From an uncultured Eggerthellaceae bacterium (GTDB lineage Bacteria; Actinomycetota; Coriobacteriia; Coriobacteriales; Eggerthellaceae): a DNA stretch of 57,954 nt. The translations under genes and the position numbers were made by a program. Where the stretch lies: assembly GCA_947564425.1 (NCBI GenBank), contig CANOBU010000003.1:1-57954 (forward strand). Direction: 5' to 3'. Numbering within the stretch: position 1 is the stretch's first letter; the number at the start of each line of letters is the position of its first letter. Shown here piece after piece: positions 1 through 57,954 of this stretch. The notes beneath the pieces are model-generated. The model was not told where the DNA came from. It searched no databases and worked only from the letters and a program-made list of their open reading frames with translations.

Positions 1-124
1 CACTGCCGATCGGCCCCGCGAGCAGCGGGGCGCCCATAGCTCTGCCGTCCGCTCCGATAACGCTGCGCGCCGCAGTGCGGCGACCGGCGATGCTCAGGCG
101 GCCCGCCCCCGCATGGGCCGCCAT
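1..124 (-). CDS. Possible partial ORF cut by the left edge
   Basis: Reading the minus strand from an ATG at 124, an open frame runs off the left edge: 41 residues beginning MAAHAGAGRLSIAGRR and including GADGRAMGAPLLAGPIG. The glycine/alanine-rich composition would suit the start of a nucleotide-binding or membrane protein, but I do not recognise it. An in-frame stop lies shortly upstream, so ATG 124 or a later codon must be the start. No purine-rich ribosome site precedes it. Another frame on the + strand is also open here, so this may be chance in high-GC DNA. Confidence 0.25.
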   Translation of the reverse strand, partial: MAAHAGAGRLSIAGRRTAARSVIGADGRAMGAPLLAGPIGS

Positions 125-150
125 GGCGTGGCCGGCCAGGGGGCGCTGTC

Positions 151-411
151 ATGAGGCACGGCCCCATGGAATTCCCGGCTTCCGAGGCCCCTTCTGCCCG
201 GGAGCTTCCCGATCCCCCCTCCCGGTACTGGTTCAGCGACCGCGAATTGGCGCACCGGCGCGTGTCGTCCATCGGCTATAGCACCCAGGACCTGCGCAAA
301 GAGCTATCCCGTGTAGAGAAGCGCCTCTACAAGCTCACCTTCGCCAGCCTTATCGTGGCCGTGTTGGCAGTTCTGGCCATCGCCGGGCTGCTCATACAGG
401 TCTGGCGATAG
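151..411 (+). CDS. Small tail-anchored membrane protein, unknown function
   Basis: An 86-residue protein that I do not recognise. The first 45 residues are polar. Residues 47-62 (LRKELSRVEKRLYKL) form a basic amphipathic helix, and residues 63-83 form one hydrophobic segment that would anchor the protein by its C terminus with a two- or three-residue tail outside. A second ATG at 166 would give 81 residues and has a GAGG nine bases upstream; ATG 151 has a G-run (GGGGG) nearby. Which start is used cannot be settled here. The next gene has its own promoter, so this is probably a separate transcript or the last gene of an upstream unit. Confidence 0.55.
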   Translation: MRHGPMEFPASEAPSARELPDPPSRYWFSDRELAHRRVSSIGYSTQDLRKELSRVEKRLYKLTFASLIVAVLAVLAIAGLLIQVWR

Positions 412-438
412 TGTTTTTGCGGTCTCACAAGGTATTTC

Positions 439-467
439 GTGACAAAAATCCGAAACATGGTTACAAT
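439..467 (+). promoter_or_regulatory. Candidate sigma-70-type promoter of the Kelch gene
   Basis: GTGACA at 439-444 and TACAAT at 462-467 are separated by 17 bases. This lies in a locally AT-rich stretch about 50 bases upstream of the start codon at 517. The spacing and both boxes fit a housekeeping promoter, giving a leader of roughly 43 bases. Confidence 0.6.
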
Positions 468-516
468 CAGAAGGCTAGTGCTCTATCCAAATGATGTATC
501 GAGCAAGGGAATATAA

Positions 517-2148
517 ATGATGCAGAAATACGCTCGGTTCCTCTTGACCGCCCTTCTAGTCGTGGCCCTTTGTCCTGCTGTAGCTTTTGCAGACAACGAA
601 ACCCCAGGTGAGGGCAGCGGAAATCCCTTCGACAGCTTCATCTCGGCCGTAACGGGCTTCGCCGGCACCGGCGCTGCCCCCAACAAGACCCAGGCCCTCT
701 ATTCCAGCGAATTGGCTGCCCCGCCGGTTACGAATACCCTGCCGGGTTTCGAGGGCGCCGAGGCCCTGCCCAACGGCGGCATACTGCTGGGGGGCGGCGA
801 CGGCTATGTGTTCTACCTGCGCGAAGCGGCTTTCAAAGGCTCTGACGGCTCCGTAACCGCCGCTTACCGAACCTTCGAGTGCTACAGTCCGGCCGACAAC
901 ACTTGGAGCACGCTGGCGAGCCTGCCCTCTTATCTGGAGTTCTGCAGTGCCGCCATATGGAACGAGAAGATCTACGTCACCGGTGCGCCTATGGCCGATG
1001 CCGGCGGCATCCCGCAGCATTCCACCGCCTCGGCCTCCGCTATCTACACCTTCGATGTGTCCGAGGGCGCCGGTACCGATAGCCAGTGGGAAACGGCTGC
1101 AGGTGTGGATATCCCCGTGGGCACCAGCTTGGTGAACAGCGATGGTCGCCTGGAGATGGTGGGCGGCCTGCGCAACGGGGCCCCTTCCAGCATCGTGTCC
1201 GCCTATGATTCCGACAGCGGCGCCCTGGAGACCGTGGCCCAGCTGAGCTCGCCGGTGGTGGGGGCCCGCACGGTCACCAACGACCAGATGCTCTACATCT
1301 ACACCTACGGCAGCAGCCTGAGCGACCTGCAGGGCAGCACCGGCACGCCGGGCTTGATCACCTACAGCAAGGCCGATGGCTCCCAGGGCACGGGCGCCTT
1401 CCCCTCTTTCGCCGAGCCGACCGATACCGGCCTGTACCCCTCGATGCGCGCGGTCATGTCGGGCTCTCTGGCCACGGCCGATTCCGGTGTGCTGTTCGTG
1501 GGTCCCACCAGCCAGTCGAGCGGCACCGATACCTACCGCCTGAATTGGGGCAGCGACGCCTTCGCCCCCTTCAACCAGACCCTCGCCAACCAGCAGCTGT
1601 GCGGCGCATCCTGCGCGGTGTACCTGAACAGCCTGTATGCGGTGTCCGGCGTGCTTGATGAGAACGGCCAGGCCGCTATGGTGTTCCGCTCGACCTCCAT
1701 GCCCAACGCCTCTATCCTGAGCGGCAACAACGGCGTATGGCGCAAGGGCTCTTCCAACAGCTTGGACTTCCGCTTCTCGCCGAATTTCGGCCGCTTCTCG
1801 AATTACGCCGAGGTCGACGGCGAGGTAATCGCCATCGGCGGCGATTACGAGTCGGCTCCCGGCAGCACGGTTATCCAGCTGTCCCCCGAGTATCTGGAAA
1901 CGCTCGAGGTGGGCGAGTACCTGCTGACCACCTATTACGATAACCGGCTGACCACCATCACCGCCCGCTTCGTCATCGAGGAGCCGGCCAACTACATCCC
2001 CGATGGCAACGGCGGCGAGGGCGGCTACACCCAGCCGACGGCCCTGGCCCCCACCTTCGACCCGTTGCCGGTGGTACCCATCGCCCTGTTGGCGATAGTG
2101 GCGGCCGTGCTGGCCGTGGTGGCGCTGCGCCGCAACTCGTCCTCTTAA
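517..2148 (+). CDS. Secreted Kelch/beta-propeller protein with C-terminal membrane anchor
   Basis: A 543-residue exported protein. Residues 1-25 form a Sec signal peptide (basic start, hydrophobic core, cleavage likely after AFA). The body shows repeated Kelch-like blades, for example YSPADNTWSTLASLP, KIYVTG, RLEMVGGLRNG, SLYAVSGV and EVIAIGGDY, each a strand ending in paired glycines. After a Gly/Pro-rich linker near residues 490-515 comes a single transmembrane helix (about 517-538) and a short basic tail RRNSSS, so the propeller should sit outside the membrane. AAGGGA ends six bases before ATG 517; a second ATG follows directly. No catalytic residues are recognisable. A role in surface binding or envelope assembly is plausible but unproven. 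A GC-rich hairpin closes the gene. Confidence 0.75.
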   Translation: MMQKYARFLLTALLVVALCPAVAFADNETPGEGSGNPFDSFISAVTGFAGTGAAPNKTQALYSSELAAPPVTNTLPGFEGAEALPNGGILLGGGDGYVFYLREAAFKGSDGSVTAAYRTFECYSPADNTWSTLASLPSYLEFCSAAIWNEKIYVTGAPMADAGGIPQHSTASASAIYTFDVSEGAGTDSQWETAAGVDIPVGTSLVNSDGRLEMVGGLRNGAPSSIVSAYDSDSGALETVAQLSSPVVGARTVTNDQMLYIYTYGSSLSDLQGSTGTPGLITYSKADGSQGTGAFPSFAEPTDTGLYPSMRAVMSGSLATADSGVLFVGPTSQSSGTDTYRLNWGSDAFAPFNQTLANQQLCGASCAVYLNSLYAVSGVLDENGQAAMVFRSTSMPNASILSGNNGVWRKGSSNSLDFRFSPNFGRFSNYAEVDGEVIAIGGDYESAPGSTVIQLSPEYLETLEVGEYLLTTYYDNRLTTITARFVIEEPANYIPDGNGGEGGYTQPTALAPTFDPLPVVPIALLAIVAAVLAVVALRRNSSS

Positions 2149-2175
2149 GCCCGACGGGGCGCAAGGCCCCGGGCT
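2148..2175 (+). terminator. Hairpin after the Kelch gene
   Basis: AGCCC (2148-2152) pairs with GGGCT (2171-2175), and GGGGC (2156-2160) pairs with GCCCC (2166-2170) around a GCAAG loop. No U-tract follows, so it may only weaken read-through into the isomerase gene. Confidence 0.45.
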
Positions 2176-2208
2176 GAAGGCATATCATCTCCCCGAAGGC
2201 AGGTTCCT

Positions 2209-3942
2209 ATGATATCCGTGCACCCGACCGAAGCTTACCCTGCGGTTCAAACGCTGATACAGGCGAAGGCCGCCAGCCGCGTCCATGCGAAGGATGCCAC
2301 CCTGTACGATTTCTCGGAGCAGGCGTTCCAGTGCGCCGAGAACTTCATGGGCTGGACCGACCTCGCCGAGAATCCCCCCTGCCCGCCGAAGGCCGTGAAG
2401 AAGCTGGCCCGGCGCTTCATCGATGCGGGCATGAAGACGGCGGTGCTCATCGGCCAGGGCGGCTCGACCCAGGCTTCCATGGTGCTGACGAAGTACTTCA
2501 AGGACGAGAAGCCCGCCATGGACTTCATCATCCTGGATTCCGATTCTCCCGTGCGCCTGCGCGAGGCGATGGCGCGCTGCAAGCCGTCGAAGACGGTGGT
2601 GGTGGTCTCGTCGAAGAGCGGCGGCACCCTGGAGATGCGCCTTATGCTGTCGGCCGTGCGCGCGCTGTTCCTGGAATCGATGAACGAGCAGCAGCTCGCC
2701 GAGCATCTGGTGGCCATAACAGACCCCGGCTCGCCCCTGGCCCAGCGTGCCCTGGAAGAGGGTTGGGCGGGCATCCTGTACGGCGAGCCTGCGGTAGGGG
2801 GGCGCTTCTCGGCCCTGTCGGTGTTCGGCCTGTTCCCGGCTGCCCTGGTGGGCATGCCCTTGAAGAAGATGATGAAGCGGGCCGCCCGGACGGAGCGCCT
2901 GTGCTCCGCCGACTCGCCCGAGAACCCCGCCATACAGCTGGCGGCTTTCCTGTACGGCAACTACAGCGCCGGCTGCCGCGAGCTGGCCTTCGTGTCGCCC
3001 AAGCGCGGCCGCGCTTTGGGCCTGTGGATAGAGCAGCTGCTGGCCGAGAGCACGGGCAAGCAGGGCCGGGGCGTGCTGCCCTATCTGGAGGTGGATCCGC
3101 TGCTGTTGGCCCAGAACCGGGCCGATCGCATGGCCGTGGTGTATCGGATGCCCGGCGGCTCCCGCGATGCCCGCGAGGGCTTCGAACGGGCCGTCGCCTG
3201 CATCAACCCGGATATTCCCCGCCTCGATTTCGAGGTGCGCGATGCGCAGGACCTGGCAGCCCATTTCGTCATGTGGGAGTACGCCACGGCATTCCTGGGC
3301 TACCTGATGCAGGTATGTCCCTTCGACCAGCCCGATGTGGCTTCGGCGAAGGCCTGCGTGTCGGAGATCCTGGAAACGGGCCTGCCGGCACCCGACCTTG
3401 CAGGGCCGCTTGCCGGCGACCTTCCCATAGGGCCGGCCCGCGTGCGCCTTTCGGAGTGCTGCGCCGGAGCGCCTTCGGTCTATGGGGCGCTGAAAGCGCT
3501 GCTGGGTTCCCTGAAGCCCGGCGATTACTTCGCTGTGAACGCATTCCTGCCCTTCGCCGGCGACGACCGCAAGCGCGCCCTCGAGGCCATCCGCTTCGCC
3601 GTGGCCGACAAGCGGGGGGTGCCCGCCTGCTTGGAGGTGGGCCCGCGTTTCCTGCATTCCACCGGCCAGTTGCAGAAGGGCGGCCCGAACAACGGCGTGT
3701 TCCTGGTGCTGTCGGCCGACGAGCCCGATGATATCCCCTTGGTCGACCAGCCGGCTGCCAGCCTGGGGGCTTTAGCCGAGGCGCAGGCGACCGGCGATGC
3801 CCAGGTGCTGGCGTCCCGGGGGCGCCGCGTGCTGCATCTGCACCTGCCGGACAACTACGGCATAACGCTGGGCCTGCTGGCCGCCCTGGTGCGCGAGGTC
3901 CTTGACGATTTAGATAAGGAAGCGCCCTTGGGCCGCGCCTAG
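2209..3942 (+). CDS. pgi: Glucose-6-phosphate isomerase
   Basis: A 577-residue protein with the two sugar-isomerase (SIS) folds of phosphoglucose isomerase, which interconverts glucose 6-phosphate and fructose 6-phosphate in the cytoplasm. Recognisable pieces are GQGGSTQAS (residues 82-90), the phosphate-binding VVVVSSKSGGTLE and the GGRFSALSVFGL segment that matches the family GGRFS signature. The C-terminal part (QLQKGGPNNGVF) carries the lysine region typical of the enzyme. The length fits the longer bacterial forms. The Shine-Dalgarno sequence is weak (GAAGGCAGG before the start). It stands alone between the Kelch gene and hypF and is a housekeeping gene of glycolysis and gluconeogenesis. 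Confidence 0.88.
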   Translation: MISVHPTEAYPAVQTLIQAKAASRVHAKDATLYDFSEQAFQCAENFMGWTDLAENPPCPPKAVKKLARRFIDAGMKTAVLIGQGGSTQASMVLTKYFKDEKPAMDFIILDSDSPVRLREAMARCKPSKTVVVVSSKSGGTLEMRLMLSAVRALFLESMNEQQLAEHLVAITDPGSPLAQRALEEGWAGILYGEPAVGGRFSALSVFGLFPAALVGMPLKKMMKRAARTERLCSADSPENPAIQLAAFLYGNYSAGCRELAFVSPKRGRALGLWIEQLLAESTGKQGRGVLPYLEVDPLLLAQNRADRMAVVYRMPGGSRDAREGFERAVACINPDIPRLDFEVRDAQDLAAHFVMWEYATAFLGYLMQVCPFDQPDVASAKACVSEILETGLPAPDLAGPLAGDLPIGPARVRLSECCAGAPSVYGALKALLGSLKPGDYFAVNAFLPFAGDDRKRALEAIRFAVADKRGVPACLEVGPRFLHSTGQLQKGGPNNGVFLVLSADEPDDIPLVDQPAASLGALAEAQATGDAQVLASRGRRVLHLHLPDNYGITLGLLAALVREVLDDLDKEAPLGRA

Positions 3943-3990
3943 CCTTCCGCTGCTGCTAAGATACGGCTGTTCAGGCAGAAGGAGGAGCCC

Positions 3991-6450
3991 ATGGTAGAGG
4001 CTTTGGATATACGCGTGCGCGGCATCGTGCAGGGGGTGGGCTTCCGCCCCTTCGTCTACCGCCAGGCCAAGCGGCACCTGGTGAACGGCTGGGTGCTGAA
4101 CGACCGCGACGGCGTGTTCATCCACGCCGAGGCCGAAAGCCAGCTGCTGGACGAGTTCATCATGCAGCTTTCCGACCACGCCCCTGCTGCCGCCAAGATA
4201 TCCGAGATAGAGATGAAAGAGGTGCCGCTGCAGGATTGCACCTCCTTCGAGATACGCGAATCGCAAGACGAGGATACCGACGACGTCACCCGCATATCCG
4301 CCGACCTGGGCCTGTGCGATGACTGCCGCCGCGAGCTGTTCGACCCCGCCGACCGCCGCTACCGCTACCCCTTCATCAACTGCACGAATTGCGGCCCGCG
4401 CTTCACCATCATCGAGGACCTGCCCTACGATCGCGCCAATACTTCCATGGCGCCCTTCGTCATGTGCGACCGCTGCCGAAGCGAATACGAGGATCCCGCC
4501 GACCGCCGCTTCCACGCCCAGCCCGATGCCTGCTTCACATGCGGGCCCCAGCTTACCTGGGTGCCGGTGCGGGATGGCGCAGCGCAGGCGGCCTCGGTGG
4601 CTGCAGCCGCCGACCGGGCCTCGTCCGACGGCCTGCTGCAGCAGGCCGTGCAGGTGCTGGGCGCCGGCGGCGTGCTGGCCGTGAAGGGGCTGGGCGGCTT
4701 CCATCTGGTGTGCGATGCCGAGAATCCCCAGGCCATAGCCCTGCTGCGCCGACGGAAGCGGCGCCCGTCCAAGCCCCTGGCCGTCATGGTGGCCGATGCG
4801 GAAGCAGCCCGCGCATGGTGCCGTGTGAGCGCCGCCGAGGAGGCGCTGCTGGCCTCGCCGGCGCGCCCCATCGTGCTTCTGCGCAAGAGGGAGGATGCGC
4901 CTGCGGCCCCGGGCTTGGCCGATGGCTTGGATGAGCTGGGGATCATGCTGCCCTCCACGCCCTTGCAGGCCCTGCTTCTGCACGACCTTACCGCAGCCTG
5001 CGGTTCGCGGATGCTGGTTATGACCTCGGGCAACTGCAGCGGCAGGCCCATCGTCACCGATGATGCCCGGGCGGTGGTGGAGCTGGGTCCCCTGGTGGAC
5101 GGCATCCTGGGCAACGACCGGCCCATCCTGTCGCGATTCGACGATTCGGTGCTGCGGGTGCTGGACCTGGGCGGCCAGGATGCCCTGCAGTTCATCCGCC
5201 GGGCGCGCGGCTATGCGCCGGTGGCGGTCCCCCTGGGCTTCGGGGATGGGGACGCGGCCGATGGAGTGGACGAAGGGGATGCGCCGGCTGCGGCCGGCTC
5301 CGCGGCCCTGCGCCCCCAGGTATTCGCCGCCGGGCCCGAGCAGAAGAACACCTTCGCCTTCACCCGCGACGGCGATGCCTTCGTCTCGCAGTATATCGGC
5401 GATCTGCACGATGCCGACGTATTCGACGCATGGCTCGAGGCCAAGGCCCGCATGCAGCGCCTCTTCCAGCTGTCCCCCCGGGTGCTGGCCTGCGATATGC
5501 ATCCCGAATACGCCGCCTCGAAATGGGCCCATGCCGAGGCATTCCGCACGGGGCTCCCCCTGACCGAGGTGCAGCATCACCATGCGCATATAGCGTCGGT
5601 GCTGGCAGAGCACGGTCTGTTCGGGCCCTGCTGCGGCATCGCCTTCGACGGCACGGGCTACGGCCCTGACGGCACCCTGTGGGGCGGTGAGGCCCTCATT
5701 GCCAACCAGGTGGATTACGAGCGCTTCGCCAATCTGGCCTATATGCCGCTTCCCGGCGGCGAGGCCGCTATCCGGCACCCGCTGCGCATAGCCTACGGGC
5801 TGCTGTGGACCTGCGACCTGTTGGACCATCCGGCGGCCCAGGGCGTCCTGGAGGCCCTGGGGGAGCAGGCGGAGCTCTGCCGCTCGCTGATCGAAGGCGG
5901 CCTGAACACGCCCTTCACCTCTTCCATGGGGCGCCTCTTCGACGGGGTGGCGGCCCTGCTGGGCGTGTGCACCGAGCCCTCCTACGAGGGCGAGGCGGCC
6001 ATACTGCTGGACGGCTGCCGGGCTGCGTCCGACCTCTCCGAGGCCGATGCGGCGTCTGCGGCCGAGCGCTACCGCTTCGATTTCCAGAAGAACGCCGCCA
6101 CGGCCCAGAGCACCGCCCACGATACCTCGGTGCTGCTGATCGATGCCGCGCCGGTGCTGCAGGCCATCCTGGACGATATGCAGGCACAGGTACCCGTGCC
6201 CGTCATCTCGCTGCGGTTCCATCGGGCGGTGGTGCAGGCGGTGGTGTCTGCGGCCGAGCTGGTGCGCAGCGCCTACGGCATAGGCACCGTGGCCCTTTCG
6301 GGGGGCTGCTTCATGAACCGCTTCCTGGTGGAGCACGCGGCCGACCTGTTGGGGGCCCGCGGTTTCACCGTGGCGCTGAACGGCAGCCTTCCACCCAACG
6401 ATGGATGCGTTTCGTACGGGCAGGCCGTGGTGGCATCGGTTTCGCGGTAG
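3991..6450 (+). CDS. hypF: Carbamoyltransferase HypF, hydrogenase maturation
   Basis: An 819-residue protein with all HypF modules in order: an acylphosphatase domain at the N terminus (GIVQGVGFRPFVYRQA, residues 11-26), two zinc-finger motifs (CDDC...CTNCG and CDRC...CFTCG, about residues 110-190), a YrdC-like domain (about 210-400) and a Kae1-like carbamoyltransferase domain with the metal-binding HHHAHIASVLAEHG and the late ALSGGCFMN motif. It uses carbamoyl phosphate and ATP to form a carbamoyl adenylate and passes the carbamoyl group to the C-terminal cysteine of HypE, the precursor of cyanide in the [NiFe] active site. A strong AGAAGGAGGAG precedes ATG 3991. hypC follows after 26 bases, so hypFCD is probably one operon. 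HypE is not encoded nearby. Confidence 0.96.
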   Translation: MVEALDIRVRGIVQGVGFRPFVYRQAKRHLVNGWVLNDRDGVFIHAEAESQLLDEFIMQLSDHAPAAAKISEIEMKEVPLQDCTSFEIRESQDEDTDDVTRISADLGLCDDCRRELFDPADRRYRYPFINCTNCGPRFTIIEDLPYDRANTSMAPFVMCDRCRSEYEDPADRRFHAQPDACFTCGPQLTWVPVRDGAAQAASVAAAADRASSDGLLQQAVQVLGAGGVLAVKGLGGFHLVCDAENPQAIALLRRRKRRPSKPLAVMVADAEAARAWCRVSAAEEALLASPARPIVLLRKREDAPAAPGLADGLDELGIMLPSTPLQALLLHDLTAACGSRMLVMTSGNCSGRPIVTDDARAVVELGPLVDGILGNDRPILSRFDDSVLRVLDLGGQDALQFIRRARGYAPVAVPLGFGDGDAADGVDEGDAPAAAGSAALRPQVFAAGPEQKNTFAFTRDGDAFVSQYIGDLHDADVFDAWLEAKARMQRLFQLSPRVLACDMHPEYAASKWAHAEAFRTGLPLTEVQHHHAHIASVLAEHGLFGPCCGIAFDGTGYGPDGTLWGGEALIANQVDYERFANLAYMPLPGGEAAIRHPLRIAYGLLWTCDLLDHPAAQGVLEALGEQAELCRSLIEGGLNTPFTSSMGRLFDGVAALLGVCTEPSYEGEAAILLDGCRAASDLSEADAASAAERYRFDFQKNAATAQSTAHDTSVLLIDAAPVLQAILDDMQAQVPVPVISLRFHRAVVQAVVSAAELVRSAYGIGTVALSGGCFMNRFLVEHAADLLGARGFTVALNGSLPPNDGCVSYGQAVVASVSR

Positions 6451-6476
6451 AATGGCTGCAAAGCGAAAGGATTGCC

Positions 6477-6734
6477 ATGTGCCTTGCCATTCCCATGAAA
6501 GTGATCGAGCTGCAGGACGGCTCCATGGCGCGCGTGAGCGCCATGGGCGCCGAGCGCGAAGTCGCCCTCGACCTGACGCCCCAGGCGGCGGTGGGCGATT
6601 ACGTGCTGGTGCATGCGGGCTTCGCCATCGAGGTGGTCGATGAGGAATACGCCGAGGACACCCTGCGCCTGATAGGCGAGATGTCCGATATGATCGACGA
6701 CCCCCTGGTGGCCCAGGCGGCGGCCGGCCGATGA
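6477..6734 (+). CDS. hypC: Hydrogenase maturation chaperone HypC
   Basis: An 85-residue protein of the HypC/HupF family. The diagnostic start MCLAIPMKV places the essential cysteine at position 2, where it binds the iron carrying CN and CO ligands. It acts with HypD as the scaffold on which Fe(CN)2CO is assembled and then delivers it to the hydrogenase large subunit. The middle VGDYVLVHAGFAIEVVDE is also typical of the family. The start is fixed by the required MC. AAAGGA lies just upstream. Its stop codon overlaps the hypD start (ATGA), indicating translational coupling of two proteins that form a complex. Confidence 0.95.
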   Translation: MCLAIPMKVIELQDGSMARVSAMGAEREVALDLTPQAAVGDYVLVHAGFAIEVVDEEYAEDTLRLIGEMSDMIDDPLVAQAAAGR

Positions 6735-7828
6735 GCGGCGACCTCGAGGAATCCCTGGCCCGGTTCAAAGACCCGGCCCTCGCCCGCGAGCTGGTTGCGG
6801 CCATCGCCCGCTTCGCCCCGCCCGAGGGCGCCACCCTCATGGAGGTGTGCGGCACCCATACCGTGTCCATCGCCCGGGCGGGCATCCGCGACCTCATGCC
6901 CGAGGGCATCCGCTTGGCCTCGGGGCCCGGCTGCCCGGTGTGCGTCACCTCGAACCACGATATCGATACCGTCATAGCCCTGGCCCGCATCCCGGGGGTC
7001 ATCATCGCCACCTTCGGCGACATGACCCGCGTGCCGGGTTCCACCTCGAGCCTCCTGGCCGAGCAGGCCCAAGGGCGCGCGGTCCAGATAGTCTATTCGC
7101 CTTTGGACGCCCTGGAGCTTGCCCGCCAGAACCCCGACCGCCAGGTGGTGTTCGTGGGGGTGGGGTTCGAGACCACCACGCCGCTGGTGGCCCGGGCGGT
7201 GAAGCGGGCCGCCCAGATGGGCTTGGGCAACTTCACGGTGTTCGCCGCCCACAAGAACATGCCGGGGGCCCTGGAGGCCATCGTGGCCGACCCGCGCCTG
7301 AAGATAGACGCGCTCATCCTGCCGGGCCATGTGAGCACCATCATCGGGGCCGAGCCCTACCGCTTCCTGGCCGAGCGCTACGGCATACCCGGGGTTATCA
7401 CCGGGTTCGAGCCTGTGGATGTGCTGCAGGGTATCGCCATGATACTGCGCCAGTTGCACGAGGGGCGCAGCCAGATCGAGATAGCCTACGCCCGGGGTGT
7501 GATGCAGGAGGGCAACCCCTGCGCCATGGCCGCCATCGACGAGGTGTTCGAGACCTGCACCGCCCAGTGGCGGGGCCTGGGGCCCATCGAGGGCAGCGGC
7601 TACCGCCTGCGCGCGGAGTTCGCCGATTTCGATGCGGTGCGGCGGTTCCAGCCGCAAGTCGAGCCCACGGTGGAGCCCAAGGGCTGCCGCTGCGGCGACG
7701 TGCTGCGCGGGATCATGACCCCCCACGAGTGTCCTCTGTTCCGCAAGGTTTGCACCCCCGAGAATCCCATAGGCCCCTGCATGGTATCCAGCGAGGGCTC
7801 CTGCGCCGCCTACTACCGCTATTACTGA
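6731..7828 (+). CDS. hypD: Hydrogenase maturation protein HypD
   Basis: A 365-residue protein matching HypD over its full length. It shows MEVCGTHT with C40, GPGCPVC with C68 and C71, GFETTTP, and the C-terminal cysteine cluster (GCRCGDVL, HECPLFRKVC and GPC) that holds a [4Fe-4S] centre. With HypC it receives cyanide made by HypE and HypF, and assembles Fe(CN)2CO. It overlaps hypC by four bases. The following 370 bases contain no gene but a block of palindromic repeats, so the operon ends here; hypE, hypA and hypB, which usually accompany these genes, are absent. Confidence 0.96.
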   Translation: MSGDLEESLARFKDPALARELVAAIARFAPPEGATLMEVCGTHTVSIARAGIRDLMPEGIRLASGPGCPVCVTSNHDIDTVIALARIPGVIIATFGDMTRVPGSTSSLLAEQAQGRAVQIVYSPLDALELARQNPDRQVVFVGVGFETTTPLVARAVKRAAQMGLGNFTVFAAHKNMPGALEAIVADPRLKIDALILPGHVSTIIGAEPYRFLAERYGIPGVITGFEPVDVLQGIAMILRQLHEGRSQIEIAYARGVMQEGNPCAMAAIDEVFETCTAQWRGLGPIEGSGYRLRAEFADFDAVRRFQPQVEPTVEPKGCRCGDVLRGIMTPHECPLFRKVCTPENPIGPCMVSSEGSCAAYYRYY

Positions 7829-7870
7829 GGTTGTCTTCTCGGCGAATCGCCTGGGGCGCGGTGCAGATGT

Positions 7871-7927
7871 TGCATTCCGAGGGTTATCTGACATTGCTTG
7901 CCGGGAAAGGGTCCGAATGCAGGATTT
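7871..7927. repeat. Palindromic repeat unit, degenerate copy
   Basis: The outer arms TGCATTCCG (7871-7879) and CGAATGCAGG (7914-7923) face each other. The inner segment TATCTGACA at 7885-7893 matches the inner arm of the intact copies, but its partner near 7899 has decayed (TGCCGGGAA). It is followed by a second pair, GAATGCAGG (7915-7923) with CCTGCATTC (7952-7960), so units alternate in orientation. Confidence 0.6.
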
Positions 7928-7990
7928 CCGGAGGGGATAGCGCTCCAAAAACCTGCATTCGGATATCGAAGTGGCCAAGAAGGGATTCCG

Positions 7991-8051
7991 AACCCCGCAT
8001 TCGGGTCGCCATCTGACATGGAGTGCCAGATGGTAAGGCGAATGCGGGGTT
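7991..8051. repeat. Palindromic repeat unit, best copy at this locus
   Basis: This is a two-tier hairpin. The outer arms are AACCCCGCATTCG (7991-8003) and CGAATGCGGGGTT (8039-8051), a perfect 13-base match. The inner arms are CATCTGACA (8010-8018) and TGCCAGATG (8024-8032) around a five-base loop. Six-base internal bulges separate the tiers on both sides. The same plan recurs at 50732-50792. Confidence 0.8.
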
Positions 8052-8198
8052 TTATCGGCTGGCTTCTCCGCCTGCCTTCGCGGCCGCCCTGCTCCCGACG
8101 TTTTCCAAAGGGTTTCGAACAGCCATCCGCCGTTGGTTATTCTCATTTGTGGTGGTAATATGTAGAAATCTATTCCAACTTGTTGGGGGAGGTGCGAA

Positions 8199-9719
8199 AT
8201 GGAGCTCTTCACAGACGTGGCGTTTCTTGCGCGCTTGCAGTTCACGCTCACGGTGGCATTCCATTTCATTTTCGTTCCGCTATCCATAGGCGTGGGCCTC
8301 ATCACGGCCATCGCCCAGACCCGGGCCTGCCGCTCGGGCAGCCAGCAGGACGCCGATGCGGCCTGGTTCTGGGTGAAGTGCTTCACGGCCACCTTCGCCG
8401 TGGGCGTGGCCACGGGCATAACCATGGAGTTCTCCTTCGGCACCAACTGGGCCGATTACTCGCGCTTCGTGGGCGATATCTTCGGTGCGCCCCTGGCGGC
8501 CGAGGCGTTGTTCGCCTTCTTCCTGGAGTCCGTGTTCCTGGGCGTGCTGCTGTTCGGCCGCGGGAAGGTGGGGCCCAGGGCCTACACCGCCGCCGCATGG
8601 CTGGTGTGGGGTGGCTCGTGCCTCTCGGCCCTGTGGATCCTCATAGCGAATTCGTGGATGCAGACCCCCGATGGCGCTGCCCTGGCGGCCGATGGCAGCA
8701 AGGCCGTGCTCACCGACTTCTTCGCCGCCGCCTTCAATCCCTCCACCGGCAACCGCTTCTTCCATACGGTGACGGCGGCTTTGGCCCTGGGCGGCATGGT
8801 GGCCATGGCCTTCGCCGCCTATTACTACCTGAAGGGCCGCAACCTGGATTTCGCCAAGAAGACCATGGCGACCGGCGTGGCAGTGACCCTGGTGGGCGCC
8901 GTGGCCCTGTTCGGCTCGGCCCATGCCACGGCCGTGGGCGTGTGGAACGAGCAACCCACCAAGCTGGCCGCCATGGAGGGCCAGTACGAGGACGAGGTGC
9001 CCCCCTTGTACCTGTTCGGCTGGGTTGACGAGCAGAGCCAGGAGGTCCTGGGCCCGGGCATCCCCGGCTTCACCAGCCTTCTGGCCACCGGCACCCTGGA
9101 TACCGAGTACCCGGGCCTGAACACCCTGGCGCAGACCGAGCAATATGGCGCCTTGGACCCGGCGCAGATGCCGGTGAACGCGATCTTCCAAACCTATCAT
9201 TTCATGGTGGCCTTCAGCGGCGTCATACTGTTGCTGGTGGCCTTGGCCCTGATCGCCGTGGCCACGAAGCGCATGCAGCGCTGGAAGTGGCTGCAATGGG
9301 TGCTGTTCATAGCGCCGGCAGTGGCCCTGATCGCCATCGAGGCCGGCTGGTTCACCGCCGAGCTGGGGCGCCAGCCCTGGGTAGTGTACCCCTCGGCCAC
9401 GGGCCCCGAAGGGGTTGAGCTGCTCACCGACACCGCCTATTCCCATTCGGTGTCGGCACCGGAGCTGCTGCTTACCATCGTGCTGTTCTGCGCCATCTAC
9501 CTGCTGCTGTTCGTGGCGTGGATCCGCATCATCTCGAAGTTCGTGAAGAGCGGCCCCCAACCGGCTCCCGCTATCGCCGGGGCTGCCGAAGGGGCCGGCA
9601 TCCCGGAAGACGGCCTGGTGCTCACGGAGGTTGAAGAGGTCGACATAGAGGCGCCGGAGGCGCGGCAGCCGGGTTCCGGCAGCCGGCCCTCCGCTTCTGC
9701 GATGAAGGCGGGTGAATAG
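8199..9719 (+). CDS. cydA: Cytochrome bd quinol oxidase subunit I
   Basis: A 506-residue polytopic membrane protein of the CydA family, which oxidises quinol and reduces O2 to water at high affinity while adding to the proton gradient. It begins MELFTDVAFLARLQFTLTVAFHFIFVP; His22 matches the conserved N-terminal haem ligand. It also contains the GRQPW signature and a short Q loop, as in many Gram-positive and anaerobic bacteria. About nine hydrophobic segments are visible. The last 50 residues are a hydrophilic, acidic/proline tail that looks dispensable. GGGGGAGG precedes the start. cydB follows immediately; cydC and cydD are not in the window. In an anaerobe it probably removes traces of oxygen. 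Confidence 0.95.
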   Translation: MELFTDVAFLARLQFTLTVAFHFIFVPLSIGVGLITAIAQTRACRSGSQQDADAAWFWVKCFTATFAVGVATGITMEFSFGTNWADYSRFVGDIFGAPLAAEALFAFFLESVFLGVLLFGRGKVGPRAYTAAAWLVWGGSCLSALWILIANSWMQTPDGAALAADGSKAVLTDFFAAAFNPSTGNRFFHTVTAALALGGMVAMAFAAYYYLKGRNLDFAKKTMATGVAVTLVGAVALFGSAHATAVGVWNEQPTKLAAMEGQYEDEVPPLYLFGWVDEQSQEVLGPGIPGFTSLLATGTLDTEYPGLNTLAQTEQYGALDPAQMPVNAIFQTYHFMVAFSGVILLLVALALIAVATKRMQRWKWLQWVLFIAPAVALIAIEAGWFTAELGRQPWVVYPSATGPEGVELLTDTAYSHSVSAPELLLTIVLFCAIYLLLFVAWIRIISKFVKSGPQPAPAIAGAAEGAGIPEDGLVLTEVEEVDIEAPEARQPGSGSRPSASAMKAGE

Positions 9720-9720
9720 C

Positions 9721-10737
9721 ATGGAGGCCACGGTTCTGGGCGTCATCTGGTATTTTCTGATCTTCCTGCTTATAGCGGGGTATTTCATCCTGGACGGCTT
9801 CGATCTGGGCGTGGGGGTGCTCTATCCCTTCCTGGGCCGTACCGACGGCGAGCGTGCGCTCATGCGCCGCAGCATCGGACCTGTGTGGGACGGCAACGAG
9901 GTGTGGCTGCTCACGGCGGGCGGCGCCCTATTCGCTGCCTTCGCCCCTGCCTATGCGACGACGTTCTCGGGGTTCTACCTGGCCATAATGCTGGTGCTGT
10001 TCGGGCTTATCCTGCGGGCCGTCTCGCTGGAGTTCGCTCACCGCGACCCCAAGTGGATCAAGCTGTGGAGCGCCTGCTTCTTCATCGGCTCGCTGCTGCC
10101 GGCCCTGTTGATGGGCGTGGCCGTGGGGAATATCTATGCGGGCATTCCCATGGATGCCAACGGCGACTACAGCGGCGTGCCGCTGCTGGGTTTGGTAACG
10201 CCCTTCACGCTGCTCACGGGCCTGCTGGGGCTGGCCATGTTCTGCGCGGCCGGCGCTGCGTGGCTGGCAGCGAAGGCCCCGGAGGATTCCGAGCTGTACC
10301 TGCGGGCCGTTTCCGCCCGGCGCCTGATGCAGCTGGCGTCCATCGCGCTGTTCTTGGTGGTGAGCGCCTATGCGCACCTGATCATCCATCCCGATATGGC
10401 ACCGGAGTTCACGGTGCTGCGGGGCATCCTGGCCGTGGTATTCCTGGCCGCCATGGTCGCCTCCCTCATGATGAAGCCCCTGGGCCGCGGCGACACCCCG
10501 GCGTTCCTGCTGCAATCCGTCGCGGCGGCGGTTCTGGTGTTCTTGCTGGCCACATCGATGTTCCCCAATCTGGTGGTGGCTTCGGCCGACAGCATCGGCC
10601 CCTCCATCACCATCGCCAATGCGGCTTCGGGCGATTACACCCTGGCATGGATGACCGGCATCGCCTGCGTGGGCGTGCCGCTGGTGCTGGTATACCACTT
10701 CATCATCTACCGGACGTTCCGGGGGCGCCTCTCCTAA
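9721..10737 (+). CDS. cydB: Cytochrome bd quinol oxidase subunit II
   Basis: A 338-residue membrane protein of the CydB family, the structural partner of CydA in the bd oxidase. It begins MEATVLGVIWYFLIFLLIAGYFILDGFDLGVGVLYPFL, where the GFDLG segment and the following DGNEVWLLTAGGALFAAFAPAYA are strongly conserved. Eight or so transmembrane helices are apparent. The ATG at 9721 lies one base after the cydA stop, with AAGGCGG in the end of cydA as ribosome site; a GTG at 9712 is in frame but too close to that site. The spacing implies translational coupling with cydA. Confidence 0.95.
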   Translation: MEATVLGVIWYFLIFLLIAGYFILDGFDLGVGVLYPFLGRTDGERALMRRSIGPVWDGNEVWLLTAGGALFAAFAPAYATTFSGFYLAIMLVLFGLILRAVSLEFAHRDPKWIKLWSACFFIGSLLPALLMGVAVGNIYAGIPMDANGDYSGVPLLGLVTPFTLLTGLLGLAMFCAAGAAWLAAKAPEDSELYLRAVSARRLMQLASIALFLVVSAYAHLIIHPDMAPEFTVLRGILAVVFLAAMVASLMMKPLGRGDTPAFLLQSVAAAVLVFLLATSMFPNLVVASADSIGPSITIANAASGDYTLAWMTGIACVGVPLVLVYHFIIYRTFRGRLS

Positions 10738-10805
10738 GGCGTCCCTTACGGCCGGCCCGGGGCTTCGATGCCGGACCGGCTGCAGCATAGCCTGAAAGGG
10801 AGAGC

Positions 10806-12011
10806 GTGGTCGATAATCAGAACGGTTCGGAAGGGAAGGCGCAGGGCGCAACCGGGCGCTACCCCCTTGTCGTGCGCCTATACGGGCTCTTGGCCATTGC
10901 GGGCGGGGCTGTCCAGATACTCGCCTTCATCATAGGGGGCTTCCTGTTGCTGTCCGGGAACGTCAGCTTGGAATCCCTGGAGGTCCATGCTGTCACCACC
11001 TGGGTGGTGCTCGCCGTGCTGCTGGTGCTCACCATCGCCCTTTCGGCCATGTTCATCGTGCTGGGGGTGCGGCTGCTGCGCGGCAACCGCCACCGGGCCG
11101 CGACGTTGGCCAATGCCATGATCGCCCTCGAGGTGGCCTCGCTGCTGTGCCAGCTGCTGCTGTCGGGCCTCAGCACCGACCTGCTGCCCCAGGCCGTCGA
11201 CTTGGTCATCCTCATCGTGCTGCAGACCTATTCCGACCCGGCGCTCTTCGACGAGCGTCGCCTGCAGCGGCATCTGCAGGAGCTCGAGTTGAAGCAGGAG
11301 GCCGAAGAGGGCATCCTGGGCCGCGATATCACGGGCAAGGGCTACATAACCCTGAATTTCTTCAACCTGTTCTGGGTGTTCACCATCTGCTGCGTGCTGG
11401 GGTTGGCCATCGAGGATATCTACCACATCACGGTGGTCGATCCGGGCCATTACCAGGATCGGGCCGGATTGCTCTATGGCCCCTTCAGCCCCATCTACGG
11501 CTGCGGCGCCGTTCTGATGACCGTTGCGCTGAACCGCTTCCACGACAAGAATCCGGTGCTCATCTTCCTGGTGAGCGCTGTGATCGGCGGCTGCTTCGAG
11601 TTCTTCACCAGCTGGTTCATGCAGACGGCCTTCGGCATCGTGGCCTGGGACTACACCGGCACCTTCCTTTCCATCGACGGGCGCACCAACGGTATGTTCA
11701 TGGCCATGTGGGGTGTTCTGGGGCTGGTATGGATCAAGCTGCTGCTGCCCATCATGCTGAAGGTGGTGAACCTGATCCCCTGGAACTGGCGCTATGCCGT
11801 TACCACGGTGTGCGCGGCGCTCATGCTGTGCGACTGCCTGCTGACGCTGGCGGCCCTCGACTGCTGGTACCAGCGCGAGGCCGGCACCATGGACTACAGC
11901 AACCCCTCGGCCATCGTGCAGTTCTGCAACACGCATTACGACGATGCCTTTATGCAGAACCGCTTCCAAACCATGACCATGAACCCCCAGAGCGCCGCCC
12001 GCATCGGCTGA
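10806..12011 (+). CDS. CmpB-like polytopic membrane protein (putative ABC transporter type IV family)
   Basis: A 401-residue membrane protein. Three hydrophobic helices lie in the first 150 residues (LYGLLAIAGGAVQILAFIIG, TWVVLAVLLVLTIALSAMFIV, and a third near 100-125). A charged linker (ERRLQRHLQELELKQEAEEG) follows, then a second membrane block from about residue 185 to 375. That second block, with the pattern GLLYGPFSPIYGCGAVL and FEFFTSWFMQ, resembles the CmpB family annotated as putative ABC-transporter type IV; its function is unknown. Translation starts at GTG 10806 behind AAAGGGAGA. No ATPase gene is adjacent, so a transporter role is not supported by context. Confidence 0.7.
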   Translation: MVDNQNGSEGKAQGATGRYPLVVRLYGLLAIAGGAVQILAFIIGGFLLLSGNVSLESLEVHAVTTWVVLAVLLVLTIALSAMFIVLGVRLLRGNRHRAATLANAMIALEVASLLCQLLLSGLSTDLLPQAVDLVILIVLQTYSDPALFDERRLQRHLQELELKQEAEEGILGRDITGKGYITLNFFNLFWVFTICCVLGLAIEDIYHITVVDPGHYQDRAGLLYGPFSPIYGCGAVLMTVALNRFHDKNPVLIFLVSAVIGGCFEFFTSWFMQTAFGIVAWDYTGTFLSIDGRTNGMFMAMWGVLGLVWIKLLLPIMLKVVNLIPWNWRYAVTTVCAALMLCDCLLTLAALDCWYQREAGTMDYSNPSAIVQFCNTHYDDAFMQNRFQTMTMNPQSAARIG

Positions 12012-12098
12012 TGTGCTAGCATTATGGGCAGAGCAAAAGGCCGGGGCCGCAGGCGCATCTGCCGGGCCCGGGGCAACCGAAACCGATAAAGGGCGGCC

Positions 12099-12944
12099 AT
12101 GGGAAGCGAAGACGACACGCAGACGAACCTGTTATCCAGCTTCAAGCAGGTATTCGGGCGCAACCGGCGCAATGTCTCGGAGGAGGAGATAAAGGAGCTC
12201 GTGGTCGACAACGACGAGCTGCTCGACGACGAGAAGCGCATGATCGGCGAGATCCTGGACTTGAACGACCTGACGGCGGCCGAGGTCATGCAGCCGCGCG
12301 TGGATATCATCGCCATGGAAGACGGCGAGACGGTGCGGGCTGCACTGGAGCGCATGCGCGGCACCGGCTATTCCCGGCTGCCGGTGTACCACGAGGACCT
12401 CGATTCCATAGTGGGCATCGTGCATTACAAGGACCTCATCCCTGCGGTCTTGGACGGCGAGGTCGACGGTCCCATAACCGATTACATGAACGAGGCGCTG
12501 TTCGTGCCCGAGACCAAGGATATCTTCCCCTTGCTCTCCGAGATGCAGGACAAGCGCAAGCAGATGGCCATCGTGGTGGACGAGTACGGCGGCACCGACG
12601 GCTTGATAACCGTCGAGGACATCGTAGAGGAGATCGTCGGCGAGATAGCCGATGAATCCGATTCCGATGCCCCCCTTATAACCCAGACGGCCGAGGGCGA
12701 ATGGACGGTCGATGGCCGCCTGCCCATCGAGGATGCCCAGCGCGCCGGCTGGCCGGTGCGGGACTCCGAGCAGTACGAGACCATAGCCGGCTGGCTCATC
12801 GACACGGTCGATTCGGTGCCGAAGGTGGGGGATGAGTTCCTGCTGGACGGCTATCGCTTCAAAGTGCGGGCCATGCGCCGCCGCCGCATCCAGGTGCTGC
12901 AGGTGACGCGTGAAGAGGATGGCGAAGCGGAAGGGGAGGCCTAG
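12099..12944 (+). CDS. CBS-pair/CorC_HlyC domain protein, hemolysin-C-like
   Basis: A 281-residue soluble protein with two CBS domains (about residues 62-180; EVMQPRVDIIAM and VDEYGGTDGLITVEDIVEEIVGEI are diagnostic) and a C-terminal CorC_HlyC domain (about 195-270). It lacks the N-terminal DUF21 membrane domain of the longer relatives, so it matches the short CorC/TlyC type. CBS pairs bind adenine nucleotides or Mg2+-ATP. CorC has been linked to magnesium and cobalt efflux; whether this protein does that is unknown, and the old name hemolysin should not be taken literally. The following gene begins 56 bases downstream. Confidence 0.85.
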   Translation: MGSEDDTQTNLLSSFKQVFGRNRRNVSEEEIKELVVDNDELLDDEKRMIGEILDLNDLTAAEVMQPRVDIIAMEDGETVRAALERMRGTGYSRLPVYHEDLDSIVGIVHYKDLIPAVLDGEVDGPITDYMNEALFVPETKDIFPLLSEMQDKRKQMAIVVDEYGGTDGLITVEDIVEEIVGEIADESDSDAPLITQTAEGEWTVDGRLPIEDAQRAGWPVRDSEQYETIAGWLIDTVDSVPKVGDEFLLDGYRFKVRAMRRRRIQVLQVTREEDGEAEGEA

Positions 12945-13000
12945 GCGCCCCCTGCCGCCCGCAAGGGCGCGGGAAGGCGAGACCTGGAGGAAGTGACGAT

Positions 13001-13804
13001 TTGGCCCTCAAGGATGCGAGGAAGCAGCTCTGCCGTTCCCGAAACCTGTACATCGGGGGCGTATGCGCGGGCATCGCCGAGTACTACGGCCTGGATGCCC
13101 TGGTCGTACGCATCCTTGCCATACTGCTGGCCCTGGTCACCTTCGGCCTTATCGGCATAGTGTACCTGGTGCTGTGGGCCCATCTGCCCCTGCAGCCGGC
13201 TGCGATGCGCCCGGTGGAGATAGAGCCCCAGGAGGCGCTGCTGTTCAATCACGGCACGGTCGATTACTACCTGATGACGAACGAGGCCGGCGAGGATGAA
13301 TGGGTGCGCCTGCCCATCCGCGGCCTCTCGCCGGCGGGGCGCATCGCCGTCCTCGCGGTGCTGCTGGCGCTGTTCTTCGCTTTGGCCTTCCTGCTGGCGC
13401 CTCTGGTGCCGGGGACGGCCTGGTGGCAGTTCTGGCCCCTTCTCTTCCTCATAGTGGGCATGTTCCTCATAGTGGTGCCCATCCGCTCGCGGGTGGCCTC
13501 GGCTTGGGTGGGGGCCGGCATCATGATGACCGTGGCGTCGGCCGGCTTGCTCTCCATGAGCCTGGATATCGTGGCCTGGGATTCCCTCGCCTATGCCTTC
13601 GAGCTCCTGTGGCCGCTGGTGGTCGTGGCAGCCATCCTGTATATAAGCGGCGTGGTGCGCTCTATGAGCGCTTTGGTCCTGGGCGGGGCCTTCTGCTTCG
13701 TGCTTTTCTGCGTTGTGGGCGTCATCCTGTGCGTTCTGCCCGGTCAGATAGAGACTCTGCGCATTCCCTTCACCATCGGATTGCCGGGGCTCCCTACCGT
13801 CTAG
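13001..13804 (+). CDS. PspC-domain membrane protein
   Basis: A 267-residue membrane protein. Residues 9-60 form a PspC domain (RNLYIGGVCAGIAEYYGLDALVVRILAILLAL), which in enteric bacteria belongs to the phage-shock envelope-stress response. Six or so further hydrophobic segments fill residues 108-260. Translation appears to begin at TTG 13001, ten bases after GGAGG; the sequence immediately downstream matches the family start, and no ATG or GTG fits. A role in sensing or stabilising the membrane is inferred from the domain only. No PspA gene is nearby. Confidence 0.8.
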   Translation: MALKDARKQLCRSRNLYIGGVCAGIAEYYGLDALVVRILAILLALVTFGLIGIVYLVLWAHLPLQPAAMRPVEIEPQEALLFNHGTVDYYLMTNEAGEDEWVRLPIRGLSPAGRIAVLAVLLALFFALAFLLAPLVPGTAWWQFWPLLFLIVGMFLIVVPIRSRVASAWVGAGIMMTVASAGLLSMSLDIVAWDSLAYAFELLWPLVVVAAILYISGVVRSMSALVLGGAFCFVLFCVVGVILCVLPGQIETLRIPFTIGLPGLPTV

Positions 13805-13814
13805 CAACATTCCT

Positions 13815-13844
13815 TTGCATTGGCCCCCCGCTGTGCGGTACAAT
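13815..13844 (+). promoter_or_regulatory. Candidate promoter for the secreted lysozyme-like protein
   Basis: TTGCAT (13815-13820) and TACAAT (13839-13844) are separated by 18 bases in the short gap after the PspC-domain gene. The downstream start codon is at 13891. Confidence 0.5.
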
Positions 13845-13890
13845 ACTTGCTCCACGGCAGCGGTTGCTGCCAGAAGGAGCAATTGAATAC

Positions 13891-14718
13891 ATGAGTCGGA
13901 AGCAGCTTAAACGTACAACCGGCGCAATGGCCCGCATAGCCATCGTCGGTTTTTTTATACTCGTCGTCGCTTGCGGCGTCGGATTCAGTGCGGCCTCGGC
14001 CGATTCGTCCGACGACCTGGCGCGTGCGGGTGCCTTCGGCTTCGATGAGGCCACCCATGCGGCCACCAAGGCCATGCCGGCCGATATCCCCGCCCCGCCC
14101 GAGGCATCCCAGGCCGATGACGGCCAGTCCGCCCTGGCCGTTGCCGCATCGCGCGACCTCGATGCCGGCTTCGCCATGGTGGATGCCCGCGAAGAGGCCG
14201 AGCGCCAGCGCATCGCGCAGGAGAATGCGAAGGCCGTGAAGCGCATGGAGACCCAGAAGGCGAAGCAGGGGGTGGTGTCTCCCACCGACGAGAAGGGCGC
14301 CCCCGCCACGCCCGAGACCACCGAATACGACCTGCCGGCCGTGGATTGGTCGGTGGGCGAGGAGGCCTTCCTGGAGGAATGGACCGCTCGCATCGATGCC
14401 TACCTCGACGATTCGCCGCTGGCGGGCTATGGCAACATCTTCGCCCAGGCTGCTTGGGACAACGGGGTGGACCCCCGCTGGTCGCCCGCCATCTCGAATA
14501 CCGAGAGCACCAAGGGGCGCGTGTGCTTCCTGCCCTGCAATGCCTGGGGCTGGGGCGCGCGCTCGTGGAGCGATTGGGCCACGGCCATCGCCGACCATGT
14601 GGCCGGCCTGGCCGAAGGCTACGGCTACAGCATAACCCCCGATGCGGCGGCTGCGTATTGCCCGCCCAACTCTGCGAACTGGTATCGCAACACCCTCGCC
14701 CAGATGCGTCTGATCTAG
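13891..14718 (+). CDS. Secreted lysozyme/glucosaminidase-like protein
   Basis: A 275-residue exported protein. Residues 1-32 are a signal sequence (basic MSRKQLKRTTGAMAR, then a hydrophobic run ending near SAASA). Residues 33-150 are low-complexity, Ala/Pro/Glu-rich with a short coiled stretch (EEAERQRIAQENAKAVKRM), likely a stalk. The last 110 residues resemble the lysozyme-like fold of peptidoglycan hydrolases (IFAQAAWDNGVDPRWSPAISNTES, then NAWGWGARSWSDWATAIADHVAGL and PPNSANWYRNTLAQM); the glutamate in SNTES is the probable catalytic acid. The frame is open far upstream, but ATG 13891 has AAGGAG in front and begins the signal peptide. It is probably a cell-wall remodelling enzyme. Confidence 0.7.
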   Translation: MSRKQLKRTTGAMARIAIVGFFILVVACGVGFSAASADSSDDLARAGAFGFDEATHAATKAMPADIPAPPEASQADDGQSALAVAASRDLDAGFAMVDAREEAERQRIAQENAKAVKRMETQKAKQGVVSPTDEKGAPATPETTEYDLPAVDWSVGEEAFLEEWTARIDAYLDDSPLAGYGNIFAQAAWDNGVDPRWSPAISNTESTKGRVCFLPCNAWGWGARSWSDWATAIADHVAGLAEGYGYSITPDAAAAYCPPNSANWYRNTLAQMRLI

Positions 14719-14794
14719 GGGGGCGCCGTGCCTTTCGGGGCGCTTTGTGCGAAAATACCCTCGACCGAACAGTTCCGGTTCCGGAAGGATAGCT

Positions 14795-15454
14795 ATGCTC
14801 AACGTCATCGTAGTGGGTTGCGGACGCGTGGGATCGCGCCTTGCCGGCATGCTCTCCGATAACGGCGACAACGTGTGCGTCGTGGATTGGCGCGCCGATG
14901 CCTTCAACAACCTGGGGCGCAGCTTCAACGGCTCCACGGTGCAGGGTATCGGCTACGACGAGGACACCCTGATAAAGGCCGGCATCGAGGATTGCGACGT
15001 GGTGGCCGCCGTCACGCAGTCGGACAATGCCAACCTCATGGTCACGGAGGTGGCCAGCCGCCTGTACGATGTGCCCCATGTGATCGCTCGCCTGTACAAC
15101 CACGACCACGAGCGGGCCTATATGCAGCTGGGAATCGATTACGTCTGCGGCACCACCCTGGTGGCCGAGGAGACCTTCAGCAAGGTGATATCGGGCCATG
15201 GCTCCCATGTGGATACCTTCGGCGACTACGAGGTGCTGCGCTTCTCGCTCGACCTCTCCTGGACCGGACGCGAGTCCATCAGGGTGCACGATATGGAACG
15301 CGAGCACGATATAAGCATCATCGCCTTCGAGCGCAAGGACGGCTCGTCCTCGTCGATCCCCACCGGCGATTCCACGCTGCACCAGAGCGATCTGGTGCTG
15401 GCCTGCGTGCGCCATGACCTTCTGGAATCGTTCTCGCGCTATATCCAATCCTAA
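14795..15454 (+). CDS. TrkA/KtrA-type potassium regulatory protein, first copy
   Basis: A 219-residue cytoplasmic protein with a Rossmann RCK (TrkA-N) domain: the nucleotide-binding GCGRVG follows the first strand (VIVVGCGRVGS), with VVDW at the end of the second. A shorter TrkA-C-like region follows from about residue 140. Such proteins gate Trk/Ktr potassium channels in response to NAD(H) or ATP/ADP. GGAAGGAT lies just before ATG 14795. A related gene starts 12 bases downstream, so the two are co-translated and may form a hetero-oligomeric gating ring, in place of the single tandem TrkA of enterics. No membrane channel gene is adjacent. Confidence 0.85.
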   Translation: MLNVIVVGCGRVGSRLAGMLSDNGDNVCVVDWRADAFNNLGRSFNGSTVQGIGYDEDTLIKAGIEDCDVVAAVTQSDNANLMVTEVASRLYDVPHVIARLYNHDHERAYMQLGIDYVCGTTLVAEETFSKVISGHGSHVDTFGDYEVLRFSLDLSWTGRESIRVHDMEREHDISIIAFERKDGSSSSIPTGDSTLHQSDLVLACVRHDLLESFSRYIQS

Positions 15455-15466
15455 GGACGGCATGCC

Positions 15467-16138
15467 ATGTATATCGTGATAACCGGCGGCGGCAAAGTGG
15501 GCGAGTACCTGGCCACGGTGCTTCTGCAGAGCGGCAACGAGGTGGCGCTCATCGAAGAGGACCAAGCGGTGGCCGACCGGCTTTCCATGGTGCTGCAAGG
15601 CCGCTACCTGGTGATATGCGGCGATGGCTGCAACTCCCGTTATCAAGAGGATGCCGGCATACGCTCCGCCGACGTGTTCGTGGCCGCCACGGGCCAGGAT
15701 GACAACAACCTGGTGTCCTGCGAGATAGCCTCCCGCGTATTCGGCGTGCCCCGCTGCGTCGCCCGCGTGAACGCCCCCAAGAACCAGCGCATCTTCCGCG
15801 CCCTGGGAATCGAGTCGGTCTCGTCCACCGAGATGATCGCGAACCTCATCGAGGAGGAGATGCTCATGGGGTCGGTCAGCGTGGTGTCGTCGTTGACCCA
15901 TGGGGATGTCATCATGGTGGAGGTGGGCGTGCCCCTTACGGCCGATATGTCGCAGTCCGACGGCCTTCTGGCCTACGACGTGCCCATGCCCGATGGCAGC
16001 CTCATCGTGGCCGTGTCGAGCAAAGACGACGTGGAAGTGGTGAACGACGAGACGCGCCTCTATCCCGGCGACACCGTGATAGTAGCCGCCGACCGCGACA
16101 AGGTGAACGCCGTAAGAACCCTCTTCCGCGAACTCTAG
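15467..16138 (+). CDS. TrkA/KtrA-type potassium regulatory protein, second copy
   Basis: A 223-residue protein of the same family as its upstream neighbour. It has the TrkA-N nucleotide-binding motif GGGKVGEYLA near the N terminus, EED at the end of the second strand, and the QDDNNLVSCEIA segment typical of KtrA/TrkA proteins. The C-terminal 80 residues (MPDGSLIVAVSS, LYPGDTVIVAADRDKV) form a clear TrkA-C ligand-binding domain. It is expected to regulate potassium uptake. A GC-rich hairpin separates its end from the convergent purB gene. Confidence 0.87.
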   Translation: MYIVITGGGKVGEYLATVLLQSGNEVALIEEDQAVADRLSMVLQGRYLVICGDGCNSRYQEDAGIRSADVFVAATGQDDNNLVSCEIASRVFGVPRCVARVNAPKNQRIFRALGIESVSSTEMIANLIEEEMLMGSVSVVSSLTHGDVIMVEVGVPLTADMSQSDGLLAYDVPMPDGSLIVAVSSKDDVEVVNDETRLYPGDTVIVAADRDKVNAVRTLFREL

Positions 16139-16171
16139 CAACCTGCAGCAGCGCATGAAGCCAAGGCGGAA

Positions 16172-16187
16172 GGGGCCTCCCGGCCCC
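16172..16187. terminator. Hairpin between convergent TrkA and purB genes
   Basis: GGGGCC (16172-16177) and GGCCCC (16182-16187) form a stem with a four-base loop in the 65-base gap between two convergent genes. It could serve both strands, although neither side has a long U-tract. Confidence 0.45.
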
Positions 16188-16203
16188 GAGCCGCGGACGA
16201 CTC

Positions 16204-17547
16204 CTAGAACTCCACCTTCTCCAGGCGGTCGAATATGGCATCGATGCGGGTGAGGAAGGCCCAGGGGTCGAAGATCTCGTCGAGCTGCTCCGCCGTCAGG
16301 TTCGCATCGGGGTCGGCCTCCAGCCGCTCGCGGAACGAGGGGCCGTCGACGGCGTTCTGGATGTCCTCCCACACCTGCATGGCGTTGCGCTGCACGATGG
16401 CATAGGCCTCCTCGCGGGTGATGCCCGTCTGCACCAGGGCCAGCAGCACCTTCGATGAGAAGATCAGCCCGCGGGTGCGCCACAGGTTGTGCTCCATCTT
16501 GGCCGGGTAGGTGAACAGGTTCTCCAGCAGCGGCTCCATCTTGGAGAACATGTAGTCCAGGGCGATGAAGCTGTCGGCCAGGGCCACGCGCTCGGCGCCG
16601 GAATGGCTGATGTCCCGCTCGTACCACAGGGCCACGTCGTCCAGGGCCACCTGGGCGTTCGCCTTCACGATGCGGGCCAGGCCGCAGACGCGCTCCACCG
16701 TGATGGGATTGCGCTTATGGGGCATGGCCGACGACCCCTTCTGGCCGCGCTTGAAGGGCTCCTCGGCCTCGATGACGTCGGTCTGCTGCAGCAACCGCAC
16801 CTGGGTGGCGATGGCCTCCAGGGTGCTGGCCACCGTAGCCAGGGTGCACATGACCTGGGCATGGCGGTCGCGGGCTATCACCTGGGTGCTCAGGGGGTCG
16901 GGGGTAAGCCCCAGCTTCTCGCAGACGTATTCCTCTACGAAGGGGTCGATGGATGAATAGGACCCGACGGCGCCCGAGATGGCGCCGGTGGCTATCATGT
17001 CGCGGGCCTGCTGCATGCGCTCGAGGTCGCGCTTGAGCATCCAGGCCCAGCTGCCGAACTTCATGCCGAAGGTCATGGGCTCCGCCGAGATGCCGTGGGT
17101 GCGCCCGACGCACAGCACGTCCTTGAATTCGAAGGCCCGGGCCTTGCAGATGGCTCCCAGGCGCTTGATGTCGTCGATGATGATGTCGCAGGCCTGGGTT
17201 ATCTGGTAGCACAGCGCCATATCGCCCAGATCCGAGCTGGTCATGCCGTAGTGCACCCAGCGGCTGGGCGGCTCGGCGCCCTCGGGCAGGTCGGCATCGA
17301 TGTATTCGGCCATGTTGGTGAGGAACGCGATCACGTCGTGGTTGGTCTCCTGCTCTATCTCGTCGATGCGCTCCACGGTGAAGTCGGCGTGGTCGCGGAT
17401 CCACTGCGCTTCCTCGGCCGTGATGCCGGCGGTTCCCAGCTGGGCCTGGGCCTCGCAGGCCAGGACCTCGATCTCCTTCCAGATCTCGAATTTATTCTGG
17501 AGCTCCCAGATGGCCCCCATCCGGGGCCGCGTGTAGCGCTCGATCAT
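16204..17547 (-). CDS. purB: Adenylosuccinate lyase
   Basis: A 447-residue enzyme of the fumarase/aspartase superfamily. It carries the signature SSAMPHKRNPI, the GRTHGISAEP loop and the N-terminal MIERYTRPRMGAIW typical of PurB. It cleaves SAICAR in purine synthesis and adenylosuccinate in AMP formation, releasing fumarate in both. The length is normal (about 430-480). It lies on the minus strand with the propeller-like gene just upstream (45 bases); the gap is too short for a clear terminator, so they may share a transcript. Confidence 0.95.
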   Translation of the reverse strand: MIERYTRPRMGAIWELQNKFEIWKEIEVLACEAQAQLGTAGITAEEAQWIRDHADFTVERIDEIEQETNHDVIAFLTNMAEYIDADLPEGAEPPSRWVHYGMTSSDLGDMALCYQITQACDIIIDDIKRLGAICKARAFEFKDVLCVGRTHGISAEPMTFGMKFGSWAWMLKRDLERMQQARDMIATGAISGAVGSYSSIDPFVEEYVCEKLGLTPDPLSTQVIARDRHAQVMCTLATVASTLEAIATQVRLLQQTDVIEAEEPFKRGQKGSSAMPHKRNPITVERVCGLARIVKANAQVALDDVALWYERDISHSGAERVALADSFIALDYMFSKMEPLLENLFTYPAKMEHNLWRTRGLIFSSKVLLALVQTGITREEAYAIVQRNAMQVWEDIQNAVDGPSFRERLEADPDANLTAEQLDEIFDPWAFLTRIDAIFDRLEKVEF

Positions 17548-17592
17548 CGCATCCTCCTTGATAGCCTGATGCCTTCCAGCATAGCACGGGAC

Positions 17593-18912
17593 TCAGGCGG
17601 CGGGCTCCCACACCTTGATGCGGCCGGTATGGATGGGCTCTTCGCCCACCGGCGCATGGTCGATGTTCGTGTAGGTGGCGAAGGTGGGGCCGCTGCCTGC
17701 GGATATGAGGTACTCGCCGTATTTGTCGGCCCCGTTCTCCACATCGATGGCGAAGTAGGTGCCGGCGTCCAGGTCGATACCGCACACGGAATAGGTGGAC
17801 TTCACGATCAGCAGGTTGCCGGCCCAGGCGGGGGGTGCGCTGGGGGTGCGGTTGAACCCGAACCATCGCTGGGCGCTGTAGTCGCCGTCGGCGGGCAGGG
17901 CGTAGGGCACGTAGGTGCCCAGGTTGGCTATGCCATCGCCGTAGTTGTAGATATCCGGGAACGAGAACATGAAGCCGGTGTTGCCGTAGGCGGCCTCCAG
18001 GGGCTTCATGGCTGCCGGTAGCGTAAGGGTGTCGGTAACCTCGCCGGAGGCGAGGTCGATGCGGGTCAGCTGGTGGTAGGTGGTGGGGGAGTCCAGCCGG
18101 GGGGTGATGACCGCCGATCCGCTACCGGTCCACAGGGGCGTGGCGTTGCGGCGCCGGCTCTCGTAGAGGCAGCGGGCCTCGCCGTCGAAGGGCGCGCACA
18201 GCAGCTGCGAGCGGTTGGTCAGGTCGTCGGTGGCCAGAGGGACCTTCTGCCACAGGGCGTAGGGGCCCGAGGCGCCCAGCGTGGGGGTCTCGTAGGTGGC
18301 ATCGCCCTCGTCCAGCAGGCGGGGGCTGCCCAGCGTGCCGTCGGCCAGGGGGGCGCCGTAGATCCTCCAGGTCCCCTGCATGATGTCGGCTTCGGTCCAT
18401 ACCATGCCCTGCGAGGTGGCGCGCACGTCGTATATCTCGAAGCCCTCCCCGCGGCCCACGGCCTCTTCGAGGGCGGTGGCCAGCGTGCCGCTTCCCATGA
18501 ACAGCAGCCCCGCCTTGGTCAGGGGCGAGCCCGATTGGGTGGGAAGCAGGCAGGCGCAGACCTGGTCGTCGTTCGACCATGCCAGGGTACCGAACGGCAC
18601 ATCGATGCTGTTGGCAAGGCGCACGGAGCCCTCGTAGCCGTCGAGCGCCTGCAGGTCCGTCAGGGGCGTCATGGCGTTTTCGGGTACGGCGAGGCAGTCG
18701 ATGGAGGGGCCGCTATCGCCGCCGAAGGCGCCCGATGCGAAGGCCGCCGCACCGGCCACGGCCACGGCGCCTGCTCCGGCAGCGCCCAAGAGGAAATTGC
18801 GCCGCGACAGGGAGGGGCCGCCGGCCGCCGCCCCATGGCGGGGGCCGTGCAGCTGCTCTACCGTCGGGCGCGGAGAGGGCGCGCGCCGGCTTTTGGGGGT
18901 ATCGGTTTCCAT
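17593..18912 (-). CDS. Tat-exported propeller-like protein, unknown function
   Basis: A 439-residue protein. After a 35-residue charged leader comes a twin-arginine signal (SLSRRNFLLGAAGAGAVAVAGAAAFA, in two parts around residues 34-60), so it is exported folded. The remainder is a run of short strand pairs with recurrent Trp/Tyr (TLAWSNDDQVCACLLP, YALWQKVPLATDD, GNLLIVKSTYSVCGIDLDAG), which resembles a beta-propeller of the WD/TolB kind. No cofactor motif or enzyme signature is recognisable. Tat export often implies a cofactor or rapid folding. It is divergent from the response regulator gene, with a 161-base gap that may carry regulatory sites for both. Confidence 0.6.
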   Translation of the reverse strand: METDTPKSRRAPSPRPTVEQLHGPRHGAAAGGPSLSRRNFLLGAAGAGAVAVAGAAAFASGAFGGDSGPSIDCLAVPENAMTPLTDLQALDGYEGSVRLANSIDVPFGTLAWSNDDQVCACLLPTQSGSPLTKAGLLFMGSGTLATALEEAVGRGEGFEIYDVRATSQGMVWTEADIMQGTWRIYGAPLADGTLGSPRLLDEGDATYETPTLGASGPYALWQKVPLATDDLTNRSQLLCAPFDGEARCLYESRRRNATPLWTGSGSAVITPRLDSPTTYHQLTRIDLASGEVTDTLTLPAAMKPLEAAYGNTGFMFSFPDIYNYGDGIANLGTYVPYALPADGDYSAQRWFGFNRTPSAPPAWAGNLLIVKSTYSVCGIDLDAGTYFAIDVENGADKYGEYLISAGSGPTFATYTNIDHAPVGEEPIHTGRIKVWEPAA

Positions 18913-18967
18913 GGCTTGTAATTATGTCATCCTCGTCCCTTTATGATTACCCCTTGACCACAAAAGC

Positions 18968-19017
18968 TATAATTTCAGCCGAATGCAGCAACAGGCTCTC
19001 CATAAGGGGGCTACAAT
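18968..19017 (+). promoter_or_regulatory. Candidate -10 elements upstream of the response regulator
   Basis: TATAAT at 18968-18973 and TACAAT at 19012-19017 lie in the AT-rich divergent gap. Neither has a good -35 at 17 bases (GATTAC and CAACAG respectively), so recognition may need an activator. Assignment is tentative. Confidence 0.35.
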
Positions 19018-19073
19018 GGTTGCATCGATTCAGGGCGTGCGATGCACGGGCATATATATGTTAGGAGACGACC

Positions 19074-19778
19074 ATGGGCAACGAGACAAGGCGCATTCTT
19101 CTGGTGGAAGATGAGAAAGCCATCCGCGATGCGGTCACAGCCTATCTCGAGCGCGAGAACTACTGGGTTACCGCCATCGGCGATGGCCAGGATGCCCTGG
19201 ACGAATTCGCGAAGCATCATTTCGACCTGGTGATTTTGGATCTTATGCTGCCGCGGGTCCCCGGCGAGCGCGTATGCCGCGCCATCCGCGACAATTCCGA
19301 TGTGCCCATCATCATGCTGACCGCCAAGGGCGAGGTGGAAGACCGCATCATCGGCCTGGAGCTGGGTGCCGACGATTACCTGATCAAGCCCTTCAGCCCC
19401 CGCGAGCTGGTGGCCCGCGTGCGCGCCCTGCTGCGCCGTGTGCATGCCGATTCCGAACCCCAGCGCGAGGTGCTGGAGTTCGGCGACCTCACCATCGACG
19501 TATCGGGCCACAAGGTGCTGGTGTGCGGCAAGGAGGTCGACCTCACCGCCTCGGAGTTCAAGCTGCTCACCACGCTGTCCCGCTATCCCGGCCGCGTATA
19601 TTCGCGCATGGAGCTGGTTGAGAAGGTGCTCGGCTACGATTTCGAGGGCTACGAGCGCACCATCGACTCCCACGTGAAGAACCTGCGGGCCAAGATCGGC
19701 GACAACCCGCGCAATCCCAAGTGGCTGCACACGGTGCACGGCGTGGGCTACCGGTTCGAAGACCCCACCAAGGCCTAG
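19074..19778 (+). CDS. OmpR/PhoB-family response regulator (MtrA-like)
   Basis: A 234-residue transcription factor. The receiver domain (residues 6-118) has acidic E12/D13, the phosphoacceptor D56 (VILDLMLP), T83 (MLTAKG) and K105 (YLIKPF). The C-terminal winged helix (about 135-230) carries the family pattern LTASEFKLLTTLSRYPGRV and HVKNLRAKIG...VHGVGYRF. TTAGGAGA stands upstream of the start. A sensor kinase gene follows 21 bases after the stop, so the two form a two-component system. Similarity to MtrAB/PhoPR suggests control of envelope or osmotic functions, but the signal and targets cannot be read here. Confidence 0.93.
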   Translation: MGNETRRILLVEDEKAIRDAVTAYLERENYWVTAIGDGQDALDEFAKHHFDLVILDLMLPRVPGERVCRAIRDNSDVPIIMLTAKGEVEDRIIGLELGADDYLIKPFSPRELVARVRALLRRVHADSEPQREVLEFGDLTIDVSGHKVLVCGKEVDLTASEFKLLTTLSRYPGRVYSRMELVEKVLGYDFEGYERTIDSHVKNLRAKIGDNPRNPKWLHTVHGVGYRFEDPTKA

Positions 19779-19799
19779 CGCCGCAGCTTCCGCCACCCT

Positions 19800-21470
19800 A
19801 TGGAGCCCCCCAGGGAAGAACCGGAGGCCATCGAGGTGCCTCCGCAGCCGGAGGCCGGCGAGACCCCCGCATCCGATGACGCCCCTTCCATTCCCCTCCC
19901 CGGCACCGTAACCGCCGTGGAGGTGCTGGAGGAGGCGCCCCCCTCCCAGGCCATCGAGCGCAGCCACCTGATGGACGGCTTCGACGAGGGCGAAGAAGGG
20001 GAAGAGGAGGGGGACGAGCCCCCGGCATGGCGCCATCCGTGGCGCAACCTCACCTTCAAGACGCGCGTGACCCTGGCCTTCTCGTTCATCGCCGCCATGA
20101 CGGCCCTGGTGGCCATCGCGGTGGTATCGGTGGTCTGGGAGCAGTACTTCCGCGCCTACACGCAGGACAACATGCATGCCATAGCCGAGACCACCGCCGA
20201 GCAGATCGCCGTGTTCTACGGCGACCGCGATGCCTTCGATTCCCGCTCGCTGCAGCCGGCCAGCAGCGCCGTATCGTTCAGCAAGGGCGTGGGCATGCAG
20301 GTGCTCGACGGCGATGGCACCGTGGTGTACGACTCCACCACCACCAGCAGCAGCGTGGACAAGCTGGTGGCCCCCTCCATCGCGCCGCCCCAGAGCAGCG
20401 AGAACATGGCGGAATCGCCCATCATGGTGGACGGCCGCGAGGTGGGCAGCGTGCGCGTGTGGGTATACGGCTCGAACCAGCTGCTGCGCGAGGGCGACCA
20501 GGAGTTCCGCGATAAATCCTACCAGGCCATGGCCATGGCGGCCGTGGTGGCCATACTGCTGGCCTCGGTCTTCGGCTACTTCTACGCCCGGCGCGTGGTG
20601 CGCCCCATCCAGCGGGTGACCGATGCCGCCCTGGCGGTGAAGGACGGCGACCTGACCGTGCGCACCAACATGCAGGGGGAGGACGAGGTGTCCCAGCTGG
20701 GCCGCACCTTCGATTCCATGGTGAGCTCGGTGGAGCGCGACCGCAAGCTGGAGCGGCGCCTGACCACCGATGTGGCCCACGAGCTGCGCACCCCGCTCAT
20801 GGCCATACAGGCCACGGTCGAGGCCATGGTGGACGGCGTGCTGCCGGTGGACGAGGAGCGCCTGATGACGGTGGACTCCGAGGTCATGCGCCTGAGCCGC
20901 CTGGTCGATTCGCTGCTGAAGCTGTCGCGGCTGGAGAACCGCTCGAACCCCAACAAGCAGGAGAAGGTGGATGTGGGCGAGGTGGTATCGGATATCATCG
21001 CCACCCACGAGGCCTACGTGAACGAGTCGGGCCTGATGCTGGCCTATCGGGCCGACCCCGGCGTGTACGTGCTGGGCGACCCCGACCTCATCCGTCAGGC
21101 CACCGCCAACCTCATATCGAATGCGGTGCGCTACACCGACGAGGGCGGCGGCATCTACGTGCGCGTGCGCAAGGGCAAGACCATGGCCTCCATCTCGGTG
21201 CGCGATACCGGCATCGGCCTGTCGCCCGAAGAGGCCCAGATGGTCTTCGACCGTTTCTGGCGCGCCGATTCGGGCCGCGGCCGCGAGGTGGGCGGCCTGG
21301 GCGTGGGCCTGACCGTGGTGAAGGAGATCGTGGAGCGCCACAACGGCTGGGTGCAGGTGGAGGGCCGCAAGGGCGAGGGCGCCTGCTTCACCCTGCACAT
21401 CCCCCTGTATGTCGAGAAGGACCAGCGCCGCGACCATCGCCAGCGGGCTTCGCGCCGCCGTCCGTCCTAG
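19800..21470 (+). CDS. Membrane sensor histidine kinase (MtrB/PhoR-like)
   Basis: A 556-residue kinase partnered with the upstream regulator. The order is: a disordered Pro/Glu-rich cytoplasmic head (1-80), transmembrane helix 1 (about 90-113), an extracytoplasmic sensor region (about 114-238), helix 2 (about 242-262), a HAMP linker (263-315), a HisKA domain with the phosphoacceptor in DVAHELRTPLMAI, and a HATPase with N box (NLISNAVRYTDEGG), G1 box (RDTGIGL) and G2 box (GLGVGLTVV). No clear ribosome site precedes ATG 19800; the acidic head may be shorter than drawn if a later GTG or ATG (about 19972) is used. An intrinsic terminator follows. Confidence 0.92.
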   Translation: MEPPREEPEAIEVPPQPEAGETPASDDAPSIPLPGTVTAVEVLEEAPPSQAIERSHLMDGFDEGEEGEEEGDEPPAWRHPWRNLTFKTRVTLAFSFIAAMTALVAIAVVSVVWEQYFRAYTQDNMHAIAETTAEQIAVFYGDRDAFDSRSLQPASSAVSFSKGVGMQVLDGDGTVVYDSTTTSSSVDKLVAPSIAPPQSSENMAESPIMVDGREVGSVRVWVYGSNQLLREGDQEFRDKSYQAMAMAAVVAILLASVFGYFYARRVVRPIQRVTDAALAVKDGDLTVRTNMQGEDEVSQLGRTFDSMVSSVERDRKLERRLTTDVAHELRTPLMAIQATVEAMVDGVLPVDEERLMTVDSEVMRLSRLVDSLLKLSRLENRSNPNKQEKVDVGEVVSDIIATHEAYVNESGLMLAYRADPGVYVLGDPDLIRQATANLISNAVRYTDEGGGIYVRVRKGKTMASISVRDTGIGLSPEEAQMVFDRFWRADSGRGREVGGLGVGLTVVKEIVERHNGWVQVEGRKGEGACFTLHIPLYVEKDQRRDHRQRASRRRPS

Positions 21471-21499
21471 CATATCCCGCGCAACCCGTAGGATTTCGA

Positions 21500-21529
21500 A
21501 GCCCTGTTCCCCCGATGAGCAGGGCTTTT
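21500..21529 (+). terminator. Intrinsic terminator of the two-component operon
   Basis: AGCCCTG (21500-21506) pairs with CAGGGCT (21520-21526), followed by TTTTCTT. The stem is seven perfect pairs and the U-rich tail makes this a standard Rho-independent terminator. Confidence 0.8.
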
Positions 21530-21571
21530 CTTCCGCTCGAAAATAAAGTCTAAAAAAATGTAACTAAAACG

Positions 21572-21600
21572 TTGACTCAAATATAACAATAGAGTATATT
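21572..21600 (+). promoter_or_regulatory. Strong promoter immediately before the winged-helix gene
   Basis: TTGACT (21572-21577), a 17-base spacer and TATATT (21595-21600) form one of the best consensus promoters in the window, in a strikingly AT-rich stretch of about 75 bases. Transcription should begin near 21607, only about four bases before the ATG at 21611. Confidence 0.75.
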
Positions 21601-21610
21601 CAAATGGTAA

Positions 21611-21913
21611 ATGGAGCACTTAAACGCACAACAAGGTCTGGTGAACCTGTTCACCTCGGACGCCTATCGGCTGCTTTGCCTGCTTGCCGCTTTGCAGGCC
21701 CACACCATCGATGGGCGCCGGGTGCGCGAAAGCCAGGAGGAGATAGCCGAGCTGTTCCAGGTAAGCAAGGGAAAGCTCAACCCGCTGATGCAGGCCCTCG
21801 TGGCCGCAGGATGCATCCAGAAGTACCGGGCACGCAGCGGTTACACCGTTACGCCGCTCGGGTACCGGGTGATCGAGACCATCGGTTCTCTGGATGGGCC
21901 CGATCGGGGCTGA
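21611..21913 (+). CDS. Small winged-helix DNA-binding protein
   Basis: A 100-residue protein that looks like a single winged-helix domain: residues 14-31 (FTSDAYRLLCLLAALQAH), then a helix-turn-helix (ESQEEIAELFQVSKGKLNPLMQALVAAGCIQKY) and a short wing (ARSGYTVTPLGYRVIE). It resembles MarR/ArsR-like or replication-initiator-type winged helices; no ligand site is visible, so it is probably a transcription regulator of unknown target. The predicted transcript start lies about four bases before the ATG, so the mRNA may be leaderless; a further ATG at 21604 in another frame is not favoured. The next annotated gene, the hydrogenase operon, begins 640 bases downstream on the same strand. Confidence 0.7.
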   Translation: MEHLNAQQGLVNLFTSDAYRLLCLLAALQAHTIDGRRVRESQEEIAELFQVSKGKLNPLMQALVAAGCIQKYRARSGYTVTPLGYRVIETIGSLDGPDRG

Positions 21914-21940
21914 GTCGACGAGGCGCAGGAAAAGGGACGT

Positions 21941-22120
21941 ATGTTCTGGCAGAAAAGGAGCATATTCGCAGGAAAGCCGGAGCTGCGCTCCCAGCCCTTC
22001 TGCCCCTACATCTCGACCAGCAGCGGGTATTCCAGCCTGGGACGCAGCCAGGGATCCAAAGCCGCACGGACCCTCCTGCCCTCCATGCCGCGGAGGAGCA
22101 GGGGCCTGAAGCTGCGCTGA
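21941..22120 (+). CDS. Possible 59-residue ORF downstream of the winged-helix gene
   Basis: An in-frame ATG 28 bases after the winged-helix stop opens 59 codons (start MFWQKRSIFAGKPEL, end RRSRGLKLR). GGAAAAGGGA lies just upstream and could serve as a ribosome site. The product is basic, Ser/Arg-rich and has no recognisable domain. G/C at third positions is high, as in real genes here, but rare codons (AGG, ATA, GGA) are frequent. It could be a small translated protein or chance. Confidence 0.3.
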   Translation: MFWQKRSIFAGKPELRSQPFCPYISTSSGYSSLGRSQGSKAARTLLPSMPRRSRGLKLR

Positions 22121-22553
22121 GCACCTCGGCTTCTCCAGGAAAGCCTCCTCGCTTGTCCCATTTGCCATCGTAGCCCAAACGCACTCGGCAGATGGGGCGA
22201 TCGAGGGGGCTTTCCCCCTTTCCGGGGCCTTCGCCCGACCGTCCGCAAGGGCTGACGGTGTTACGTTGAACTTATAAAATAATACTTCTGACCTCGACCG
22301 ATTTTCCCTTGCATTCATCGGGAAATAGCAACAGCCTCACGTATAATGTGCGCCAACGGCAGCGCGGCGTTTCGTTTTTTGCGCCAAAAAATCGAGGTAC
22401 CGACGATTGCCGGACGATGGTACCGCATGGGTTCCGGGGAAGTTCGCAGGGAGTGATCGGGCGCAGCGATTGCAGCCCCCTTGCGATCCCGAACGATCCT
22501 TAGGGCCCATCGAGCTTAACGGTATTGGGAGGGAACAAGAGAGAGGAGAGCCT
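22121..22553. promoter_or_regulatory. Leader and regulatory region of the hydrogenase operon
   Basis: I see no gene in this 430-base stretch. It contains a TATAAT at 22342-22347 that would give a leader of about 205 bases, an AT-rich patch at 22266-22290, and a short palindrome (TTTTTT-GCGCC-AAAAAA, about 22373-22391) downstream of the -10 box. No convincing -35 accompanies the -10 box, consistent with activator-dependent transcription. The GAGAGGAGAG at the end is the hydrogenase ribosome site. Confidence 0.45.
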
Positions 22554-23864
22554 ATGAGCGAGGAAACTGCCGCATTCGATTTCGCGGCCGAGCTTGAGGC
22601 CCGGGGAGTCTCCCGGCGCAGCTTCCTGAAGTTCTGCGGAGCGCTCGCTGCGGCGGCCGGCCTGTCGGCATCGGCTGCGCCCCGTGTTGCAATGGCGCTC
22701 GAGGAATCCGTCATTGGCGCAAAGACCGGCAACCTTTACCCGGTCATCTGGCTGGAGGGCGCATCGTGCACCGGTTGCACCGAGTCCTTCGCCCAAATCG
22801 AGACCCCCGATGTGGCCCGCGTGGTTCTGGAGATGATCTCGCTGAACTACTCGGACGTGCTGTGCGCGGGCGCCGGCCACTCCATCGAGGAGGCCAAGGA
22901 GCAGACCATCGAGAACGGCAACTACATCGTGGTGTACGAGGGTGCCATCACCCAGGGCTTCGGCGGCAACACGCTGCGCGTGGCCATGGAGACCGGCGAG
23001 GAGATCCTGGAGCATGCGGCCAGCAACGCCACGGCTGTGGTGGCCTTGGGCTCCTGCGCGGTGAACGGCGGCTGGATGGCCGCCTATCCCAACCCGGCGA
23101 TCGCCACCGGCGTGCAGGGCTTCCTGTCCGCCAAGGGCCTCGACGACGTGCCCGTGGTGAACGTCCCCGGCTGCCCCGCCAATCCCGAGTGGCTGATGAG
23201 CGTCCTGGTGCAGGTCCTCATGATGGGCGGTTTGGATGCCCTGCATCTGAACGAGATGGCCAAGCCCGAGGGCATCTTCGGCCAGTACATCCATGACAAC
23301 TGCGAGCGTCGCGGCCACTTCGAGAACGGCGAGTTCGTCTATGAGTTCGGCAGCAAGGAGGAGGAGCTGGGCTATTGCCTGTACCCCCTCGGCTGCAAGG
23401 GCCCCCAGACGAAGGCCAACTGCGGCATCACGCTGTGGAACAACCGCCGCAGCTGGTGCGTGCAGGCCGGCTCGCCCTGCCTGGGCTGCTGCGAGGCCAA
23501 CCCCGCCGATCCCGGCGACAACTGGGTCGAGGTGAACACGCCCTTCTACGAGCGCCAGCGCGACCTGCACATCGGCGACTGGTTCTTCCAGCCCACCCTG
23601 GTGGCCGCCGGTCTGACCGGCATCGTGGCCGCCGCCCTGATCATCCACGGCTTCGGCATGAAGAAGACGGGCCGCATGGATGGCGGTGCGCCGTTCGAGA
23701 AGAAGCGCGCCTGGGACGAGAAGCACCCCGAGAAGTCCATCGGCCAGTACGAGTACTCGGTGATGGACGGCGATCCGGTGCAGATGCAGGATGCCCAGAA
23801 GGAGATTGCCAAGCAATACGACCAGCCCGAGGCCGCGGCCGACGGCGAAGAAGAGGGGAGGTAG
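22554..23864 (+). CDS. hyaA: [NiFe] hydrogenase small subunit, membrane-bound type
   Basis: A 436-residue small subunit that carries three iron-sulfur clusters from the active site to the membrane. It has a Tat signal (SRRSFLKF, residues 20-27), so the folded heterodimer is exported. CTGC (72-75) in EGASCTGCTESF starts the proximal cluster; VALGSCAVNGGW and NVPGCPANPEW supply the rest. The later C-rich part (CLYPLGCKGP, NCGITLW, CVQAGSPCLGC) holds the medial and distal sites. A C-terminal helix (about 350-372) anchors it in the membrane. The frame is open upstream, but ATG 22554, placed behind GAGAGGAGAG, gives the Tat start. It leads the operon hyaA-hyaB-hyaC. Confidence 0.95.
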   Translation: MSEETAAFDFAAELEARGVSRRSFLKFCGALAAAAGLSASAAPRVAMALEESVIGAKTGNLYPVIWLEGASCTGCTESFAQIETPDVARVVLEMISLNYSDVLCAGAGHSIEEAKEQTIENGNYIVVYEGAITQGFGGNTLRVAMETGEEILEHAASNATAVVALGSCAVNGGWMAAYPNPAIATGVQGFLSAKGLDDVPVVNVPGCPANPEWLMSVLVQVLMMGGLDALHLNEMAKPEGIFGQYIHDNCERRGHFENGEFVYEFGSKEEELGYCLYPLGCKGPQTKANCGITLWNNRRSWCVQAGSPCLGCCEANPADPGDNWVEVNTPFYERQRDLHIGDWFFQPTLVAAGLTGIVAAALIIHGFGMKKTGRMDGGAPFEKKRAWDEKHPEKSIGQYEYSVMDGDPVQMQDAQKEIAKQYDQPEAAADGEEEGR

Positions 23865-23870
23865 CCCACC

Positions 23871-25613
23871 GTGACGCGTTCAGTTATCGACCCGATTACC
23901 CGCATCGAGGGCCATATGCGCTGCGAGATGGAGGTCCAGGGCGGCAAAGTGACCGATGCCTGGGTCTCCGGCGGCAGCTTCCGCGGTATGGAGCTCGTGG
24001 TGGAGAACCGCTCGCCCGAGGATGCTGCCCAGATCGTGCAGCGCATCTGCGGCGTGTGCCCGGTTTCCCACAACCATGTGTCCTCCATCGCCGCCGAGAA
24101 GGTCTACGGCCTGGAGGGCCCGCTGGCCATCCCGAACCGCGCCCGCATCATCCGCAACCTGCTGGAGGGCGCGCAGTTCCTGCACAGCCACATCCTGTGG
24201 TTCTACAACCTGGCGGCCCTCGACTACGTGAACCCGCTCAACGCCTTGAAGGCCGACGTGGCCGATGCCTACGACCTGGCCCAGGCCGCCGGTACCTCTA
24301 TGGATAGCGACCTGAAGGCCGTGAAGGAGCGCCTCGAGGCCTTCGCCGCCAACGGGCAGCTGTCCATCTTCTCCGGCAACTGGTTCGATGCCGATGGCGG
24401 CACCGCCTACAAGCTGCCGCCGGAGCTCGACCTCATCTGCACCTCCCATTACCTGGAGGCCCTGAAGATGCAGGCTCGCGCTTCCGAGGTGGCGGCCCTG
24501 CTGGGCGGCAAGATGCCCCACGTGATGACCATCATCCCCGGCGGCACCGCCTTCGTGCCCACGGCCCAGAAGCTCGACGACCTGTGGGCCATGGTGAACG
24601 AGATCTACGATTGGGTCGCCTCCACCATGATCCCCGACACCCTGGCTCTGGCCCCCTTCTACAAGGATGGCCTGGAGTGGGGCGGCGGCTGCGGCCGCTT
24701 CGGCGCCTGGGGCGTCTTCGAGCGCCCGTCCATGAAGATGAACGACCGCTACCTGCCCGCCGGCGTGCTGCTGGGCGGCCTGCAGGGTGCTGTGGACGAC
24801 GTTCAGGAGAGCCTGATCACCGAGTATGTGGGCCACTCCTGGTACGAGGGCTCCGATACCTATCAGGCCCCCAACTACACCACCATCCCCGACTTCACGG
24901 AATACGACGTGAACGATCGCTACACCTGGTGCAAGGCTCCGGCCTACGACGGCAAGGCGCTGGAGTGCACGTCGCTGTCCCGCATGCTGGTGGCCTACAA
25001 GCGCGGCGTGCCCTTCATCGTGGAGGAGACGGACAAGTTCCTGGACTCCCTGGGCAAGGGCCTGGGCCTGAACGGCCCGGCTCCCGTGAGCGCGGCCATC
25101 TCGATGCTGGGCCGCACCGCCATCCGCCAGATCGAGACGCTCTACATCGCCCAGCTGATGAAGGACTGGACCCAGGAGCTCATCGACGTGGTCGCCGGCG
25201 GCGGCCTGCAGGATATCGCGATGGCCGAGGATACGCCCATCGACGAGTTCGCCTCGACGAATGTCACCGATTACTTCGAGAAGGGCATTAAGAACTCCGG
25301 CCAGGGCTCCGGTTTCTGGGAGGCTCCGCGCGGCGCCCTGTACCATGCCGAGACGGTGAAGGATGGCAAGATCGAGGGCTACCAGATCATCATCCCGACC
25401 ACCTGGAACCTCGCTCCCATCAACGAGAACGGCGAGCATGGCCCCATCGAGCAGGCCCTCATCGGCTGCCCGGTCGAGGACATCGAGAAGCCCATCAATG
25501 CGCTGCGCCTGGTGCACAGCTACGACCCGTGCGTGTCCTGCGCCGTGCATGTTTCCGAGCCGGCCACGGGCAAGCATTTCGAGACCGTGACCAATCCGTG
25601 GGGGGTGAAGTAA
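23871..25613 (+). CDS. hyaB: [NiFe] hydrogenase large subunit
   Basis: A 580-residue catalytic subunit that splits H2 at a Ni-Fe centre. The first metal-binding motif RICGVCPVSHNH is near residue 60 and the second, DPCVSCAVH, is near the C terminus. After the last motif comes a 20-residue tail (VSEPATGKHFETVTNPWGVK) that the maturation protease removes once nickel is inserted. The N terminus TRSVIDPITRIEGHM is the usual large-subunit start. Translation begins at GTG 23871, six bases after the hyaA stop and behind GGGGAGG, so the two subunits are coupled. It matches the group 1 uptake type. It is exported by the Tat signal of the small subunit. Confidence 0.96.
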   Translation: MTRSVIDPITRIEGHMRCEMEVQGGKVTDAWVSGGSFRGMELVVENRSPEDAAQIVQRICGVCPVSHNHVSSIAAEKVYGLEGPLAIPNRARIIRNLLEGAQFLHSHILWFYNLAALDYVNPLNALKADVADAYDLAQAAGTSMDSDLKAVKERLEAFAANGQLSIFSGNWFDADGGTAYKLPPELDLICTSHYLEALKMQARASEVAALLGGKMPHVMTIIPGGTAFVPTAQKLDDLWAMVNEIYDWVASTMIPDTLALAPFYKDGLEWGGGCGRFGAWGVFERPSMKMNDRYLPAGVLLGGLQGAVDDVQESLITEYVGHSWYEGSDTYQAPNYTTIPDFTEYDVNDRYTWCKAPAYDGKALECTSLSRMLVAYKRGVPFIVEETDKFLDSLGKGLGLNGPAPVSAAISMLGRTAIRQIETLYIAQLMKDWTQELIDVVAGGGLQDIAMAEDTPIDEFASTNVTDYFEKGIKNSGQGSGFWEAPRGALYHAETVKDGKIEGYQIIIPTTWNLAPINENGEHGPIEQALIGCPVEDIEKPINALRLVHSYDPCVSCAVHVSEPATGKHFETVTNPWGVK

Positions 25614-25614
25614 G

Positions 25615-26307
25615 ATGGCCCATCTGGCACACTACAAGGAGGCCCATCCGCTTCCGTTCGTGATCACCCACTGGATCAACCTGGCGGCTATGATCACGCT
25701 TATCATCACCGGCTTCATGATCCATTTCCCGGTGCCCTATACCACGGGCGTCTGCCGCGGGCTGCATATCTTCTGCGGCTTCGTCCTGTTCATCAACTGC
25801 ATCGTGCGCGTCATCATGGCGTTCTTCGTGAAGTCCGCCCCCACCGGCGGCACGCGCGAGCAGGTGAAGGACTACAAGACCTGGCTGCCCCAGAAGGACA
25901 ACCGCCATCAGGGCGGCGCCTGGATCAAGTACTACCTGTTCATGAAGAAGGACCATCCGCTGTCCGCGAAGCTGGGCGTTCCGCAGAAGATCTCCTACCT
26001 GCTGATCCCCATCCTGATCGTCCTGATGTTCCTGACGGGTATCTGCCTGTGGGCACCCCTGGCCAACACCGAGTTCTGCACCTGGTGCATCAACCTGGTG
26101 GGCGGTGCCATGTCCATGCGCATCATCCATTACTTCGGCATGTATGTGTTCATCATCTTCATGTTCATTCACATCTACCTGGCGAACGTGGAGGGCTTCG
26201 AGCCGACGAAGCTGATGTTCTTCCGCAAGGAGCACGGCGGCTTGGTCTACAGCCCCGAGCATCATGTGATCGTGGGCGACGACCCCATCGACCATCATCG
26301 GAAGTAA
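25615..26307 (+). CDS. hyaC: Hydrogenase cytochrome b subunit
   Basis: A 230-residue integral membrane dihaem cytochrome b of the HyaC/HupC family. It takes electrons from the hydrogenase clusters and reduces the quinone pool. Four transmembrane segments are visible with candidate haem-ligand histidines in the first (FVITHWINLAA), second (CRGLHIFCGF) and last (IIHYFGMY and FMFIHIYLANVEG). The gene starts one base after the hyaB stop, with GGGGGTGAAG as ribosome site, so all three subunits are coupled. A strong terminator follows, so the downstream membrane protein and protease depend on read-through or a separate promoter. Confidence 0.93.
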   Translation: MAHLAHYKEAHPLPFVITHWINLAAMITLIITGFMIHFPVPYTTGVCRGLHIFCGFVLFINCIVRVIMAFFVKSAPTGGTREQVKDYKTWLPQKDNRHQGGAWIKYYLFMKKDHPLSAKLGVPQKISYLLIPILIVLMFLTGICLWAPLANTEFCTWCINLVGGAMSMRIIHYFGMYVFIIFMFIHIYLANVEGFEPTKLMFFRKEHGGLVYSPEHHVIVGDDPIDHHRK

Positions 26308-26332
26308 GCACGACCGCTTACGCAGCGCTGAG

Positions 26333-26362
26333 GGAAAAGGCCCGGGAAACCGGGCCTTTTCC
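26333..26362 (+). terminator. Strong intrinsic terminator after hyaC
   Basis: GGAAAAGGCCCGG (26333-26345) pairs perfectly with CCGGGCCTTTTCC (26350-26362) around GAAA. The 13-base stem with four U residues inside its descending arm is one of the strongest hairpins in the window. Confidence 0.85.
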
Positions 26363-26443
26363 TATACAATGGGCGGGTAGGGAACCGTGGTGTGACGGAA
26401 GCGAACGCCCCCCGACACACGATGCCTGAGGCAAGGAGGTGCC

Positions 26444-26866
26444 GTGGCAGAGCTCACCGACGAGCAGATCGCGCAGGAGGAGAAGTTCCTGAAGGGGCTT
26501 CCCCGCATGAATTGGGGCGCTCTGCTGATGCCCGGCATATGGGGGCCGGCCCACGGCTTCTGGGTGAGCCTGCTGTTCTATCCGCTGTGGCTGGTGGCCG
26601 ATAACCTCATCTTCTCTGCCTACGTGCAGCCCAACCCCGGGTCCATCGCCATCGCCGTGCTGGTGGGCGCCGTCACCGTGGCCTTCACGGTCGGCTTCGC
26701 CCTGGTATGCCAGCCCATCGCGGCCCATCGCGCCGAGGACCGCGGGATCAGCCGCGCCGCGTACCTGAAGCGGGAGCGCATCTGGGCGGTGGCATGCCTT
26801 ATCCTGGCGGTGGCCGCCGTTGCCTGGGCCACGTATTACAACATCAATATCCGCGAAGGATGGTAG
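26444..26866 (+). CDS. Membrane protein linked to the hydrogenase operon
   Basis: A 140-residue protein whose function I do not recognise. A soluble N terminus (about 1-25, ELTDEQIAQEEKFLKGLPRMNW) is followed by three hydrophobic segments: about residues 30-52 (PGIWGPAHGFWVSLLFYPLW), 62-85 (IAIAVLVGAVTVAFTVGFALVC) and 105-125 (AVACLILAVAAVAWATYY). The first segment, GALLMPGIWGPAHGFW, recalls small membrane proteins in which a GxxxP helix begins the membrane domain. GTG 26444 lies behind a perfect GGAGGT. Its position between the structural genes and the maturation protease suggests a role in hydrogenase assembly or its electron path, which is inference. Confidence 0.6.
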   Translation: MAELTDEQIAQEEKFLKGLPRMNWGALLMPGIWGPAHGFWVSLLFYPLWLVADNLIFSAYVQPNPGSIAIAVLVGAVTVAFTVGFALVCQPIAAHRAEDRGISRAAYLKRERIWAVACLILAVAAVAWATYYNINIREGW

Positions 26867-26899
26867 GGCGCCTGCAGCCCGGTCCGCGAAGGAGAGCCT

Positions 26900-27427
26900 A
26901 TGTTCGAAGCAGCCATGCCCCGTATAGCCGTTTTCTGCGTGGGGAACCGCCTGCACCTCGATGACGGGGTGGGAGGCGTCGTGTACGACGAGGTGCTCGA
27001 GCGTTTCGATGTGCCCGATGACGTCGAGCTGTTCGACCTGGGCGTGCTCACCATGGATATGATCAACTACGTGGACGGCTGCGATGCCATAATAACCATC
27101 GATGCCATCGAATACTCCGGCGAGCCCGTGGGCACCGTGCTGCGGGGGTCGCCGCAGGACCTCGCCCGTTCGCTGGGGGCCAATATATCCATGCACGACC
27201 TGCGCCTGGTGGACCTCTTCGATGCGGCGGTGCTGCTGGACTACGAGTGCGAGGGAATCTGCCTGGGCATCCAGGTGAAGGATACCCAGCCGCAGATCCT
27301 CACCGAGGACCTCACGCCCGAGGTGCGGGCCGCCATCCCGCTGCTGATCGAGACCCTCGCCGCCGAGCTTGCGCGTTTGGGTTCGCCCCTCATCGAGAAA
27401 TCAACCGGCGAGCCCTATTGCGGCTGA
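26900..27427 (+). CDS. hyaD: Hydrogenase maturation protease (HyaD/HybD family)
   Basis: A 175-residue endopeptidase. It has the family N terminus IAVFCVGNRLHLDDGVGGVVYDEV, where the conserved acidic residues (D23 region) bind nickel, and the central LFDLGVLTMDM. Conserved histidine comes from SMHDLRLVDLF. It checks that nickel is in the large subunit and then cuts off the C-terminal tail, here after DPCVSCAVH in HyaB. It is preceded by GCGAAGGAGA. It lies downstream of the hydrogenase genes and its end overlaps the convergent larE by 13 bases. Confidence 0.9.
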   Translation: MFEAAMPRIAVFCVGNRLHLDDGVGGVVYDEVLERFDVPDDVELFDLGVLTMDMINYVDGCDAIITIDAIEYSGEPVGTVLRGSPQDLARSLGANISMHDLRLVDLFDAAVLLDYECEGICLGIQVKDTQPQILTEDLTPEVRAAIPLLIETLAAELARLGSPLIEKSTGEPYCG

Positions 27428-28236
27428 TCGGGCGCCTGTCCCGCGCCTCCCAGGCGATAGCCCCGGGGGTCTGCCGCTACGGCGGTGAAGCCGAGCGAGA
27501 GCAGCTGCGCTTCCAAGGCGCCGAACAGGGGCCCGTCCATAAGGCGGGAAACCTGGTCGGCACGCACCTCGATGCGGGCGCCCGTCCCCTCGGCGCGCAC
27601 GCGCACGGTGTCGAACCCCTCCTGCCGCAGCAGCTCCTCGGCGGCGGCTATGGCGCCCAGGCGCTCCGGCTGCAGGGCCTGCCCGGTGGGGAAGCGGGTA
27701 TACAGGCAGGGGGCGGAGGGCTGCTCGGCGGTCGGCAGTCCCAGGGCTCGGGAGAGCTCCCGCACATCCGCCTTCGAAAACCCGCAATCGGCCAGGGGCG
27801 TTTCCACCTTCAACTCGGCAACGGCGCGGTTGCCGGGCCGGTCCTCGCGGGCGTCGTCGGCGTTCGAGCCATCGCAGAGGCGTCCGAAACCGCGGCTGCG
27901 GGCGATGGCCCATGCCCGCTCGAAAAGGTGCCGCTTGCACAGGTAGCAGCGATCGGGGGTGTTCCGCAGGAAGCCGGGGATATCCTGCTCTTCAAGGGGG
28001 AATTCCTCCAGGGCTATGCCGCGCTGCCGGCAGAACTCCCGGGGGTCTGCCCCCGGGCCGGCGGGTTGGGCCGGGGTGAGGGCGCGCACAGCCAGCGCGG
28101 AACCGCCCCGGACATCCGCCGCCACTGCCAGCAGCAGTGCGGAATCCGTCCCGCCGGAGAATGCGACGGCAACGCCGCCCCCCTTGGACAAGCGGTTCCG
28201 CAGGGCATCGTGCTTCTGCTTCAGCAAGCGCTCCAT
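27415..28236 (-). CDS. larE: LarE-like sulfur transferase (ATP-dependent, PP-loop)
   Basis: A 273-residue protein of the LarE family. The PP-loop SGGTDS (residues 27-32) and following helix bind ATP, and SNADDAREDRPG and PSAPCLYTRFPTG are family signatures. C177 corresponds in position to the sacrificial cysteine of lactobacillar LarE. A CxxC pair at C97 and C100 also occurs, the arrangement of LarE variants that hold an iron-sulfur cluster. LarE sulfurises pyridinium biscarboxylate mononucleotide to make the nickel-pincer cofactor of lactate racemase and its relatives. No larB, larC or larA is adjacent. It lies convergent to the hydrogenase maturation protease. Confidence 0.9.
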   Translation of the reverse strand: MERLLKQKHDALRNRLSKGGGVAVAFSGGTDSALLLAVAADVRGGSALAVRALTPAQPAGPGADPREFCRQRGIALEEFPLEEQDIPGFLRNTPDRCYLCKRHLFERAWAIARSRGFGRLCDGSNADDAREDRPGNRAVAELKVETPLADCGFSKADVRELSRALGLPTAEQPSAPCLYTRFPTGQALQPERLGAIAAAEELLRQEGFDTVRVRAEGTGARIEVRADQVSRLMDGPLFGALEAQLLSLGFTAVAADPRGYRLGGAGQAPDQPQ

Positions 28237-28456
28237 CAGGCTCTGACCTCCCAGGTTACGGAAATATAACAGCCAATCAACGCCTTCCGAAAGCCTTTTG
28301 CGGCATTGACGGCAGGCTTTAGGACATACGTATTATAGGTTCCCAATAGGATTGACGGGGATGAATGGGAATCAACTTTATTCTACAGTTGTGGTACATT
28401 CCCCATATGGGTATAATTCTGCCGAGGCAGAAGGTTCTTGCGCTAAGGAGGACACA
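28237..28456. promoter_or_regulatory. Divergent region between larE and the radical SAM gene
   Basis: This 220-base AT-richer gap separates two divergent genes. It carries a clear + strand promoter: TTGTGG (28389-28394), a 17-base spacer and TATAAT (28412-28417). The spacer contains the palindrome CCCATATGGG (28402-28411), which could be an operator. On the minus strand, TATATT about 30 bases upstream of larE and GGGAGG just before its ATG are the likely larE signals. Confidence 0.6.
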
Positions 28457-30013
28457 ATGGGAACCGCCGCAGTCAAATTGGATCAGAACACAGTGGAGAT
28501 GGGCTCTGTCACCGCCGATGACATCGTGAAGCCGGGCATCACGTACGGCCTGAAGCGCGCGGCCCTGAACAAGCTGGTGGATTGGCTCATGGGCGATCCG
28601 GAGGTGAACATCAAGAAGATCATGGACCTCACCGACAAGGCCCTGCCCAAGAACCTCTTCCCCAGCCAGCGCATCGCCTTCCGCCGCGCCATAGACGAAG
28701 AGAACAACTGGTACCAGCTGCTGATGAGGGTGATGAACCTGAATCCGGAGGTCATGCCCCAGCTGATAAAGTCGTTTTTAGTGGATGGCAACCTTCTGGC
28801 CTGGCCGGTGCAGGAGGCCAACCGCCAGAAGCTGCAGTGCAACATCCCCTGGGCCATATTGCTTGACCCCACCAGCGCCTGCAACCTGCATTGCACCGGC
28901 TGCTGGGCAGCCGAGTACGGCCACAACGTGCAGCTGAGCTACGATGAGATCGACTCCATCATCCGCCAGGGCAAGGCCCTGGGCACCCATGTGTACATCT
29001 ACACCGGCGGCGAGCCCCTGGTGCGCAAGCACGATCTGATCAAGCTGTGCGAGGCCCATCAGGACTGCGCGTTCCTGTCGTTCACCAACGCCACGCTGAT
29101 CGACGACGATTTCTGCAAGGAGATGGTGCGCGTCAAGAACTTCGTGCCCGCCATTTCCGTCGAGGGCATCGGCGAGGCCACCGACGCGCGCCGCGGCGAG
29201 GGCACATTCGCCAAGATCGACGGGGCCATGAAGCTGCTGCGCGAATACCGCCTGCCCTTCGGCGTGTCCTGCTGCCACACCTCCCAGAACGCCGATGCCA
29301 TAGCATCGGAGGAGTTCTTCGATTGGCTGATAGACCAAGGTGCCCTGTTCGCGTGGATCTTCACATTCATGCCCGTGGGCTACAACTCCACCAACGAGCT
29401 TATGGTCACGCCGGCGCAGCGCGAGCACCTGTACCACTTCGTCCGCGAGATGCGCGAGAAGAAGCCGCTGTTCACCCTTGACTTCCAGAACGACGGCGAG
29501 TTCGTGGGCGGCTGCATCGCCGGCGGCCGGCGCTACCTGCACATCAATGCGGCGGGCGATGTGGAGCCCTGCGTGTTCGCCCACTACTCCGATTCGAACA
29601 TCCGCGAGGTGTCGCTGCTGGAGGCCTTCCGGCGCCCGATGTTCATGCAGTACTACGAGAACCAGCCCTTCGACGGCAACAACCTGCTGCGCCCGTGCCC
29701 CATCTACGAGAATACGGGCAAGCTGGCCCAGATGGTCGAGGAGGCAGGAGCGAAATCCACCGATTTGGAGCACACCGAGGACCCGCGCGAGCTGGGCGAG
29801 AAGTTCGCCCAGCGGGCCCGCGAGTGGGATCCGGTGGCCGAGCGCCTGTGGTACGACGGCAGCGACGAGCGCGCCAAGTGGAGGGCCCGCCGCTATGTCG
29901 CCCAGTCCGAGGCCGACATCGCGAAATACGAGCGTTTGGGCCGCGTGGGCAATGCCACCTTGGAAGAGCGCGACCGCGATGCTCAGCGCATCAAGGAGGC
30001 CATGGCCGAGTAA
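28457..30013 (+). CDS. Radical SAM protein with SPASM-like tail
   Basis: A 518-residue enzyme. After an N-terminal region of about 130 residues comes the radical SAM motif ACNLHCTGC (C142, C146, C149; CX3CX2C), which binds the [4Fe-4S] cluster that cleaves S-adenosylmethionine. The TIM-barrel core follows, with YIYTGGEP as the GGE motif. A later cysteine cluster (VGGCIAGGRRYLHINAAGDVEPC and LLRPCPIYEN) suggests an auxiliary cluster of the SPASM/HpnH type. The N-terminal 130 residues have no recognisable fold. ATG 28457 follows AAGGAGG. Substrate cannot be inferred. A terminator lies downstream, so it is probably monocistronic. Confidence 0.78.
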   Translation: MGTAAVKLDQNTVEMGSVTADDIVKPGITYGLKRAALNKLVDWLMGDPEVNIKKIMDLTDKALPKNLFPSQRIAFRRAIDEENNWYQLLMRVMNLNPEVMPQLIKSFLVDGNLLAWPVQEANRQKLQCNIPWAILLDPTSACNLHCTGCWAAEYGHNVQLSYDEIDSIIRQGKALGTHVYIYTGGEPLVRKHDLIKLCEAHQDCAFLSFTNATLIDDDFCKEMVRVKNFVPAISVEGIGEATDARRGEGTFAKIDGAMKLLREYRLPFGVSCCHTSQNADAIASEEFFDWLIDQGALFAWIFTFMPVGYNSTNELMVTPAQREHLYHFVREMREKKPLFTLDFQNDGEFVGGCIAGGRRYLHINAAGDVEPCVFAHYSDSNIREVSLLEAFRRPMFMQYYENQPFDGNNLLRPCPIYENTGKLAQMVEEAGAKSTDLEHTEDPRELGEKFAQRAREWDPVAERLWYDGSDERAKWRARRYVAQSEADIAKYERLGRVGNATLEERDRDAQRIKEAMAE

Positions 30014-30043
30014 GGCGCCGGACCCGACGATGCACCGCCGATG

Positions 30044-30067
30044 GAAGCGGGGGTTCGCCCCCGCTTC
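30044..30067 (+). terminator. Intrinsic terminator after the radical SAM gene
   Basis: GAAGCGGGGG (30044-30053) pairs with CCCCCGCTTC (30058-30067) around TTCG, followed by TTTTCT. A ten-base perfect stem and U-tract make termination likely. Confidence 0.85.
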
Positions 30068-30141
30068 TTTTCTGCGCGGAATCGCGCATTCGGCGCCTTT
30101 CCGCCGGCCGCTGTGCCATAATGCATCCCTGGAGGAAACCA

Positions 30142-30570
30142 GTGAAAAAGCTCATCGCACAATTCATGAAGTTCGGCGTGGTGGGGGCTATCGCCTTCGT
30201 CATCGATTTCGGCCTGCTGGCGCTGCTCACCTCGGGGTTCGGGGTGAACTACCTGGTAAGCGCCACCATATCGTTCACGGCTTCGGTCATCTTCAACTAC
30301 GTGGCCTCCATGCGCTATGTGTTCACCCATCGCGACGATATGAGCCGGCGCCGCGAGTTCATCATCTTCGTGGTGCTGTCGGTCATAGGCCTGGGGATAA
30401 ATAACGGCCTGATGTGGGTGGGCGTGGAGCTGCTGCATTGGTTCTACCTGGTGGTGAAGATATTCGCCGCGGCGGTGGTGATGGTTTGGAATTTCGTCAC
30501 CCGCAAGATCTTCCTGGATGCGGGCGACGTGGAGGCGGCCGAGGTCGCGGAAGAATTGAGGGATGAGTAA
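30142..30570 (+). CDS. GtrA-family membrane protein
   Basis: A 142-residue protein with four transmembrane helices filling residues 5-120 (FMKFGVVGAIAFVIDFGLLALL at the start is the GtrA signature). GtrA-type proteins are thought to flip prenol-linked sugars across the membrane in wall or O-antigen glycosylation. GTG 30142 is preceded by GGAGG at a seven-base spacing; an in-frame ATG at 30121 lies before the ribosome site and is less likely. Its stop overlaps the start of the acyl-CoA ligase gene by one base, so the two are co-translated, although their functions look unrelated. No glycosyltransferase is adjacent. Confidence 0.82.
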   Translation: MKKLIAQFMKFGVVGAIAFVIDFGLLALLTSGFGVNYLVSATISFTASVIFNYVASMRYVFTHRDDMSRRREFIIFVVLSVIGLGINNGLMWVGVELLHWFYLVVKIFAAAVVMVWNFVTRKIFLDAGDVEAAEVAEELRDE

Positions 30571-32210
30571 TGCCGGCAACCGATTACCTGATAATGAACG
30601 CCGCCAAATACCCCGATGAGGTGGCCCTGGTGGAGGTGAACCCGGAGATCCGGGACCGCCGCGGGAAGACCTGGCGCGACTACGAGCTGGTCGAGACGCC
30701 CCCCTCGGAGCGCTATCGCCGCGAGATAACCTGGAAGGCCTTCAACAGCCATGCCAACCGCTTCGCGCATCTGCTGATCGATGCCGGCGTGAAGCGCGAT
30801 ACCAAGGTGGCCATCCTGCTGATGAACTGCCTGGAATGGCTGCCGATCTATTTCGGCGTGCTGAAGGCGGGGGCCGTGGCGGTGCCGCTGAACTACCGTT
30901 ACACCGCCGACGAGATAAAGTACTGCCTGGAGCTCGCCGATGCCGAGGTGCTGGTGTTCGGCCCGGAGTTCATCGGCCGCGTGGAGCAGATAGCCGACCG
31001 CATCCCCGAAGTGAAGCAGCTGTTCTTCGTGGGCGAGGACTGCCCCAGCTTCGCCCATAGCTACAACCGCCGCGTCACCCATTTCTCGGCCGATGAGCCC
31101 GATGTGGCCCTGAGCGACGATGACAACGCCGCCATCTACTTCAGCAGCGGCACCACGGGCTTCCCCAAGGCCATCCTGCATAACCATCGCAGCCTGCTGC
31201 AGGCGGGCCTGTGCGAGCAGCAGCACCACGGCCAGGACCGCGACGACTGCTTCCTGTGCATCCCGCCGCTGTACCATACGGGGGCGAAGATCCATTGGTT
31301 CGGCAGCCTGATCGCCGGCAGCAAGGCGGTGATTTTGCGCGGGGTGCGTCCCGATTGGATCCTGCAGACGGTGTCGGAGGAACACTGCACGCTGGTGTGG
31401 CTGCTGGTGCCCTGGGCCCAGGATATCCTGGATGCCATCGATGACGGCACGGTGACCCTGGAGGATTACCGGTTGGGCCAATGGCGCCTGATGCATATCG
31501 GCGCTCAGCCGGTGCCTCCCAGCCTGGTGCGCCGCTGGAAGAAGCAGTTCCCCGACCATGCCTACGATAACAACTACGGCTTGTCCGAGGGCATGGGCCC
31601 GGGCAGCATACACCTGGGGGTCGAGAACTTCGACCACCTGGAGACCAACGGCGTGCCCGGCTGGGGCTGGCAGGCCGAGATCCGCCGCCCGGACGGCTCG
31701 GTGATACAGCCCGGTACCGACGAGGTGGGCGAGCTGTTCCTGAAGGGCAACTGCGTGATGGTGGAGTACTACAACAACCCCGAGGCCACGGCGGAATCGT
31801 TGAAGGACGGATGGCTTGCCACGGGCGACATGGCCAAGGTGGATGCCGACGGCTTCTTCACGCTGGTTGATCGTGCGAAGGATGTCATAATCACCGGCGG
31901 CGAGAATCTGTATCCGGTGCAGATCGAGACGTTCATCCGCGCCCACGATGCGGTGAAGGATGTGGCGGTGATCGGCGTTCCCGATGAGCGGTTGGGCGAG
32001 ATAGCCTGCGCCATCATCGAGCTGAAGGAAGGCCATGGCTGCACCGAGGAGGAGATGGCCGACTTCTGCCTGGATATGCCGCGCTACAAGCGGCCCCGGC
32101 GCTATGTGTTCAGCGAGGTGCCGCGCAACGCCACCGGCAAGATCGACAAGCCGAAGCTGCGCGAGATCTACGGTGCCTCCCGCCTGGTGTCCCAAGAGGA
32201 ATCGCGCTAG
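30570..32210 (+). CDS. AMP-forming acyl-CoA synthetase
   Basis: A 546-residue adenylate-forming ligase (ANL superfamily). The first AMP-binding motif is AAIYFSSGTTGFPKA, and it carries GWLATGDMAKVDADGFFTLVDRAKDVIITGGENLYPVQIE with the hinge and the C-terminal lysine (PRNATGKIDKPKLRE). It activates a carboxylic acid with ATP and passes it to CoA. The pattern is closest to CaiC/medium-chain ligases acting on small acids such as crotonobetaine, but the substrate is not readable. The start overlaps the GtrA stop. A long inverted repeat and a convergent lysozyme gene follow. Confidence 0.88.
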   Translation: MPATDYLIMNAAKYPDEVALVEVNPEIRDRRGKTWRDYELVETPPSERYRREITWKAFNSHANRFAHLLIDAGVKRDTKVAILLMNCLEWLPIYFGVLKAGAVAVPLNYRYTADEIKYCLELADAEVLVFGPEFIGRVEQIADRIPEVKQLFFVGEDCPSFAHSYNRRVTHFSADEPDVALSDDDNAAIYFSSGTTGFPKAILHNHRSLLQAGLCEQQHHGQDRDDCFLCIPPLYHTGAKIHWFGSLIAGSKAVILRGVRPDWILQTVSEEHCTLVWLLVPWAQDILDAIDDGTVTLEDYRLGQWRLMHIGAQPVPPSLVRRWKKQFPDHAYDNNYGLSEGMGPGSIHLGVENFDHLETNGVPGWGWQAEIRRPDGSVIQPGTDEVGELFLKGNCVMVEYYNNPEATAESLKDGWLATGDMAKVDADGFFTLVDRAKDVIITGGENLYPVQIETFIRAHDAVKDVAVIGVPDERLGEIACAIIELKEGHGCTEEEMADFCLDMPRYKRPRRYVFSEVPRNATGKIDKPKLREIYGASRLVSQEESR

Positions 32211-32243
32211 CCATCCAAAAGGTTCATGCAGGGAGTTTCCCAG

Positions 32244-32389
32244 GGCCTTCGGCAGCGGGGAAGCCCCTGCAGGCACGCGCCGCTCCGCTGCTCGCCTTCG
32301 GCTCGTGCGCTGCGCTGCTTCATGCTTTTGAATAAGATCTTTTTTGTGTTCAGACGGTGCCTGCAGGGGCTCCCCCGCAGCCGAAGGCC
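32244..32389. repeat. Long inverted repeat 1, with AT-rich loop
   Basis: Left arm 32244-32276 and right arm 32357-32389 are inverted copies, 31 of 33 positions matching, with the core GCGGGGAAGCCCC. The 80-base loop contains an AT-rich run (TTTTGAATAAGATCTTTTTT). It lies between two convergent genes, 14 bases before the lysozyme stop. It resembles the repeats at 35755-35869 and 42111-42221. Confidence 0.75.
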
Positions 32390-32402
32390 GAGGGAGCTTC
32401 TC

Positions 32403-33395
32403 TTATCCCTGCGGTTCGTCTAGGACGCCGCGCAGGTCCAGGTTCATATCCACGAAGCCGTCGATACCGCTTACCTGGCCGGCGTTGGAGTACTGCCACA
32501 GCACGATGTCGATCTTATGGGAGGGCAGGGGCGCATCGTATTCCGCCCACCATATCTCCTTGTCCTCCAAGCTTGAGCGATTGTAGCGGCTGAGGTCGTG
32601 GGCGTTGCCGTACACGATGGCTTCGTAGCCGGCATCTTCGATGCGTTGGCAGAAGGCGTTCATGATCTCTGTCATGGCCGCGTTGTCCAGCCCGGTGGTC
32701 CGCGACTGCGCCAGGTCGAGCACCTTCTCCTCCGAGTCGAAGGCGATGGGGTATTCCAGCGGTGTGCCGTTCAGGTATTCCAACACGAAATCGGCTTCCT
32801 CGACGGCTTCGGCGGGGGTGCTCGCCTGCGAGAAGAAGTACACGCCGCAATCGATGCCGGCATTGCGGGCGCCGTCCAGGTTGGCCCAGTAGTATTCGTC
32901 GAGGTACAGGTCGCCGGCGGTGGCGCCCCGGTAGCCCAGGCGCACCATGGCGAAATCGATGCCGTCGGCGGCCACCGCATCCCAATCGATGGCATGCTGG
33001 TTCTCGGAGACGTCGATGCCGATGCGCGAGCGCTCCTCGCCGTCGACGATATAGCGGTAGCGGCCGCCCTCGCGGTCCAGCTTGGACCAGTCGTAGGGCG
33101 AGACATAGGTGCTCTCGCGCAGCAGGTCGCCGTTGGCTCCCTGCAGGATCAGCGGCGCGGCGATGACGATGCTCACGGCCGCGATGAGGGCCACGGCCGC
33201 AACGCCCAGTATGTATTTGAGGTTTGCCATGATGAAAGCTCCGGTGCCCTGCCGCCCCGTGCGCGGGGCGGGTGTCGGCGGAATGGGCTGCGGCGGCTCG
33301 CCGGGCGTCTTCGCCGCATTGCGGGCCTTCAACAGCGCCGCCGCCTGCGCTGCTTGGGCTTCGAGGGGGTTTCGCCCCTGGTCTGGTTCGGTCAC
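32403..33395 (-). CDS. Membrane-anchored GH25 lysozyme (muramidase)
   Basis: A 330-residue protein. A cytoplasmic Pro/Ala-rich head (residues 1-50) is followed by one hydrophobic helix (about 56-80) that places the rest outside. The remaining domain is a glycoside hydrolase family 25 fold: IGIDVSENQHAIDW supplies the first acidic residues, then FAMVRLGYRG, FFSQA, and AFDSEE and WWAEYD complete the pattern. It cleaves the beta-1,4 bonds between N-acetylmuramic acid and N-acetylglucosamine in peptidoglycan. The open frame extends upstream, but GTG 33395 behind GAAAGGG is the likely start. The gene ends beside inverted repeat 1 and diverges from queF. Confidence 0.85.
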   Translation of the reverse strand: MTEPDQGRNPLEAQAAQAAALLKARNAAKTPGEPPQPIPPTPAPRTGRQGTGAFIMANLKYILGVAAVALIAAVSIVIAAPLILQGANGDLLRESTYVSPYDWSKLDREGGRYRYIVDGEERSRIGIDVSENQHAIDWDAVAADGIDFAMVRLGYRGATAGDLYLDEYYWANLDGARNAGIDCGVYFFSQASTPAEAVEEADFVLEYLNGTPLEYPIAFDSEEKVLDLAQSRTTGLDNAAMTEIMNAFCQRIEDAGYEAIVYGNAHDLSRYNRSSLEDKEIWWAEYDAPLPSHKIDIVLWQYSNAGQVSGIDGFVDMNLDLRGVLDEPQG

Positions 33396-33413
33396 ATATG
33401 CCCTTTCGGTCGT

Positions 33414-33507
33414 CGGCCCTATGATACCCCAGGTCGAGCGGCGGGAAGGCATCCGGCACAAAGACAGGACAACTCCGGTTTCCGTCCTGTGATACCCTAG
33501 GGATGCC
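33414..33507. promoter_or_regulatory. Nested dyad and direct repeats between lysozyme gene and queF
   Basis: Two near-identical 20-base segments, 33414-33433 and 33482-33501 (core TGATACCC, 16 of 20 positions shared), lie in direct orientation. Around the second is a nested hairpin: GGCATCC (33448-33454) with GGATGCC (33501-33507) outside, and ACAGGAC (33464-33470) with GTCCTGT (33484-33490) inside. On the minus strand the repeats read CTAGGGTATCACAGG and CTGGGGTATCATAGG, so each could be a -10 element for the lysozyme gene. It is not a preQ1 riboswitch. Confidence 0.45.
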
Positions 33508-33573
33508 ATGCCGGCGCGCGGCCGGCGCGGAAAGACGACGGATGATACGACCTCTGTTATGCGAGGAGGCCCC

Positions 33574-34035
33574 ATGGCCAACCATGAGAACCTGACGATC
33601 CTGGGGAGCAAGGCGGATATCCCGACCGATTATGCCCCCCAGGTGCTGGAGGCGTTCCAGAACGCCCATCCGCAGCGCGACTACTTCGTCACCCTGCGCT
33701 GCCCGGAATTCACCACGCTGTGCCCCATCACCGGCCAGCCCGATTTCGGCACCCTGCTCATCAACTATATCCCCGACCGGCTGCTGGTCGAGAGCAAGTC
33801 GCTGAAGCTGTACCTGTTCGGTTTCCGCAACCACGGGGATTTCCATGAGGATGTGACCAACGTGGTGATGCAGGACCTCGTGGATTTGATGCAGCCGAAA
33901 TACATCGAGGTGAAGGGCCTCTTCGTGCCTCGGGGCGGTATCGCCATCCACCCCTTCGCCAACTGGGCGGCTCCCCAGGGCCCCTATGGCCAGATGGCCC
34001 GGCAGCGGCTGTTTGAGCAGCTGGACCTCTCCTAG
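33574..34035 (+). CDS. queF: NADPH-dependent 7-cyano-7-deazaguanine reductase
   Basis: A 153-residue enzyme of the short, YkvM-like QueF class. It reduces preQ0 to preQ1, the last free-base step on the way to queuosine in tRNA. The active-site cysteine is C50 in TTLCPITGQPDF, with the acidic partner D57 and the family residues VESKSLKLYLFGFRNHGDFHED (E92 being the substrate ligand). It begins at ATG 33574 after GAGGAGG; longer in-frame starts encode no family sequence. Other queuosine genes are not in the window. A 61-base gap separates it from purC on the same strand. Confidence 0.94.
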   Translation: MANHENLTILGSKADIPTDYAPQVLEAFQNAHPQRDYFVTLRCPEFTTLCPITGQPDFGTLLINYIPDRLLVESKSLKLYLFGFRNHGDFHEDVTNVVMQDLVDLMQPKYIEVKGLFVPRGGIAIHPFANWAAPQGPYGQMARQRLFEQLDLS

Positions 34036-34143
34036 GCCGCACCCGCCCGCCGCGCCCCCCCTTTTTGCAGGAATCGGGGAAACCGGGCCCAAGGCCGCGG
34101 TTTGCTGTCATAATGGATGGGTTGGAAAGATGAAAGGCTGTCC

Positions 34144-35016
34144 ATGAACCCTATAACCATAGCCCCCGATGCCCAGGGGAAGGTGCGCGACCTCTACGAT
34201 CTGGGCGACAGGCTGCTGCTTGTGGCCACCGACCGCATATCGGCCTTCGATTACATCTTGGAAGACGAGATCCCCGCCAAGGGCATCGTGCTCACCCAGC
34301 TGTCGTGCTTCTGGTTCGAGCTGCTCGACGGCGTGGTGCAGAACCACCTGATATCCTCCGATGTCGCCGACCTGCCGGAGCAGTTCAAGCCCTTCAGCGA
34401 CTATCTGCGCGGCCGCTTCATGCTGGTGAGGAAAGCCGATATGTTCCCGGTGGAGTGCATCGTGCGCGGATACCTGGCCGGCAGCGGCCTGAAGGAATAC
34501 CGACGCGAGGGCACCGTGTGCGGCATCCAGCTGCCGGAGGGGCTGCAGAATTCCTCGCAGCTGCCCGAGCCCATCTTCACGCCGTCCACCAAAGCCGAGA
34601 TAGGCGGCCATGACGAGAACATCAGCTTCGACCGCTGCGCCCAGCTGGTGGGCCAGCGCGATGCCGAGGCGCTGCGGGACCTCTCGCTGAAGGTGTATGC
34701 CACCGCCCGCGACCACGCTGCCGACCGCGGCATCATCATAGCCGATACCAAGTTCGAATTCGGCCGCCTGGGCGACGACATCATCCTCGCCGACGAGGTG
34801 CTCACCCCCGATTCCTCGCGTTTCTGGCCCGGCGACCAATACGAGCCCGGCCGCGACCAGGCCAGCTTCGACAAGCAGTTCGTGCGCGATTGGCTGACGG
34901 CCCATTGGGACAAGCAGGGAACCCCGCCGCATCTGCCCCCCGATGTCATACAGAAGACCAGCCAGAAGTACATCCAGGCCTACGAGAAGATCACCGGCCG
35001 TCCCTTCGAGTTTTAG
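34144..35016 (+). CDS. purC: SAICAR synthase
   Basis: A 290-residue phosphoribosylaminoimidazole-succinocarboxamide synthase. GKVRDLYDLGDRLLLVATDRISAFDYIL is the typical ATP-binding start; VECIVRGYLAGSGLKEY and IADTKFEFG are family motifs. It joins aspartate to CAIR in the purine pathway. The ATG at 34144 follows AAAGG. An in-frame ATG at 34117 adds nine non-homologous residues and sits inside the promoter-like CATAAT. It is one of two purine genes in the window, the other being purB at 16-17 kb. Confidence 0.95.
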   Translation: MNPITIAPDAQGKVRDLYDLGDRLLLVATDRISAFDYILEDEIPAKGIVLTQLSCFWFELLDGVVQNHLISSDVADLPEQFKPFSDYLRGRFMLVRKADMFPVECIVRGYLAGSGLKEYRREGTVCGIQLPEGLQNSSQLPEPIFTPSTKAEIGGHDENISFDRCAQLVGQRDAEALRDLSLKVYATARDHAADRGIIIADTKFEFGRLGDDIILADEVLTPDSSRFWPGDQYEPGRDQASFDKQFVRDWLTAHWDKQGTPPHLPPDVIQKTSQKYIQAYEKITGRPFEF

Positions 35017-35025
35017 GAACGCATC

Positions 35026-35745
35026 ATGTCCCAGCGCAATCCCCTGAACGACCGCTACCAGAACGACAACCGCGGCAAGACCCGCAAGAGCTCGGCCTCG
35101 GCGAAACCCAAGGCCGACCGCGCCGCCACCCTGCGCGACCCGGCTCCCAAGTCGAAGAAGCAGAAGAAGCAGGAGCGCCGCCAGCGCGAGCAGGAGGCCC
35201 AGCGCAAGACCGAGGCCATCGGCGTGCGCTTCGAAGACACCCCCGGCTACAAGCGCCTGCGCCGCTATTGGTGGGTGTGCCTGATCTGCGCCATAGCCGT
35301 GACCGCCGCATCGGTGTTCATCAATGCCCAGAGCAGCACCTTCTTCGGGGAGAACCCCGACGGCCGCTTCCTGGGGCTCTTCGACCGCAATGCCACCGGC
35401 GTGGCGAGCACCGTGTTCATGGTGAGCGCCTACGTGTTCATAATCGCGGCGTTCTGGCTGGACCTGGGCAAGATTCGCAAGGAGCGCAAGATATACAACG
35501 CATCGGTGGTCAACGACAACTCCAAGGCCGCCCGCAAGCAGCAGAAGAAGGCCCTGGCCGAGCAGCGCGCGCTGGAGAAGGAGGCCGCCGAGAAGTACGA
35601 GCAGGCCAAAGCCGAGGAGGCTGCGAAGAAGCAGGAGCGCCGCGGGCCCCTTGCCTGGCTGCGCCGCGGGAAATCCGAGGCTGCCGAGGCCAAGGAGCAG
35701 CTGGCCGAGAAGGCCGAGGCCGAGAAGGAGCGGCTGGGGAAGTAG
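35026..35745 (+). CDS. Lysine-rich two-helix membrane protein with coiled coils
   Basis: A 239-residue protein that I do not recognise. Residues 1-78 are very basic (KSKKQKKQERRQREQEAQRK), then a transmembrane helix at about 84-105 (WVCLICAIAVTAASVFINAQ) and a second at about 128-150 (ASTVFMVSAYVFIIAAFWLDL). Residues 155-239 are a Lys/Glu/Ala-rich coiled coil (EKEAAEKYEQAKAEEAAKK and AEAKEQLAEKAEAEKERL). Both charged ends should be cytoplasmic. It might interact with nucleic acid or ribosomes through the basic head, which is speculation. It follows purC after ten bases and is probably co-transcribed. Inverted repeat 2 follows. Confidence 0.6.
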   Translation: MSQRNPLNDRYQNDNRGKTRKSSASAKPKADRAATLRDPAPKSKKQKKQERRQREQEAQRKTEAIGVRFEDTPGYKRLRRYWWVCLICAIAVTAASVFINAQSSTFFGENPDGRFLGLFDRNATGVASTVFMVSAYVFIIAAFWLDLGKIRKERKIYNASVVNDNSKAARKQQKKALAEQRALEKEAAEKYEQAKAEEAAKKQERRGPLAWLRRGKSEAAEAKEQLAEKAEAEKERLGK

Positions 35746-35754
35746 GGGCTGTCC

Positions 35755-35869
35755 GCCGGCGGGGGAGCAACCCCCTCGGCCTACGGCGTCCTCGGCGGCA
35801 GGGCTTTTGCCCCAATGCGCGGTTTCGGCCGCCTGCGGAAGCGGCCGAGGGGGTTGCTCCCCCGCCGGC
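35755..35869. repeat. Long inverted repeat 2, perfect arms
   Basis: Left arm 35755-35781 and right arm 35843-35869 match at all 27 positions in inverted orientation, with the core GCGGGGGAGCAACCCCCTCG. The loop is 61 bases. It lies between the coiled-coil membrane protein gene and the FAD-protein gene on the same strand, and could stop or attenuate transcription. Confidence 0.8.
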
Positions 35870-35939
35870 TGCCGCTTTGGCGCTTGCTGGGAAGCGGCCG
35901 CAGGTGCTGCACCCCGTCGGCTGCTTTTTTGGGGCTTGC

Positions 35940-35945
35940 TATAAT
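35940..35945 (+). promoter_or_regulatory. -10 element overlapping the start of the FAD-protein gene
   Basis: TATAAT at 35940-35945 is followed by ATG 35953 with a gap of seven bases. Transcription from it would start at about 35952, so the message would be leaderless. The -35 region is weak (TCGGCT). No ribosome site precedes ATG 35953. Confidence 0.45.
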
Positions 35946-35952
35946 GGCGGGT

Positions 35953-37236
35953 ATGGAATCTCAGGGGAAAACGCTTGCTGTCGTGGGCGGGGGGGCTGCC
36001 GGGTTGGCGGCTGCCATCGCTGCGGGCGATTTCGCCCAAAAGCGGGGGTTTTCCCTGGATATAGCCGTCTACGAGCGCGATGACCGCGTGGGGCGCTCCA
36101 TCCTTGCCACCGGCAACGGGCGGTGCAACTTCTCGAATGCCTGCATCGATGCAGAGCGCTATCGCAACGGCGATTTCGTGGCCGAGGCCCTGGGGGCCCT
36201 GGAGCGGCTGAGTGCCGGCCACGGCTCCGGCGAGCCGGGCAACGATCCCGTGCACGGGTTCTTCCGCAGCCTGGGGCTGGTGTGGCGCGAAGAGGCCGAC
36301 GGGCGCCAGTACCCCCTGGCCAACAAGGCCTCGGCAGTGCTGGATGTGCTGCGGGCCGGCGCTGCCGGCCGCGGCGTGCGCGAGGTATGCGATAGCGACG
36401 TGGCGGCCATCGACCCCCCGCGCAAGCCGCAGGCCCCCTTCACCCTGCGCATGGTCAACGGCGTGCTGAAGCGGGCCGATGCCGTGGTGATCGCCTGCGG
36501 CGGCCGCACCCTCTCGGCGCTGGATGCCGCGGGTGTGCCCCGTACGGCTGCGAAGCCCGTCCTGGGGCCCCTGTCCGTCTGCGAGCGCGACCGCGTGGTA
36601 ACCCGCGAGCTCGACAACATACGCGTGCGGGCCCGGGTGTCGCTGCTGCGGGGCGATGACCCGTGCCCCGTGGCGGCCGAGGACGGCGAGCTGATGTTCC
36701 GCAAGTACGGTTTGTCGGGCATATGCATCTTCGACCTGTCGCGCTTCGCCCTTCCCGGCGATCGAGTGGCGGTGAACTTCCTGGGCGGCCGGACCTCCGG
36801 CGAGGCTGCTGCGGATCTGGAATCGCGCTATGGGCGCCTCTCGCAGCGCTTCGGCCGGCTGACCTACGGCGACCTGCTGCGGGGCCTGCTGCTGCCCCGG
36901 GTGGCCGAGGCCGTGGTGAAGAGCCGCTTCATCAACCCCTACAACCATGTGGAATCCGGGGACCTGCCGGCTTTGGCCGAGCTTCTGACGGGCTTCGGCC
37001 TGGAGGTGGAGGGCATAGCCGATCCGGGCCTGTGCCAGGTGCGCCGGGGCGGCCTGGCGGTGGATGCCCTGGATTCCCGCACCCTGCAGGTGCGGGATGC
37101 CGCAGGCCTGTTCGCCGCCGGCGAGGCCCTGGATGTGGACGGCCCCTGCGGCGGCTACAACCTGCACTGGGCTTGGGCCAGCGGCCTTCTGGCCGGGGCC
37201 TGCGCCGCTGCCGGGCTGGCCGATGGCGACCGATAA
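35953..37236 (+). CDS. FAD-dependent oxidoreductase, HI0933/BaiN family
   Basis: A 427-residue flavoprotein. The dinucleotide-binding fold appears at residues 8-16 (VVGGGAAGLAAAIAAGD), then GRSILATGNGRCNFSN, the family motif of HI0933-like proteins, and NKASAVLDVL. The C-terminal half has GRTSGEAAADLES and the closing GEALDVDGPCGGYNLHWAWASG, which re-binds the flavin. BaiN reduces bile-acid intermediates in gut clostridia, but most HI0933 relatives have unknown substrates, so activity is not assigned. The stop lies nine bases before the next FAD gene, so the two are co-transcribed. ATG 35944 is in frame and gives three more residues. Confidence 0.85.
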   Translation: MESQGKTLAVVGGGAAGLAAAIAAGDFAQKRGFSLDIAVYERDDRVGRSILATGNGRCNFSNACIDAERYRNGDFVAEALGALERLSAGHGSGEPGNDPVHGFFRSLGLVWREEADGRQYPLANKASAVLDVLRAGAAGRGVREVCDSDVAAIDPPRKPQAPFTLRMVNGVLKRADAVVIACGGRTLSALDAAGVPRTAAKPVLGPLSVCERDRVVTRELDNIRVRARVSLLRGDDPCPVAAEDGELMFRKYGLSGICIFDLSRFALPGDRVAVNFLGGRTSGEAAADLESRYGRLSQRFGRLTYGDLLRGLLLPRVAEAVVKSRFINPYNHVESGDLPALAELLTGFGLEVEGIADPGLCQVRRGGLAVDALDSRTLQVRDAAGLFAAGEALDVDGPCGGYNLHWAWASGLLAGACAAAGLADGDR

Positions 37237-37245
37237 GGAGCCCCT

Positions 37246-39033
37246 ATGCTTGAAGTGAGCGGCGTGCCCCTGCCCCTCGATGCGGGGCTTCCCGGAAACG
37301 GGCACCTCATCGTCCGGGCTGCGGCCCGGGCCCTGGGGGTCGACGATGCGGCCATAGGCGAGGTGCGCCTGCTGCGGCGCAGCGTGGATGCCCGCAAGGG
37401 GGGCGCCCGCTTCATCGCCACGCTGGCCGTGGACGTGGATGCCCCCGGCGATCCGGCCGCCTGCGTGAAGCCTGCGAAGGGGGTGTCGGTGCGCCCGCAC
37501 GAGCCCTACCGTCCGCTGGAGATCCCCCGAGTGCCGTTGGAAGAGGGCGCTCTTCGCCCGGTGGTGGTGGGCACGGGGCCGGCGGGGCTGTTCTGCGCCC
37601 TGTACCTGGCCCGGGCCGGTCTGCGCCCCATCGTGCTGGAGCGCGGCAGCGCCATCGACGGCCGCGTTGCCGCCGTGCGGGCCTTCGAGGAAGGCGCCCT
37701 GCTGGATACCGCGACCAACATACAGTTCGGCGAAGGGGGAGCGGGGACCTTCTCGGACGGCAAGCTGACCACCGGCACCAAAGGGCCCTATCCCCGCCAT
37801 ATACTGCAGTGGTTCGTCGAGGCCGGGGCCCCGGATGAGATCCTCTGGCAGGCGAAGCCCCACATAGGCACCGACCGCCTTATCCAGGTGGTGCGCAACC
37901 TGCGGGCCGCCATACAGGAGGCCGGCGGCACCGTGCTGTTCGACTGCCGCTTCTGCGATGCCTCGTTCGATGGCGGCGGCCATCTGGATGCCATAACCGT
38001 GAAGGGCGAGAAGCCGGGGGCCCTGGAAGCCCTGCTTGCGGAATTGCCCGAGGCGGCTTCGGCCGCCGATGGCGCCGAGGCCCGCATACCCTGCGATACC
38101 CTGGTGCTGGCCTGCGGGCATTCCGCCCGCGATACCTTCCGCATGCTGCAGCGCCACCGGCTGGCCATGGAGCCCAAGGCGTTCTCGGTGGGGGTGCGCA
38201 TCGAGCATCGCCAGGAGGCCATCGACCGGGCCCAGTACGGCAGGTCCGCCGGGCACCCCGCCCTGGGGCCGGCCGACTACAAGCTGGTGGTGCATCTGCC
38301 GGGCGGCCGCAGCGTGTACACGTTCTGCATGTGCCCCGGCGGCGAGGTGGTGGCTGCGGCCAGCGAGGAGTTCGGCGTGGTGGTGAACGGCATGAGCCGC
38401 TATGCCCGGGACGGCGCCAACGCCAATGCCGCCCTGCTGGTCAGCGTTACCCCCGATGACTTCAAGAGCTCCGACCCCTTGGCGGGCACGGTATTCCAGC
38501 GGCGCCTGGAGCAGGCGGCCTACGGCGAGGCCTGCGAGATGGGCGGCGAGCCCTGGCAGGCCCCCGTGCAGACGGTGGGCGATTTCCTGTCCGAACGGGC
38601 CGGCAACCCCTCCGCCACGGTGACCCCCAGCTATCGGCGGGGCGTGGTGTGGTGCGACCTGCGCGAGGTGCTGCCCCCCTTCGCCTGCGATGCCCTGCAG
38701 GAGGCGCTGCCCCTGCTGGACCGCAAGCTGAAGGGCTTCGCCGACCCCGATGCGGTCATGACCGGCGTGGAGACGCGCAGCTCCAGCCCCGTGCGCATCC
38801 TGCGGGACCAGGCGACCCTGCAGGCCTACACCGCCGCCCCGCGCAAGCGGGTGCGTCCCCGCGATGCGGCACGGGGCCACGGCGGGCCGCCCCCGGCAGG
38901 TCCCGAATGCAAGGATATCGGCATCTACCCCTGCGGCGAGGGAGCCGGCTATGCCGGGGGCATCATGAGCGCCGCCGCTGACGGGCTGCGGGTGGCCGCC
39001 GCCCTGGCCGCCGCCCGGGAGCAGCGGCTATGA
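37246..39033 (+). CDS. FAD-dependent dehydrogenase, YhiN/NAD(FAD)-utilising family
   Basis: A 595-residue flavoprotein of the NAD(FAD)-dependent dehydrogenase group. A roughly 95-residue N-terminal domain precedes the FAD-binding motif VVVGTGPAGLFCALYLARAG (about residues 105-124); ERGSAIDGR is the ribose-binding acid. NIQFGEGGAGTFSDGKL and the C-terminal CGEGAGYAGGIMSAAADGLR are diagnostic of the family. Its substrate is unknown. ACGCAAGG-like signals are weak; ATG 37246 follows AAGGAGCC. It ends overlapping the next gene by four bases (ATGA). Confidence 0.85.
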   Translation: MLEVSGVPLPLDAGLPGNGHLIVRAAARALGVDDAAIGEVRLLRRSVDARKGGARFIATLAVDVDAPGDPAACVKPAKGVSVRPHEPYRPLEIPRVPLEEGALRPVVVGTGPAGLFCALYLARAGLRPIVLERGSAIDGRVAAVRAFEEGALLDTATNIQFGEGGAGTFSDGKLTTGTKGPYPRHILQWFVEAGAPDEILWQAKPHIGTDRLIQVVRNLRAAIQEAGGTVLFDCRFCDASFDGGGHLDAITVKGEKPGALEALLAELPEAASAADGAEARIPCDTLVLACGHSARDTFRMLQRHRLAMEPKAFSVGVRIEHRQEAIDRAQYGRSAGHPALGPADYKLVVHLPGGRSVYTFCMCPGGEVVAAASEEFGVVVNGMSRYARDGANANAALLVSVTPDDFKSSDPLAGTVFQRRLEQAAYGEACEMGGEPWQAPVQTVGDFLSERAGNPSATVTPSYRRGVVWCDLREVLPPFACDALQEALPLLDRKLKGFADPDAVMTGVETRSSSPVRILRDQATLQAYTAAPRKRVRPRDAARGHGGPPPAGPECKDIGIYPCGEGAGYAGGIMSAAADGLRVAAALAAAREQRL

Positions 39034-39590
39034 GCGCCGCGGAAGAGCAGGCCGTGGTCGCGGCCCTCAGGGAGGGCCGCCCCGCCATTTTCCCCACCGA
39101 CACCGTGTACGGGCTGGGGGTGGCGGTCGATTTCGCCCCGGACCCCCTGGAGCTGTTCCGCCTGAAGGGCCGCGATGCCTCCAAGCCCGTGGCGTGGCTC
39201 ATCGCCGAGCCGGCGGACCTCTTCCGATTCGGCCGCGATGCGGGGCCCCAGGCGGCGCATCTGGCCGAAGAGGGATGGCCGGGGCCCCTGACCCTGGTGG
39301 TACGCGCCTCCGACGAGGTGCCGCCCGCCTACTGCAGCGCCCAGGGCACCATAGGGCTGCGGGTGCCGGCGAACCCCCTGGTGCAGCGGCTCATCGCCGC
39401 CGTGGGCTGCCCGCTGGCCGCCACATCGGCCAACCGCTCGGGCCAGGCGGCCCCCAGCCGCGCAGGCGACCTCGACCCTGTTCTGCTGGCCCAGGTGTCG
39501 GCCCTTCTACAAGACTGCGGGCCCGGGGCGGGGCGCCCCTCGGCAGTGATAGACTGTTCCCACGGCGATCCCATCCGGCTGCGCGATTGA
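39030..39590 (+). CDS. Sua5/YrdC/TsaC threonylcarbamoyl-AMP synthase
   Basis: A 186-residue YrdC-domain protein. FPTDTVYGLGVAVDF near residue 20, the KGRDASKP motif, WPGPLTLVV and GLRVPANP match the family. It combines threonine, bicarbonate and ATP into threonylcarbamoyl-AMP for the t6A modification at position 37 of ANN-decoding tRNAs. It is the short TsaC type, without the extra Sua5 domain. Start ATG 39030 overlaps the preceding stop (ATGA), so translation is coupled. The other t6A genes (tsaB, tsaD, tsaE) are not in the window. Confidence 0.9.
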   Translation: MSAAEEQAVVAALREGRPAIFPTDTVYGLGVAVDFAPDPLELFRLKGRDASKPVAWLIAEPADLFRFGRDAGPQAAHLAEEGWPGPLTLVVRASDEVPPAYCSAQGTIGLRVPANPLVQRLIAAVGCPLAATSANRSGQAAPSRAGDLDPVLLAQVSALLQDCGPGAGRPSAVIDCSHGDPIRLRD

Positions 39591-39628
39591 GGGCGGCCGG
39601 GCACCGCGCGGAGACGATAGGAGGCACC

Positions 39629-40597
39629 ATGGCCGACTCGATATTCACGGTTCCCATCGAATTCACCTCCCACGACGGCAGGACGCGCGTGAACGCCAAG
39701 CTGTGGACGAGCACCTCCTTCGGAAGCGAGGCCGCGAAGAGCATCGAGGCCCCCCGGGGGGTCATCCAGATAGTCCACGGCATGGCCGAGCATATCGAGC
39801 GCTACGACCATTTCGCCCGCTATCTGGTGGAGCAGGGCTTCGTGGTATGCGCCGAGGACCACATCGGCCACGGCCGCTCGGCGGCGGGCGAGGACGAGCT
39901 GGGCCACATGCCCCTGGCCGACGGCCTGGATATACTGGTGGGCGATGTGCACACCCTGCATTGCATGGTGCGCGCCCGCTTCCCCGAGGCCCCCTATGTC
40001 CTGTACGGCCATTCCATGGGCAGCCTCATCTCGCGGGTGTACATCACGCGCTACGGTACGGAGCTTTCGGCCTGCGTCCTGGCCGGTACGGCCCATGGGC
40101 CCATATTCATGTCGCGGGTGGGCGAGGTGCTGGCGCATCTCATCGCATCGGTGAAGGGCGACCGGTACCGCTCGAAGTTCCTCGATTCCGTGGGAGTGGG
40201 CTCCTACGGCAAGAAGATCCCGGATGCCCGCACCCCGCTCGATTGGCTCTCCAACGACCCGGCGGTGGTCGACGACTACATGGCCGACCCCCTGAGCGGC
40301 CAGATGTTCTCGGTAGGGGCCTACGGCACGCTGCTGGGCCTGGTCCATGCCGTCACCAGCCCCCAGTGGGCCCAGGCGGTGCCCAAGGACCTCCCCATAC
40401 TGTTCATAGCCGGCGACCAGGACCCGGTGGGGGATAGGGGCCGCGGCGTGCAGGCGGCTGCGAAGCTGCTGCAGGACGCCGGCGTGCACGATGTGCAGGT
40501 GCGCATCTATCCCGGCCTGCGCCACGAGCTGCATAACGAAGCCGAGCGCCTGGAGATATTCGGCTTCGTGGTGGAATGGATCGAATCGGTTATCTAG
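39629..40597 (+). CDS. Alpha/beta hydrolase, monoacylglycerol-lipase-like
   Basis: A 322-residue serine hydrolase. The nucleophile elbow is GHSMGS with S129; the oxyanion region is VHGMAEHIERYDHFARYL, characteristic of monoacylglycerol lipases and lysophospholipases (PldB-like). The acid is probably D271 (FIAGDQDPVGD) and the histidine is near H300 (GLRHELHNE). ATG 39629 follows GGAGG. It is followed eight bases after its stop by glpK, so a lipase releasing glycerol would sit next to the kinase that uses it; this link is inference from order. It lacks a signal peptide. Confidence 0.85.
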   Translation: MADSIFTVPIEFTSHDGRTRVNAKLWTSTSFGSEAAKSIEAPRGVIQIVHGMAEHIERYDHFARYLVEQGFVVCAEDHIGHGRSAAGEDELGHMPLADGLDILVGDVHTLHCMVRARFPEAPYVLYGHSMGSLISRVYITRYGTELSACVLAGTAHGPIFMSRVGEVLAHLIASVKGDRYRSKFLDSVGVGSYGKKIPDARTPLDWLSNDPAVVDDYMADPLSGQMFSVGAYGTLLGLVHAVTSPQWAQAVPKDLPILFIAGDQDPVGDRGRGVQAAAKLLQDAGVHDVQVRIYPGLRHELHNEAERLEIFGFVVEWIESVI

Positions 40598-40605
40598 GAG
40601 CTTCC

Positions 40606-42096
40606 ATGGCGGATTACGTGATAGCCCTGGACGAGGGCACCACCTCGGCCCGCAGCGTGCTCATCGACCGCGCGGGCAGGGCGGTTGCCTCGGCCCAGCG
40701 CGAGTTCGAGCAGCTGTACCCCCATCCCGGATGGGTCGAGCACGACCCCCAGGAGATCCTCTCGGCCCAGCTGGGCACCATGACGGAGCTGCTGGTGGCC
40801 CACGGACTGGATGCCTCCGACATCCGCTGCATCGGCATAACCAACCAGCGCGAGACCACCGTGGTGTGGGACCGCGAGACGGGGCTGCCCATCTTCAATG
40901 CCATCGTGTGGCAGTGCCGGCGCACGGCCCCCATGGTGGACGCCCTGTGCAGCGACCCCGACGTGCGCCAGGCCATCGTGGAGAAGACGGGCCTGGTGCC
41001 CGATGCCTACTTCTCGGCCAGCAAGATCAAGTGGATCCTGGACAACGTCCCCGGCGTCCGGGCGCGGGCCGAGGCGGGGCAGCTGGCCTTCGGCACCGTC
41101 GATTCATGGCTCATCTGGTCCCTTACCGGCGGGAAGGTGCATGCGACGGATTTCACCAATGCCAGCCGCACCATGCTGTTCGACATCCATACCCTGGAAT
41201 GGGACCCCTGGCTGTGCGGGCTCTTCGACATCCCCCTGGGCATGCTGCCCGAGGTGCGCCCCTCCTCGGGGGATTTCGGCATCACGCAGCGCGACGGCAT
41301 CATGGAAGGCATCCCCATAACGGGCGTGGCCGGCGACCAGCAGAGCGCCCTGTTCGGCCAATGCTGCTTCGAGCCCGGCCAGGCCAAGAACACCTACGGC
41401 ACCGGCTGCTTCCTGCTGATGAACACCGGCGGCGATGCCCCGCGGTCGCGAAACGGATTGGTCACCACCATAGCCGCCACGGCTCCGGGATGCCCGGTGG
41501 AATATGCGCTGGAGGGAAGCGTGTTCATGGGCGGCGCCCTGATCCAGTGGGTGCGCGACGGCCTGGGGCTCATCGCCAGCGCCGAGGAATCCGAGGCCCT
41601 GGCCCAGTCGGTGGACAGCTGCAACGGCGTGTACGTGGTGCCCGCCTTCACCGGGCTGGGGGCGCCCTATTGGGACGCCGAGGCCCGGGGCGCCATCTAC
41701 GGCCTTACCCGGGGCACCGGGGCCGCCCATATCGTGCGGGCGGCGCTGGAGGCCCTGGCCTTCCAGGTGTACGACCTGGTGGAGGCCATGGAGGCCGATG
41801 CGGGCCTGCCCCTGAAGGTGCTCAACGTCGACGGCGGGGCCTCGTCGAACGGCTTCCTGATGCAGTTCCAGAGCGATATCCTGTGCAAGCCGCTGCGGCG
41901 CCCCCAGAACATCGAGACCACGGCCCTGGGCGCGGCCTTCCTGGCCGGCTTGGCCAGCGGGTTCTGGGATTCCCTCGACGACCTGCGGGCCCTGCGGGCC
42001 GGCGATACCATATACCTGCCCGAATCGAACGACGAGCGCCTGCTGGCCCGCCTGGAGGGCTGGCGGACGGCCATCCGCCGCACCCGCATCCGCTAA
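40606..42096 (+). CDS. glpK: Glycerol kinase
   Basis: A 496-residue FGGY-family kinase. ALDEGTTSARSVLID is the phosphate-1 loop, CIGITNQRETTVVWDRETG the substrate-binding region, and GTGCFLLMNTG the ATP-binding segment. It makes sn-glycerol 3-phosphate from glycerol and ATP, feeding lipid synthesis or glycolysis. The start ATG 40606 follows TAGGAG, eight bases after the hydrolase stop. Long inverted repeat 3 follows 14 bases after its stop. No glpF or glpD is visible nearby. Confidence 0.96.
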   Translation: MADYVIALDEGTTSARSVLIDRAGRAVASAQREFEQLYPHPGWVEHDPQEILSAQLGTMTELLVAHGLDASDIRCIGITNQRETTVVWDRETGLPIFNAIVWQCRRTAPMVDALCSDPDVRQAIVEKTGLVPDAYFSASKIKWILDNVPGVRARAEAGQLAFGTVDSWLIWSLTGGKVHATDFTNASRTMLFDIHTLEWDPWLCGLFDIPLGMLPEVRPSSGDFGITQRDGIMEGIPITGVAGDQQSALFGQCCFEPGQAKNTYGTGCFLLMNTGGDAPRSRNGLVTTIAATAPGCPVEYALEGSVFMGGALIQWVRDGLGLIASAEESEALAQSVDSCNGVYVVPAFTGLGAPYWDAEARGAIYGLTRGTGAAHIVRAALEALAFQVYDLVEAMEADAGLPLKVLNVDGGASSNGFLMQFQSDILCKPLRRPQNIETTALGAAFLAGLASGFWDSLDDLRALRAGDTIYLPESNDERLLARLEGWRTAIRRTRIR

Positions 42097-42110
42097 GCCC
42101 GCTGCGGCGG

Positions 42111-42221
42111 GGTCGGGCGTTCAGCGGGGCACCGGGAGCATCCGGTCGCTCAGGCAGTCCTCGCCTGCGGCTGCGGAACTCGCTTTGCGGATGCCCCCGG
42201 CGCCCCGCCGAACGCCCGGCC
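42111..42221. repeat. Long inverted repeat 3, after glpK
   Basis: Left arm 42111-42144 and right arm 42188-42221 are inverted copies with 30 of 34 positions matching, core GCGGGGCACCGGGAGC. The loop is 43 bases. Three of the four mismatches become G-U pairs in minus-strand RNA. It lies between glpK and rpiB on the same strand. Confidence 0.7.
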
Positions 42222-42268
42222 CGTCCTCTGTTCACCGTCCGCTGCCACCCACGCCGCCTGCGGTTTTT

Positions 42269-42276
42269 GCTATATT
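42269..42276 (+). promoter_or_regulatory. Extended -10 element for rpiB
   Basis: TATATT at 42271-42276, with TG two bases upstream (TGCTATATT), fits an extended -10 promoter. The start codon at 42328 is about 45 bases downstream. No -35 is convincing. Confidence 0.45.
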
Positions 42277-42327
42277 GGAACCCTGTAGACGCAAGGGCCT
42301 TTCCGGCCGCCGATGAAGGAGCGCACC

Positions 42328-42768
42328 GTGAGGATAGCCATCGCCAGCGACCATGCCGGTTTCCAGGAGAAGGGGCTTCTGGCCGCGTACCTGCGGGATG
42401 CCGGCCACGAGGTGGCCGACCTGGGCCCCGATAGCGACGACCGGGTGGATTACCCCGACTACGCCCAGAAGGTGGCCCGGGCCGTGGCCGCGGGGGAAGC
42501 CGAGCGCGGGGTGCTGGTGTGCGGTACGGGCATAGGCATGGCCATCGCCGCCAACAAGGTGCCGGGCATCCGGGCCGCCAATGTGACCGACCCGGAGTTC
42601 GCCGCCCTGGCCCGCGAGCACAACGACGCCAACGTCATAACGCTTTCGGGGCGCTTCGTCAGCGACGAGCAGAACCGCGCCATCGTCGACGCATTCCTGG
42701 CCACCGGCTTCGGCGGGGGGCGCCACGAGGGACGCGTTCAGAAGATCATGGCGCTGGAAGGGCGCTAG
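42328..42768 (+). CDS. rpiB: Ribose-5-phosphate isomerase B
   Basis: A 146-residue RpiB/LacA-family enzyme: IAIASDHAGFQEK near the start, the catalytic cysteine in GVLVCGTGIGMAIAANK, and the RAANVTDPEFAALAREHNDANVITLSGR block. It interconverts ribose and ribulose 5-phosphates. GTG 42328 is preferred because AAGGAG lies seven bases upstream; the ATG at 42313 adds five residues and has no ribosome site. The deaminase gene follows after nine bases in the same operon. Confidence 0.92.
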   Translation: MRIAIASDHAGFQEKGLLAAYLRDAGHEVADLGPDSDDRVDYPDYAQKVARAVAAGEAERGVLVCGTGIGMAIAANKVPGIRAANVTDPEFAALAREHNDANVITLSGRFVSDEQNRAIVDAFLATGFGGGRHEGRVQKIMALEGR

Positions 42769-42777
42769 GAGGGGAAG

Positions 42778-43224
42778 ATGACCGATACCAGACCATCGTG
42801 GGACGAGTACTTCGCGGCATTGGCCGACCAGGTGTCCACGCGCACCACCTGCGTGCGCCGGGCCGTGGGCGCCGTCATCGTGAAGGATAACCGCATACTG
42901 GCCACGGGCTACAACGGCGTGCCCATGGGCATGGAGCACTGCGGCAAGGCAGGCTGCCTGCGCGAGAAGATGGGCGTCCCCTCCGGCGAGCGCCAGGAGA
43001 TATGCCGCGGCCTGCATGCCGAGCAGAACGCCATCATACAGGCGGCCCGCTACGGCATCGACATCAACGGGGCCAAGATCTACATAACCACCCAGCCCTG
43101 TATAACCTGCGCGAAGATGCTCATAAACGCGGGCATCTCCGAGATAATCTACGCCAATCCCTACCCGGACGAGCTGTCGTTGGGCATGCTCGAGGAGGCC
43201 GGCGTGCCCTTCCGCACCCTCTAG
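42778..43224 (+). CDS. Deoxycytidylate deaminase family protein
   Basis: A 148-residue zinc-dependent deaminase. The zinc site is [14 protein letters not shown] (HAE motif) plus [12 protein letters not shown] (PCxxC), with the conserved [19 protein letters not shown] start. Such enzymes turn dCMP into dUMP for thymidylate synthesis; close relatives (ComEB) act in DNA uptake. The start follows GGAGGGGAAG. It comes directly after rpiB and before the atp operon, which has its own promoter. Confidence 0.88.
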
Positions 43225-43341
43225 CCGTTCACCCGGGAAATCGCTCTTCCATCGCCGGCTTTCACCGATTCGTTATCCGTCCGTTATCATAATCTCGGTT
43301 TGTTACGGGTGCGGAAGCACGGGAACCGACGGAAGTTCAGG

Positions 43342-43620
43342 ATGGTTGTTGCGATAGTCTTGGGAGCGGTTGTGGGCTTGGCTGCCTTCCTTCCCCTTAC
43401 CTGGGGGATGAGGCTCGCCCGCAATGCGACGCCCACCAGCAACATCGGCCATGCGGGGGGATTGCTCCTCGGCGTCCTGGGCTCCTTCGCCATCCTGGCG
43501 GTGGCCTTGGTCATCTGCCTGGTCGCCTTCCGCGACATGACATTGCCGTTTGCAATCGCAATGGCTGCCGGCCTGGTGGTTGCGGCCGTTGTGTTCGGCG
43601 TGACTAAGCAGTTGCGCTGA
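43342..43620 (+). CDS. atpI: AtpI-like small membrane protein heading the atp operon
   Basis: A 92-residue protein with three transmembrane segments (residues 1-24, 38-62, 66-88), placed just before atpB. By position and size it resembles AtpI, a chaperone or Mg-binding helper in c-ring assembly, but the sequence is divergent. GGAAG ends six bases before ATG 43342. In-frame GTG 43309 and TTG 43300 would add 11 to 14 basic residues; a -10-like TTATCA at 43284-43289 would place transcription near the TTG. The upstream gene ends 117 bases away. Confidence 0.6.
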   Translation: MVVAIVLGAVVGLAAFLPLTWGMRLARNATPTSNIGHAGGLLLGVLGSFAILAVALVICLVAFRDMTLPFAIAMAAGLVVAAVVFGVTKQLR

Positions 43621-43640
43621 GGAGTGAAAGGGAGCAGCAA

Positions 43641-44432
43641 GTGGATCCTTTGGCATTGGTAAACGAGCTCGTGGGCCATCTGCAGGCATCGTTCGATCCT
43701 GCGTTCGTCTTCGAGTTCGGCGATTCGGGAATCGGCATGACCCAGTACGTGCTGTGGATGTTCATCGCCCTGGCGATAACGCTCATCATCGTACTGGTCG
43801 CGGGCCGTCGGCTCACCGTGGTGCCCAACAGCAAGTTCATCAACATGGTGGAGTACGGCTACCAGTTCGTGCGCAAGGACATGGGCGAGGGCGTCATCGG
43901 CCACGGCTACAAGAAGCATGTGCCGCTGCTGGCCACGCTGTTCTTCTTCATCCTCATCTCGAATGTGATCGGCCTCATCCCCGGCTGCAAGACGCCCACC
44001 GGCGCCCTGTCCATCACCTGGGCCCTGTCGGTGGTCTCGTTCGTTTACTTCAACTACTGGGGCATCAAGACCCACGGCGGCTGGGGCTACATCAAGTCCA
44101 TCGCCCCCTCGGGCCTGCCGGCTCCCATGGTGCCCATCATCTGGTTCTTCGAGTTCGTGTCGCTGGTCATCCGCGTGCTCACGCTGGCCGTGCGACTCTA
44201 CGGCAACATGTTCGCCGGCCATATGGCCCTGGGCATCTTCGCCCTTATGGCGTCGTGCTTCCTTACGTCTGTGATCAACGGGGCCACCGTGCTGTTCGGC
44301 GGCATCTCGCTGGTGTGGCTGATCTTCCTGGTGGCCATGTACGCTCTGGAATGCCTGGTGGCGTTCCTGCAGGCCTACGTGTTCACCATATTGTCGGCTG
44401 TGTACATACAGCTGGCCACCTCTTCCCACTAG
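43641..44432 (+). CDS. atpB: ATP synthase F0 subunit a
   Basis: A 263-residue membrane protein of the a subunit, which forms the proton half-channels. It has the family pattern VIGLIPGCKTPTGALSITWAL, the essential arginine in VIRVLTLAVRLYGNMFAGHM, and five or six helices. GTG 43641 follows GGGAGCAGC. A two-tier hairpin at 44433-44459, starting directly after its stop, and a 130-base gap separate it from atpE. It heads the order a-c-b-delta-alpha-gamma-beta-epsilon. Confidence 0.94.
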   Translation: MDPLALVNELVGHLQASFDPAFVFEFGDSGIGMTQYVLWMFIALAITLIIVLVAGRRLTVVPNSKFINMVEYGYQFVRKDMGEGVIGHGYKKHVPLLATLFFFILISNVIGLIPGCKTPTGALSITWALSVVSFVYFNYWGIKTHGGWGYIKSIAPSGLPAPMVPIIWFFEFVSLVIRVLTLAVRLYGNMFAGHMALGIFALMASCFLTSVINGATVLFGGISLVWLIFLVAMYALECLVAFLQAYVFTILSAVYIQLATSSH

Positions 44433-44459
44433 GGGCGGGCGGCTTCGGGCCGCAAGCCC
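44433..44459 (+). promoter_or_regulatory. Hairpin between atpB and atpE
   Basis: GGGC (44433-44436) pairs with GCCC (44456-44459), and GCGGC (44439-44443) with GCCGC (44449-44453) around TTCGG. With no U-tract it is unlikely to terminate. It may mark a processing or stability boundary in the messenger upstream of the highly needed c subunit. Confidence 0.45.
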
Positions 44460-44562
44460 TGGGAAGGCTCATCTTGGTTTCATCGGTTGGTTCCACGGCC
44501 GAGAAGCATAGTAAAACCGGGTGTCTCTTGCACGAATGGCAGAGACGGCAAAGGAGGAAATC

Positions 44563-44781
44563 GTGGAGACAATCTTTATTATCAACGCCTTGAAGTTGGT
44601 CGGCTACGGCTGCGCAGCCATCGGCCCTGGCATCGGCATCGGCATCGCCTGCCACGGCTGCTGCACCGGCAGCGCCCGTCAGCCCGAGCTGGCCGGCCGC
44701 CTGTTCACCAACTTCATCATCGCTGCCGCTCTGGCCGAGGCCCTGGCCCTGCTGGGCTTCGTGCTCGCGTTCATCCTGTAG
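44563..44781 (+). CDS. atpE: ATP synthase F0 subunit c
   Basis: A 72-residue two-helix hairpin. Helix 1 (about 8-35) contains the glycine run GPGIGIGIA that packs the c-ring, and the loop ARQPE is canonical. Helix 2 (about 47-72) has the ion-binding carboxylate E59 in AAALAEALALLGF; the surrounding residues lack the Q and S/T ligands of sodium-coupled rings, so protons are the likely ion. Helix 1 ends in an unusual CHGCCTG. GTG 44563 sits seven bases after AAAGGAGG; the upstream ATG codons (44521, 44536) add a non-conserved leader. Confidence 0.92.
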   Translation: METIFIINALKLVGYGCAAIGPGIGIGIACHGCCTGSARQPELAGRLFTNFIIAAALAEALALLGFVLAFIL

Positions 44782-44830
44782 CTTCCCAAGTCGTTGAGAA
44801 TATTTCACAAGGCTTGAAGGAGGTTACTCA

Positions 44831-45442
44831 GTGAACACTAGAGCGAAAAAAGCCGCTGCTTGGGCGTCGGGCATCGCTGCCAGCGCCGCAAGCATGTCGT
44901 GTGCTTTCCCTGTGCTCGCGTTCGCGGAGGGGAAGGAGGGCGTCGCTGCGATCCTGCCGGACCCGGTGGAGTTCGTGCCGATGCTGATCGCCTTCATCAT
45001 CCTGGTCGTTATCCTTTACAAAGCCGGCTGGCCCAAGTTCGAGGCCATGCTGGAGAAGCGTGAGAAGACCATCGCCGAGGCCCTGCAGAAATCCGAGGAG
45101 GCGCGCATCGAAGCCGAGCGCACCTTGGCGGAATACCAGAAGCAGCTGGCCGATGCGAAGGCCCAGGCCGCTACCATCGTCGCCGAGGCGAAGGAGACGG
45201 GCGAGGCGGTCCGCGCCGACATAACGAAGCAGGCCCAAGAGGAATCCGCGGCCATGATCGAGAAGGCCCGCAACGCCATCGAGGCGGAGAAGCAGCTCGC
45301 CATGAACGAGCTGAAGAACTCCGTCGCCGACCTTTCCATCGACGTTGCTTCCCGCCTGGTGCTGAAGGATATGGACGATGCCGAGCACCGCAAGATCATC
45401 GAGCGCTATATCGACGAGGCGGGCAGTTTCAATGGCAACTAA
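44831..45442 (+). CDS. atpF: ATP synthase F0 subunit b with N-terminal signal-like extension
   Basis: A 203-residue peripheral-stalk subunit. The true b-subunit part begins at about residue 45: a transmembrane helix (VPMLIAFIILVVILYKAGWP), then a long charged coiled coil (EKREKTIAEALQKSEEARIEAERTL...). The first 35 residues form an extra basic-hydrophobic stretch ending AFA, like a Sec signal peptide, found in some actinobacterial b subunits. It starts at GTG 44831 behind GGAGG. The delta gene overlaps its end by 11 bases. Confidence 0.92.
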   Translation: MNTRAKKAAAWASGIAASAASMSCAFPVLAFAEGKEGVAAILPDPVEFVPMLIAFIILVVILYKAGWPKFEAMLEKREKTIAEALQKSEEARIEAERTLAEYQKQLADAKAQAATIVAEAKETGEAVRADITKQAQEESAAMIEKARNAIEAEKQLAMNELKNSVADLSIDVASRLVLKDMDDAEHRKIIERYIDEAGSFNGN

Positions 45443-45989
45443 TCGCCTGATCGTACAAGAACAGATCGCGACCTATGCGAAGCTCCTGTTCGAGGCGGCC
45501 CTGAACGACGGCGGCTCCGATGGCGTGCTGCTCACCTGCATCCAGGGCAAGCAGATCGCCGCGGCCATCCACGGCAACGCCGAGTTCGATGCGGCGCTGA
45601 AGGATCCGGGCTACACGGCCGTGCAGAAGGCCGAGCTCATCCGGGGCGTCTTCGCCGATGCCTCTCCGGCGCTGGTGAACACGCTGGCCGTCATGGCCGA
45701 GCGCGGCGAGGTCGACTACCTCGGGCGCATCATGGAGCAGTTCGAGGCCCGTATGGCAGACGAGCTGGACATCGTCATAGTGGAGGTGGAGTCGGCCATT
45801 CAGCTGGATGACCACCTGCGCGATCTTATCAAGAAGAAGGCCGAGACCGAGCTGGGGAAGAAGGCCGTGCTCAGCGAGCGCGTCAACGAGTCCCTGCTGG
45901 GCGGCATAATCATGAGCACGAGGGGCGAGCGCATCGACGCGAGCCTCCTCACGCAGATCGAGAAGATCCGCGACGCTCTTCAGAGTTAA
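45432..45989 (+). CDS. atpH: ATP synthase F1 subunit delta
   Basis: A 185-residue delta subunit that links the peripheral stalk to the top of the alpha-beta head. It begins with the helical VQEQIATYAKLLFEAALNDGG and ends with the conserved LLGGIIMSTRGERIDASLLTQIEKIRDAL. Translation from ATG 45432 overlaps atpF by 11 bases. Earlier in-frame ATG 45378 lies in the atpF coding region and adds non-family residues. Confidence 0.92.
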   Translation: MATNRLIVQEQIATYAKLLFEAALNDGGSDGVLLTCIQGKQIAAAIHGNAEFDAALKDPGYTAVQKAELIRGVFADASPALVNTLAVMAERGEVDYLGRIMEQFEARMADELDIVIVEVESAIQLDDHLRDLIKKKAETELGKKAVLSERVNESLLGGIIMSTRGERIDASLLTQIEKIRDALQS

Positions 45990-46010
45990 TCGAAACGGAG
46001 GTGAATGCTA

Positions 46011-47576
<1,566 letters not shown>

Positions 47577-47587
47577 GGTAGGTAAGC

Positions 47588-48517
47588 ATGCCTAACCTTC
47601 ACGACATAGAAAGACGCATCAACTCCGTCACGTCGACGAAGCAGATCACGCGTACCATGGAAATGGTGGCTGCTGCGAAGATCCGCCGTGCAACCGAGCG
47701 CATGGAGCGCTCGCTGCCGTGGTCGGTTGCACTCTCCGACATGCTGATCTCCACTGCGCAGTATGCCCAGCTTTCCGACGATCCGCTGCTGAACGCCCAT
47801 GACGAAGTGAAGCGGTGCCTCATCGTGGTGGTTACATCCGACCGTGGTCTGGCCGGCGGCTTCAACAGCAATGCGCTGCGCGCCGCCGAGCGCTATATGG
47901 ACCAGAAGATCGCCGAGGGCAAGGAAGTCGAGATAATAGCCTGTGGGAAGAAGGCCTGCGGCTACTTCGAGTATCGGGGCATCACCCCGGTGCTCGAGGT
48001 GAAGGACCGCTCGGCCGATCCCACCTATGCCGAAGCTTCGCTTATCGCCGAGTACTGCCGCCAGCAATACGTTGCCGGCGAGCTGGATGAAGTGACGATG
48101 ATATTCAACCATGCGGTCAACGCGGGCGAGCAGCGCCTCATCTCCAAGCTGGTGCTGCCCATCCCCACGGCCAGCTTCGCCGAGCAGATCGGTCTCAAGC
48201 CCCGCGAGGAGGATATCTACTTCGACTTCCAGGAGCACATCGACGATTATCACGAAGGCGATATCGAGTTCGAGCCCGATACCGAGCAATGCCTCGATTA
48301 CCTTGAGGAGGCGTATCTGCGCACCGACGTGTACTTCGCCCTGGTGGACTCCGCTGCTGCCGAGCAGGGTGCCCGCCGTTCGGCGATGAAGTCGGCCACG
48401 GACAACGCCACCGAGATGATTGCAACGCTAACCAGGTTATACAACCGTGAACGTCAAAGCGCCATCACGACCGAGATCTCCGAGATCGTCGGCGGCGCAG
48501 CGGCTTTGGAGGAATAA
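47588..48517 (+). CDS. atpG: ATP synthase F1 subunit gamma
   Basis: A 309-residue central shaft subunit. It starts MPNLHDIERRINSVTSTKQITRTMEMVAA and ends in MKSATDNATEMIATLTRLYNRERQSAITTEISEIVGGAAAL, both hallmark helices of gamma; the middle VVVTSDRGLAGGFNSNALR is the conserved Rossmann-like part. It contains an acidic insertion around residues 205-245 (EEDIYFDFQEHIDDYHEGDIEFEP, given here as two fragments in the family numbering), longer than in most species. The stop abuts the atpD start. Confidence 0.95.
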   Translation: MPNLHDIERRINSVTSTKQITRTMEMVAAAKIRRATERMERSLPWSVALSDMLISTAQYAQLSDDPLLNAHDEVKRCLIVVVTSDRGLAGGFNSNALRAAERYMDQKIAEGKEVEIIACGKKACGYFEYRGITPVLEVKDRSADPTYAEASLIAEYCRQQYVAGELDEVTMIFNHAVNAGEQRLISKLVLPIPTASFAEQIGLKPREEDIYFDFQEHIDDYHEGDIEFEPDTEQCLDYLEEAYLRTDVYFALVDSAAAEQGARRSAMKSATDNATEMIATLTRLYNRERQSAITTEISEIVGGAAALEE

Positions 48518-49969
<1,452 letters not shown>

Positions 49970-49971
49970 CA

Positions 49972-50430
49972 ATGGCTGAGAGCTACCGCTGCGTGGTCGC
50001 CACCCCCACCCGCGAGCTGTTCGCGGGGGATGTCTACTACGCCAACGTGCCGGGCTACGATGGCCACTACGGCGTGCTGAAGGGCCACGAGAGCCTGGTG
50101 GCCACCAACCACCAGGGCGGCAAGCTGGTGCTGTGGCTCGACGAGGAGGGCAAGGAGACCAAGACCTTCCTTTTGCACATGGGCTGCACCCAGATGCTCC
50201 ATGACCATCTTGCGGTCCTGGGCCGTTTCGGCTGCGATGCCGATGCCATCGACGTGGATGAGGTGCGCGGGAAGGCCGAGAAGCTTTCCGCCCGCATCGA
50301 CGAGATGAAGGTCGAGGCCGAGGACAACGATGCCGTGAAAGCGGAGATCGATGCCGAGGAGATTCACCTCAGCTGGTACAAGGCGCAGATCGAATACGCC
50401 ACCACCGGCAAAGAGAGCTACAAGCAGTAA
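49972..50430 (+). CDS. atpC: ATP synthase F1 subunit epsilon
   Basis: A 152-residue epsilon subunit, slightly longer than usual (about 130-140). The N-terminal beta-sandwich shows RCVVATPTRELFAGDVYYANVPGYDGHYGVLKGHESLVA; the C-terminal helices (ARIDEMKVEAEDNDAVKAEIDAEE) form the inhibitory part that limits ATP hydrolysis. The ATG lies two bases after the atpD stop. An intrinsic terminator follows, closing the operon. Confidence 0.93.
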   Translation: MAESYRCVVATPTRELFAGDVYYANVPGYDGHYGVLKGHESLVATNHQGGKLVLWLDEEGKETKTFLLHMGCTQMLHDHLAVLGRFGCDADAIDVDEVRGKAEKLSARIDEMKVEAEDNDAVKAEIDAEEIHLSWYKAQIEYATTGKESYKQ

Positions 50431-50476
50431 CCCCGCGGCGCCGCCCCTGCCAGGCGGCCCCGTGCAAGACACCCTT

Positions 50477-50508
50477 GGAAAGGCCGCCCCTCCGCGGGCG
50501 GCCTTTCC
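50477..50508 (+). terminator. Intrinsic terminator of the atp operon
   Basis: GGAAAGGCCGCCC (50477-50489) pairs with GGGCGGCCTTTCC (50496-50508) around CTCCGC, followed by GTTTCC. A 13-base perfect stem. Confidence 0.8.
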
Positions 50509-50766
50509 GTTTCCCCATTCCCAGGGTATTTCGTTCACCACCTCTCCCGGTTCCTTTCGCTCTTCGGGAGAAGGCTTCCCGCTATCCTTTCTCGCTATCT
50601 GGGGAGAATGTCGCATTCGTGCCCTTAAATGGCAGCTGCCGTCAGATAACCATTCACGTGCGGGGTTCTTCCCCCCGAATCGCCGCTTAAAAGCCGCATT
50701 CGGTGCGCCAACTGGCAAAGGAGGTGTATTGAACCTCGCATTTCGCCCTCCATCTGGCATACGCTG
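50509..50766. other. Intergenic region with palindromic repeats
   Basis: No convincing gene lies here. It contains degenerate copies of the palindromic repeat (50612-50670 and a half copy near 50695-50735) before the intact copy at 50732-50792. Open frames across it only read the repeats. Confidence 0.55.
50612..50670. repeat. Palindromic repeat unit, degenerate copy
   Basis: CGCATTCGTG near 50612 faces CACGTGCGGGG near 50656, with TTAAATGGCA and TCAGATAA as the inner arms around GCTGCCG. The end is followed by TTCTTCC as in the other locus. Confidence 0.5.
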
Positions 50767-50792
50767 TCAGATGAGCCTTCGAATGCGGGATT
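50732..50792. repeat. Palindromic repeat unit, best copy at this locus
   Basis: Outer arms AACCTCGCATTTCG (50732-50745) and CGAATGCGGGATT (50780-50792). Inner arms CATCTGGCA (50751-50759) and TGTCAGATG (50765-50773) with a five-base loop. Arm lengths, bulges and loop size equal those of the copy at 7991-8051. Its right part forms the last codons of the membrane-protein gene on the minus strand. Confidence 0.8.
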
Positions 50793-52545
50793 TCCCTTCC
50801 GTCCCTCTGAGGATCCAGGGGAGGAAGAGCACCGGGATCGCGGCCATCGCCGAGGGCATGCAGTAGCGGGCAAGCACCATGGGCCCCACCACGATGGAGA
50901 GGAAGAGCAGGAAGAAGGGGGCCAACGCAATCAGGAAGGCGCTCTTCTGCCGCGGATGCCATCGGCTCAGGCAGAAGCAGAACATGAAGAACGGCAGCAG
51001 GAACACCATGAAACTCGGCGAGTTGATGAAACGCAGGGGGGTGTAGTTGAGCGCCGTCTCGTATCTATGCAGCAAGGTGCGGGCCGGCGCCATGGCACCG
51101 AATGCCGCGATGCCTTCCCGGGTCGTCTCGATCCGCTCCCGCACTGCGACTTCGGGCAGCCCGTCTTGCGTATACCCCGAGAACACGGTCACGTTGTCAT
51201 CGACCCATGCCTGATTGATATTCTCGTTCAGCGTGAAGGGTTTGAAAGGCAGGAACAGCTGCATGTTGGTGCCCATGGTGGCCGTGGAATAGGCAAGGGG
51301 GTGCTGCAGCCCCATCGAGGCCCATGTGCCCAGATATGCCAGCAAGCCCGCTGAATCGGGATACCGGTAGTTGTCTTTGATGGGGTCGGCGGTGGTCAGG
51401 TCGTACAGCGCGGGGATGGCTTCGTAGGGGAGCACGCCTTCGATGGATTCACGGGCCTCGTCGCCGATCGGGGGGAGGGAGCCCTCGGATTCGAGCAGCA
51501 CGCACCGGGCGGTCTGCTGAAGGGGGCACGAGAACAGCTCTTTCGAGGGGCCGGCGGAAACGCCCCAGGCAGGCAGGACGGCCATGGCCCAGATGCCATA
51601 GACCGCCAACGGCGCGATGAGCGAGGCGAGCCAGTACGGCCTCGCAGCCTTGCCTGCGTATACCGCCATGAGGATAAGCGTTGCGTCGACGATGATAGGT
51701 GCGGTTTTACGCGTAAGCAGAAGGAAGGTGACGACCAATAGGAACGAGATGAGCCAGGCGGGCCTGCGCAGGACCTGCCCCCGGGTGCGCAGTCCCTCGA
51801 CGAGGATGACCAGGAAGGGGATCCAACCCAGGCAGAACAGCGAGTCCTTGCACATGTTCGATGCGGTATAGGGGAAGAACGGGACGAGGCACAGGATGGC
51901 GAGGCAGATGTTCGGGAGGGTCTTCGGCGGGTCGAAGGACCTGATGTAGGTGAGCACGAAGGCCATCTCTCCCGCCATGATGGTTGTCTGGAGGAGGGAA
52001 TAGGCGGCCAGGGAGACCGACTGGGACCCGAGGGCGGCACCCAGATCGAAGGTGGACCCGAATATCATCGTGGTGAGCCAGGGATGGTGGTCGTACCAGA
52101 TCCGGGGATTGCGCCATATGAGGACCTGCCAAACGGTATCCGAGTCCAACGCGCCCGGAAGATGCGGCGCGACCCAGACCATCCATGCGCAGAGGATGAT
52201 CAGGAAGTACTTCGGGAAGCAGCGCCTGACGAGGGGCTTCAGGGGGGTGCGGCCTCCCGGCTCGCCCGCCGTGCATGGGGAGGTCAGCCGGCCCATGGCC
52301 CGGAAGGCAACTCGCGCAAGCAGGTACAGGCCCAGAAAGACCAGGATGCCCGCCAGGGTAAGAGGGACTACGAGGACGCCTGTTATCCAATCGAATTCGT
52401 GGCCTTTGGGCAGCTCCAGCAGGGCATAGCCCACATAGATCAAGCAGGCATACAGGCAAAGGAGCGTCGTCAGAAGGGCGAACAGGAGGCATCCGGCATC
52501 CACCCTGCCCTTCGAAAGAAGGGGGCGCTCGGATGCGTGTTCCAT
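50767..52545 (-). CDS. Large polytopic membrane protein, DUF6020-like
   Basis: A 592-residue protein with about 12 hydrophobic segments. The N-terminal part has LIYVGYALLELPKGHEFDW and the central region has WVAPHLPGALDSDTVWQVL and YDHHPWLTTMIFG, resembling the DUF6020 group of bacterial membrane proteins seen in actinobacteria, which recall lipid-linked-sugar glycosyltransferases (a luminal Asp after helix 1-2). A large extracytoplasmic part between helices (about residues 325-500) is visible. No function is proven. Its C-terminal GKSRIRRLI is encoded by the palindromic repeat at 50732-50792, so the true original end may differ. It is a single gene between the repeat and rnpB. Confidence 0.65.
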   Translation of the reverse strand: MEHASERPLLSKGRVDAGCLLFALLTTLLCLYACLIYVGYALLELPKGHEFDWITGVLVVPLTLAGILVFLGLYLLARVAFRAMGRLTSPCTAGEPGGRTPLKPLVRRCFPKYFLIILCAWMVWVAPHLPGALDSDTVWQVLIWRNPRIWYDHHPWLTTMIFGSTFDLGAALGSQSVSLAAYSLLQTTIMAGEMAFVLTYIRSFDPPKTLPNICLAILCLVPFFPYTASNMCKDSLFCLGWIPFLVILVEGLRTRGQVLRRPAWLISFLLVVTFLLLTRKTAPIIVDATLILMAVYAGKAARPYWLASLIAPLAVYGIWAMAVLPAWGVSAGPSKELFSCPLQQTARCVLLESEGSLPPIGDEARESIEGVLPYEAIPALYDLTTADPIKDNYRYPDSAGLLAYLGTWASMGLQHPLAYSTATMGTNMQLFLPFKPFTLNENINQAWVDDNVTVFSGYTQDGLPEVAVRERIETTREGIAAFGAMAPARTLLHRYETALNYTPLRFINSPSFMVFLLPFFMFCFCLSRWHPRQKSAFLIALAPFFLLFLSIVVGPMVLARYCMPSAMAAIPVLFLPWILRGTEGKSRIRRLI

Positions 52546-52663
52546 CGCCTTCCCCTCTCCTTACGCGATTCGCCTCGTCCACAGGGCTGACCCGGGAGCC
52601 ATCCCCGTGCGATATTCAGCATTTAATCACAATATCTTTCCGCGATGGCACACCGAAGGAATT

Positions 52664-53000
52664 CGAGTGGGCCGGTAAGCCGGGTTCTGTCGTTGGACGG
52701 CCATTTATCTAGGGTCCGCGTCGCCGCGGGCCTCGAGCACGCAACCCGGATGCACGGCGGGCCACCGTATGGCATCCCTATTTGCGCTTGCTCCGGATGG
52801 GGTTTGCCAAGCCGCCGCATTGCTGCGACGCTGGTGCGCTCTTACCGCACCGTTTCAGCTTTTCTCCCGCCGAAGCGGGGGAGTCTTCTTTTCTGTGGCA
52901 CTTTCCGTCGGGTCGCCCCGCCCAGCCGTTAGCTGGCATCCTGCCCTTCGGAGCCCGGACTTTCCTCGTGCTGCGCACGCGGCCGCCTGGCCCACTCAGG
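52664..53000 (-). ncRNA. rnpB: RNase P RNA
   Basis: The minus strand shows the catalytic RNA of RNase P, which trims the 5' ends of pre-tRNAs. The 5' part has the universal GAGGAAAGTCCGGGCTC, and the centre has GAGCGCACCAGC. ACAGAACCCGGCTTAC is near the 3' end. The ends pair perfectly as helix P1: GAGTGGGCC (5') with GGCCCACTC (3'). The layout is the bacterial type A. Its likely promoter has TACAAT on the minus strand at 53012-53007, placing the start near 53000. Ends are estimated to within a few bases. Confidence 0.95.
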
Positions 53001-53006
53001 TATGCT

Positions 53007-53012
53007 ATTGTA
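53007..53012 (-). promoter_or_regulatory. -10 element of rnpB
   Basis: TACAAT read on the minus strand, about seven bases before the predicted 5' end of the RNA. No clear -35; TTCCCA lies at 16 bases. Confidence 0.5.
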
Positions 53013-53043
53013 GCAAAGCCGAGCAGGCTGGGAAGCTTGGGCG

Positions 53044-53100
53044 GACCGGGGCAGCCGGGCAACCGGGCAGCCCGAAGAACCGGGAGAGCCGGGACAGCTG
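53044..53100. repeat. Degenerate short tandem repeat
   Basis: The motif CCGGG recurs at eight- to nine-base steps (CCGGGGCAG, CCGGGCAA, CCGGGCAG, then CCGGGAGAG and CCGGGACAG). It lies between the rnpB promoter and the thiamine pyrophosphokinase gene. Confidence 0.5.
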
Positions 53101-53129
53101 AAGAATCCGAGCAGGTCGAGGAGGTATCT

Positions 53130-53768
53130 ATGGCAACCTGCGCCCTGGTGGCAGCAAGCGATTTCAACGCGGGGCATTTCCAGGCCGCTTATAGGGCGGG
53201 CTGCTTCGATGCCGTTATCGCGGCCGATGGCGGCTTCGCGCACCTGCAGCGCCTGGGCATCGTTCCCGCCATCGCCCTGGGCGATTTCGATTCGCTGGGC
53301 TCTGTGCCTACGGACTGCCCGGTGCGGGTCTTTCCGACCCACAAGGATAAGAGCGATATGCAGATCGCTTTCGAATATGCGGCCGAGCAGGGCTTCGACG
53401 AAGTGGTTGCCTATGGCGTGCTGGGCGGCCGCCTGGACCACACCCTGGCGAACATCCAGCTTATGGCCGCCTTCGCCGAGCGCGGCATGGCGGTTTCGGC
53501 GGTGCACCTCGATTGCCAGCTGCGCTATGTGGTGGGCCCCGCGCGCTACGAGCTGCCCCCGCTGCCGAAGGGCACCGTATCGGTGTTCTCGCTGGTGCCC
53601 GCTGCGACGGGGGTGACGGAGCGCGGGCTGGAATACCCCCTCGACGACGCCACGTTGACCGACCGCACCACCTGGGGCCTCTCCAACGAGCTGATCGGCG
53701 CCCCGGCCAGCGTAGCCGTGGAAACCGGCACGCTGCTGGTTTTCCATCCGCTGGCCTTCCCCTCGTAG
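53130..53768 (+). CDS. thiN: Thiamine pyrophosphokinase
   Basis: A 212-residue enzyme of the TPK family. AADGGFAHLQRLGIVPAIALGDFDS binds the nucleotide and magnesium (DFDS), followed by THKDKSDMQIAFEYA and GVLGGRLDHTLAN. It pyrophosphorylates thiamine to thiamine diphosphate with ATP. The family is usual in Gram-positives, unlike ThiL, which uses thiamine phosphate. ATG 53130 follows GAGGAGG; the frame is open upstream through rnpB. The adjacent TPP riboswitch belongs to thiC. Confidence 0.92.
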   Translation: MATCALVAASDFNAGHFQAAYRAGCFDAVIAADGGFAHLQRLGIVPAIALGDFDSLGSVPTDCPVRVFPTHKDKSDMQIAFEYAAEQGFDEVVAYGVLGGRLDHTLANIQLMAAFAERGMAVSAVHLDCQLRYVVGPARYELPPLPKGTVSVFSLVPAATGVTERGLEYPLDDATLTDRTTWGLSNELIGAPASVAVETGTLLVFHPLAFPS

Positions 53769-53798
53769 GGCCTTCGGCGCTGCTGCGTTAGGATGGAT

Positions 53799-53889
53799 GC
53801 GGGGAGCTTGCAGGATACGGCAGGCTGAGAGGAGGCGCGACCCGCCTCGACCCATGGAACCTGTTGGATAATGCCATCGAAGGGAGCGC
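53799..53889 (+). promoter_or_regulatory. TPP riboswitch upstream of thiC
   Basis: The conserved aptamer runs from GGGGAGC (53801) through CTGAGA (53824-53829), the variable hairpin GAGGCG...CGCCTC, GAACCTGTTGGATAATGCC to the 3' GAAGGGAG (53879-53886). The 3' strand of the aptamer also contains the ribosome-binding AAGGGAG of thiC, so binding of thiamine diphosphate would hide it and block translation. Confidence 0.93.
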
Positions 53890-53891
53890 CT

Positions 53892-55271
53892 ATGACTGCG
53901 CAGACCGCTGCGGCTGTCCCGGAGCGCCGAACTAGCGCCGGGGCCCCGCCCACGCCCGTCACCCAGATCGACTTCGCCCGTGCCGGTACCGTTACGCCGC
54001 AGATGGCCGCCGTGGCCGCTGCCGAGGGCCGCGACCCCGAGGCCATCCGCGAGGCCGTGGCCGCCGGCCGCATCGCCATCCCGGCCAACATCAACCACAC
54101 GGCTTTGGTGCCGGCCGGCGTGGGCTCGACCCTCGACGGCGTGCCGCTGTCCACGAAGGTGAACGTGAACCTGGGCATATCGGGCGACCTGGCCGACGAG
54201 GCCGCCGAGTGGCAGAAGGTGGCCGTGGCCCTGGAGCTGGGTGCCGATGCCATCATGGATCTGTCGAACTCCGGCAAGACGCGCCCCTTCCGCACGCAGC
54301 TCATCGCGAAATCGCCGGCCATGGTGGGCACCGTTCCCATGTACGATGCGCTGGGCTATCTGGAGAAGGCGCTCGTGGCCATCGAGCCCCGCGATTTCCT
54401 GGATGTGGTGCGGGCCCATGCCGAGGACGGGGTCGACTTCGTTACCATCCACGCCGGCATGAACCGCCGGGTAATCGATTCGTTCAAGGAAACCGGCCGC
54501 CTGACCGGCATCGTATCGCGGGGCGGCTCCCTCATATTCGCCTGGATGGAGGCCACCGGCCGCGAGAACCCCTTCTACGAGTACTACGACGAGGTGCTGG
54601 AGATCCTGCACGAATACGACGTATGCATATCGCTGGGCGATGCCATGCGGCCCGGCAGCGGCTACGACGGCACCGATGCCGCCCAAGTGGCCGAGCTGGT
54701 GGAGATAGGGAAGCTGACCCAACGGGCCTGGGACGCCGGCGTGCAGGTGATGGTGGAGGGTCCCGGCCACATGGCCCTGGACGAGATAGCCGCCAATATG
54801 AAGCTGCAGAAGCGCCTGTGCCACCAGGCGCCCTTCTATGTGCTGGGGCCGCTGGTGTGCGATATCGCCCCGGGCTACGACCACATAACGGCCGCCATCG
54901 GCGGGGCTGTGGCGGCTTCGTCGGGGGCGGATTTCCTCTGCTATGTGACCCCGGCCGAGCATCTGCGCCTGCCCGATGCCGATGACGTGCGGGAAGGGCT
55001 GGTGGCAACGAAGATCGCCGCCCACGCTGCCGATATCGCCAAAGGGGTGCCTGCGGCCCGGGAGCGCGATAACCGCATGGGCGATGCAAGGCGGCGCGTG
55101 GCCTGGGACGAGATGTTCGACCTGGCGATCGACCCGGCCCGCGCCCGGTCCATCTTCGAGAGCGCTCCGCCCGCCACCGAGGGCACCTGCACCATGTGCG
55201 GGAAGATGTGCGCCATGAAGACCGTGAACGACATCATGGACGGCTTGGCCGTGCAGCTGGGCGCCGAATAG
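53892..55271 (+). CDS. thiC: Phosphomethylpyrimidine synthase (short form)
   Basis: A 459-residue radical SAM-type enzyme that rearranges AIR to HMP-phosphate, the pyrimidine of thiamine. It has the family core GEGGVDFVTIHAGMN-type (here EDGVDFVTIHAGMNRR), LYECGP-type (VMVEGPGHMALDE) and FLCYVTPAEHL. The C-terminal cluster motif is CTMCGKMC, with three cysteines spaced CX2CX3C, one residue shorter than the E. coli form; short ThiC proteins of anaerobes show this. It lacks the N-terminal extension of the 630-residue ThiC. Regulated by the riboswitch directly upstream. Confidence 0.95.
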   Translation: MTAQTAAAVPERRTSAGAPPTPVTQIDFARAGTVTPQMAAVAAAEGRDPEAIREAVAAGRIAIPANINHTALVPAGVGSTLDGVPLSTKVNVNLGISGDLADEAAEWQKVAVALELGADAIMDLSNSGKTRPFRTQLIAKSPAMVGTVPMYDALGYLEKALVAIEPRDFLDVVRAHAEDGVDFVTIHAGMNRRVIDSFKETGRLTGIVSRGGSLIFAWMEATGRENPFYEYYDEVLEILHEYDVCISLGDAMRPGSGYDGTDAAQVAELVEIGKLTQRAWDAGVQVMVEGPGHMALDEIAANMKLQKRLCHQAPFYVLGPLVCDIAPGYDHITAAIGGAVAASSGADFLCYVTPAEHLRLPDADDVREGLVATKIAAHAADIAKGVPAARERDNRMGDARRRVAWDEMFDLAIDPARARSIFESAPPATEGTCTMCGKMCAMKTVNDIMDGLAVQLGAE

Positions 55272-55328
55272 GCGGCATCCATCGGGGCGCCGGCAGCGGG
55301 CCGGCGGTACCGATGGTTTAGAATAGCC

Positions 55329-55415
55329 GCGGGGAGCTTGCGGGATGCGGCAGGCTGAGAGGAGGTGCGCTACACCTCGACCCATGGAACCTGTTGGATA
55401 ATGCCATCGAAGGGA
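55329..55415 (+). promoter_or_regulatory. TPP riboswitch upstream of thiM
   Basis: Nearly identical to the first: GGGGAGC (55331), CTGAGA (55354-55359), variable hairpin GAGGTG...CACCTC, GAACCTGTTGGATAATGCC and GAAGGGAG. The hairpin has changed GC to TA pairs on both sides (G-C to T-A in GAGGTG/CACCTC) so it remains paired. AAGGGAG is also the ribosome site of thiM. Confidence 0.93.
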
Positions 55416-55421
55416 GAAGCT

Positions 55422-56255
55422 ATGGAACCGAACGATCTATCCGAAGCGCTGGGGAACGTGCGCCGCAGCACGCCGCTCGTCCACTGCATCACGAACTACG
55501 TTACGGTGAACGATTGCGCCAACGGGCTGCTGGCCATAGGCGCAAGCCCCATCATGAGCGATGAGCCGCAGGATGTGGCGGATATCCAGCGCATCTGCGG
55601 CGCCCTGGTGCTGAACATCGGCACGCTGAACGAGCGCTCCATCGAGGGAATGCGCATCGCCGCCGCCACGGCCGGGGAATGCGGGCACCCCATCGTACTG
55701 GACCCCGTGGGAGCCGGGGCATCGGCGTTGCGCACCCAGACGGCGGGCATGCTGCTGGATTCCTTTGATGTGGCCGTCGTGCGCGGCAACATGTCGGAGA
55801 TAAGGGCCCTGGCCGGTGCGGCCTCCTGCACGCGCGGCGTGGATGCCAGTCCCCAGGATGCCGTGACCGAGGAGGGGCTGGCCCAAGCCGCCGCCTTCGC
55901 CCGCGATTTCGCCGCCCGCACGGGGGCCGTGGTGGCCATCACGGGCGCTATCGATGTGGTCGCCGATGCTGCGCGGGCCTTCGCCGTGCGCAACGGGACA
56001 CCGCTCATGGGGAAGATGACCGGTGCCGGATGCGTGCTCACCTGCGTGGTGGGGGCATTCGCCACGGCGAACCCGGGCGATGGGCTGACCGCCGCCGTGG
56101 CCGCCGTGGCCGCCATGGGGTCGGCCGGCGAGATGGCGGCCGCCCGCATGCAGCCGGTGGACGGCAACGGCAGCTTCCGCACCTACCTGCTGGATGCGTT
56201 GACCAACATAAACGGCGAGGCCCTGCAGGCCATCGCGAAGGTGCAGGAGCTCTAG
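55422..56255 (+). CDS. thiM: Hydroxyethylthiazole kinase
   Basis: A 277-residue enzyme. The N-terminal LVHCITNYVTVNDCANGLLAIGASPIMSDEPQD is diagnostic, followed by VLDPVGAGAS (nucleotide-binding) and GKMTGAGCVLTCVVGAF (the catalytic cysteine/anion hole). It phosphorylates hydroxyethylthiazole to salvage the thiazole half of thiamine. ATG 55422 stands just after the riboswitch. A run of genes thiM-thiE-thiD follows, giving an operon under the same switch. The thiazole synthesis genes (thiG, thiF, thiS, thiO) are absent here, so salvage may be the main route. Confidence 0.95.
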   Translation: MEPNDLSEALGNVRRSTPLVHCITNYVTVNDCANGLLAIGASPIMSDEPQDVADIQRICGALVLNIGTLNERSIEGMRIAAATAGECGHPIVLDPVGAGASALRTQTAGMLLDSFDVAVVRGNMSEIRALAGAASCTRGVDASPQDAVTEEGLAQAAAFARDFAARTGAVVAITGAIDVVADAARAFAVRNGTPLMGKMTGAGCVLTCVVGAFATANPGDGLTAAVAAVAAMGSAGEMAAARMQPVDGNGSFRTYLLDALTNINGEALQAIAKVQEL

Positions 56256-56285
56256 GCTTCCGGCGGGAAGCGGGAAGGGGGGTCT

Positions 56286-56942
56286 ATGCCTAAGGAATAC
56301 ACGCGCGCGGAGCTGCGGCGCGCCCTGCGCCTGTATGCGGTAACCGACAGGGCATGGCTGGGCGGCCGCACCCTGCAGGATTGCGTGAGCGATGCCATCG
56401 CCGGCGGCGTCACCTTCGTGCAATTGCGCGAGAAGGATGCCCCCCGTTTCGAGGCGCTGCCCCTGGCCCGGGACTTGCAGGCCATCTGCGCGCAGGCCGG
56501 GGTGCCCTTCGTGGTGAACGATGATCTGGAGCTGGCCTTGGAGGCCGGGGCCGACGGTGTGCACCTGGGCCAGGACGACATGGATTGCGCCGAAGCGCGG
56601 GCCATCCTGGGTCCCGAGCGCATAATCGGGGTATCGGTGCAGACCGAGGAGCAGGCTCTGCGGGCCGCCGATGCGGGGGCCGACTACTTAGGGGTGGGAG
56701 CGCTGATGCCCACGCCCACGAAGCCCGACGCCGTGGATGTGACCAAGGTCGAGCTTGCGGCCATCTGCGCGGCGGCCGATCTGCCCATCGTGGGCATCGG
56801 CGGCCTGAATGCGCAGACCATCGGTGATTTCGCCGGTTTGGGGCTGGATGGGGTAGCCGTGGTATCGGCCCTGTTCGCCGCCGACGACTGTAAGGCCGCA
56901 GCCTGGGAGCTGCGCCGCGCCATCGAAGAGGTGCGGCTATGA
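56286..56942 (+). CDS. thiE: Thiamine-phosphate synthase
   Basis: A 218-residue TIM-barrel enzyme that couples HMP-diphosphate and thiazole phosphate to thiamine phosphate. YAVTDRAWLGGRTL, FVQLREKD, FVVNDDLELALEAGADGVHLGQDDM, ADYLGVGALMPTPTK and PIVGIGGLN are all family motifs (magnesium and phosphate binding). The start follows GGGGGGTCT. It overlaps thiD by four bases (ATGA), so the two are coupled. Confidence 0.95.
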   Translation: MPKEYTRAELRRALRLYAVTDRAWLGGRTLQDCVSDAIAGGVTFVQLREKDAPRFEALPLARDLQAICAQAGVPFVVNDDLELALEAGADGVHLGQDDMDCAEARAILGPERIIGVSVQTEEQALRAADAGADYLGVGALMPTPTKPDAVDVTKVELAAICAAADLPIVGIGGLNAQTIGDFAGLGLDGVAVVSALFAADDCKAAAWELRRAIEEVRL

Positions 56943-57724
56943 GGTCGGTGCTCACCATCGCCGGGTCCGACTCCAGCGGCGGGGCGGGCATCCAGGCCGA
57001 TATGAAGACCATCGCCGCCCACCATCTGTTCGCCCAGTCGGCCATCACGGCGCTCACGGCCCAGAACACCACCGGCGTGATGGATGTGATGGATGTGCCG
57101 CCGGAGTTCATCGCGGCGCAGATCGATGCGGTATTCGCCGATATACGCCCCGATGCCGTGAAGGTGGGCATGGTGTCGTCGCCCGGCGCTGCCCAGGCCA
57201 TCGCCGAGGGGTTGGTGCGCTGGGAGGCCGCCGATATCGTGGTTGATCCGGTGATGGTGGCCACCAGCGGGTCTGCCTTGGCCGGCGATGCCGCCGTGGC
57301 GGCGGTGCGCGAGCAGCTGATTCCGCTGGCAATCGTGATCACCCCCAACCGCGACGAGGCCCAGGTGCTGGCCGGCCGTCCCATCGCCGATGCCGCCGAC
57401 CAGGAGGCTGCGGCTGCGGCCATAGCCCGCGATACGGGGACTGCGGTGCTGGTGAAGGGCGGCCACAACGCCAACGATGCCAACGATGTGCTGGCTTTGC
57501 CTACGGGCGAGGTCCGCTGGTTCGAAGGACGGCGCATAGGCAACCCCAATACCCACGGGACCGGCTGCACCCTGTCCAGCGCCATCGCCTGCGGGCTGGC
57601 CCAGGGGCAGCTGCTGCCCGAGGCCATCCGCAGCGCCAAACGGTACCTGGAGGGCGCCCTGGCGGCCCAGCTGGATCTCGGCCGCGGCTCCGGGCCTTTG
57701 GACCACCTGTACATGCTGGGTTAG
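56939..57724 (+). CDS. thiD: Hydroxymethylpyrimidine/phosphomethylpyrimidine kinase
   Basis: A 261-residue ribokinase-like enzyme that phosphorylates HMP and HMP-phosphate. It starts VLTIAGSDSSGGAGIQADMKTI, has DPVMVATSG and ends with NTHGTGCTLSSAIACGLA, with the catalytic aspartate region GTG. It is the last gene of the riboswitch-controlled operon. A GC-rich hairpin lies 30 bases after its stop. Confidence 0.95.
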   Translation: MRSVLTIAGSDSSGGAGIQADMKTIAAHHLFAQSAITALTAQNTTGVMDVMDVPPEFIAAQIDAVFADIRPDAVKVGMVSSPGAAQAIAEGLVRWEAADIVVDPVMVATSGSALAGDAAVAAVREQLIPLAIVITPNRDEAQVLAGRPIADAADQEAAAAAIARDTGTAVLVKGGHNANDANDVLALPTGEVRWFEGRRIGNPNTHGTGCTLSSAIACGLAQGQLLPEAIRSAKRYLEGALAAQLDLGRGSGPLDHLYMLG

Positions 57725-57752
57725 GGGTTGCGCGAGAGGACACGGGGCTTTA

Positions 57753-57779
57753 GGGGCTGCCGTGCGCTGCCGCAGCCCC
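57753..57779 (+). terminator. Hairpin after thiD
   Basis: GGGGCTGC (57753-57760) pairs with GCAGCCCC (57772-57779) around an 11-base loop. No U-tract follows, so it may be a weak or Rho-type end. Confidence 0.45.
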
Positions 57780-57823
57780 CGCGCCGTCTGTAGAAGAATT
57801 GTGGCGGCAGCCGTGATTTCTTC

Positions 57824-57852
57824 TTGACGAACAGGGCGGCCTTCCGTAATAT
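57824..57852 (+). promoter_or_regulatory. Promoter of the tRNA-Gln gene
   Basis: TTGACG (57824-57829), a 17-base spacer and TAATAT (57847-57852) form a strong promoter about 50 bases upstream of the tRNA. Confidence 0.75.
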
Positions 57853-57902
57853 ATTCACTCGCGCTTGCGTTTCCGTAAGGGAATGCGACATCGGAATGTC
57901 GA

Positions 57903-57954
57903 TGGGGTGTCGTCTAATGGCAGGACAGCGGTTTCTGGTGCCGTATGTGAGGGT
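57903..57954 (+). tRNA. tRNA-Gln (anticodon CTG), cut at the right edge
   Basis: The first 52 bases show the acceptor strand TGGGGTG, a D arm, and the anticodon arm GCGGT-TTCTGGT-GCCGT with anticodon CTG (decodes CAG, glutamine). The T arm and 3' end lie outside the window. Confidence 0.9.

Follow-up and report, generated by a model that had tools for sequence, protein, structure and literature searches.

The window analysed here is a stretch of 57,954 nucleotides, contig C3 of a draft genome from an uncultured Eggerthellaceae bacterium (G000; 1.67 Mb, 116 contigs, 86% complete). Between its hypD and cydA genes lies an array of palindromes whose arms carry GCATTCG/CGAATGC (Table 1). An earlier note on this DNA had counted at least three related units in this gap. 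The place is correct, and the units are a degenerate palindrome (P1), a half-palindrome and a well-formed palindrome (P2), which together make up a 188-bp composite that the note overlooked. The best copy (7991–8051) does have perfect 13-bp outer arms (AACCCCGCATTCG/CGAATGCGGGGTT) and a 5-base loop as described there, but its 9-base inner arms (CATCTGACA/TGCCAGATG) contain one mismatch on the + strand, which becomes a G·U pair in RNA of the − strand. Folded as RNA and compared with shuffled sequences, P2 gave z = −7.1 (+ strand) and −8.4 (− strand). The pattern GCATTCGn15-45CGAATGC occurred once in the window against 0.02 occurrences expected.

A second composite lies between atpC and a DUF6020 gene. 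Its P2 is the copy that the earlier note had placed about 42 kb away; the geometry is indeed equal, but the outer arms are imperfect. The short hairpin ahead of this composite is likely the terminator of atpC. Together with the hairpins at 26333–26362 and 30044–30067, it belongs to the short, perfect, intrinsic-terminator type, which is unlike the two-tier palindromes.

Table 1 Genes, palindromes and composites at the loci described (window positions unless another contig is named).
Feature	Position	Strand	Remark
hypD	6731–7828	+	Upstream gene; Pfam HypD, E 2e-149; 3' end precedes array
First composite (P1 + half-palindrome + P2), 188 bp	7865–8052	+	Indel-free layout common to four loci
P1, degenerate 63-bp palindrome	7865–7927	+	R1 26 bits, E 7e-5 in window
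Alternative hairpin, P1 right arm + middle half-arm	7912–7963		12 bp perfect
Middle half-arm AAAACCTGCATTCG	7948–7961	+	Composite position 84
P2	7990–8052	+	Best copy; arms given in text
cydA	8199–9719	+	Downstream gene; Pfam Cyt_bd_oxida_I, E 2e-136; start 146 bp past element
atpC	49972–50430	+	Upstream of second composite; Pfam ATP-synt_DE_N
Perfect 13-bp hairpin	50477–50508		Separate from composite; likely terminator
Second composite	50606–50793	+	Same layout, no indels
P1 of second composite	50606–50668	+	R1 54 bits, found on − strand
Middle half-arm AAAAGCCGCATTCG	50689–50702	+	Composite position 84
P2 of second composite	50731–50793	+	R1 70 bits
DUF6020 gene	50767–52545	−	Convergent with atpC; last codons and stop inside P2
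Composite on C8	22768–22955		Same indel-free layout
Composite on C59	3909–4096		Same indel-free layout

A palindrome family with rigid geometry in the source genome

A covariance model built from the copies found 10 palindromes at six intergenic loci in the G000 draft (C3 has two loci, C8 and C59 have one each, and C17 and C4 hold single palindromes), with the 63-bp two-tier consensus GAACCCCGCATTCGn6CATCTGGCAn5TGCCAGATGn6CGAATGCGGGGTTC. The strict inner core ATCTGRCAn5TGYCAGAT occurred six times in this genome and in none of 40 relatives. The earlier note had held that two local hairpins might merely coincide if the genome contained no further copies. Lone GCATTCG words in the window are indeed no more frequent than chance, but BLAST with the P2 region as the sole query reached the copies on C8 (E 2e-10) and C59 (E 3e-5), a backward control of the palindrome search gave zero matches, and the spacing is exact at four loci, which leaves coincidence with almost no probability. 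The palindromes are a real repeat family, with one layout at four places and a longer relative in one sister species.

The four composites align over 188 bp without an indel. The start-to-start distance from P1 to P2 is 125 bp in all four, and a fifth arm, a half-palindrome of the AAAnCCnGCATTCG type, always stands at composite position 84; the repeat unit is therefore the 188-bp composite rather than the single palindrome. Its ends are GAACCCCGC-type arms in inverted orientation, which are degenerate in P1 of the two window composites (C3a and C3b). Among the nine copies compared, the outer (AACCCCGCATTCG) and inner (CATCTGGCA) arms share a mean identity of 77–78%, against 32% for the bases between the tiers, 29% for the loop, 27% for the remaining spacer and 29% for the flanks (chance, 25%). 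With the arms conserved, the rest close to chance and no indel, the sequence between the arms has turned over while its length was kept. The five arm centres fall at composite positions 11, 53, 94, 136 and 178, at spacings of 42, 41, 42 and 42 bp, that is, about four helical turns.

As for pairing, the covariation score of the G000 copies was reached in 35 of 500 shuffles, a borderline value for nine related sequences. Most copies fold very stably (z down to −8.9), and two P1 copies are not clearly beyond shuffles. An Rfam scan of five loci matched nothing but a neighbouring tRNA, and a structured RNA was rejected. An integron attC site, considered for its two-box geometry, was set aside, as the R-box consensus does not seem to fit.

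Placement after genes and at syntenic sites

The neighbours of the six loci are hypD>cydA, atpC><DUF6020, mrp-like>amidohydrolase, methyltransferase><unknown, membrane protein><nitroreductase and FtsX><metA. All six lie after the 3' end of a gene, as the earlier note had considered, four between convergent and two between tandem genes and none between divergent ones; the convergent excess (P 0.04 under a one-quarter expectation) gives weak support to a preference for such gaps. This placement, along with the stable folding of most copies, would suit terminators or stabilisers of mRNA 3' ends, in which the GC-rich hairpin ending in GGGGTTTT halts transcription or holds up 3' exonucleases. Against this, a terminator scan of 7400–8400 returned no terminator-like site, the T tails are short and differ between copies, and atpC already has a short hairpin of its own upstream of the array. 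The folding of two P1 copies is not clearly beyond shuffles, and the doublet with its exact 125-bp spacing would be left unexplained. An ordinary intrinsic terminator is thus disfavoured, and we consider the wider 3'-end role unlikely.

The genes flanking the six loci are functionally unrelated, which argues against a regulon. The hypD-cydA synteny is kept in five congeners, none of which carries the element in the gap (about 60 bp in G013); this comparison concerns the presence or absence of the element in the gap. Homologous loci lacking the arms, which the earlier note would have taken as a sign of coincidence, do therefore occur, but they fit the insertion of a dispersed repeat better.

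Other elements were seen at the same site in congeners. Unrelated palindromic repeats of the GTAGGGGCGC type follow hypD directly in G007 (L126) and G008 (L135), and a different one, ACTACCCCACTTACTGCCAGACCC, lies just 3' of hypD in G001 (L128), which suggests that this gap often collects palindromic repeats. In G003 (L125), hypD and cydA are separated by an insert of about 1 kb that, by eye, reads like a toxin-antitoxin type pair (DUF1778-like protein and acetyltransferase).

A longer relative of the family in a sister species

When the congeners were searched with the model, G013 matched more weakly (best E 3e-4), G001 had a single marginal match (E 0.026) and the other 12 had none at E 0.1. 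In G013, a longer palindrome (AAACCCCGCATTTCGCACACACAACTGGAATATRCGTGCA..) is present at about 16 loci, and nearly all of these are doublets with a spacing of exactly 103 bp, apart from one of 104 bp. All 14 of the loci examined are outside genes predicted by a composition heuristic. Common to both families are an outer arm AAACCCCGCATT(T)CG, an inner CA(A/T)CTGG and an exact doublet spacing. They differ in that the G013 palindromes are 94–116 bp long with the 103-bp spacing, mostly end in AAGTTA/TAACTT with a TAACTT box in mid-element, and are more numerous and more similar to one another; their arm spacings (47, 56 and 47) are unphased. Pairing or covariation in G013 was no greater than in column shuffles.

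Among 138 genomes of the bacterial family, only G000 (3) and G013 (6) show a clear enrichment of AAACCCCGCATT, the others having 0 to 2. Searches beyond the bacterial family used exact patterns. Plasmids, phages and viral contigs contained no match to either repeat family, and a phage or plasmid source was rejected. The inner core was found in 25 scattered records of genome_contigs, each with a single palindrome and with no cluster in one lineage, which is consistent with chance rather than with a wider spread. A literature search returned nothing relevant on palindromic repeats in this bacterial class.

Elsewhere in the bacterial family, palindromes of the form CCCCGCAT..ATGCGGGG matched the model weakly (E 0.04 or above) and were dismissed; by eye, several resemble coding regions or regions of plasmid mobilisation. 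One 75-bp palindrome present in two congeners (L088 1501–1575 in G005; L089 610–684 in G004) lies beside what appears by eye to be a small plasmid-mobilisation-like gene and is possibly a candidate oriT region.

Relation to REP elements and Y1 transposases

The earlier note had likened the array to REP/BIME elements and had named RAYT transposases as enzymes that can move such repeats. The likeness holds as far as a multi-copy, intergenic palindrome family in BIME-like clusters is concerned, and G000 does encode a Y1_Tnp protein of 277 aa with HUH and catalytic Tyr motifs (C41:2891-3767, L029). However, the sole Y1_Tnp gene found in the draft is bounded by 23-bp inverted repeats, GCAGGACGGGGATAATGTCATCA, whose similarity to the palindrome is not beyond shuffles, and a RAYT origin was rejected on this ground. 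Across the genus, none of the Y1_Tnp genes with readable flanking inverted repeats has the palindrome arms (GAACCCCGCATTCG). A parent transposase would share the ends GAACCCCGCATTCG or AAGTTAGCC..AAACCCCGCATTTCG; in this comparison, which covered Y1_Tnp genes only, their flanks gave no match to the element ends. Nor was a RAYT gene between two inverted palindrome copies found in the 86%-complete G000, where such a gene could be missing.

REP elements bear a GTAG or CGTC tag and are linked to RAYT genes that have the repeat on both sides (PMC2817692, PMC3733652); a genome usually holds more than 100 REP copies (PMC2817692). Here, neither GTAG (GT(A/G)G) nor CGTC lies within 10 nt of either end in eight of nine copies, the exception being a lone GTGG at C17, and 10 copies at six loci are well below the usual REP number. 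A REPIN is an inverted doublet of set length that shows compensatory changes. REPINs keep their ends and length while the spacer letters vary (PMC3116915); a fixed doublet length is likewise found here, whereas covariation is absent in G013 and borderline in G000. The absent tag, the few copies and the rigid 188-bp composite all speak against REP membership, and mobilisation by a RAYT is very unlikely.

The C41 gene is a tyrosine transposase of the TIR-associated kind and has a small family of repeats of its own. Near-identical solo copies of the GCAGGACGGGGATAATGTCATCA-type TIR occur at C41:7287 and C52:4735, and these copies, together with TIRs unrelated to the palindromes, match the TIRYT class (PMC3733652).

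Discussion

We propose, with a probability of roughly 0.5, that the array is a lineage-specific, non-coding, non-autonomous MITE/ERIC-like intergenic element with arms read by a putative transposase. A sequence-specific protein, most probably a trans-acting transposase, would recognise the arms as duplex DNA at a fixed spacing and would have let this non-autonomous, MITE-like unit spread to gaps that follow genes. There, the hairpins may protect transcripts or end them as a side effect. Since covariation is absent in G013 and borderline in G000, the arms seem to be kept as sequence read in the duplex more than as a hairpin. Rigid spacing and a dispersed, lineage-limited, intergenic placement are what is expected of a non-autonomous unit recognised by a transposase. 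Ten palindromes at six loci, the 125-bp distance and position-84 half-palindrome in four of four composites and the G013 doublets all support a mobile unit, and the element is, like MITEs, short, non-coding, intergenic and dispersed, with terminal inverted repeats, and is absent at the homologous site in relatives. Counting against mobility, the G000 copies have diverged too far outside the arms for a recent move to be seen. No transposase or autonomous copy with the palindrome arms was found among the Y1_Tnp genes examined in the 86%-complete draft, and the four composites, which are all that this draft offers, showed no consistent flanking direct repeat as a target-site duplication; the copies may be too old for one.

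Fixed spacing over random sequence could equally mean selection at each site. The arrays would then be binding sites for a nucleoid-associated or regulatory protein, with five phased arms on one DNA face and each array selected in place, and the regular arm centres, the conserved arms in otherwise random, indel-free sequence and the keeping of sequence rather than pairing agree with this. As a phased array under local selection would yield the same conservation pattern, we keep this as the main rival, possible but on the whole rather unlikely: the related G013 family is unphased, which weighs somewhat against it, the element is absent from the syntenic hypD-cydA gaps and was not found in other congeners, and the flanking genes share no theme. 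A further and more novel reading, in which one host protein binds GCATTCG arms four turns apart in a helically phased, five-arm nucleoprotein site, is unlikely. Were it true, dispersed 188-bp arrays would mark a new lineage-specific chromosome-organising or transposition complex, and the sister species would have reset the recognition sequence and spacing (103 bp, new inner arms) while keeping the outer arm.

This is a small palindromic repeat family with no RAYT or REP link found, in which the geometry is exact and the other sequence is randomised. Its relative in the sister species changed the inner motif and the spacing together. The G000/G013 pair thus offers a compact comparison, made by nature, in which to look for the recognising protein, and lets one ask whether such repeats persist via mobility or local function.

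Compared with known systems, the family resembles REP, BIME and REPIN elements (PMC2817692, PMC3116915) in its intergenic palindromes, set-length doublets and poorly conserved spacer and in the presence of a Y1 transposase in the genome, but differs in its 63-bp two-tier units within a 188-bp composite, its few copies, the lack of a GT(A/G)G head and of clear compensatory changes, and the unrelated TIRs of the Y1 transposase found. The TIR families of TIRYTs (PMC3733652) have a counterpart in G000 in the Y1 gene with its TIRs and two solo TIR copies; those TIRs are, however, a separate repeat, unlike the palindromes. ERIC/IRU and other MITE-like small repeats are about 100–200 bp long, non-coding, palindromic, intergenic and lineage-limited (PMC2229807), and the present element is like them in all these respects, while it differs in having two palindromes and a half at fixed spacing and no target-site duplication seen. 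Without claiming membership of any named family, we regard the ERIC/MITE-like small repeat as the closest general kind by size, palindromy and placement.
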